Positions 1 to 34,263 of a stretch of DNA of 34,263 nt are shown here, in pieces. The stretch covers positions 1 through 34,263 of the forward strand of contig CALHVP010000135.1 of the NCBI GenBank assembly GCA_938038975.1. The letters run 5' to 3'. This DNA comes from an uncultured Maribacter sp. (GTDB taxonomy: Bacteria; Bacteroidota; Bacteroidia; Flavobacteriales; Flavobacteriaceae). The notes under the pieces are model-generated. The model saw only the letters and a list, made by a program, of their open reading frames with translations, had not been told where the DNA came from and did no database searches. A program made the translations under genes and the position numbers. Each line of letters begins with the position of its first letter. The first letter of the stretch is position 1.

Positions 1-1
1 T

Positions 2-196
2 GCTATTCTTATAAATGATACAGAAGAGAGTTCTACAGCATGGGATATCTGTATGGCACTAAAGGAAAACGGTCTTTTGGCTAAGCCTACTCATGGTAAT
101 ATTATACGATTTGCTCCTCCTTTGGTAATGACTAGAGAGCAGCTATTAGAATGTGTTGCCATTATTAAAACAACATTACTAAGTTTTAAAAAATAG
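2..196 (+). CDS. rocD: Ornithine aminotransferase, C-terminal fragment
   Basis: The first 196 bases carry the last 64 codons of an open frame that enters from outside the window and stops with TAG. The visible protein ends with AKPTHGNIIRFAPPLV, the substrate-domain signature of class III PLP-dependent ornithine delta-aminotransferases (L-ornithine + 2-oxoglutarate to glutamate semialdehyde + glutamate, cytoplasmic). The arginine in IIRFAPPL belongs to the conserved C-terminal domain. The PLP lysine lies upstream of the window. Acetylornithine aminotransferase is the alternative, but the AKPTHG segment favours RocD. A strong hairpin terminator follows 17 bases after the stop, so this is the end of its transcript. 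Confidence 0.85.
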   Translation, partial: AILINDTEESSTAWDICMALKENGLLAKPTHGNIIRFAPPLVMTREQLLECVAIIKTTLLSFKK

Positions 197-213
197 TCAA
201 CCTTTTTAAATAT

Positions 214-251
214 AAAAAGTCCCGTTTCATTTGTTTGAAACGGGACTTTTT
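214..251. terminator. Intrinsic terminator downstream of rocD
   Basis: Perfect 16-bp inverted repeat (214-229 with 236-251) around a 6-base loop. The core is GTCCCGTTTC/GAAACGGGAC, flanked by an A run on the left and a T run on the right. Because both flanks are A/T tracts, it can stop transcription from rocD on the plus strand and from the CCC-protein operon arriving on the minus strand. Confidence 0.9.
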
Positions 252-255
252 TAAT

Positions 256-296
256 CCCTCATTGAGGGTTTAATTCCCTTAGGCTCGCCTCCTAAG
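256..296. repeat. Two adjacent small hairpins in the intergenic region
   Basis: CCCTC-ATT-GAGGG (256-268), with nearly complementary TTAAT/TTTAA flanks, is followed by CTTAGG-(7 bases)-CCTAAG (278-296). Neither has a T run immediately 3' on the minus strand. They lie between the end of the CCC operon and the rocD terminator. They may act as 3'-end stabilising structures or weak terminators; the role is not known. Confidence 0.4.
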
Positions 297-359
297 ATAT
301 TAAGTATTTTTAGACACATACTTCGTACCCTTGGATTGAGGTTTTTGATTTATAAATAG

Positions 360-671
360 TTACTGAAAACCTCCCTCAGAAGCCGCGGCAAAAAGGAAAG
401 CCCCTATAGCACCAATATAGATAATACCAAAAATGAGATACAGGGCGGCTATCGCTAAACCTATATAGGATAGTATACGTCCTGTTTTTACATTTTCAAA
501 TCCACTGTAATTTGTGCTATCCAATTCGTATAGTCTTTCTGCTTTTTTAGCACTACTGAGGCCAATAAAACTAAATACCGCACCGAAAGGACCGCAACAT
601 AAAACGGTTAATACAATAGATAATATCCCAAATGTTAAGGCATTGCTAGCGCCTGGTAGTGGTTGATTCAT
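360..671 (-). CDS. Small CCC-motif (CD225/dispanin-like) membrane protein
   Basis: 103 residues with two hydrophobic segments (about 10-38 and 65-95) separated by a polar loop. The first segment carries a cysteine pair (LCCGPFG) where its neighbour has three cysteines. The order of hydrophobic CC segment, short polar loop with an LY...Y stretch, Lys/Thr-rich turn and second helix matches the flavobacterial CCC-motif membrane proteins and resembles the CD225/dispanin (IFITM-like) architecture. It is last in a three-gene minus-strand operon, starting 6 bases after the stop of the preceding paralogue. Membrane location is secure; function is unknown. It could also be grouped with DUF4190-like proteins. 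Confidence 0.7.
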   Translation of the reverse strand: MNQPLPGASNALTFGILSIVLTVLCCGPFGAVFSFIGLSSAKKAERLYELDSTNYSGFENVKTGRILSYIGLAIAALYLIFGIIYIGAIGAFLFAAASEGGFQ

Positions 672-677
672 CTATTT

Positions 678-1016
678 TTATTCTGTAGGTATACCAAATT
701 GCTCTAGCATTTCTTGGTTTTGTTCCATGTAAGCATCCCATCCACCCATTGACATTATAGAGTAGATACTCCAAAGTAATGTTATAACGCCAATTACTAA
801 GCCAATTATAGCTATTGTTTTGACTGTTTTTAAGCTATTTCCATTAGAATAATCTTCTGGATTTTCACTGTACAGTTTAGTGTCTTTATTTACTAAGAAC
901 AAAGCAATTCCAGAAAGTAATATTCCTCCAATTCCTACGCTGAAGCAGCAGCATAAAAACGAAACAATACTTAGGACCATTGCTATTGTAACATTAGGTA
1001 ATTTTTGTTGTTCCAT
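678..1016 (-). CDS. CCC-motif (CD225/dispanin-like) membrane protein
   Basis: 112 residues with two membrane segments (about 10-40 and 65-92). A run of three cysteines (FLCCCF) lies in the first, followed by a glycine-rich stretch (VGIGG) and a polar loop containing LYSENPEDYS. It is a diverged paralogue of the downstream protein: same length, same helix-loop-helix plan and similar LY...Y loop. The C-terminus adds a short acidic, amphipathic tail after the second helix. It lies between a DUF2752 gene (12-base gap) and its paralogue (6-base gap), so the three are very likely co-transcribed. Function unknown. The cysteines could be acylated, as in eukaryotic IFITM proteins, but nothing in the DNA shows this. 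Confidence 0.75.
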   Translation of the reverse strand: MEQQKLPNVTIAMVLSIVSFLCCCFSVGIGGILLSGIALFLVNKDTKLYSENPEDYSNGNSLKTVKTIAIIGLVIGVITLLWSIYSIMSMGGWDAYMEQNQEMLEQFGIPTE

Positions 1017-1028
1017 AATTTTAGTTGT

Positions 1029-1334
1029 TTAAATAAATTTTAAAATATAATTGATTAATATAAATGCTACGGTACTTATCATAAGTACATTGGTTATTCT
1101 ATTCGCTTGTTTAATCGTATAGTATTTGCTAATAATAAGAAAGCCAAATAAAAATAGCATAGGGTAAATAGCTGGGTACATTTCAAAAGCAGCTGAAAAC
1201 TCTCCTTTTAGAAGAAAAATAATAGCCCTTTGTATACCGCATCCGGGACAGTCAAAACCCCATAGCTTCTTTGTAAAGCAAGGAAGCATGTAGTTTTCTA
1301 TTCCTAAAAAAAAAGTAGTAATAAGGGTATGCAT
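1029..1334 (-). CDS. DUF2752 family membrane protein
   Basis: 101 residues. The DUF2752 hallmark FDCPGCGIQRA lies at about 27-37, followed by hydrophobic segments at about 52-72 and 80-100. In this family the CPxCGxxR motif sits at the membrane face of a small two- or three-helix protein; its biochemical role has not been established. It is first in the minus-strand operon with two CCC-motif membrane proteins, which suggests a joint envelope function. The ATG at 1334 is kept because the CPGCG motif is close to the N-terminus and only about 60 bases separate it from the divergent Smr gene. Confidence 0.8.
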   Translation of the reverse strand: MHTLITTFFLGIENYMLPCFTKKLWGFDCPGCGIQRAIIFLLKGEFSAAFEMYPAIYPMLFLFGFLIISKYYTIKQANRITNVLMISTVAFILINYILKFI

Positions 1335-1367
1335 TTTAGTTTAACGTTCAAAAACGAAAATTACTAC

Positions 1368-1375
1368 TATTTTTG
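1368..1375 (+). promoter_or_regulatory. Bacteroidota -7 box of the Smr gene
   Basis: TATTTTTG matches TAnnTTTG exactly. It ends 18 bases before the ATG at 1394. It overlaps the in-frame TTG at 1373, so that TTG is unlikely to be translated. No clear -33 TTG is seen at the expected spacing. Confidence 0.55.
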
Positions 1376-1393
1376 GGGAATCAAAATAAAATA

Positions 1394-1936
1394 ATGGCTG
1401 TTTTTAAAGTTGGTGATAAAGTAGAGGCTATAGATGACCTAATTAGTGGCATAGTTACGTCTATAATAGGGAATTCTATATCTGTGCTTTGTGATGATGG
1501 ATTTACGATTGATTTTGAAGTAAAGGAGCTTGTAGTCATTACCGGAAGTATTCAGGTAAGTAATTACGAGGTAGCTCAGGTTAAAAAAGAAAAAGAACTG
1601 CCCAAAAAGCGTAAGCCATTAAGCAGCAAGCCTAAAGAAAGAAATCTACCAAAAATGGAAGTGGATTTACATATTAATCAACTTATTAAAAATTCAAAAG
1701 GTCTTGGTAATTATGAAATGTTGAACTTACAATTAGAAACTGCAAAAAGACAATTGGAATTCGCTATGTCTAAGCGTATTCAAAAAGTAGTTTTTATTCA
1801 TGGGGTTGGTGAAGGCGTACTCAAGGAGGAACTGCGGTATTTATTTAATAAATACGATAATGTAAAGCACTACGATGCGGATTATCAAAAATATGGACTT
1901 GGTGCTACCGAAATTTATATATATCAAAATGTTTGA
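1394..1936 (+). CDS. Smr/MutS2-type domain protein
   Basis: 180 residues from the ATG at 1394. The N-terminal 50 or so residues form a small beta-rich module (FKVGDKVEAIDD onward), then a basic linker (KKEKELPKKRKP), then an Smr domain with the conserved DLHI motif and IHGVGEGVLKEELR. Smr domains bind or nick nucleic acids, and stand-alone bacterial Smr proteins are linked to DNA repair or to cleavage of mRNA at stalled ribosomes. The role of this one cannot be fixed from sequence. An earlier TTG at 1373 would add seven residues but lies inside the -7 box. The gene stands alone between a divergent operon and a convergent lipoprotein gene whose stop is only 7 bases away. Confidence 0.85.
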   Translation: MAVFKVGDKVEAIDDLISGIVTSIIGNSISVLCDDGFTIDFEVKELVVITGSIQVSNYEVAQVKKEKELPKKRKPLSSKPKERNLPKMEVDLHINQLIKNSKGLGNYEMLNLQLETAKRQLEFAMSKRIQKVVFIHGVGEGVLKEELRYLFNKYDNVKHYDADYQKYGLGATEIYIYQNV

Positions 1937-1943
1937 TATATTT

Positions 1944-2447
1944 TTATAATTGAGTAGTTACAGTACCAAATTCAGAAATTTGTAAATCGGTTATTCTACT
2001 TCCATCACTAGTGATAAAAGAAATTTCACTCAATTGTATTAAATGACTAAAGGTCTCAGCATCTGTAGTTGTAGTAGTTATGAAAACAGTGCCATCTTCT
2101 GCTGTAACTTCTTCTGTAACTGTAGGTGAAATAGGAGGCACGTCATCACAAAAATAATCCGAAGATACATCGTCGGTAAATATGCGGTATGTTAATTTTG
2201 TAGTTGAAGAAATTTCTTGTGCTATAATTTCTGTTGATACTTCATTTTTAAAGGTACCACTTGGTAATTCTAAAATAAGGGCCTCGTCTCCATTTATTTT
2301 AAAAAGAACGCTTTCTGTGCTGGTAGAAACTGCATCACAAGTTTGAGGGGTTTCTATACTGTCAAAATCAACTGCATCAATCGCTAGATCTCCATCGTCA
2401 CAGGAAAGGAAGATGCTTAATACTATTAGGCTAACTACATTTTTCAT
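1944..2447 (-). CDS. Small lipoprotein of unknown function
   Basis: 167 residues. A very short signal peptide ends in the lipobox FLSC (Cys16), directly followed by DDGD. Acidic residues right after the lipidated cysteine resemble the surface-export signal of flavobacterial lipoproteins, so an outer-leaflet position is possible. The rest is rich in Thr, Ser, Asp and Glu, has two further cysteines (in TPQTCDAV and DYFCDDV) that could form a disulfide, and is predicted from composition to be mostly beta. No family is recognised. It is divergent from the cysteine desulfurase gene. A sequence reading TAAATTTG on the minus strand (2459-2452) matches the -7 consensus but lies only 4 bases before the ATG, so it is probably not the promoter. 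Confidence 0.7.
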   Translation of the reverse strand: MKNVVSLIVLSIFLSCDDGDLAIDAVDFDSIETPQTCDAVSTSTESVLFKINGDEALILELPSGTFKNEVSTEIIAQEISSTTKLTYRIFTDDVSSDYFCDDVPPISPTVTEEVTAEDGTVFITTTTTDAETFSHLIQLSEISFITSDGSRITDLQISEFGTVTTQL

Positions 2448-2525
2448 AAATCAAATTTAGTGCAAAAATTAGATAAAGAAGTAGAGGTTTAAAATCATTA
2501 ACAAGTAATTTAACTTTATTTGGAT

Positions 2526-2533
2526 TATTTTTG
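2526..2533 (+). promoter_or_regulatory. Bacteroidota -7 box of the cysteine desulfurase gene
   Basis: TATTTTTG, an exact TAnnTTTG match, ends 27 bases before the ATG at 2561. It overlaps an upstream TTG and is only 1 base from the ATG at 2534, which favours the ATG at 2561 as the true start. Confidence 0.5.
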
Positions 2534-2560
2534 ATGTTATCAAAAAACAGTACACCAAGA

Positions 2561-3709
2561 ATGAAAAACGTATATCTGGACAATGCCGCGACAACTAAAG
2601 TTAGAGAAGAGGTCATACTTAGGATGCAAGATGCTTTAGCTAATTCTTATGGTAACCCTTCTTCTACACATAGTTTTGGAAGAACTGCAAAAACGGCTAT
2701 AGAAAGTGCCAGAAAAACGATTGCAAAGCAATTGAACGCTTTTCCCTCTGAAATTATTTTTACCTCAGGTGGAACCGAAGCGGATAATATGATTTTAAGA
2801 TGTGCTGTTCGTGATCTTGAGATTACTACTATTATTACAACTAAAATAGAGCACCATGCTGTTCTACACACGGTTGAAGAACTAAATGAAAAAGGATTAG
2901 TACATCTGCACTTTGTAGATTTAGACGCTGATGGGAATCCTAAAATGGATCATTTAAAGTCATTACTAACTGCCGATGATTCTAAAAAATTGGTTAGCAT
3001 CATGCATGTAAATAATGAGATTGGTAATAAGGTTGATATTCATGCCATTTCTGTGCTAGTGAAAGAACACGGTGCTTGGATACATTCGGATACGGTGCAA
3101 TCAATTGGACATTATCCTTGGGACGTAAAAGAAACACCAGTAGATTTTATGGCTGCAGCGGCTCATAAATTTCATGGACCTAAAGGAATTGGGTTCGCCT
3201 TTATTAGAAAAAATTCGGGTATGGGATGTATGATTTCTGGTGGTTCTCAGGAAAGAGGGTTTAGAGCGGGGACAGAATCCTTTCATAACATCGTTGGTTT
3301 AGAAGAAGCATTTATTTTAGCATATGAAAACCTAGAGGGGGAGCAACAATATGTAACCGATTTAAAAACTTATTTTATTGAAAAGGTAAAAAATGAAATC
3401 CCAGAAGCAAAGTTCAATGGTCTATCTGGCGATTTGCAAAGGAGTACATATACTTTAGTCAATGTTTGTTTACCTGTACAACCTGATAAAGCGTTAATGT
3501 TATTGTTTCATTTAGATATAAAAGGAATTGCCTGTTCCAAAGGGAGTGCTTGTCAATCTGGAAGTGACAAGGGCTCTCATGTGCTTTCAGAAGTTTTAAC
3601 GGAAGAAGATCAGAAAAAGCCATCATTGCGCTTCTCTTTTTCAATATATAATACAAAAGAAGAAATTGATTATACGATAGATGTTTTAAAGGAATTTACA
3701 ATGTCTTAG
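2561..3709 (+). CDS. Cysteine desulfurase (NifS/IscS family)
   Basis: 382 residues from the ATG at 2561. It is a PLP enzyme that takes sulfur from L-cysteine as a protein persulfide for Fe-S clusters and thio-modified cofactors or tRNA. Visible motifs are YLDNAATT at the N-terminus, SGGTEADN, EHHAV (the His that stacks on PLP), HSDTVQS, the PLP lysine K203 in AAHKFHGPKG, and catalytic C331 in GSACQSG. The short active-site loop fits class I (IscS/NifS). The frame can be read from 2531, but the added residues precede the conserved YLDNAATT and overlap the -7 box. There is no iscU, iscA or sufE beside it, so it is a stand-alone copy; which pathway it feeds is open. Confidence 0.92.
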   Translation: MKNVYLDNAATTKVREEVILRMQDALANSYGNPSSTHSFGRTAKTAIESARKTIAKQLNAFPSEIIFTSGGTEADNMILRCAVRDLEITTIITTKIEHHAVLHTVEELNEKGLVHLHFVDLDADGNPKMDHLKSLLTADDSKKLVSIMHVNNEIGNKVDIHAISVLVKEHGAWIHSDTVQSIGHYPWDVKETPVDFMAAAAHKFHGPKGIGFAFIRKNSGMGCMISGGSQERGFRAGTESFHNIVGLEEAFILAYENLEGEQQYVTDLKTYFIEKVKNEIPEAKFNGLSGDLQRSTYTLVNVCLPVQPDKALMLLFHLDIKGIACSKGSACQSGSDKGSHVLSEVLTEEDQKKPSLRFSFSIYNTKEEIDYTIDVLKEFTMS

Positions 3710-3735
3710 CCTATAGAATTTAGCTTAGTGTTGTA

Positions 3736-4389
3736 TTACTTGTTTTTACGGTCCTTTTTGCGTTCTCTCTCGTAAGGAAACTTCCTAATCGCAAGTTTCA
3801 TCATTCGATCAATCAAGTCGGTAGTGTTCTTACCTGTTTTCTTGTTAATTTGTTTTTCATATTTCCACAGGAGTTTTCCAGTAGTGCCATCGCTAATTTT
3901 AACTCCAATACGGCCATAGTTTGCGTTTCCAGAAAAGTAATCTGTAATACTAAAATCTGTAGAGACACCTTTTGATAACAATACATTTAAATCTAAAGTT
4001 CCGCTAATAACACCATCTACACCCAATATCTCACTAAGTTGTTTTATCGTATAAACATCAATATTTTTATAATCAATGCCCTTCTGCGCTAAAATTGCTT
4101 TTGTGTTTTTAGTATTCTGAAATTCTACTGGCAGTTTTTTCTTTTTACTTCTTTTGGAAAAATAAGTTTCAAAAGCATTCTGTACTGCATAGCCTTCTTT
4201 TTCCTCTAGAATTTTTAAATCTTCTGGTGTCATTTTGTTCTTTAAATCCAGATTTGCCAGAAATGGTAAAATCGCAAGGGTAGTATGGTTGTCGCTTAGT
4301 TCATCAAAATTTGGACTTTCGTATATGTTCTTTTGGGCATTAATGGTAAACGAGATGGAGAAAAGTAATAAAAATAAAATTTTATACAT
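3736..4389 (-). CDS. Secreted CsgG/LpoB-like fold protein of unknown function
   Basis: 217 residues with a cleavable signal peptide (about 1-18, ending INAQ) and a very basic C-terminus (RERKKDRKNK). The body has features of the fold shared by CsgG, LpoB and DUF799-type proteins: a first strand LAILPF, a helix (YTIKQLSEILGVDGVISGTLDL) leading into a core strand, and a closing GTTGKLLWKYE strand followed by a helix. Proteins of this fold include outer-membrane secretion pores and activators of peptidoglycan synthases. I see only weak, fold-level resemblance, so the function is open. It is last in a minus-strand operon, 9 bases after the TonB-dependent receptor and downstream of an M23 peptidase. 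Confidence 0.6.
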   Translation of the reverse strand: MYKILFLLLFSISFTINAQKNIYESPNFDELSDNHTTLAILPFLANLDLKNKMTPEDLKILEEKEGYAVQNAFETYFSKRSKKKKLPVEFQNTKNTKAILAQKGIDYKNIDVYTIKQLSEILGVDGVISGTLDLNVLLSKGVSTDFSITDYFSGNANYGRIGVKISDGTTGKLLWKYEKQINKKTGKNTTDLIDRMMKLAIRKFPYERERKKDRKNK

Positions 4390-4398
4390 AGTGTTCTT

Positions 4399-6864
4399 TT
4401 ATAGTCGCATTTGTAACCTTAGATTAAATACTCTAGAGGTTAGGAAATTGGGTACTGCAAATTGGTTCTTACTATCTACATCTCTAACCCAAGTATTAGT
4501 AATAGAATTTTGATTGTTAAAGAGATTAAAAATTTCAAACCCAATACTCAATTCTTTAAAGTTCTGTAGCCAGTGACCAGTGTTGTATGTTTTGTTCTTG
4601 TCTACAAAAATATATGAAATTCCTAAATCTGCACGTTTATAATCTCTTAATCTATTCTGAAAAATATATGGATCAGCATAGCTAGGAGATCCTCCAGGCA
4701 CTCCTGTACTGTAAACTAAGTTCAAATACATTTTTAAATCTGGAATGTTGGGAATATAGTCCTGAAATAGTATTGCCATTTTTACACGCTGGTCTGATGG
4801 TCTTGAAATATAACCACGATCGTTTCTATTTTCCTCTGTCTTTAAATACCCTAGGCTAATCCAAGATTCTGTACCTGGCACAAAAGCACCATTTAATCTC
4901 ATTTCTGCTCCATAAACGTAGGCAATAGCATCATTGGTAGCTGAATATCGTATTCTCACATCCTCTATAGTGTAAGGGTTTACGTTAGTTAGTTTTTTGT
5001 AATAGGCTTCGCTTATTAGCGTAAATGGGCGTTCCCAAAGTAAAAAACTATATTCATTACCTCCAACGATATGAATAGACTTTTGGGCTTTTACATTGGG
5101 TCTTATCGTACCTATGCTATCTCTTAATTCTCTGTAAAATGGAGGCTGGTGATAAACTCCTCCAGATAGACGAAAGAGCATATCTTTTTCCCAATTAGGT
5201 TTAATGGAGAATTGTGCTCTGGGACTCACTACAGTTTGGGATACCTTTTTCACATCCGTTCCACTAACTGTCCAGTGTTGTGAACGTATTCCTATGTTAT
5301 AATATACGTCATGATTTTTCCATTTGGTCTGTTTTCCAATCTGAAAAAATCCAGAAAATCGATTTGTTTTTACAAAATTGGTAGCATTAAGACTTTCAAA
5401 AGCTTCTAGAGGAGCATTGAAAGGTTCTTCTGGTTGGTTGTTTATAAAATCGGTCCGTGGAGGACGAATTGAAAAACCTGCAGAATCAATAAATTCTGAT
5501 TCTCTAAGTTGATCACGGATATCCTCATGAGTATACTTGAACCCCCATTCCAAGACCACATCTTTTTGTTTGTGAATTCCTCTATGCTTTATATTGAAAA
5601 TTAGTGCATCCAAATCGTTTCTAGTCCGATTAAATTGAGAGCCTATTCCTCTTGGGTTTACAATTTCTCCCAAATTTTCACTACCCAAATTAGCATCAAC
5701 CTCTCCAAGTTGGTATGCTGCATTTACATCAGAAGATTCTTCTTCTGTGGTATGGTAGAGTGATGTGATTAGTTTTAGTGTTGTATTGTCATTTAAGGTG
5801 TAATTGCCCTTAAGAGCACCCAAAGCAGTGGCATATCGGTTAATTTCTTTTCCTTCATAGAAGACGGTTAATGCCCTAGGGTCAGACAATGTCCCGAAAT
5901 TGGTTTGGCGGGTCAATGGTTCATTCACATAACTGTTAACAGAGAGGTTACCTAAAAAATTCAAATTAAATTTATTTGAAAAACGATAGGTTACATAACT
6001 TTGAGCATCTGTAAAGGCAGGATTAAAATTACTTTGAGTTTGTTGACTATTTACAAGTAAGGCATTATTCCTATAGCGCAGTCCACTTATACTACTTAAT
6101 TTATTGTTTTTAGAACGAGTTTCTACGGTTGCACTCGCTCCTAAAAAACTGAAATCACCTTGTACTGAAAAGGTGTTGGGTATTTTGTAAACAATATCTA
6201 ATACAGATGAAAGCTTGTCCCCATACTTTGCTTGGAAACCACCAGGCGAAAATTTTACATCTTGTACCATATTACTGTTTACAAAACTTAAACCTTCTTG
6301 TTGCCCAGACCGTATTAAAAACGGACGATACACTTCAATTTCATTCACATAAACTAAATTTTCATCAAAATTTCCACCTCTAACGGAGTATTGTGTACTA
6401 AGCTCATTATTGGAACTTACCCCTGGTAGCAGTTTAAGTATATTTTCTACCCCTGCGTTTGCTCCAGGAATTTTCTTTAACTGTTCTGTTTTTATAACGG
6501 TAATCCCAGTAACTTCTTTTCTTCCTCTTGGAGATACAGTTACACCAGCAACTTGAACAACGTTTACCAGTAGTACAGGGCTAAATTCAAAAGTTTCATT
6601 CGTGGATAGCAGTAGTTTTTCTAAAGTAAGATCTTTGTGGCCTAAATGAGAAAATACTATTTGAGTTTCTGTATCTGCTGTAATATTTAAAATATAAAAG
6701 CCGTTTAGGTCTGTTGATGTACCTAACTTACCTGCGAAGATGTTTACGTCTGCTAATGGTGTGCTATTTTCATCGAGGACAATTCCCGTAATGGTAGCGG
6801 TTTGCGCGTAGCTTGTAAACTGGCACAGTAGAAAAAGAGTAAAAAAGGCGTTGCAAAATTTCAA
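4399..6864 (-). CDS. TonB-dependent receptor with carboxypeptidase-regulatory-like domain
   Basis: 821 residues: an outer-membrane beta-barrel that imports a ligand using TonB-ExbBD energy. Order: signal peptide (1-20), CarboxypepD_reg-like beta-sandwich (about 23-105, with ITGIVLDENSTPLADVNI and TDLNGFY), then a plug domain with VRGGNFDENLVYVNEIEV and FSPGGFQAKYGDKLSSVLDI (about 115-230), then a barrel rich in aromatic strands ending RVFNLRLQMRL. The length is usual for the flavobacterial family. There is no SusD partner, iron-uptake gene or regulator beside it, so a SusC role is unlikely and the substrate is unknown. It sits 5 bases after the M23 peptidase and 9 bases before the CsgG/LpoB-like gene. 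That spacing indicates one operon. Confidence 0.9.
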   Translation of the reverse strand: MKFCNAFFTLFLLCQFTSYAQTATITGIVLDENSTPLADVNIFAGKLGTSTDLNGFYILNITADTETQIVFSHLGHKDLTLEKLLLSTNETFEFSPVLLVNVVQVAGVTVSPRGRKEVTGITVIKTEQLKKIPGANAGVENILKLLPGVSSNNELSTQYSVRGGNFDENLVYVNEIEVYRPFLIRSGQQEGLSFVNSNMVQDVKFSPGGFQAKYGDKLSSVLDIVYKIPNTFSVQGDFSFLGASATVETRSKNNKLSSISGLRYRNNALLVNSQQTQSNFNPAFTDAQSYVTYRFSNKFNLNFLGNLSVNSYVNEPLTRQTNFGTLSDPRALTVFYEGKEINRYATALGALKGNYTLNDNTTLKLITSLYHTTEEESSDVNAAYQLGEVDANLGSENLGEIVNPRGIGSQFNRTRNDLDALIFNIKHRGIHKQKDVVLEWGFKYTHEDIRDQLRESEFIDSAGFSIRPPRTDFINNQPEEPFNAPLEAFESLNATNFVKTNRFSGFFQIGKQTKWKNHDVYYNIGIRSQHWTVSGTDVKKVSQTVVSPRAQFSIKPNWEKDMLFRLSGGVYHQPPFYRELRDSIGTIRPNVKAQKSIHIVGGNEYSFLLWERPFTLISEAYYKKLTNVNPYTIEDVRIRYSATNDAIAYVYGAEMRLNGAFVPGTESWISLGYLKTEENRNDRGYISRPSDQRVKMAILFQDYIPNIPDLKMYLNLVYSTGVPGGSPSYADPYIFQNRLRDYKRADLGISYIFVDKNKTYNTGHWLQNFKELSIGFEIFNLFNNQNSITNTWVRDVDSKNQFAVPNFLTSRVFNLRLQMRL

Positions 6865-6869
6865 AAATT

Positions 6870-8561
6870 TTATTTTCTAAAAAATGTGGTGGTCAATGTG
6901 TTTTTGTTACCTACATTATCGGTAACGGTAACTTTAAGAACACATTGCTTCTTATTTAATATCTTATCGTCAAAATTATAAGTAATTGTATTCAGTTTAG
7001 GTTCGTATTCCATTAATATCCATTCCCCATTTAAAGTTACAGAATACGTATCTATACCGCTTAGGTCATCTGAAATAGACAGACTTAAATAACTGTAATT
7101 ATTTAGCCACTGTTTTTCTTTAAAGTTTTTAGTTCGGATTTTTGGTGCGATGCTATCTTTTGCTAGGGTATAGGTTCCTAAATTTCTAGTTCTTGTAGTA
7201 AAGGTACCAGACCTCTTATAAGTGCTAGTGTAGCTAGCTCTCAGCTTTTGGTCTAACCTAGCTATAAATAGTTGTTTTTGTTCTTCTTTGCTATATTTGG
7301 TTGCATCAAACGTAATGGTGAAATTACGATGAGCAGGAACCGTGTTGCGGTGAATGGTTACAGTGTCTTTTCCTTTTGTTAAATCGATATAAAAATCGGT
7401 GTAAAACGTATTTGCCGGAAAATATACCTTAGCATCACCAAGGTCAAAATTATTTGGTTTTTTTGCTATAACATACTGGTCTGTTTTAGTTGTGGTTTTC
7501 GGCAACTTTACTTCCTCTTTTTTACCTTCAACTGGTATGGTTAGCGATACTTCATTTCCTTTTAAATCTTTTAGTTGTAATAGGATGTTATAGCTAAGAC
7601 CTTCTCTTATTTCAATTTCTCCGTTGTTGTATAGTGTACTATAAATGCTGAGGTTATTCCCTGGGGTTTTAAAACATTGCTGAATGCGTTGTCTATATTT
7701 CCCAAAATAATCATAATCAATTAAGGTATTTATATATCTCGTCTCTCCAAAGGAAAAAGATTCAAAATCATAAGCAGTATAGGTTTTACTATTCACTTTA
7801 AGAGCAACGGAGTATACGCCATTTTTATTTGCTGCCATATCTTGGCGATCGTACCCTACAAAACCAATACCAATTTTTCCGCTTGCATGTATCTTATCTG
7901 CAAGTAAGCTACCATCGCTTTGCCTTGTGAAGTTTACTTGGATACGCTCTGCACTTTTATTTACTTGTGATTTTTTAGAAAGTGGATAAACAAATAATTT
8001 TTCTAAAATAGGATTTGTTGCATCAGCTACATCAATCCCATATAACAAAGGATTAGTAGGTTTTTCAGAAATGCTACTTCGTATTTCAAAATGTAAATGA
8101 GGACCAGATGAGCCACCGGTGTTGCCACTGTAGGCAATGATTTCACCTTTATCTATTTTTAATTCGCCGTAATCTGGAAAAACTTCAACTTCATAAGATT
8201 TTTTCTTATACTGTATTTCTTTTATGTACGCTTCTATCTTGGGAGAGAATTTTTGTAAATGGCCATATACGGAAGTATAGCCATTAGGATGCGCTACATA
8301 TAACACTTTGCCATAACCCCATAAGGCTACTTTTATGCGTGTTATAGTGCCATCACCTATGCCATAAACTGGCAAACCTTGACGCTGTTGCGTCTTTATA
8401 TCTATACCAGAATGAAAGTGATTGGATCTTAACTCTCCAAAAGTACCCGCTAATATAACAGGAATGTCTAGCGGTGACCTAAAAGCCTGGGTAGGATAAT
8501 TTTCTTGGGCAATAACAGGAATAATAAATAAGAGTATTAGTCCAGCAGTAAAATTCTTCAT
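6870..8561 (-). CDS. Secreted M23 (LytM-type) metallopeptidase
   Basis: 563 residues. The signal peptide (1-18, ending VIAQ) exports it to the periplasm or surface. The LytM domain occupies about 28-165. All zinc and catalytic positions are present: H50 and D54 in HFHSGID, H101 in YGHL, and H155/H157 in GPHLHFE. Enzymes of this family cut peptide cross-links in peptidoglycan, although some act on other proteins. The remaining 400 or so residues, beta-rich with no obvious repeat, are typical of long Bacteroidota M23 proteins and have no assigned role. It opens the operon continued by the TonB-dependent receptor. No exact TAnnTTTG box is visible on the minus strand in the 190-base gap before it. 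Confidence 0.92.
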   Translation of the reverse strand: MKNFTAGLILLFIIPVIAQENYPTQAFRSPLDIPVILAGTFGELRSNHFHSGIDIKTQQRQGLPVYGIGDGTITRIKVALWGYGKVLYVAHPNGYTSVYGHLQKFSPKIEAYIKEIQYKKKSYEVEVFPDYGELKIDKGEIIAYSGNTGGSSGPHLHFEIRSSISEKPTNPLLYGIDVADATNPILEKLFVYPLSKKSQVNKSAERIQVNFTRQSDGSLLADKIHASGKIGIGFVGYDRQDMAANKNGVYSVALKVNSKTYTAYDFESFSFGETRYINTLIDYDYFGKYRQRIQQCFKTPGNNLSIYSTLYNNGEIEIREGLSYNILLQLKDLKGNEVSLTIPVEGKKEEVKLPKTTTKTDQYVIAKKPNNFDLGDAKVYFPANTFYTDFYIDLTKGKDTVTIHRNTVPAHRNFTITFDATKYSKEEQKQLFIARLDQKLRASYTSTYKRSGTFTTRTRNLGTYTLAKDSIAPKIRTKNFKEKQWLNNYSYLSLSISDDLSGIDTYSVTLNGEWILMEYEPKLNTITYNFDDKILNKKQCVLKVTVTDNVGNKNTLTTTFFRK

Positions 8562-8696
8562 AAGAGCTATAAGTTGTTACGAAATTAAATAAACCATTAC
8601 AATTGAAGAAAGGTTTATAAGATTTGTATGGAAGCCTTTTCTTAATAGGGTTTTAAAGGGTTCGTAAAATACTTAAAAGATTATTTGTAAAAAGTA

Positions 8697-8727
8697 TTGC
8701 TAAGTCTACCTGCGAATGTTAACTTTG
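8697..8727 (+). promoter_or_regulatory. Bacteroidota promoter of the zapB-like/zapA operon
   Basis: The -7 box TAACTTTG (8720-8727) matches TAnnTTTG, and a TTG (8697-8699) lies 20 bases upstream at the expected -33 position. The box ends 24 bases before the ATG at 8752. Confidence 0.7.
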
Positions 8728-8751
8728 TGTAAATAGCATCGAATTTTTTGT

Positions 8752-9042
8752 ATGAGCGAATTAGTACAAATCGTTGACTCCTTAGAAAATAGAATTAGCA
8801 AATTGTTGCACAAGCTGGAAGTTTTGCGCAATGCTAATGCAGATTTAGAGAATAAATTGAATTCACTTGAATCTGTTCAGCAAAAATCTGATAAGTCTGT
8901 TTCTGATTGGGAGGAAAAATATAACTCGCTTAAACTTGCGAATTCAATGCTTGGCAGTAACACAAACAAAACCGAAGCTAAGCTTAAAATAAATACGTTA
9001 ATAAGAGAGTTGGACCATTGTATCACCCAACTATCTGAATAA
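8752..9042 (+). CDS. ZapB-like coiled-coil protein
   Basis: 96 residues, almost entirely a predicted coiled coil, with heptad-like leucines from about 5 to 50 (VDSLENRISKLLHKLEVL onward) and a second helical stretch at 75-96. Length, composition and position 13 bases before zapA suggest a partner of ZapA at the FtsZ ring, comparable in design to ZapB of Enterobacteria. Direct sequence similarity is not demonstrable by eye because coiled coils look alike. It has its own good promoter and heads the run zapB-like, zapA, 6S RNA, rny. Confidence 0.7.
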   Translation: MSELVQIVDSLENRISKLLHKLEVLRNANADLENKLNSLESVQQKSDKSVSDWEEKYNSLKLANSMLGSNTNKTEAKLKINTLIRELDHCITQLSE

Positions 9043-9055
9043 TGTTTCAATAAGT

Positions 9056-9352
9056 ATGTCAGATAAGCTCAAAATAAAGCTTTCCATTGCAGATAGGGTA
9101 TATCCTTTGACGATAGACCCAAGTCAAGAAGAGGGTTTAAGAAAAGCAGCCAAAAATATAGATGAATTGGCTAAGAAATTTGAGAAGAACTATGCTGTTA
9201 GAGATAAACAAGATGTACTTGCCATGTGCGCATTACAGTTTGCCTCTAAAATAGAACAGAAAGGCATAGAACAGACAGCTGGTACCAAAGAGGCCGAAGA
9301 ACGCCTAAAAGCGTTGAGCGATTTGGTACAATCAAAGCTAACTTCAATATGA
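9056..9352 (+). CDS. zapA: Cell division protein ZapA
   Basis: 98 residues. It has the ZapA plan: a short N-terminal beta-alpha-beta head (LKIKLSIADRVYPLTIDPSQEEGLRKAAKNIDEL), then a long C-terminal coiled-coil helix (about 55-95) that mediates tetramerisation. ZapA binds and bundles FtsZ filaments at the division site. Location is cytoplasmic at the Z-ring. It is co-transcribed with the coiled-coil gene 13 bases upstream, and a 6S RNA follows directly. The zapA-6S RNA order also occurs in Proteobacteria, which supports both calls. Confidence 0.88.
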   Translation: MSDKLKIKLSIADRVYPLTIDPSQEEGLRKAAKNIDELAKKFEKNYAVRDKQDVLAMCALQFASKIEQKGIEQTAGTKEAEERLKALSDLVQSKLTSI

Positions 9353-9382
9353 ACACGTTCTTTAAAATAAACTAAAGTTACT

Positions 9383-9551
9383 GCCCACATTGGTAATACC
9401 TTTTGTCAAACTCAACACTTATTTTTTTAAAAAGGGTGAGTTTAGATTGTAAAAGCAAGCCTTACTTGTATAAGGATCCTTGAGCAGTCTGTTAGCCCTA
9501 AACCTGATTACCGGAGTTTGTACAAAACTTCTCCAATGTGGGCTTTTTTTT
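9383..9551 (+). ncRNA. ssrS: 6S RNA (6S-Flavo type)
   Basis: The 213-base gap between zapA and rny has a long-range perfect 11-bp pairing (GCCCACATTGG, 9383-9393, with 9533-9543) directly followed by eight T. This gives a closed, rod-shaped RNA of about 165 nt with its own terminator. Inside are an arm pairing 9408-9420 with 9432-9443, a hairpin CCTTA/TAAGG (9460-9475) flanked by CAAG/CTTG, and alternative pairings around an apparent central bubble. Size, shape and position after zapA match 6S RNA, which mimics open promoter DNA and sequesters housekeeping RNA polymerase; the flavobacterial form is known as 6S-Flavo. The exact 5' end is uncertain and no clear -7 box is seen upstream. Confidence 0.8.
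9533..9551 (+). terminator. 3' arm and T run ending the 6S RNA
   Basis: The GC-rich right arm (9533-9543) of the closing stem runs straight into eight T (9544-9551), 14 bases before the rny ATG. Some read-through or a separate start is needed for rny. Confidence 0.6.
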
Positions 9552-9565
9552 AAATATAAATAGAT

Positions 9566-11134
9566 ATGGATTATACAATGATTTTGATAGCTGGCATCGT
9601 AGGACTAGCAATCGGTTTTACAATAGCTAAGTTTTTGGAAAAGGGGAAAGCCTCCAAGACCATTGCTAATGCAAAAAAAGAGGCGCAACAGCTTCTTAAA
9701 GAAGCGAAGATAGATGGGGAGAGTATTAAGAAAGATAAAATTTTACAAGCGAAGGAAAAGTTTCTAGAATTAAAGTCAGAACATGAAAAAGTAATCATTG
9801 GTAAGGATAGAAAAATCAGTGAGGCTGAAAAAAGAACTAGAGATAAAGAATCACAAATAAGCAGTGAGTTGGCTAAAGGTAAAAAGCTGAACACAGATTT
9901 AGAGCAAAAGTTAAAAGAAGTAGAACACAGAAGAGAGTTTTTTGAGAAAAAGCAATCGGAGGTTGAAAAGCTTCATAATAGTCAGGTGCAGCAATTAGAA
10001 GTGATATCCGGACTTTCTGCAGATGATGCTAAAACTGAATTAATAGAAAGTTTACGAGAGACTGCTAAGTCTGATGCAATGGGGTATATTCAAACCACTG
10101 TTGAGGAAGCTAAATTAACTGCACAGCAAGAAGCCCGTAAAATTGTTATTAATACCATACAACGTATAGGAACAGAAGAAGCAGTTGAAAACTGCGTTTC
10201 TGTTTTTAATATTGAATCTGATGATGTGAAAGGTCGCATTATTGGTAGAGAAGGAAGAAATATTAGAGCTTTGGAAGCAGCTACTGGTGTAGAAATTATT
10301 GTTGATGATACTCCAGAAGCGATTATACTTTCTTGCTTTGATTCTGTTAGAAGAGAAGTAGCTCGTTTATCATTACACAAATTAGTTACAGATGGGAGAA
10401 TTCACCCAGCTCGTATTGAGGAAATTGTAAAGAAGACTGAGAAACAAATAGAGGCCGAAATTATAGATATTGGAAAACGTACAATCATTGATCTTGGGAT
10501 TCACGGATTGCATCCAGAATTAATAAAAGCTGTTGGTAGAATGAAGTATCGTTCTTCCTATGGTCAAAACCTATTGCAACACTCTAGAGAAGTTGCTAAG
10601 TTATGTGGCGTAATGGCTTCTGAATTAGGTTTAAACCCTAAAGTAGCAAAACGTGCAGGTTTATTACATGATATTGGAAAGGTTCCAAATACAGAGGCTG
10701 AGGTAGAAACACCACATGCAATTTTAGGAATGCAATGGGCAGAAAAATATGGAGAAAAACCAGACGTGTGTAATGCCATTGGGGCTCACCATGATGAGAT
10801 AGAAATGAAAACACTAATTTCTCCAATCGTTCAGGTTTGTGATGCTATTAGTGGAGCTAGACCAGGAGCAAGAAGGCAAGTTTTAGATTCTTATATTCAG
10901 CGTTTAAAGGATTTAGAGGAGATTGCATTTGGTTTTGGAGGTGTGCAAAAAGCATATGCCATACAAGCGGGTAGAGAGCTTAGAGTGATTGTAGAAAGCG
11001 AGAAGGTAAGTGATGAAAAGGCATCGCAATTGTCTTTTGAAATATCTCAAAAAATACAAACAGATATGACGTATCCAGGTCAAGTTAAAGTAACAGTAAT
11101 CCGCGAAACAAGAGCGGTTAACGTTGCAAAATAG
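9566..11134 (+). CDS. rny: Ribonuclease Y
   Basis: 522 residues. RNase Y is a membrane-anchored endoribonuclease that starts mRNA decay. Domains: N-terminal transmembrane helix (about 4-22), long Lys/Glu-rich coiled coil (about 25-200), KH RNA-binding domain with [10 protein letters not shown] (223-232), and an HD metal-dependent catalytic domain with H368-D369 in LLHDIGK. Length and order are those of the family. The ATG at 9566 precedes the membrane helix directly; a second ATG four codons on is also possible. It follows the 6S RNA terminator by 14 bases and ends at a bidirectional terminator. Confidence 0.95.
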
Positions 11135-11159
11135 AAAGGATAATCAATTCAGAATAATG

Positions 11160-11190
11160 AAAAATGAGCCGCTTTTAGCGGTTCATTTTT
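11160..11190. terminator. Bidirectional terminator between rny and the cytochrome gene
   Basis: 13-bp stem (11160-11172 with 11178-11190) with one G.U pair and a 5-base loop. The core is CCGC/GCGG, with five A on the left and five T on the right. It can stop rny on the plus strand and the convergent cytochrome operon on the minus strand. Confidence 0.85.
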
Positions 11191-11254
11191 AGTTTAAAGA
11201 CTTTACCCAATTGGCTAAATCAATTTCTTCTGCTATGGTTAATTGATTTTTTTT
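11189..11254 (-). other. Out-of-frame 3' tail of the cytochrome gene after an A8 run
   Basis: On the minus strand, after the A8 run, a second frame encodes the expected final helix of a monohaem cytochrome and stops at 11189-11191, touching the terminator stem. One extra A would join it to the upstream frame. Causes could be a real one-base loss, a homopolymer sequencing error, or slippage at the A run during transcription or translation. Confidence 0.65.
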
Positions 11255-11508
11255 CCTTTTGGCATTTTTCTTTTTATGAATACTTGATTATTAATTTCAA
11301 ATTTCAAGCTGTCCATATTAGATATGGTAAATATGTCAACTCGTCTTTTAGTTGCATGGCAGGTATTGCATTTTTTTTTTAAAACAATAAATGCTTTTTG
11401 TTTCAATGACGTTTGTTGCTCATCTATATTTTGAAGCTCTAGTTTGGTTAGATTAGTAGATAAAGAACTAACTAGACTTGCTAACACAAAAAATATGAGG
11501 TACTTCAT
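11239..11508 (-). CDS. Small exported c-type cytochrome, apparently frameshifted near its 3' end
   Basis: The uninterrupted frame gives 89 residues: signal peptide (about 1-18), a haem c motif CNTCH at about 47-51, and a C-terminal KRKMPKGKK whose methionine is the likely axial ligand. It stops abruptly after KKIN. A run of eight A (plus-strand T 11247-11254) lies just before this. With nine A, the frame continues through LTIAEE and NWVKSLN to a TAA at 11189-11191, giving 106 residues. That tail (LTxxE...NWVKxL) is the normal last helix of small monohaem cytochromes. The protein would be a periplasmic electron carrier; partner unknown. It follows MarC by 37 bases. Confidence 0.65.
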   Translation of the reverse strand: MKYLIFFVLASLVSSLSTNLTKLELQNIDEQQTSLKQKAFIVLKKKCNTCHATKRRVDIFTISNMDSLKFEINNQVFIKRKMPKGKKIN

Positions 11509-11545
11509 TTTTTAGAACTAGATTACAAAAGATAGCATTTTCTGT

Positions 11546-12154
11546 TTAAAGAACAAAGAAGTCTTTAAGCCCTGTAAGGATGCTTTGAACTGCATAGGAT
11601 GCAAGAATAAGACCCATAATTTTACTTATTACGGTTATACCATAAGCGCCTATTTTCTCTTGAACGTAGTTCGCTGCTAGTAATAATAAACTGGTCATTG
11701 CTACCACTACTAAAACCAAAATAGTTGTTAAGGCTTGTTGCTCAATCGAGTAAATGTGATTATCTGTCATTAATACAACAGCCATTATAGCTCCAGGAGA
11801 AGCAATAGATGGAATAGCAACGGGGAATATAGTTACATGCTTATAATCTGTGATCAAATGTTTTTCAGACGCTGGTTTCCCATCCCCAAAAATCATCGTA
11901 AGGGCAAATAAAAAGAGAATAACTCCGCCTGAAATCTGGAATGCATCCAATGAGATATCCATTCCTTCTAGAATAAGCTGCCCAATAACTATAAAGAATA
12001 ATAGGATAAAAAACGCTACACCTGATGCTCTAAAAGCTATTTTACGCTTATGTGCCTTATCAAAATTTTTGGTAGCCTCTAGGTATACAGGAACAGTGCC
12101 AATAGGGTCAATAACCGCTATTAAAAACAACAGAGAAGTTATAATTTCTGTCAT
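11546..12154 (-). CDS. MarC family integral membrane protein
   Basis: 202 residues with about six transmembrane helices and the MarC/NAAT fold: IDPIGTVPVYLEAT near the N-terminus and its internal-repeat counterpart FPVAIPSIASPGAIMAVVL in the middle. The two IDPIG / PSIASPG half-motifs reflect the inverted repeat of the family. MarC proteins are inner-membrane proteins whose substrate is unsettled; the name came from multiple antibiotic resistance, but that role was not confirmed, and some homologues act on neutral amino acids. The ATG at 12154 overlaps the stop of the upstream DUF3124 lipoprotein by 4 bases, which implies translational coupling. Confidence 0.88.
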   Translation of the reverse strand: MTEIITSLLFLIAVIDPIGTVPVYLEATKNFDKAHKRKIAFRASGVAFFILLFFIVIGQLILEGMDISLDAFQISGGVILFLFALTMIFGDGKPASEKHLITDYKHVTIFPVAIPSIASPGAIMAVVLMTDNHIYSIEQQALTTILVLVVVAMTSLLLLAANYVQEKIGAYGITVISKIMGLILASYAVQSILTGLKDFFVL

Positions 12155-12675
12155 TTTATACGTTTGCCGTGAGTCATAAATGAAAGACCTTGTTGACCAT
12201 AGGTAGAAATCATGACAGCTTCAAAAATAGGTTCTGAAGTACGTACTGTTGTTGCCCATTCAAATATAAAGTTGGCCCCAGTGCCGCCTTTCTTGTCTAC
12301 TTCCGCAATTACTATTTCTAAGGTTTCCATTTGCTTGAGCGCAATGGGTTCTTTAACATAACTATGTATTAGATTTCCTCCTGTATCATAATAATTAGCC
12401 TTAAGCAAATGAATGGAGTCCAGTTCGCTTGTATTTCTAATACTTACAGTGGCGGTTAAATCTAACGCCGTATGCTCGGTATAACTGTAAATTTGTGAGT
12501 AAACAGATAAGTATGTTTTCCCATAGTTTAGTGAATCTGATAACGCTAAGGATACTGTTTTTCCAGACCAGTCTAATGTTGGTAGGGGTTGTTGCTCTTT
12601 TTTTTCTGTAGTGCAGCTTTCACAAATTAAAAGCACTACAAACAATACAGATATAAATCGAAAACTATTTTTCAT
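12151..12675 (-). CDS. DUF3124 family lipoprotein
   Basis: 174 residues. The signal peptide ends in the lipobox CESC (Cys21), then TTEKKEQQ. The body is a DUF3124 domain: GKTYLSVYSQIY, TATVSIRNTS, ANYYDTGGNLI, LKQMETLEIV, GGTGANFIFEW and EPIFEAVMISTYGQQG are all typical. Members are predicted periplasmic beta proteins of unknown function. The gene lies 42 bases after DUF349 and overlaps marC by 4 bases, so it is part of the run DUF349, DUF3124, MarC, cytochrome. Confidence 0.85.
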   Translation of the reverse strand: MKNSFRFISVLFVVLLICESCTTEKKEQQPLPTLDWSGKTVSLALSDSLNYGKTYLSVYSQIYSYTEHTALDLTATVSIRNTSELDSIHLLKANYYDTGGNLIHSYVKEPIALKQMETLEIVIAEVDKKGGTGANFIFEWATTVRTSEPIFEAVMISTYGQQGLSFMTHGKRIK

Positions 12676-12717
12676 CTTACAGTTCTAGTAAAATATTCTA
12701 AAATACTTCTTAAGCTT

Positions 12718-14862
12718 CTATTCTTCCTCAGATGAAGTAGCTTCTTCTTCCTCTGCTTCTTTTTGAAGGTTATTTTTTAAAATATTCAGTTTCTTTAGTT
12801 TAGCATTCCATGAGTTTAGCGCTTCTCTGTGGCTTTCTACTTTTTTAATTACATCCTTAACGATAGGATTATCCTCAGATGCATTTGAAAAAAACTGCAG
12901 GTTGTTTTCTAACTGGAGTATTTCGTTTTTACTTTCGTCTATTTTTTTACGTATAAAACTACGTTCGTTTTGTATCGCTCGCTCCTGATTGTTATCGTCT
13001 TTTAGCTGTTGTATCTTATTGCCGTATATTAATAATTCAGATTCTTGACGACTAATATCTAGCTTGTTAAATAAAGCATCTATTGTTTTATTGAACTTTT
13101 GATTTATGTTCTTTTGCTTAAACGGAACGTGTCCAAACTTTTTCCAATCCAGAATAAAGGATTTTATACTTGCTAAATCATCCTCTTTTTTGCCACTTAC
13201 GGTAAAACCTTTTAAGTGTTCCATTATGGCTTCTTTGCCTTTTAGGTTTTCTGCCTCTTCCTGGTTTGCTACATTCTTTAAAGCATGTAATCTATCAAAA
13301 TAATGGTTGCAGGCTGCTTTAAATTCTTTCCACAGTTTGTCTGAAAACTTACGAGGTACATGTCCAATTTGCTTCCATTCGTTTTGAATTCGTTTTAATT
13401 CGGACGTAGCCATATCAAAATCTTCAGTATCCTTTAGTGAAACAGCAATTGCTAGCAAAGCTCTTTTCTTGTCTAAATTATCCTGTTGGTCTTTTTTAAG
13501 ATTTTTATAAAAGGCGTTTTTATTTTTGTTGAAATCACGTACTGCATTTTTAAATGCACTCCAAGTAGCTTCATTATCTTTTTGCGGTACTTTACCTGCT
13601 TTGAAAAATGATTCTCTTAGCTCTTCTAGTTGTTTAATTTGCTTTTGTAACGTTCCGTGGTTACTTGAAACATTTTCAGATAAGGTAGCTATTTCACTAA
13701 TAAGCTTCTTTTTGAGTTCAAGATTTTGTTCATGGATTTTATCTTGGTCTTTAAAATAATCCTGTCTTCTACCATGTATAGTTTTGGTAGCCTTACTAAA
13801 ACGTTCCCATATTTCTTCTCTGTGTTCCTTGCCTACAGGACCAATATCTTCTTTCCAAATTTTATGAAGTACTTGTAACTCTCTAAACGCTCTATTTAAA
13901 TCTGGTTCTACAGCTAACGATTCCGCGCGCTTAACAATCTTCTGTTTTTCTTCTAGATTATGTTTAAAATCTAAATCTCGTAATTCTCTGTTAAGATGAA
14001 GAAAATCATAAAATATCTCTATGTGGTGCTGGTATGTTTTCCAAACATTGTTGTAATCTGATCTTGGTATAGATCCAGCAGTTTTCCATTTTTCTTGGAT
14101 ATCCTTAAAGCTATTATACGTGGTGTTAATATCTTCTTCAACATTTACCAATGCCTTTAAGTTTTCAATTAACTCTAAACGATAAGCTAAATTTTCTTTG
14201 TGGCTTTTTTCAAGACTTTTATAATGCTGATTTCTTATTTCTCTGTACTCGTTGTAAACTTCATTAAACTGTCTTTTGGTAACTGAGTTAAATTGAAAAT
14301 CTATTTCATTACCACCATTGGCTATAAAATCCTCTTTTTTCTGATCTACAAATTCTTGAAATTTTAAATTGAATTCGTCTTTTATGCCATCAACATGTTT
14401 TTTTATGGCTTGTACTTTTTCATTTTTCACAAGTCGTTGGAGTTCTCCAACTAAATTTTCCATTGACATGGAGTGGTAATCTAATACCTGAATTTCGTGT
14501 CTTTTTTCCGTATGAGAATCTTCTGCGTCCTCTGCATTATTTTCGTCTATTTCCTCTAAAGCATTGTCTTCGGAATTTGGTTGCTTTGAATCCTCTATTG
14601 TCTTTTCCTCCTTGGATTCTGTATGCTCCGTTTTCTTATCTTCATTTACAACCGCATCTTTAGACTTAATCTCACGTACTATCTTTTCTTTAGATGTTTC
14701 TGATTCGTTTTCAGATGGTGTAGCTAATTCTTCGGCAGTATTAACGTCCACTTTAGTATCCTCGGTTGTTTTCTCCAAACTGTTTTGTTCTTGCTTGGTA
14801 GTTTCCGAGTTTGTATGAGTTACCTCGTTTTCAGGTAGAATGTTTTCTTTGTCTTCAGACAT
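12718..14862 (-). CDS. DUF349 repeat protein with acidic N-terminal region
   Basis: 714 residues, with no signal peptide or membrane helix. Residues 1-150 are a low-complexity Glu/Asp/Ser/Thr/Lys region, probably disordered. The rest has at least five DUF349 repeats, each with a W/F-K-x-G-x-(I/V)-P core (KWKTAGSIP, IWKEDIGPV, SFFKAGKVP, EWKQIGHVP, DWKKFGHVP) followed by a W/F-containing helix, ending in a long coiled coil (about 620-705) and an acidic tail. DUF349 proteins are helical and thought to be cytoplasmic; their function is unknown. The 128-base gap before it holds no clear promoter box. It is the first gene of the DUF349-DUF3124-MarC-cytochrome run. Confidence 0.88.
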   Translation of the reverse strand: MSEDKENILPENEVTHTNSETTKQEQNSLEKTTEDTKVDVNTAEELATPSENESETSKEKIVREIKSKDAVVNEDKKTEHTESKEEKTIEDSKQPNSEDNALEEIDENNAEDAEDSHTEKRHEIQVLDYHSMSMENLVGELQRLVKNEKVQAIKKHVDGIKDEFNLKFQEFVDQKKEDFIANGGNEIDFQFNSVTKRQFNEVYNEYREIRNQHYKSLEKSHKENLAYRLELIENLKALVNVEEDINTTYNSFKDIQEKWKTAGSIPRSDYNNVWKTYQHHIEIFYDFLHLNRELRDLDFKHNLEEKQKIVKRAESLAVEPDLNRAFRELQVLHKIWKEDIGPVGKEHREEIWERFSKATKTIHGRRQDYFKDQDKIHEQNLELKKKLISEIATLSENVSSNHGTLQKQIKQLEELRESFFKAGKVPQKDNEATWSAFKNAVRDFNKNKNAFYKNLKKDQQDNLDKKRALLAIAVSLKDTEDFDMATSELKRIQNEWKQIGHVPRKFSDKLWKEFKAACNHYFDRLHALKNVANQEEAENLKGKEAIMEHLKGFTVSGKKEDDLASIKSFILDWKKFGHVPFKQKNINQKFNKTIDALFNKLDISRQESELLIYGNKIQQLKDDNNQERAIQNERSFIRKKIDESKNEILQLENNLQFFSNASEDNPIVKDVIKKVESHREALNSWNAKLKKLNILKNNLQKEAEEEEATSSEEE

Positions 14863-14990
14863 TTTCTTTATATTATGTTTTTACAAGATAGTAACTACCT
14901 AAAGAACCGCAAAGAATATGCCTGTTCTTTTTATGATGAGATATCTTTGTAGCCTGTGCTAAAATTGAGAAGTGATGGCAGTTTTAATTA

Positions 14991-15761
14991 CTAATTCATT
15001 TCTTTTGAATTCCAAATTTCCCAAGCTTTTTCTGCTTGCAGTTCTAACATGGTTAAACCATTTAATATGGTGGCACCTTGGCTTTCTCCAATTGCTAAAA
15101 AAGCTGTTTTTTTTGGGTTATAGATTAAATCAAATAATAAATGTTTTGTAGAAATAAACTCATAGGGAAGTTTTGGTTTATCTGTAATGTCTGGAAAGGT
15201 GCCAACTGGAGAGCAATTTATAATTAGGGTATGAGTTTTTATTATATTTTTGCTCAATTGTTCATAGGTATATCCGTCGTTTTTGCCAGTTCTAGAAACG
15301 AATACAAACTTGATATCCAGTCCTTGTAAAACAAACGCTATAGCCTTTGATGCTCCTCCAGTGCCAAGAATCAATGCCTTTTTGTGATGTTTCTTTAGAA
15401 ATGGTTCAATTGATTTTTGGAAGCCATATGCATCTGTGTTATATCCCTTTAAGCCTGATTTTTCTATTTTTATTGTGTTTACTGCTCCAATTGCTTGTGC
15501 AGAAGAATCTAGCTCTGTTAAGTAGGGAATAATAGCTTCTTTATAGGGAATAGTTACATTTACTCCAACGAGGTCATGACTGTTTTTTATCAGTTTTTTA
15601 AATTCCGAAATGTCATCTAAGTCAAAATTTTCGTAACTATGATTAGGCATTTTTAACTCCTTGAATTTTTCAAAAAAATACCCTCTTGAAAAGGAATAGG
15701 AGATTGTTTTACCTACTAGGCCAAACCTATACTTGTATTGTTTCTTTTCTCTTTTTTCCAT
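14991..15761 (-). CDS. aroE: Shikimate dehydrogenase
   Basis: 256 residues. AroE reduces 3-dehydroshikimate to shikimate with NADPH, step four of chorismate synthesis (cytoplasmic). Visible sites: SxS substrate serines in SYSFS (S23, S25), catalytic K74 in IPYKEA, N95 in GAVNTI, D110 in YNTDAYG, the nucleotide loop GTGGAS (133-138), and a C-terminal NGLTMLELQAEKAW. Length is slightly below that of E. coli AroE. Its ATG lies 35 bases inside the upstream DUF368 gene; no other start allows the FGLVG strand to be included, so the overlap seems real. No other shikimate gene is nearby. Confidence 0.93.
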   Translation of the reverse strand: MEKREKKQYKYRFGLVGKTISYSFSRGYFFEKFKELKMPNHSYENFDLDDISEFKKLIKNSHDLVGVNVTIPYKEAIIPYLTELDSSAQAIGAVNTIKIEKSGLKGYNTDAYGFQKSIEPFLKKHHKKALILGTGGASKAIAFVLQGLDIKFVFVSRTGKNDGYTYEQLSKNIIKTHTLIINCSPVGTFPDITDKPKLPYEFISTKHLLFDLIYNPKKTAFLAIGESQGATILNGLTMLELQAEKAWEIWNSKEMN

Positions 15762-16752
15762 ACCAATCTAAAAGTAATAAAACACCAATTCCGAATACGA
15801 CAAAAAATAAGGCCCACCATGTTTCTGATACGTTCACATCCGGAAAAAATCGTTCGTAATTTACAATAATAGCCTTTCCATTGGAATCTACAAGTTGTTC
15901 GCCAGTTCCTGATAATTTATAAATAGTTCTTTTCCATGGCCAAACTGTGCCTAAGGATCCTGTTATAAAACCCAGAATTACAGCAGTAGTTCTATGTTTG
16001 TAATGTTTAAGTACATAGCTCAGAACATGAGATAATGTAACTAAACCTGTAGCAGAGCCTAGAGTAAAAACTATTAATATGGTAAGTATAGCTAAACGTT
16101 CAGGACTGTTTATAAAACTAAAATCACCTTGTAGTAATTCAGAAATTGTATTGTATAGGGCATTTACCGCATCTACCAATAATAATACATAATTTCCTAA
16201 GAGTATTAAAATGAATGACCCTGAGAGCCCAGGCAGGGTCATGCCAGACACGCTTATCATTCCACACACAAAAACAAAAAGTAAATTATTGTTTTCCTTA
16301 GCAGGGTTTAAAAAACTTATAGCAATACCCACACTAAGTCCAAATAAAGCGGATACAATTGTTTTCTTAGTCCAATGATTAAAGTCCTTATTTATATAGT
16401 GAATAGATCCTAATATCATACCAAAAAAAGCGGACCAAACATAAAGCTCATTATGTTCTAAAAAATAATCTAATACCTTGGAAATACTAAAGTAACTAAT
16501 TAGCATTCCAAATAATAGCAGGCTTAGAAATGACCCATTTATATATCTATAAAAGCTTTTAAATCTACCGTTTAATAGAAGTTTAAATGCTTTGCCATTA
16601 ATTTTTTGCAAGGAATAAATAAACTCTTCGTAAAAACCTCCTACAAAAGCAACAATACCTCCAGAAACACCTGGGACTTTATTTGCTGCACCCATGCACA
16701 ATCCCTTGATAACAAGAAATACTTTATCCAGAAGGGTTCTAGGGTTGTTCAT
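15727..16752 (-). CDS. DUF368 polyprenyl-phosphate transporter homologue, diverged copy
   Basis: 341 residues, polytopic, with about nine to ten hydrophobic segments. It has the DUF368 half-motifs ANKVPGVSGG (23-32) and TLPGLSGSFILILLG in the middle of the protein, an inverted-repeat arrangement. DUF368 proteins (PopT in Staphylococcus) have been implicated in returning undecaprenyl phosphate across the membrane for wall and glycan synthesis. In this copy the acidic residue before VPGVSGG, present in the neighbour as E23 and usual in the family, is asparagine, and the motif continues GGIVAF instead of GGTIAF. It starts 12 bases after the paralogue and overlaps aroE by 35 bases at its end. It may have altered substrate or regulation. 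Confidence 0.85.
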   Translation of the reverse strand: MNNPRTLLDKVFLVIKGLCMGAANKVPGVSGGIVAFVGGFYEEFIYSLQKINGKAFKLLLNGRFKSFYRYINGSFLSLLLFGMLISYFSISKVLDYFLEHNELYVWSAFFGMILGSIHYINKDFNHWTKKTIVSALFGLSVGIAISFLNPAKENNNLLFVFVCGMISVSGMTLPGLSGSFILILLGNYVLLLVDAVNALYNTISELLQGDFSFINSPERLAILTILIVFTLGSATGLVTLSHVLSYVLKHYKHRTTAVILGFITGSLGTVWPWKRTIYKLSGTGEQLVDSNGKAIIVNYERFFPDVNVSETWWALFFVVFGIGVLLLLDWYGKKRKETIQV

Positions 16753-16764
16753 GAAATGCTGTGC

Positions 16765-17679
16765 TTACTTCTTAGAAGCTGTCTTTTCTAATATAAAAAT
16801 AAGGGAAAAACCAATAATAGCCATTACCACAGCCAAGGCTAATTGATTATCACCAGCGTAAGAAAATGGAGTTATATTTTCATCGATAATTATTTCTTTC
16901 TTTCCAATTTTAATAATTTCAATGACATTTTTCCAAGGCCATATTTTGTTTAACGAGCCCAGTATAAATCCGGTGAGAACAGCAAGAGTCGCGTCTTTGT
17001 AGTTCGCAAACATCCATTTTAAAAGTCTAGCAAAGCTTAAAATACCAAAAATAGCTCCTAGCGCAACGGTAATTACAATTTTAAAATCTTTTTCATTTAC
17101 CGCATCTAGGATTGTTTTATAAGATCCTAAAAGAACAAGGATAAAGGAGCCTGAAATTCCAGGCAATACCATTGCGCATATCGCTAAGGCTCCGGATAGG
17201 AATAAAAATGGTAGACTATCTGTGTTTGATGATGGTGGTAAAGTTGTAATATAAAATGCTGTTATAGTTCCTATGGTAAACAAAACAATGGATAGTAGCG
17301 TCCATTTAGTTATTGCTTTAGCAACAAAAATAACACTGGCCAAAACAAGACCGAAAAAAAAGGCCCAAATTGGAATCGTATGAAATTCTAGTAACCAAGT
17401 GATTAGTTTTGAGAATGATAGAATACTAATCATCATTCCTGCAAAAAGTACAACTAGAAAATTACCATTTAATTTTTTCCAAAAAGCTTTAAAACCATCA
17501 TCTTTTAACGTTTTAAAAGTGCTAAGAGAAATATTATTTATAGAGGAAATAAACTCTTCGTAAATGCCTGTGACAAAAGCTATAGTACCACCAGATACGC
17601 CAGGCACCAATTCGGCAATACCCATCGCCATTCCTTTTAAAGCAATAAAAATATGCTGATTCAATTTTCTGTTTTCCAT
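16765..17679 (-). CDS. DUF368 polyprenyl-phosphate transporter homologue (PopT-like)
   Basis: 304 residues, polytopic. It carries the canonical motif AELVPGVSGGTIAF (22-35) and the second half-motif VLPGISGSFILVLLG. The family has been linked to flipping the lipid carrier undecaprenyl phosphate back to the cytoplasmic face so that peptidoglycan, O-antigen and other envelope glycans can continue to be made. Location is the inner membrane. This copy keeps the usual family residues, so it is the more likely of the two to have the standard activity. It follows the TPR gene by 19 bases and precedes its paralogue by 12. Confidence 0.88.
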   Translation of the reverse strand: MENRKLNQHIFIALKGMAMGIAELVPGVSGGTIAFVTGIYEEFISSINNISLSTFKTLKDDGFKAFWKKLNGNFLVVLFAGMMISILSFSKLITWLLEFHTIPIWAFFFGLVLASVIFVAKAITKWTLLSIVLFTIGTITAFYITTLPPSSNTDSLPFLFLSGALAICAMVLPGISGSFILVLLGSYKTILDAVNEKDFKIVITVALGAIFGILSFARLLKWMFANYKDATLAVLTGFILGSLNKIWPWKNVIEIIKIGKKEIIIDENITPFSYAGDNQLALAVVMAIIGFSLIFILEKTASKK

Positions 17680-17698
17680 AAATAGGTGATACTGGTAT

Positions 17699-19099
17699 TT
17701 AGATTTTTTTTGAATCGGTTAAGACCGATTTTAACCATTCTGAATCACCGAACTCGGGAAACTGGTTTTGAAAAAGATGTAGTTTTTTAGTTGTCTTGTC
17801 TAACTTTAAAGCATCTAAAAGTGCAATTCGTGCATTAATGTTATCCTTGCCTAAAAGTAAGAAACCAACACGCATATAAAGTATTTTTAAGCTTTTAGGG
17901 TAAAATTCTAAACCCTGATTAAGAATTTCAATGGCACTGTCTACATCGCCATTTCTTTGTGCAACTTTCGCCCAACTTAGCCATGTTTCTAATTCATAAT
18001 TACCTAAATCTACAGATTGTTTATATGCAAAATCCGCTTGATCTAAATTTTTAAGAGCAACATGTATTTTAGCACATTTTTTCCAATAAAGAGGATTGCC
18101 GCCGTCTATGTTTAGCGCCTTGTTTACGTAGTAAAGTGCTTTGTCATAATTTTCTCCTCTGTAGTAGAAATTAGTAATGGCAAGCCAACCTTTATCTAAT
18201 AATGGGTCTTCGTGAACCGTTTGGTAAAAATAATATTTCGCCATCTCATAGTTCTCCAGTTTTTCATAACACTTGCCTATCCTTAAAAATGCATGAGAAG
18301 TAGGATCTTCTATGGATATTGTTGTCTCGTAATTTTCAATAGCTTCTTGGTATTCTCCTAATTTTTCTAGCACAATGCCTTTCTCAAAATATGCGCCAAT
18401 AAAAGTATCGTCAGAAATTATAGCAAAGTCAAATGCAGTCAAAGCTTCCTTATACATTCTCTTACTATAATACTGTTTCCCTAATTGGTGCCAAGCCACT
18501 TCGCAATACGGGTTATCTTCTAGATACGCATTAAGGTAAGTAATGGCTCCATCAAAATCTTCTAAATATTCAAAACAATAGATGACATTGTAAAGAGAAG
18601 AGTAATCAGCTTCGTCGAAATCTACACATTTCATAAAGCTTTTTTTTGCTAGTTTAAAATCATCCAAAAATAAATACTCCATTCCTAAAAGGGAATAAAT
18701 ATCTACATTGTCGGTAGAAAGATTTAATGCCTGTTGAAGAAGCATAATGGCTCCTTCATGATTATCATTTTTGGAAAGTATATTAGCTCTTTGGATATAG
18801 ATTTCTTCGTTACTAGCATCTAAAGATTGTAGTTCGTCTAATAACTTTTCAGCAGCTGAAAGGTTATTTTCAAAAACCATTACTTCAACTTGTAATAACT
18901 TAAGTTCAGTAGAGTCTGGGTGTTGTTGCAATCCGATTTTAATCCCTTTTTTTGCTAACGAAATCTTACCGTTGTTCAAATAGTGGTGTATAATATCCTC
19001 AAAGTCTTCCGCATCAAAGAAATAGACATCGTCTGTCTTTAACATGGATTCAAACTTGGTAATAGGTCGATCAGGTCTTTCGCTAGATTCTAACGGCAT
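17699..19099 (-). CDS. Tetratricopeptide repeat protein
   Basis: 466 residues, no signal peptide, so probably cytoplasmic. About ten to eleven TPR units run from residue 40 to 440. Clear ones contain VAWHQLGKQYYSKRMYKEALTAFDFA, with the W-LG-Y-A-A pattern, then YFEKGIVLEKLGEYQEAI and FLRIGKCYEKLENYEMAK. The N-terminal segment with FESMLKTDDVYFFD is shared by flavobacterial homologues next to DUF368 genes. TPR superhelices bind protein partners; which one is unknown. It lies 100 bases after the aminotransferase and 19 bases before the first DUF368 gene. Confidence 0.88.
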   Translation of the reverse strand: MPLESSERPDRPITKFESMLKTDDVYFFDAEDFEDIIHHYLNNGKISLAKKGIKIGLQQHPDSTELKLLQVEVMVFENNLSAAEKLLDELQSLDASNEEIYIQRANILSKNDNHEGAIMLLQQALNLSTDNVDIYSLLGMEYLFLDDFKLAKKSFMKCVDFDEADYSSLYNVIYCFEYLEDFDGAITYLNAYLEDNPYCEVAWHQLGKQYYSKRMYKEALTAFDFAIISDDTFIGAYFEKGIVLEKLGEYQEAIENYETTISIEDPTSHAFLRIGKCYEKLENYEMAKYYFYQTVHEDPLLDKGWLAITNFYYRGENYDKALYYVNKALNIDGGNPLYWKKCAKIHVALKNLDQADFAYKQSVDLGNYELETWLSWAKVAQRNGDVDSAIEILNQGLEFYPKSLKILYMRVGFLLLGKDNINARIALLDALKLDKTTKKLHLFQNQFPEFGDSEWLKSVLTDSKKI

Positions 19100-19199
19100 A
19101 GAAACTTTTTGGTTATACTACTTTATTAAAAGTAAGCCTTTGCAGCTGTTTAAAGGGTTGAATAAGTGCTATATTATTAACAAATTAGTTAACAAAAAA

Positions 19200-20378
19200 T
19201 TACTGCTTATTACTTAGAATAGAAAGTATGATATCACATCCTTTTCTAATTTCCTCTTCTGATATGGTGAGGGGAGGAGAGATACGAACTGCTTTGGGCT
19301 CAAAAAGAAGCCAGAATAGAATTAGATGCTTCGTTTTTGCTTGTAATACTAATTCATTTGCTTGATCACTATTTTCCAAAATAAGGGCAAGCATTAGCCC
19401 TTTACCTCTAATTTCTTTTATAGCAGGGTGTATAAGTAAATCTCTGAATAAGTTTTCCTTCTCTAGCGTTTGTTCTATTAATTTAGTGTGCAGCAATTCA
19501 TTTAAAGTGGCTAGGGATGCGGCTGCTATGACTGGATTACCGCCAAACGTAGTGATGTGTCCTAATTTAGGTCCGTCTTGTAAGGTTTGCATAATATGCT
19601 CACTTGATGTAAATGCACCTACCGGTAAACCAGATGCCATTCCTTTTCCTATGACCAAAATATCTGGTATACATGAAAAATGTTCAAATGCAAATAGTTT
19701 TCCTGTTCTTCCAAATCCAGGCTGTATTTCATCCAATATAAGTAAAGCGCCTACTTCATCACAGCGTTTACGAACTTTTTCTAAATAGTTGTTTTTTGGT
19801 AGAATAAAACCTGCGCCACCTTGTATGGTCTCTAGAACAACACAGGCCGTTTTCTGAGTTATACGTTGAAGTTCAGATGCTATATTAAAATGAATAAACG
19901 AAACATCAGGTATTAGAGGCCTAAAAGCTCCCTTACGTTCTTCGTATCCCATAAGACTGAGGCTTCCCATTGTGTTCCCATGGTATGCATGGTGGGCTGC
20001 AATAATTTCTGTCCTACCTGTGTATCTTCTGGCTAGTTTTATAGCTCCCTCAATTGCTTCTGTTCCAGAGTTTACTAAATATGTTGTGTTTAATTGTGGT
20101 GGTAGATTGTTAGCTAAAAGTTTAGCATATGTAACTGCTGGCCCTTGCACATATTCGCCATATACCATTACATGCATATATTTTGCAGCCTGCTCTTGTA
20201 TGGCAGATACTATTTTAGGGTGACAATGCCCAAGACCACATGCAGATACTCCTGCTGCAAAATCCAAATGCGCATTACCATCTACATCATAAATGTAACT
20301 TCCTTTCGCATGTGAAACTTTCATTCCCAGCGGGTATGGTGTTGTTTGAGCTTGGTATTTTAGAAAATCTGATTTCAT
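19200..20378 (-). CDS. Class III PLP-dependent aminotransferase
   Basis: 392 residues, cytoplasmic. Fold-type I class III motifs: DFAAGVSACGLGHCHP, NSGTEAIEGAIKLARRYTGR, AYHGNTMG, D216 in LDEIQPGFGRTG (contacts the PLP nitrogen), and PLP lysine K245 in VIGKGMASGLPVGAF. The closest named relatives are acetylornithine, ornithine and other omega-aminotransferases. IGKGMASG replaces the usual AKALGGG and no biosynthetic neighbours are present, so the amino donor cannot be named. It starts 8 bases after the OstA-like gene and lies upstream of the TPR gene. It is clearly distinct from the RocD fragment at the left end. Confidence 0.88.
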   Translation of the reverse strand: MKSDFLKYQAQTTPYPLGMKVSHAKGSYIYDVDGNAHLDFAAGVSACGLGHCHPKIVSAIQEQAAKYMHVMVYGEYVQGPAVTYAKLLANNLPPQLNTTYLVNSGTEAIEGAIKLARRYTGRTEIIAAHHAYHGNTMGSLSLMGYEERKGAFRPLIPDVSFIHFNIASELQRITQKTACVVLETIQGGAGFILPKNNYLEKVRKRCDEVGALLILDEIQPGFGRTGKLFAFEHFSCIPDILVIGKGMASGLPVGAFTSSEHIMQTLQDGPKLGHITTFGGNPVIAAASLATLNELLHTKLIEQTLEKENLFRDLLIHPAIKEIRGKGLMLALILENSDQANELVLQAKTKHLILFWLLFEPKAVRISPPLTISEEEIRKGCDIILSILSNKQ

Positions 20379-20386
20379 TAGGAAAG

Positions 20387-22075
20387 CTACTTTACCTTTT
20401 TAGGTTTTATCACCTTTTTAGGGTCTGTTGCTTTTTTATTACCATTTGTAACTGGGTCTGTTTCGTTATGATTGCGCTCCTCTTCTTCGGCATCAATATC
20501 AATAGGGTTGTCAATACCTTTAATAACAACAAGTTTAATATTGTTGTCATCTTCATCAAAAATATCCTCTTTGGTTAGTATCCTTTCATCCCCACGCCAA
20601 ATAAAACCCTTTAACAGCCTACTGTTTTCTGGAAGTTCAGTTTCTGGAAATATATCTCCATCTGGGTCCGTATAGAAAACAAGGTCTTCTATATCGCTAT
20701 TCTCCATGGTGATGCTAATTTTACTGCAAATGGTTTTATCAATTCCTATGAGTTCATCATCATCGTTATACATGTAATAAATGACTTCGGTATTCTTTAC
20801 TAAGTCAATTAGTTTTAGTTCATTGTCTATGAATTTACCAAACAGGTCTTTACCCTTTGCTTGGTTAAAGCCTTCCATACTTACACTATCTAAGGAAATG
20901 ATAAAAGCATTGTTAATTACTTTTAGAGAATCTAATTTTTCGGTAACTAAATCAGATATCAGATGTATACTGTCGCCAGTCATTTGATTATCCACGTTCC
21001 ATAAAACAGGATTTCTTATGAGTTGCGTGATACCCGTCTTTTCTTCTGAATGAATAGAATCACATTTTCCACTCAAATCTGTTTTAAAGAATTTAGCATT
21101 TCTAAAAGCTCTGGTAATGCGTTCATCCGCTTTTCCTGTAATCATTAAAGTATCCCCATGCACATAGAGCGAATCCTTTTCCTGTACTAAAATAGATACA
21201 GCTCGTTTTGTAGCAAAGAGCGAATCCTGCGCTTTATGAACTTCTGCATAATGCGCTCTAACAACACCATTATTTATAGTGTCTGTTACAGTTATATTAT
21301 TTGTGGCTGATGCAAATTCACGCGCTTTATTAAAATACACGCTGTCACCTTCCATAATGCGATCATTGTAATTGATGCGTGTATTTTTAATACCATATCC
21401 GCTTTCTACTTTGGTATCGTAAAACCCACGCTCACAATATATCTTATAGGTTGCTCCAACAATTGTAGATGGCCCATACATATATGCGTTTTTAGAGGTC
21501 GTATAGTAATCTAATTGTTCTGAATCTAAAATGTACTCTGGGTTGTCTATATGGACACTATCCAAAAATTGATATTTATTTAGTTCCATAAAATACCGGC
21601 CAATTTTACTGGTTAGTACATTTGCAGAATCTATTACGGTGCCATTATCTTGGTAATATGCCTCTTGTTTTGCTCTGTCTAGCCTTAACGTATCAGTTTT
21701 AAGAGTCATATCAGAATTGGTTAATACCACTTCTCCCCAAGCTTTTGCCAGTTTAATATCGCCTATATAGTCGATTTTCTTACTGGTCATTTCTATGGAG
21801 TCTCCTTGTTTTAGTACTACATTTCCACTAGCTTCAAGTCTGTTTTCTTTTTGAAAATATACAGCTACATCACACCAGAGGTCCGCTCCTTGGTGCTCAA
21901 ACTGTACTTGACGGTCATCTTTACTGAAGATTGATGCCCCTGGGTATTTTTTTTCGTTCTTGGTAAAGTTAGCACCATAAACAATATTAATTTGTTTGGG
22001 CTCCTCTGGCTTGTCTTGAGCAACAAGCATCACGGTAAAAAGCAAGGATACTATTCCTAAAATTGTCCTATACAA
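20387..22075 (-). CDS. OstA/LptA-like protein
   Basis: 562 residues. Signal peptide (about 1-19, ending LVAQ), then a long beta-jellyroll of the OstA type: LEASGNVVLKQGDSIEMTSKKIDYI, AKAWGEVVLTNSDMTLKTDTLRLDR and further repeats of the pattern (x-G-x-V-x-L...D-x-L) to about residue 400. LptA/OstA proteins carry lipopolysaccharide across the periplasm; the Bacteroidota OstA-like proteins are longer and their exact role is inferred. The last 60 residues are Asp/Glu then Lys/Pro-rich, a probable disordered tail. An exact -7 box precedes it. It heads the operon with the aminotransferase 8 bases downstream. Confidence 0.88.
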   Translation of the reverse strand: MYRTILGIVSLLFTVMLVAQDKPEEPKQINIVYGANFTKNEKKYPGASIFSKDDRQVQFEHQGADLWCDVAVYFQKENRLEASGNVVLKQGDSIEMTSKKIDYIGDIKLAKAWGEVVLTNSDMTLKTDTLRLDRAKQEAYYQDNGTVIDSANVLTSKIGRYFMELNKYQFLDSVHIDNPEYILDSEQLDYYTTSKNAYMYGPSTIVGATYKIYCERGFYDTKVESGYGIKNTRINYNDRIMEGDSVYFNKAREFASATNNITVTDTINNGVVRAHYAEVHKAQDSLFATKRAVSILVQEKDSLYVHGDTLMITGKADERITRAFRNAKFFKTDLSGKCDSIHSEEKTGITQLIRNPVLWNVDNQMTGDSIHLISDLVTEKLDSLKVINNAFIISLDSVSMEGFNQAKGKDLFGKFIDNELKLIDLVKNTEVIYYMYNDDDELIGIDKTICSKISITMENSDIEDLVFYTDPDGDIFPETELPENSRLLKGFIWRGDERILTKEDIFDEDDNNIKLVVIKGIDNPIDIDAEEEERNHNETDPVTNGNKKATDPKKVIKPKKVK

Positions 22076-22088
22076 ATTTATTTTTTTT

Positions 22089-22096
22089 CAAAAATA
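22089..22096 (-). promoter_or_regulatory. Bacteroidota -7 box of the OstA-like operon
   Basis: The minus strand reads TATTTTTG (22096 to 22089), identical to the boxes before the Smr and cysteine desulfurase genes, 13 bases before the ATG at 22075. A TTTTAG about 19 bases upstream is a weak -33 candidate. Confidence 0.55.
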
Positions 22097-22115
22097 GGAT
22101 TTTTAAAGGTGGCCT

Positions 22116-22138
22116 CTAAAAGATTGGCATTCTTTTAG
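22116..22138 (-). repeat. Inverted repeat downstream of the ThuA gene
   Basis: Perfect 8-bp arms CTAAAAGA/TCTTTTAG with a 7-base loop, 8 bases after the ThuA stop. The stem is AT-rich and no T run follows, so it is at best a weak terminator. It also lies close to the -33 region of the OstA-like promoter. Confidence 0.4.
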
Positions 22139-22145
22139 GAATCTC

Positions 22146-23129
22146 TTACTTTATTTGTAGTGGTTTCAAGTTGGGTTTAAATTTTTTTCCAAATCCAGAA
22201 TTATTGGGTTCGTACTTAAAATCAAGAGATACGTTAGTCCCCTCTTCTGGTATATCGTTTTCTTTTTTTAAAGCCCAAAAAATTCCGTTTAATGCTATTT
22301 TACGAACTTCTGGCATTTTAAAATCGAAAGGATGGCCAAGGGTGGTAAAAAATACACGCGCTTTAATTCCAGAGGTGCCAGTATAGCTTTTGGTCCATGC
22401 TACTGGGTTAGTAATTGGAAATTCATCTAATTTGCCATCCATTTGATGCTGTGATTTTAGTGATTTCCCTTCTAAAATAGGTTCGGAATCACCAAACAAT
22501 TTCCAATCGCCACCATCTACATGATACAGCCAAGAATAGGCTTTGATGGAATTAAACCCATTGAGTATGGGATGTTTTTTGTCCATCTTGTAAACCTCTG
22601 TTACTGGCAACATACCATCATCAAAATGACCGTGATGGGTTATCCATTGTTGGCCAAAAACTTTCGTAGGCCATTCATCGTTCCAATATTCTAATGCAGG
22701 GTCTTTATATTTAAACGCATGCGTGGCGGTTCTAAAGCCTACTATGGGTTTGCCAGACTCTACGTAATCTGTTATAATATTTCTTTCTGATTCTGGAAGC
22801 GCTCTGAATCTTGTGAAAATAACCATTAAATCTGCGGTTTTTAAAGCTTCTAGACCAGCGATGTGATCTGGTCTATTTGGGTCTACAATTCCAGTAGAAT
22901 CCAATGCATAGCAAATAGTAACGGCAGCATTTAGCTCTCTCTTTGCTAATTTTGCCAACATCGGCATAGATTCTTCAGATCTGTATTCTTCATCACCAGT
23001 AACAAAAACAATATGCATTGGTTTCTCAACAGTTGGAGTAGCATTTTCATTTGTTTTATTTGATTCTTCCTTGCAACTTATAAAAAGGGAAAATACCGCT
23101 AGGAGTATTATGCTGCCTATTTTATTCAT
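22146..23129 (-). CDS. ThuA domain lipoprotein
   Basis: 327 residues. Signal peptide with lipobox FISC (Cys19), followed by KEESN. The ThuA domain (about 35-290, glutamine-amidotransferase-like fold) begins HIVFVTGDEEYRSEESMPML and includes DLMVIFTRFRALPESE, GKPIVGFRTATHAF and THHGHFDDG. ThuA was named from trehalose utilisation in rhizobia, where it works with the Gfo/Idh/MocA oxidoreductase ThuB on 3-keto-sugars. The biochemical role of exported ThuA proteins is not settled. It lies 22 bases downstream of the haem c fusion protein and is the last gene of the lipoprotein cluster. Confidence 0.87.
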   Translation of the reverse strand: MNKIGSIILLAVFSLFISCKEESNKTNENATPTVEKPMHIVFVTGDEEYRSEESMPMLAKLAKRELNAAVTICYALDSTGIVDPNRPDHIAGLEALKTADLMVIFTRFRALPESERNIITDYVESGKPIVGFRTATHAFKYKDPALEYWNDEWPTKVFGQQWITHHGHFDDGMLPVTEVYKMDKKHPILNGFNSIKAYSWLYHVDGGDWKLFGDSEPILEGKSLKSQHQMDGKLDEFPITNPVAWTKSYTGTSGIKARVFFTTLGHPFDFKMPEVRKIALNGIFWALKKENDIPEEGTNVSLDFKYEPNNSGFGKKFKPNLKPLQIK

Positions 23130-23151
23130 AATAGTAGAATTTTAATATGTT

Positions 23152-26100
23152 TTATTGCTCTAAAGGATACTCCTTTAAGAGTTCATCTGGGGTATAGAAA
23201 CCATCTTTATCTTTTGTAGCTTCTCGTATCTCTTTTACTTTGTTCGCTTTAATTACCGATGCTTTATTACCGAATGCATTCCTTACATAGGTTAGTACTT
23301 GTGCAATTTCCTCATCATTAAGTAAACCTTTAAATGCCATCATAGGAACCTGCCCGTCGTATTCATGCCCCATTATGCTCATAGGCCCATAAAGGCCATT
23401 TAGCGTAAGTTTTATTAATCGTTCTTCATTTCCTGTAACCCAAGGTTGATTAACTAATGTTGGAAAACCGGAGGCTTGTAATCCTGCACCACTTTCTTGG
23501 TGGCAGGTAACGCAATACCCTTCTCTCTCAAATATTTTTTTCCCTTTTGCAAATATATCTAGCTCTTCTCCTTTTAGATGTGTGGCCAGTAACTGTTGTT
23601 CTTCTTTTGGAAGAAAACTATTGGTAAGTCTAGTTTTTGCAAAATTGTAAGAGTCTTCCATCCAATCATCCAACGGATAATTTTTAGCTATATCTAATAC
23701 TTGTATACCCTGATCAGCATCTAGCCAAGATGCAGCAGTTATAGCTTCAAGTCTTACTCTTCCATGGGAATCAGCAGCAGCGTTTTTTAGTAATTCTAGT
23801 TTATTTGAAACTTGATGTCCAGTGTACCGTACTACTCTAACAGCGGCAGCTCTAACTCTATGGTCAGGTGATTTTAATACTTTTTTAAGTAATTCTTTAT
23901 CTATTTTATTAAGACCCCAAGAAACCCATAGGGCTTCCAAACGTTGATGTTCATAATTTTTGTTGGTAGGATCTAAATTAGCAACCCAAGCTTTTAAACT
24001 AGTAAGAACGTCCTCTATATTTCGTCCTCTTAATTCTCTTTTAGTTCTGTAACGCGTTCTGTATTCTGGTAATTTTAGATTATCTAAAAGTTCCTCTATA
24101 CTAGCGTCTACTATCTTTGCAGGTGTTACTAATGGTCTTGAAGGATAGGTAATACGATAAATACGCCCATGCGAATGGTCGCGTAAAGGGTCCCTTGCGT
24201 TATGTTGCATGTGACCAATGAGCACATTGTGCCAATCAACTACAAAAAGCGAACCATCTGGCGCAAATTCCATGTCTACTGGTCTAAAGTTTTTATCGTT
24301 TCCTTGAATTAAATCTTGGCGATGTTGTGTTTTGTAACCCGTTCCTTCTTCTAGTATTTGATGTTGCTTGATGCCTAGAAAACCTATAGAGTTGGCGAGT
24401 AGCATATCTCCTTGAACAGCCTCTGGAAAATGACTACTCGATATAAACTCTAAACCAGATGTTGGTCTAACACGATGCTTCTCTTCTATGAGGTTTGCTG
24501 TCAAGGGAGAAGCTACACCATATATAGATTTCAAAGTGCTTGGCATCATCCATTGCACAGTAGGTCCAGAAGTATGAAGGAAAAAATCTTGACCCCATTT
24601 ATCAAAAGCAATACCCCAAGGATTGGGAATACTTACTTGTGCTACACGTTCTAGTTTCTTCCGCTGGGGAGCATATCTGTAAAATCCGCCATTAGTAGCA
24701 CGTACAGGCCCGTATGATGTTTCTACGTTGGTATGAAGAAAAACACCTTCAGCCATATAGAAAGCTCCTGAAGGATCTGCGCAAAATGCAGAAATAGCAT
24801 GGTGGGTGTCATGGTCATCAAAGCCACTTAGAATAATCTCAATTGTATCTGCCTTATCATCACCATCCGTATCTGTATATAGTTTTAGATTGGTGCCTTG
24901 GCTAATGTAAACGCCTTCTGAGGCAAATTCAAATCCTATAGGTAAATGAAGTTTATCAGCAAACACCGTTTGTTTGTCAGCTTTCCCGTCATTGTCAGTA
25001 TCTTCTAAAATCAGAAGTTTATCATTCGGTCGTTCGTCCCCCGGTTTGTAATGAGGATAAGAAGGCATTGTTGCTACCCATAACCTACCCTTATTATCAA
25101 AAGAAAGTTGTACCGGATTTGCTAAATCTGGAAATTCACTTTCAGAAGCAAATAGCTCTACTTTATACCCTTTGGGAACAGTTAAGGTGTTTATAGCATC
25201 CTCTCCATAAAGATATTTTTCCGGATCGTTTGGGTCTCCTAATGTATAATTGGTTTCTACCTCTGGCAGTGTTATGGTTTTAGTGTCAGCTATTTTTATA
25301 TCAAAGGATTTTTCTTGTGCTGTTGACCAAATGGCAGTATCCCTTATCGCGGTCATTTGCCTTATTTTTTCAATTTCATAGGGGTAATTGTCAGGACCAA
25401 AAGGCGCATGTCTACGCCCGTTTACGTGAACACCGTTGGGTATCTTATAATCGTTGTGCCAAAAGAAATTCTTTTCATTTACAGCCTCGTTTATGGCCTT
25501 TCGCTTCTCCTCAATAGCTATTTTTTTATCGCCAGTTATAGCATTGGCAATGAATGAAGAAAAACGTTTGTATCCTCTTTGATTTAATTGAGAGCCATCA
25601 ATAGTAAGATTGTCTTCACTATACCATATGGAGCTTGGATTATAAGCATCTATGAAGGGAACTTGATTATGTAGCGCAATCTCTTTTATAGCGTTAGTAT
25701 ATAGTTTTAAATTTAAATTCTGTTGTTTGCCATTAGGAAGGTCAAAGCTGTCTGACCGGTCTTCAAAAGCAATAGGGGAAACCAATAATAAGTCAGGACT
25801 ACTATTTCCATTATACTTTTGATTTTTGGTATGCGTTATAAAAGCTTGTAGCTCATTTTTAAAATTTTCTAAACCTTCTTCTCCCTCAAAAGATTCATTA
25901 TACCCAAAAAAGGCTATAATCGCATCTGCTTCTAAACGTGTAAGCCATTGATCGGGGTATTCAAATATTCCCTCACTACCAGAGGTTTTAGCTAGTTCTG
26001 TTTGAAATTTTTCAGCACCGGAAAACGCCCATGGTGTACTGCGAGATGAGTGCGGTCTAAACCCTGGCGTATCTCCTGGGTTACACATATTTCTAATTCT

Positions 26101-26313
26101 TAGGGAATCTGATGGAAACCGTAACTGCATTTCGGTTTCAAAATAACCATAGTGTAGCATTCTAGACCCAAGGTTATTTCCTAAAAGGACAATTGTTTCG
26201 TTGGGACTAACAATTAGTAGTGGTTTTTTCTCTTCAGAGCAGGAGCTTAGCATGAAAGCTAAAAAAAATAAAAATCCAAAGGCATTAATAAACGGTTTTC
26301 CAAATGATTTCAT
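23152..26313 (-). CDS. Fusion lipoprotein: SGNH hydrolase-like, membrane-bound dehydrogenase-like beta-propeller, HEAT repeats and cytochrome c
   Basis: 1053 residues. Lipobox LSSC (Cys25) then SEEKK. Residues about 30-270 resemble an SGNH/GDSL domain (VLLGNNLGSRM, FFGYNES, IDGSQLNQRGYKRF). About 370-740 is the 'membrane-bound dehydrogenase' domain of PVC-type haem-binding proteins (GYKVELFASE, DLANPVQLSFDNKGRLWVAT, ILEDTDNDGKAD, GIAFDKWGQ, FAPDGSLFVVDW). HEAT-like helices follow (about 790-890, HRVRAAAVRVVRYTGH). A cytochrome c domain with CVTCH (934-938) and a likely axial Met in VPMMAF ends the protein. It should act outside the inner membrane, passing electrons to a cytochrome pool. The substrate is unknown; the neighbours point to oxidised sugars. 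A terminator lies just upstream. Confidence 0.85.
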   Translation of the reverse strand: MKSFGKPFINAFGFLFFLAFMLSSCSEEKKPLLIVSPNETIVLLGNNLGSRMLHYGYFETEMQLRFPSDSLRIRNMCNPGDTPGFRPHSSRSTPWAFSGAEKFQTELAKTSGSEGIFEYPDQWLTRLEADAIIAFFGYNESFEGEEGLENFKNELQAFITHTKNQKYNGNSSPDLLLVSPIAFEDRSDSFDLPNGKQQNLNLKLYTNAIKEIALHNQVPFIDAYNPSSIWYSEDNLTIDGSQLNQRGYKRFSSFIANAITGDKKIAIEEKRKAINEAVNEKNFFWHNDYKIPNGVHVNGRRHAPFGPDNYPYEIEKIRQMTAIRDTAIWSTAQEKSFDIKIADTKTITLPEVETNYTLGDPNDPEKYLYGEDAINTLTVPKGYKVELFASESEFPDLANPVQLSFDNKGRLWVATMPSYPHYKPGDERPNDKLLILEDTDNDGKADKQTVFADKLHLPIGFEFASEGVYISQGTNLKLYTDTDGDDKADTIEIILSGFDDHDTHHAISAFCADPSGAFYMAEGVFLHTNVETSYGPVRATNGGFYRYAPQRKKLERVAQVSIPNPWGIAFDKWGQDFFLHTSGPTVQWMMPSTLKSIYGVASPLTANLIEEKHRVRPTSGLEFISSSHFPEAVQGDMLLANSIGFLGIKQHQILEEGTGYKTQHRQDLIQGNDKNFRPVDMEFAPDGSLFVVDWHNVLIGHMQHNARDPLRDHSHGRIYRITYPSRPLVTPAKIVDASIEELLDNLKLPEYRTRYRTKRELRGRNIEDVLTSLKAWVANLDPTNKNYEHQRLEALWVSWGLNKIDKELLKKVLKSPDHRVRAAAVRVVRYTGHQVSNKLELLKNAAADSHGRVRLEAITAASWLDADQGIQVLDIAKNYPLDDWMEDSYNFAKTRLTNSFLPKEEQQLLATHLKGEELDIFAKGKKIFEREGYCVTCHQESGAGLQASGFPTLVNQPWVTGNEERLIKLTLNGLYGPMSIMGHEYDGQVPMMAFKGLLNDEEIAQVLTYVRNAFGNKASVIKANKVKEIREATKDKDGFYTPDELLKEYPLEQ

Positions 26314-26360
26314 AAGTGTGAAGCTGTTTTTGGTCGATTATTACTCTTAAATATAGTTAT

Positions 26361-26382
26361 AAAAAAGCCACCCTGAGGTGGC
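26361..26382 (-). terminator. Intrinsic terminator inside the lipoprotein cluster
   Basis: On the minus strand, GCCACC-TCAG-GGTGGC (26382 to 26367) is followed by six T. It lies about 40 bases after the Gfo/Idh/MocA stop and about 50 bases before the fusion protein start, so it ends or attenuates the DUF1080-Gfo transcript. Confidence 0.85.
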
Positions 26383-26422
26383 CTAAAATAGAAATCCTAC
26401 AGTTTATTAAGAGGATTGACTT

Positions 26423-27889
26423 CTAAAAATCTCTATAGTCACCTTCTAGAAATGTATTTGCCTCGTCTTCTGAAAATTTTCCATTTTCACTATCCCAATG
26501 TAGGGTCTGATTTGGAAAACGGTTGGCTATAACTCCTAGTAGTATTGTTTCTGTTAGCCTAGATGCATATGAAAATGGTGCTGAACACTCCTCTTTTCCT
26601 AAACAAGAATCTACAAATTGATGGTAGTGTTTTGGACCCTCTGAACCATAGTTGCGAATAGGTTTACCCATGTTATTGGCTTTTTCTACTGCAGCTATTT
26701 CTTCTGAAATATCTACATACTTGCCGTCTACAATTTTCATTGGTAATTGCATGAAATGCGGCAACAATAAACGGCCTTTATCTCCTATAAACATAGCTCC
26801 TTGATCTGGTAGTTTTCCAGCACCGCTTACCTTTGTTTCTAGCGATATTTTTTCTTTTACTGATGCCTCTGTTGTTTCATCACCCGAATCTGAGCTAGTA
26901 ACCATATCCGCTGCATCTGGTAGTTTTAAATCCTCGTGCATTCCTGGCGCACCGGGACCATCAGACCATATCCATTTTAAACTTTCAGCTGTGTAAGGGG
27001 TGCCTGGAAATTCGTAGGTAACTACATTATTCTCTGGGAAACCAAAATTAGTAGGTTCTCTACATTCGTTTTTAATTGTATACGGTACGTCTAGCGCTAA
27101 GGCATTATATGGTGTATCAAAAATATGAACGCCCATATCACCTAAAGTTCCACATCCATAATCTACTAACTTCCTCCAGTTTCCAGGATGGTAAATACCT
27201 TCTTTATAAGGTCTTTTTGCTGATGTTCCCAACCACAGATTCCAATCTAATGTTTCAGGTATTGTATCCTCTCCTGTTGGCTCTGGGCCATCATATCCCC
27301 AGTTCTTTGGAGACCATGCTCTTACGGTATGTACCTTTCCAATAATACCAGATTGTATAAGTAGTGTGGCTAGTTTGTAATCATAAAAAGAATGTACTTG
27401 GATTCCCATCTGGGTAACCAATCCTTTTTCCTTAGCTAGTTTTTTCATGGATCTTGCCTCAGAGACATAATGGGTCAATGGTTTTTGGCAGTAAACTGCT
27501 TTATTCATTTCCATTGCCATCATAGAAACGGGTGCATGTGTATGATCTGGAGTGGAAACAATGACAGCATCAATTCCATCACTCATTTCTTTAAGCATTA
27601 CTCTGTAGTCACTATACGTCTTCGCATTTGGATGTAGTTTTTTAGCGTTAGCCAAATTATTTGCATCCACATCGCATAAAGCAACAACGTCTACTTTTTC
27701 ATGAGAGGATATATCTCTTAAATCTTCCGCTCCCATATTACCAACACCTACGTGTGCCGTTCGCAATCGGGTCAATGGTGCTACTTTTGCTATTTGCTGT
27801 TCCTGTTTACAAGCCATTAAAAAAGAGGGCATGATGGCAGTTGTAGAGGCTAGTATAGCAGATTTTTTTAAAAATTCTCTTTTTTTCAT
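26423..27889 (-). CDS. Exported Gfo/Idh/MocA family oxidoreductase (lipoprotein)
   Basis: 488 residues. The N-terminus KKREFLKKSA is a Tat-like signal with KR in place of RR, followed by a hydrophobic stretch and lipobox FLMAC (Cys27). The Rossmann domain (about 43-165) has AHVGVGNMGAED, ALCDVDANN and VSTPDHTHAPV, and the family lysine in CQKPLTH. The C-terminal alpha/beta domain includes DMGVHIFDTPYNAL. Members oxidise sugar or inositol hydroxyls with NAD(P), often held tightly in exported forms such as glucose-fructose oxidoreductase. Substrate is unknown; DUF1080 10 bases upstream suggests 3-keto-glycosides. Confidence 0.88.
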   Translation of the reverse strand: MKKREFLKKSAILASTTAIMPSFLMACKQEQQIAKVAPLTRLRTAHVGVGNMGAEDLRDISSHEKVDVVALCDVDANNLANAKKLHPNAKTYSDYRVMLKEMSDGIDAVIVSTPDHTHAPVSMMAMEMNKAVYCQKPLTHYVSEARSMKKLAKEKGLVTQMGIQVHSFYDYKLATLLIQSGIIGKVHTVRAWSPKNWGYDGPEPTGEDTIPETLDWNLWLGTSAKRPYKEGIYHPGNWRKLVDYGCGTLGDMGVHIFDTPYNALALDVPYTIKNECREPTNFGFPENNVVTYEFPGTPYTAESLKWIWSDGPGAPGMHEDLKLPDAADMVTSSDSGDETTEASVKEKISLETKVSGAGKLPDQGAMFIGDKGRLLLPHFMQLPMKIVDGKYVDISEEIAAVEKANNMGKPIRNYGSEGPKHYHQFVDSCLGKEECSAPFSYASRLTETILLGVIANRFPNQTLHWDSENGKFSEDEANTFLEGDYRDF

Positions 27890-27899
27890 AAAATCCAGA

Positions 27900-28688
27900 T
27901 TACAGTTTTTTGATTTTTATATTACGAAACCAGATCGGGCTAGAGTGGTCTTGAAAGCCAATGTATCCTTTTTTAAAGGTTCCATAGTCTTTACTATTTT
28001 TCCACTTATCTGAGTTCTTTTTTTCTTCCCAAGCTTCGTCCCAAGGAACAAAAGATACTACCATTTTTCCATTAAGCCAATGCTCTACTTTTTCTGGTGT
28101 GAAAACAATCGTAGTACTATTCCACTCTCCAACAGGATTGAGCGTTTTAGCACTAGCATCTGCAGGGTGCATTGCATAGTCAGATGCGGTTTGTTGTAAT
28201 GGTTTTAGCTCTTCTGGTTTTTCTGTATAGCCTAGACTTATGTTATATGCGGTAAGGTCGTGCATACCAGCATAGTTTTCATCATCTATTAGTTGATATT
28301 CAGGAGCAACCTCTGGTATGCCATTATACCCTTCTTTAATATGATAAAAGATGCCGCTATTACCTCCTTTGGGTAGTTTCCATTCTACATAAAGCTCAAA
28401 ATTATCAAATTCTTCAGCACCGTAGATGATGTCTTTTCCTCCTTTATAATCTTGCTCTAGTCCTAACTGAGTATCAAAAGTTAATTCTTCATTTTTCACT
28501 ACCCACCCTGGTGGTAAATCATCGCCGTTATAAGCCCGCCATCCTTCTGTAGTTTTTCCATCAAATAGTACAATCCATTCCTCGGCTTGTTCTATCTCGG
28601 GTTCAATTGTATTGTTTTCTGGTTTTTTGTCTGTTTTGCAGGCACTGGTCATCAGAATGAGCAATGCAATAATACTGTAGTGTTTCAT
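27900..28688 (-). CDS. DUF1080 (3-keto-disaccharide hydrolase) lipoprotein
   Basis: 262 residues. Signal peptide with lipobox TSAC (Cys17), an acidic linker, then a DUF1080 concanavalin-like beta-sandwich (about 38-262): EWIVLFDGKTTEGWRAY, FELYVEWKLPKGGNSGIFYH, YQLIDDENYAG, EWNSTTIVF, VEHWLNGK, GYIGFQDHSSPIWFRNIKI. These are the standard landmarks of the family, including the GNSGIF and GxIGFQDH motifs. Characterised members cleave 3-keto-glycosides. It is first in the minus-strand cluster and lies 10 bases before the Gfo/Idh/MocA gene, which would make the 3-keto substrate. Confidence 0.9.
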   Translation of the reverse strand: MKHYSIIALLILMTSACKTDKKPENNTIEPEIEQAEEWIVLFDGKTTEGWRAYNGDDLPPGWVVKNEELTFDTQLGLEQDYKGGKDIIYGAEEFDNFELYVEWKLPKGGNSGIFYHIKEGYNGIPEVAPEYQLIDDENYAGMHDLTAYNISLGYTEKPEELKPLQQTASDYAMHPADASAKTLNPVGEWNSTTIVFTPEKVEHWLNGKMVVSFVPWDEAWEEKKNSDKWKNSKDYGTFKKGYIGFQDHSSPIWFRNIKIKKL

Positions 28689-28723
28689 TGGTTGTTTATT
28701 TCCCCCTTAATTTAAGGAAATAA

Positions 28724-28759
28724 AAATGGCGTTAAGCTTTTTTTCGCTTAACGCCATTT
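28724..28759 (-). terminator. Intrinsic terminator downstream of purA
   Basis: Perfect 14-bp inverted repeat (28724-28737 with 28746-28759, core TGGCGTTAAGC) with an 8-base loop. On the minus strand it is followed by T residues. It lies 23 bases after the purA stop and separates purA from the DUF1080 cluster. Confidence 0.88.
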
Positions 28760-28782
28760 GACCTCTGTTCGAAGTACATAAA

Positions 28783-30054
28783 TTATCTGTAGATGGTCTG
28801 TGTTCTATCTGGTCCAACAGACACTATCTTAATAGGCACTTCCAATTCTTTTTCAAGAAAATCAATATAATCGTTTAGGCTAGAAGGTAGCTGATCTGCT
28901 TTATCCATTTTGGTTAAATCTTCTGCCCATCCATTCATTTCACTATAAATAGGAGTAACATTTTCTGCTTCAATATTAAAAGGTAAATGCGTTATCTCAT
29001 TTCCTTTATAATTGTAAGCTGTACATACTTTTAGTTTTTTGAAACCACTAAGTACATCACCTTTCATCATCATTAGCTCTGTAACGCCATTGATTTGAAC
29101 CGCATATTTTAGTGCAACTAAATCTAACCATCCACATCTTCTAGCTCTACCAGTGGTAGCTCCAAATTCGTTTCCAACACGGCCCATAGTTTCACCATCT
29201 TCATCAAAAAGTTCAGTAGGAAAAGGACCGCTACCAACTCTTGTCGTGTAGGCCTTGAAAATTCCTTTTACAGCTCCTATTTGATTAGGCGCAACCCCTA
29301 AGCCAGTGCATGCACCCGCAGCAGTTGTATTAGATGAGGTTACAAATGGGTATGTTCCAAAATCAATATCTAATAAAGAACCTTGGGCTCCTTCAGCTAA
29401 AATCTTTTTCCCAGCTTTTTGTGCTTGATACAGGTATTCTTCACTATCAATGAACGTAAGTGTTTTAAGCTCCTCAACCGCTTTGAAAAAATCTGCCTCT
29501 AATTCAGCAAGGTCATACTGTATATCTACATCATAAAAACCAATCATGGCTTCATGTTTATTTGCTAGTAGTCTATATTTTTCCTTCCAATTAGAAAGCT
29601 CTAAGTCTCCAATACGCATTCCGTTCCTACCGGTCTTATCCATATAAGTAGGACCAATTCCCTTTAAGGTGGAACCTATTTTGGCTTTTCCTTTTGCAGC
29701 TTCAGAAGCGGCATCTAGAAGCCTATGTGTTGGAAGTATTAAATGCGCTTTTCTAGAAATCAATAATTTGGCTTTAATGTCCAAATTAAATTTTTTCAAT
29801 GCATCAATCTCTTTTTTAAAGATGACAGGGTCAATTACAACTCCGTTACCAACGACATTGATAGCATTTTTATGGAAGATACCTGAAGGTATAGTGTGTA
29901 ACACATGTTTTATTCCATCAAATTCTAGGGTATGCCCCGCATTTGGGCCACCTTGAAATCGAGCTATGATATCATAATTACGTGTAAGAACGTCAACTAT
30001 TTTTCCTTTTCCTTCGTCACCCCATTGAAGGCCCAACAATAAATCTACTGCCAT
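28783..30054 (-). CDS. purA: Adenylosuccinate synthetase
   Basis: 423 residues, the usual length. PurA joins IMP and aspartate with GTP to make adenylosuccinate, the first step from IMP to AMP (cytoplasm). Conserved sites: GDEGKGK P-loop with D13 and K16, H42 in NAGHTL, GSTLKGIGPTYMDK, EGAQGSLLDIDFGTYPFVTSSNT, and GRVGNEFGATTGRARRCGWLD, ending VSVGPDRTQTIY. It is 25 bases downstream of the Fur-family gene and ends at a strong terminator. In many bacteria PurA is inhibited by (p)ppGpp, whose synthase gene lies two genes upstream in the same operon. Confidence 0.97.
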   Translation of the reverse strand: MAVDLLLGLQWGDEGKGKIVDVLTRNYDIIARFQGGPNAGHTLEFDGIKHVLHTIPSGIFHKNAINVVGNGVVIDPVIFKKEIDALKKFNLDIKAKLLISRKAHLILPTHRLLDAASEAAKGKAKIGSTLKGIGPTYMDKTGRNGMRIGDLELSNWKEKYRLLANKHEAMIGFYDVDIQYDLAELEADFFKAVEELKTLTFIDSEEYLYQAQKAGKKILAEGAQGSLLDIDFGTYPFVTSSNTTAAGACTGLGVAPNQIGAVKGIFKAYTTRVGSGPFPTELFDEDGETMGRVGNEFGATTGRARRCGWLDLVALKYAVQINGVTELMMMKGDVLSGFKKLKVCTAYNYKGNEITHLPFNIEAENVTPIYSEMNGWAEDLTKMDKADQLPSSLNDYIDFLEKELEVPIKIVSVGPDRTQTIYR

Positions 30055-30079
30055 TATTCTATGTACTTGGTTAATTATT

Positions 30080-30544
30080 TTATTCTGTTTTTTCCCCGTC
30101 TATTTGAGGCTGGTTTTTGGTTCCATAAAAATATAGAGAATGCGTATTTATTTTAATATCAAATACTTCCTCTATCGTTTTTTTGATACTTTGAATACGG
30201 GGGTCGCAAAATTCCATTACTTCACCTGTATCTGTTAGAATTACATGATCGTGTTGATGATCAAAATAGGATTTCTCATATTGTGCTTGCGTCTTTCCAA
30301 ATTGATGTTTTCGTACCAATTTACAGTCTAATAGTAGCTCAATAGTGTTGTATAGCGTAGCACGGCTTACACGATAATTTTTGTTTTTCATTTTAATATA
30401 GAGTGATTCTATATCAAAGTGATCTTCACTTTCATAAATTTCTTGAAGAATTGCATAACGTTCTGGGGTTTTTCTATGCCCGTTACCCTCTAGAAAAGAG
30501 GTGAATACGTTTTTTACAATTTCTTGGTTCTTGTCCGAAGCCAT
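30080..30544 (-). CDS. Fur family metalloregulator lacking the CxxC zinc motif
   Basis: 154 residues. The N-terminal winged helix (about 10-88) includes [16 protein letters not shown] and [21 protein letters not shown]. The dimerisation and metal-sensing domain has H42 (EDHFD), HQHDH (96-100), D114 and H125 (NTHSLYFYG). Canonical Fur has CxxC right after the HDH stretch; here these positions are L103 and T106, so structural zinc binding through that pair is absent. The only nearby cysteine is C113. It may sense iron, zinc, manganese or peroxide. It lies between rel and purA with gaps of 48 and 25 bases, so probably one transcript. Confidence 0.9.
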
Positions 30545-30592
30545 GGATAGTGCGTTAATTTACAAATGTACAGTTAAATTTTAATTCCTTTT

Positions 30593-32797
30593 CTAAACTC
30601 GGGTTACTTTGTCAATACCATTTAATTGCACAAGATTTTGTATCAATTTTTTCAGGATAGCGTTATTCTTTACTACCACAGTTATCTTACCTGAGAATGT
30701 GCCGCCGTCTGTGCTAAAATTTAAATTCCGCATGTTAACGTGCATGTTTCCAGAGATTACTTCAGTAATCTTACTAACCAAGCCAAGATTATCTATTCCC
30801 GTTAATTTAATATCTACTTTAAATTCCTGTTGAGAGGAATCCATCCATTTTGCACTAATAATACGATACGCATAATTAGACTGGAGCGAAATGGCATTTG
30901 GACAATTCTTTTTATGAAGTTTAATGCCTTCAGAAACACTAACAAAACCAAAAACATCATCCCCAGGTATAGGATTACAACATTGAGAAAGTTTATAATC
31001 TAATTTTTCCTCTTCCTTTCCAAACACCAACATGTCATATTTGGAAGTTATTTCATCCTTGCCAACATCTACTGGAGCAGGAGTCTTACGCATGCGATTT
31101 TTAAAGAAACTAATAAACGCATTGTTATAGGAGGAAGCAAAGTCCTTTATCATTTGGTTGTCAATAGAACCAATACCTACTCGGTAAAAGAGATCCAAGC
31201 TTGTTTTAAGCTTAAAGTGACTTACCATGCTGTTTACAGAGTCTTCATTTACCGCTATCTTCTGAGACTTTAATTTTCGACGTAAAATTTCCTTTCCGTC
31301 CTCTGCAATTTCTTTCTTTTCTTCTCTTAAGACAGATTTTATTTTGGCCCTTGCCTTAGCTGTAGTGGCATAATCTAACCAGTTTTGATTAGGTTTCGCC
31401 TGTTCTGAAGTGATAATCTCTAATTGGTCACCGCTATTAAGCGTAGTGTTTAAAGGCACTAATTTCCCATTTACCTTGGCTCCCCGTGTTCGCATACCTA
31501 CTTGCGTATGTATACTGAATGCAAAGTCTAAAGGCGTAGCTCCTTTAGGTAAAGATTTTAGTTCTCCCTTTGGAGTAAAAACAAATATTTCTTTTGAGTA
31601 GAGATTCAATTTAAACTCTTCTACAAAATCTACTGCGTTCGCATTCGCATTTTCCAGTGCTTCTTGCAATTTGTTTAACCACACTTCAATACCCTGTTCT
31701 TTTTGATTTCCGTGCTTGTATTTAAAATGTGCTGCATATCCTTTTTCAGCAATTTCATGCATCCGTTCGCTGCGTATCTGAACTTCTACCCATCTTCTTT
31801 TAGGCCCCATAACGGTAATGTGCAGCGCTTCATAGCCTGTAGATTTTGGAGAAGATATCCAGTCTCGTAAACGTACTGGATTTGGCGTAAAGTGATCAGT
31901 TACAATTGAATATATTTTCCATGCTAAAAATTTCTCATTCTCCTTATCGGATTTATAGATAATACGAAGGGCAAATTTGTCATAGATTTCATCAAACGAG
32001 ACATTTTGCGCTATCATTTTTTTACGCATAGAAAAGATAGATTTCATCCTTCCCTTAATCGTATAATTTAAGCCTTCCTTCTTCAAAGAGGTATCTATAA
32101 TCTCTGCAAACGAATCTATATACTCTTGCTGGTCTTCCTTACTATCCTCTACTTTACTTTTAATATCATCGTAAACTTCCGGTTCGGTATATTTTAAACT
32201 TAGGTCTTCTAGTTCTGTCTTTATATTATACAATCCAATCCGGTGCGCCAAGGGAGCGTAGATATATAATGTTTCTGATGCAATTTTCACTTGCTTATGC
32301 TCTGGCATGGAATCCATGGTAAGCATGTTATGGTATCTATCTGCAATTTTAATGATGATTACCCTTACATCATCATTTAAGGTAAGTAGCATTTTTCGAA
32401 AATTCTCCGCCTGTTGGGAGATATTCATATCCTTTTTTAAATGCGATATTTTTGTGAGTCCGTCTACGATTCTTGCGACAGTTTCTCCAAACATTCTATC
32501 AATGTCATCTAAGGTGTAATCTGTGTCTTCAACCACATCATGGAGTAGGGCAGATGCAATAGATACGGCATCTAGTCCAATTTCAGACGCAACTATTTTA
32601 GCAACAGCAATAGGATGAAATATATAGGCTTCTCCAGATTTTCTACGCTGGTCCTTATGTGCATCCACAGCAATCTCAAAAGCACTACGAATAAGCTTTT
32701 TGTCCTCATCCGTTAGGGTTTGGTAGCTTATGCGCAAGAGCTCCTTGTATTGCTTTGCAATAAGTTTGTTTTCTTTTTCTATATCCGCTTCCGTCAT
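30593..32797 (-). CDS. rel: Bifunctional (p)ppGpp synthetase/hydrolase
   Basis: 734 residues. HD hydrolase domain with H61, HD (86-87), ED (90-91) and the DxxHN motif in ADRYHNM; all are present, so hydrolysis is expected. Synthetase domain with RLRD (309-312; RxKD in typical bifunctional enzymes) and GYEALH (321-326). Then TGS (about 403-465, FVFTPKGELKSLPKG), a CC-containing zinc-finger-like segment (QCCNPIPGDD) and a C-terminal ACT domain. It makes and degrades the alarmone of the stringent response. This is the full Rel/SpoT length. It is the first gene of the rel-fur-purA run; no exact promoter box is seen in the 136-base gap before it. Confidence 0.96.
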   Translation of the reverse strand: MTEADIEKENKLIAKQYKELLRISYQTLTDEDKKLIRSAFEIAVDAHKDQRRKSGEAYIFHPIAVAKIVASEIGLDAVSIASALLHDVVEDTDYTLDDIDRMFGETVARIVDGLTKISHLKKDMNISQQAENFRKMLLTLNDDVRVIIIKIADRYHNMLTMDSMPEHKQVKIASETLYIYAPLAHRIGLYNIKTELEDLSLKYTEPEVYDDIKSKVEDSKEDQQEYIDSFAEIIDTSLKKEGLNYTIKGRMKSIFSMRKKMIAQNVSFDEIYDKFALRIIYKSDKENEKFLAWKIYSIVTDHFTPNPVRLRDWISSPKSTGYEALHITVMGPKRRWVEVQIRSERMHEIAEKGYAAHFKYKHGNQKEQGIEVWLNKLQEALENANANAVDFVEEFKLNLYSKEIFVFTPKGELKSLPKGATPLDFAFSIHTQVGMRTRGAKVNGKLVPLNTTLNSGDQLEIITSEQAKPNQNWLDYATTAKARAKIKSVLREEKKEIAEDGKEILRRKLKSQKIAVNEDSVNSMVSHFKLKTSLDLFYRVGIGSIDNQMIKDFASSYNNAFISFFKNRMRKTPAPVDVGKDEITSKYDMLVFGKEEEKLDYKLSQCCNPIPGDDVFGFVSVSEGIKLHKKNCPNAISLQSNYAYRIISAKWMDSSQQEFKVDIKLTGIDNLGLVSKITEVISGNMHVNMRNLNFSTDGGTFSGKITVVVKNNAILKKLIQNLVQLNGIDKVTRV

Positions 32798-32860
32798 ACT
32801 AAAATCAAAAATCTAGGTAATAGCACGCTGTGTATAGATTTTGAGCCTATTTTAATTTGA

Positions 32861-32906
32861 GGTAAACCCTTATAAAATTAAAACCACGCGTGGGATTAAA
32901 TTTACC
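32861..32906. repeat. Extended palindrome between the M48 and rel genes
   Basis: A perfect 10-bp palindrome CCACGCGTGG (32884-32893) is flanked by imperfectly matching AT arms (AATT..AAAT on both sides), and further out by GGTAAA (32861-32866) and TTTACC (32901-32906). The perfect centre leaves no natural loop, so a protein-binding dyad is as likely as a terminator. Confidence 0.5.
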
Positions 32907-32933
32907 ATAATTCGAGTTGATAGACAACAAAAG

Positions 32934-34166
32934 TTATGCCTTTAAATTCCGAATTCTATCCTTTAAAGGAGGATGGGAATAATGCATGAAGACATAGGCA
33001 GGGTGAGGCGTAAGATTACTTAGGCTATTTTTAGATAACTTTTTTAAAGAAGTAACCAAAGGAGTTCCAGAAAAGGTGTTTTTTGCAAAATCATCTGCCT
33101 GGTATTCAAAGGTTCTAGAGACGTAATTCATAAGCAGTCCCGTGATCTCCGAAATAGGACTATAAAGCATTCCAAAACCTATTAAGGCTGCATGAAAACT
33201 TGTTTTGTCTACCCCAATAGCTAAAGAAACGCTGGGGTTATTTATAAATAGTGATAAAATGAACAGCATTAAACCAGTTAATACAATTGAAGTTGCCAAG
33301 TTAAATATGATATGATTCTTTTTGTAATGACCTACTTCATGTGCCAATACTGCAACAATTTCATCTTCCTCTAAATCATTAATAAGCGTGTCGTATAGTG
33401 TAATACGTTTTTCCTTTCCAAACCCAGAGAAATAGGCATTGGCCTTGGTAGATCTCTTAGACCCGTTTATAACAAATATGTTTTGGAGTTCAAACCCTAC
33501 TTTTTCAGCGTAGGCTTCTATTTTGGATTTTAGGCTGCCATCTTCTAATGGTTCTTGTTTATTAAATAATGGTACAATGAGCTTGCTGTAAAACAAATTC
33601 ATGAAAACGGTAAAAATGGTGATAAGCCCCCAGGTATATATCCAAAAATTTGTTCCAGCCCAGTCAAAGAACCAAAGCACCAATGCTAGTATTCCGCCTC
33701 CTAAAACAACAATCATAAACCATCCTTTTACTTTATCTGTAATAAATGTTTTTAGGGTGGTTTTGTTGAAACCAAATTTCTCTTCAATGACAAAAGTTTG
33801 GTAATAGCTAAAAGGAGTGTTTAGAATATCACTACCAATCATAATAATGCCAAAAAATAGTAAGGATTGTAGGGTCGTATTGTCTGTGAAATTAGAAACC
33901 AAGTTGTCTATCCATCCAAAACCACCAAAAATTAATATGCTTACTATTAGTAAAATAGAAAAGGTAGACGTAAAGATTCCAAAACGGTGATTTGTTAATT
34001 TATATGTTTGTGATTTTTTATATTCTTCTGTGCTATATACATCAGAGAGGTCTTCAGGAATGGTATCCTTAAAGCGTTTTGCGTTCAGAAAATTAAGCGT
34101 AGTAGCTAGAATATATTCGCTTATCAATATACCAATGATGCAATAAAATATAAGCGTTGTATCCAT
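32934..34166 (-). CDS. M48 family membrane metallopeptidase (Ste24-like)
   Basis: 410 residues. Polytopic, with hydrophobic segments near the N-terminus, at about 65-85, 95-115, 150-195 and 285-340. The catalytic zinc motif is H276-E-V-G-H280 in AVLAHEVGHYKKNH, and the third ligand is in the EYQADDFA segment. Upstream, GSKRSTKANAYFSGFGKEKRI is typical of Ste24/CAAX prenyl protease-like enzymes. In bacteria the family takes part in membrane protein quality control; no prenyl substrates are known, so the old name should not be read literally. It is separated from rel by 136 bases that contain a palindrome. Confidence 0.93.
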   Translation of the reverse strand: MDTTLIFYCIIGILISEYILATTLNFLNAKRFKDTIPEDLSDVYSTEEYKKSQTYKLTNHRFGIFTSTFSILLIVSILIFGGFGWIDNLVSNFTDNTTLQSLLFFGIIMIGSDILNTPFSYYQTFVIEEKFGFNKTTLKTFITDKVKGWFMIVVLGGGILALVLWFFDWAGTNFWIYTWGLITIFTVFMNLFYSKLIVPLFNKQEPLEDGSLKSKIEAYAEKVGFELQNIFVINGSKRSTKANAYFSGFGKEKRITLYDTLINDLEEDEIVAVLAHEVGHYKKNHIIFNLATSIVLTGLMLFILSLFINNPSVSLAIGVDKTSFHAALIGFGMLYSPISEITGLLMNYVSRTFEYQADDFAKNTFSGTPLVTSLKKLSKNSLSNLTPHPAYVFMHYSHPPLKDRIRNLKA

Positions 34167-34218
34167 AAATTGTTCTTTTTGTCCTCTTGCTAACGAGGTA
34201 GACCTCTTTTTGTTGCTA

Positions 34219-34263
34219 TTATTCGTTACGTTGTCGCTTTCCTTCGAATATCAGTATGGCGGC
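34219..34263 (-). CDS. Possible C-terminal end of an upstream gene
   Basis: A minus-strand frame entering from the right edge encodes AAILIFEGKRQRNE and then stops with TAA. A hydrophobic stretch with a short basic tail would suit the end of a membrane protein. Only 14 codons are visible and another frame is also open for 11 codons, so this is weak. The remaining 52 bases up to the M48 start contain a small GAGG/CCTC hairpin and nothing else recognisable. Confidence 0.3.
   Translation of the reverse strand, partial: AAILIFEGKRQRNE

Follow-up and report, generated by a model that had tools for sequence, protein, structure and literature searches.

Three small genes near the left end of the window, a single 34,263-base contig from an uncultured Maribacter sp., are read as the flavobacterial form of a module that places a DUF2752 protein beside dispanin-type membrane proteins (Table 1). 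Comparison of sequences and gene neighbourhoods suggests that DUF2752 and dispanin-type proteins work together. The draft genome behind the window comprises 279 contigs and 3.29 Mb and is estimated to be 85% complete. According to the open reading frame list and the sequence itself, the trio lies on the minus strand in the order DUF2752, CCC-A, CCC-B; the initial annotation had not stated the strand, and because the DUF2752 gene occupies the high-coordinate end, it is the first to be transcribed. Three small membrane proteins with CPGCG, CCC and CC motifs and intergenic gaps of 12 and 6 bases had been described, and both gaps were confirmed, with each motif present in one of the proteins. The motif cysteines (C19, C29 and C32; C22 to C24; C25 and C26) are the only cysteines that the three proteins contain.

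Table 1. Coordinates of the trio, its spacers and the flanking gene in the window
Feature	Coordinates	Strand	Details
DUF2752 protein, short subtype	1029..1334	-	101 aa; first gene of the operon; C19, CPGCG (C29, C32), R36; PF10825 E 3.8e-18, 65.7 bits
DUF2752/CCC-A spacer	1017..1028	-	12 bases; without an in-frame stop past the TAA at 1031-1029
CCC motif membrane protein A (CCC-A)	678..1016	-	112 aa; CCC at 22-24; NF040945 125.6 bits, PF07666 41.2 bits
CCC-A/CCC-B spacer	672..677	-	6 bases, AAATAG
CCC motif membrane protein B (CCC-B)	360..671	-	103 aa; CC at 25-26; NF040945 84.8 bits, PF07666 45.4 bits
Smr-domain gene, divergent; flanks the trio, outside the module	1373..1936	+	PF01713 E 1.1e-7; 23/26 genus loci examined

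The start codons of all three genes share one reading frame, for which the chance expectation is about 1 in 9. With only the single in-frame TAA between DUF2752 and CCC-A, read-through would give a fusion of the two proteins; no natural fusion of DUF2752 to a partner was found among the fetched loci. Each start is preceded by A/T-rich sequence, and no strong ribosome-binding site was visible upstream of the three starts on inspection of the sequence.

The first gene proved to be a DUF2752 gene, as had been annotated, since it exceeded the PF10825 cut-off of 27 bits by a wide interval and carried the full motif, with CPxCG at residues 29 to 33. It belongs to a short subtype with a clade of its own, which differs from the CD225-associated members of the family in lacking their N-terminal hydrophobic stretch. 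The CCC naming of the other two was likewise upheld, both exceeding the cut-offs of NCBIfam NF040945 (CCC_membrane, "CCC motif membrane protein"; 65 bits) and of Pfam PF07666 (MpPF26; gathering score 37.2). They resemble these families in length and in the cysteine cluster that ends the first hydrophobic helix, although CCC-B has CC in place of CCC. A text search of the open-licence literature gave no paper describing the NF040945/MpPF26 family, and no function assigned to it was found.

The two proteins had also been called dispanin-like, and here the outcome was divided. In the profile search, CCC-B scored 13.2 bits against CD225 (PF04505; E 0.099; gathering score 27.1) and CCC-A had no match, while the scores against DUF4190 (PF13828) were 18.2 and 13.7 bits for a gathering score of 35. 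Both CCC proteins fall below the CD225 cut-off, and the CD225 label is therefore not justified by profile score. Its support is indirect, from genome context and not from sequence, as the CCC genes hold the place beside DUF2752 that belongs to genuine CD225 genes across many phyla. MpPF26 and DUF4190 also provide weak Pfam connections. The initial annotation had regarded a lack of CD225 profile similarity, together with a lack of conservation of the trio, as telling against its proposal; the former was found, whereas the trio is conserved. Like the CD225/dispanins (IFITM, PRRT), the CCC proteins have two hydrophobic segments, the first of which ends in a cysteine pair (CC/CCC at residues 22 to 26; model helices 9-25, 29-51 and 59-89). 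They differ in a longer inter-helix region, in a conserved N-P-x-x-Y, and in the G-D-x-x-G-A loop between the hydrophobic segments, which is seen in the CD225 alignment and missing from the CCC alignment.

A further possibility is that CCC and CD225 are genuinely homologous, the CCC proteins having diverged strongly after duplication of a CD225-DUF2752 pair in an ancestral flavobacterium; this is a question of origin and does not conflict with the explanation favoured below. By hhalign, CCC matched CD225 at 95% and DUF4190 at 94%, compared with 0 to 3% for unrelated membrane families and less than 1% for column shuffles. This value was rejected as proof of homology, since a reversed CD225 alignment also gave 94%, and on these alignments the score is taken to mark a like hairpin pattern and not descent. 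Links at the level of individual members speak for common origin: 3 of 19 CD225 members matched MpPF26 (best E 6.8e-5), 7 of 22 CCC members matched CD225 weakly (best E 0.0086), and 17 of 22 CCC proteins matched DUF4190 at E up to 0.5 (best 2.1e-8). The two pairs also stand in tandem in several Flavobacteriaceae, in the order CD225, long DUF2752, short DUF2752, CCC in Flaviramulus, Confluentibacter and Seonamhaeicola (L094, L108, L109, L131) and in the order short DUF2752, CCC, CD225, long DUF2752 in Winogradskyella and Mangrovimonas. Against this stand the hhalign match, no better than its reversed control, the missing loop motif, and the lack of any Foldseek match at E < 1 for the CCC model. 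Descent from CD225 is thus possible but somewhat doubtful.

The neighbourhood of DUF2752 was surveyed in 297 evenly drawn Bacteroidota genomes, in which DUF2752, CCC, CD225 and TM2 were searched and their positions compared. Among the matches listed, at least 28 of 33 above-cut-off CCC genes and all 3 above-cut-off CD225 genes lay within 1 kb of a DUF2752 gene, as did at least 58 of the 150 TM2 matches listed; the chance of such adjacency is about 0.0005 per gene (2-kb window, 4-Mb genome). Five above-cut-off CCC matches stood apart from the DUF2752 matches listed for the 297 genomes, and at some loci a short DUF2752 gene was present without such a partner (L210, L212, L213, L216). DUF2752 was also found next to various other small membrane genes, some of whose products we take, by their sequence, to resemble DUF4234, DUF5684 or RDD. 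A further group of longer CCC proteins (L308-L311) occurs without DUF2752, between homogentisate dioxygenase-like and 4-hydroxyphenylpyruvate dioxygenase-like genes.

For a scan across phyla, a 16-sequence DUF2752 alignment was discarded as too diverse, and a 6-sequence set of the long subtype was used as the query, yielding 80 named loci. Neighbours were called with profiles from curated sets, within 400 bases and on the same strand; every one of the 19 CD225-set proteins matched PF04505. A CD225, CCC or DUF4190 gene accompanied DUF2752 at 50 of the 80 loci, a rate that is biased because the query was itself CD225-associated, although this bias does not affect the spread over phyla. The 50 loci came from nine phyla: Bacteroidota, Planctomycetota, Bacillota, Nitrospirota, Acidobacteriota, Cyanobacteriota, Hydrogenedentota, Actinomycetota and Verrucomicrobiota. 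DUF4190 and TM2 (PF05154) share with CCC the position beside DUF2752, in Streptosporangiaceae and in many Bacteroidota, respectively, but TM2 was dissimilar to CCC in the profile comparison (3%). In the Streptosporangiaceae, close relatives carried either CD225 or DUF4190 at one and the same place, and in a Clostridia plasmid record DUF2752 was followed by an annotated TM2 gene. In the DUF2752 tree, the short, CCC-associated genes formed a single clade (37 rows, SH-aLRT 98), and the partner labels needed 37 changes compared with a shuffled mean of 86, the exact number of partner switches being unreliable in a tree that was built from few columns and leaves many forks open.

Streptomycetaceae accounted for 21 of the 30 loci without CD225, CCC or DUF4190. 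In this family (L114-L170), DUF2752 adjoins a trp-operon-type membrane protein and a small HGHTPAAWTG protein, not a dispanin-type gene, and a trpC-like gene comes next in related actinobacteria (L124, L161, L164). On Streptomyces plasmid NZ_CP109047.1 (L092), DUF2752 lies among CopC, DUF305, DUF3105 and heavy-metal regulator genes, a setting that could point to metal handling. Variant DUF2752 proteins at L316, L318 and L332 have CKSRG in place of CPxCG, with the motif partly lost, and a DUF4190-like gene adjoins them. The occurrence of DUF2752 alone, beside varied small membrane genes, and beside the trp-operon-type protein in Streptomycetaceae would fit a purely regulatory relationship, in which co-transcribed small envelope genes have no direct interaction and their cysteines serve separate structural roles. 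The same few types of small membrane domain nevertheless recur beside DUF2752 in nine phyla, including swaps among close species, and a shared regulation without contact is considered unlikely.

The explanation that we favour, tentatively and with slightly less than even confidence, is that the three genes form one operon for a small inner-membrane complex of DUF2752 with the CCC hairpin proteins. CCC-A and CCC-B would be helical-hairpin membrane proteins doing the job that CD225 (dispanin) does in other lineages, and their hairpin might wedge into the membrane and so reshape it locally or change how other membrane proteins pack. DUF2752 would be their dedicated partner. Its cysteines (C-x9-CPxCG-xx-R) may meet the conserved cysteine of the partner at the end of the first membrane helix, and together they could form one metal or thiol site, common to both proteins, by which the pair is held or regulated. 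For the trio, we infer co-transcription, physical binding, a shared thiol site and a membrane-shaping role; a cysteine site common to DUF2752 and its partner is less probable than the complex as such.

Across 66 homologues, the invariant residues of DUF2752 were C19, C29, G31, C32, G33 and R36. Each partner alignment contained one invariant or nearly invariant cysteine towards the end of the first hydrophobic stretch, namely C24 in CCC, C21 in CD225 and C63 in alignment A5. A cysteine was present in 40 of 40 TM2 proteins adjoining DUF2752 and in 26 of 40 elsewhere (Fisher p 3e-5), related sequences not being independent and the second set probably holding a few true neighbours missed at contig ends or beyond the matches listed (e.g., L280, at a contig end). 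CCC proteins apart from DUF2752 had been predicted to lose their cysteines, but each of the five retains one or more close to where the first hydrophobic stretch ends, and four of the five have CC or CCC (L308-L311). The CCC cysteines are therefore not strictly dependent on an adjacent DUF2752 gene.

In the predicted structures, CCC-A (mean pLDDT 76) has a fourth helix at 93-106 in addition to the three given above, and the CCC motif falls at the first helix break; in DUF2752 (mean pLDDT 80), a helix at 30-42 begins with CPxC. Foldseek comparison of either model with the PDB gave no solved relative at E < 1, and a PDB sequence search gave no solved structure for DUF2752. The CCC sequence search returned weak matches, to designed coiled-coil proteins only, while the CD225 alignment matched PRRT1, which has solved structures (9zks, E 3.4e-18).

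The same cysteines could be accounted for if DUF2752 were not a stable subunit but an enzyme modifying those of its partner, by S-acylation or by disulphide/persulphide exchange, with the modified partner becoming a lipid-anchored hairpin. The CPxC at a helix start, the third invariant cysteine and the invariant arginine are consistent with this, as is the cysteine that each partner family conserves towards the end of its first hydrophobic helix. That such a site can be acylated is indicated by a di-cysteine mycobacterial CD225 protein, for which S-palmitoylation was seen on expression in human cells (PMC4488726); lipid modification is thus plausible, with the reservation that the host was human and not bacterial. 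However, no solved enzyme was matched by sequence or structure, the protein has only about 100 residues and no obvious cofactor site, and CCC proteins without an adjacent DUF2752 gene keep their cysteines. A modifying enzyme is accordingly rated as rather improbable, and a complex of DUF2752 with the CCC hairpins is preferred.

Conservation of the trio, as initially proposed, was confirmed, with homologues across the genus. One DUF2752 gene was present in 34 of 35 same-genus genomes, the remaining genome being 68% complete, and a CCC gene adjoined DUF2752 in all 29 relative loci examined. Purifying selection was evident from median within-genus dN/dS values of 0.10 (DUF2752), 0.24 (CCC-A) and 0.07 (CCC-B), medians that leave out many pairs with saturated dS. 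The chromosomal site is fixed in the genus, with an aminotransferase end alongside in 26/26 loci and the divergent Smr gene in 23/26, and the neighbours are housekeeping genes. Beside the Smr gene, a small putative lipoprotein gene (window 1944-2447) is conserved in the genus and has no Pfam match above cut-off. Elsewhere in the window (15727-17679), two adjoining genes each match PF04018 (undecaprenyl phosphate translocase-like).

The suggestion of an envelope stress or phage-related module found no support in these data. Animal IFITM proteins restrict viruses, and this analogy is the sole point in favour of an anti-phage or mobile defence module, a reading that is extremely unlikely given that PADLOC defence models gave no match to the trio at E 0.01, that no match to it was found in 50,697 phage records and 72,556 plasmid records, and that it keeps a constant chromosomal site in the genus amid housekeeping genes.

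The families of the trio are already known and named. No mention of DUF2752 was found in the open-licence literature (subscription papers and preprints lay outside the search), so that its association with CD225 seems undescribed there; text searches of open-licence papers likewise gave no description of the cross-phylum association or of the CCC substitution. An origin from bacterial CD225/dispanin proteins has been proposed for the animal IFITM proteins (PMC4488726). It is conceivable, if quite speculative, that DUF2752 is an ancient bacterial partner or cysteine-modifying factor of dispanin hairpins, that CCC is a diverged dispanin branch, and that the ancestors of IFITM belonged to a two-component system, the other member of which eukaryotes have lost or replaced. 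As a small, cross-phylum neighbour with invariant cysteines, DUF2752 is a specific candidate partner of bacterial CD225/dispanin proteins. The flavobacterial trio offers a compact, non-mobile example of the DUF2752-dispanin-type module, and the adjacency of the two provides a testable lead on the role of bacterial dispanin-like proteins.
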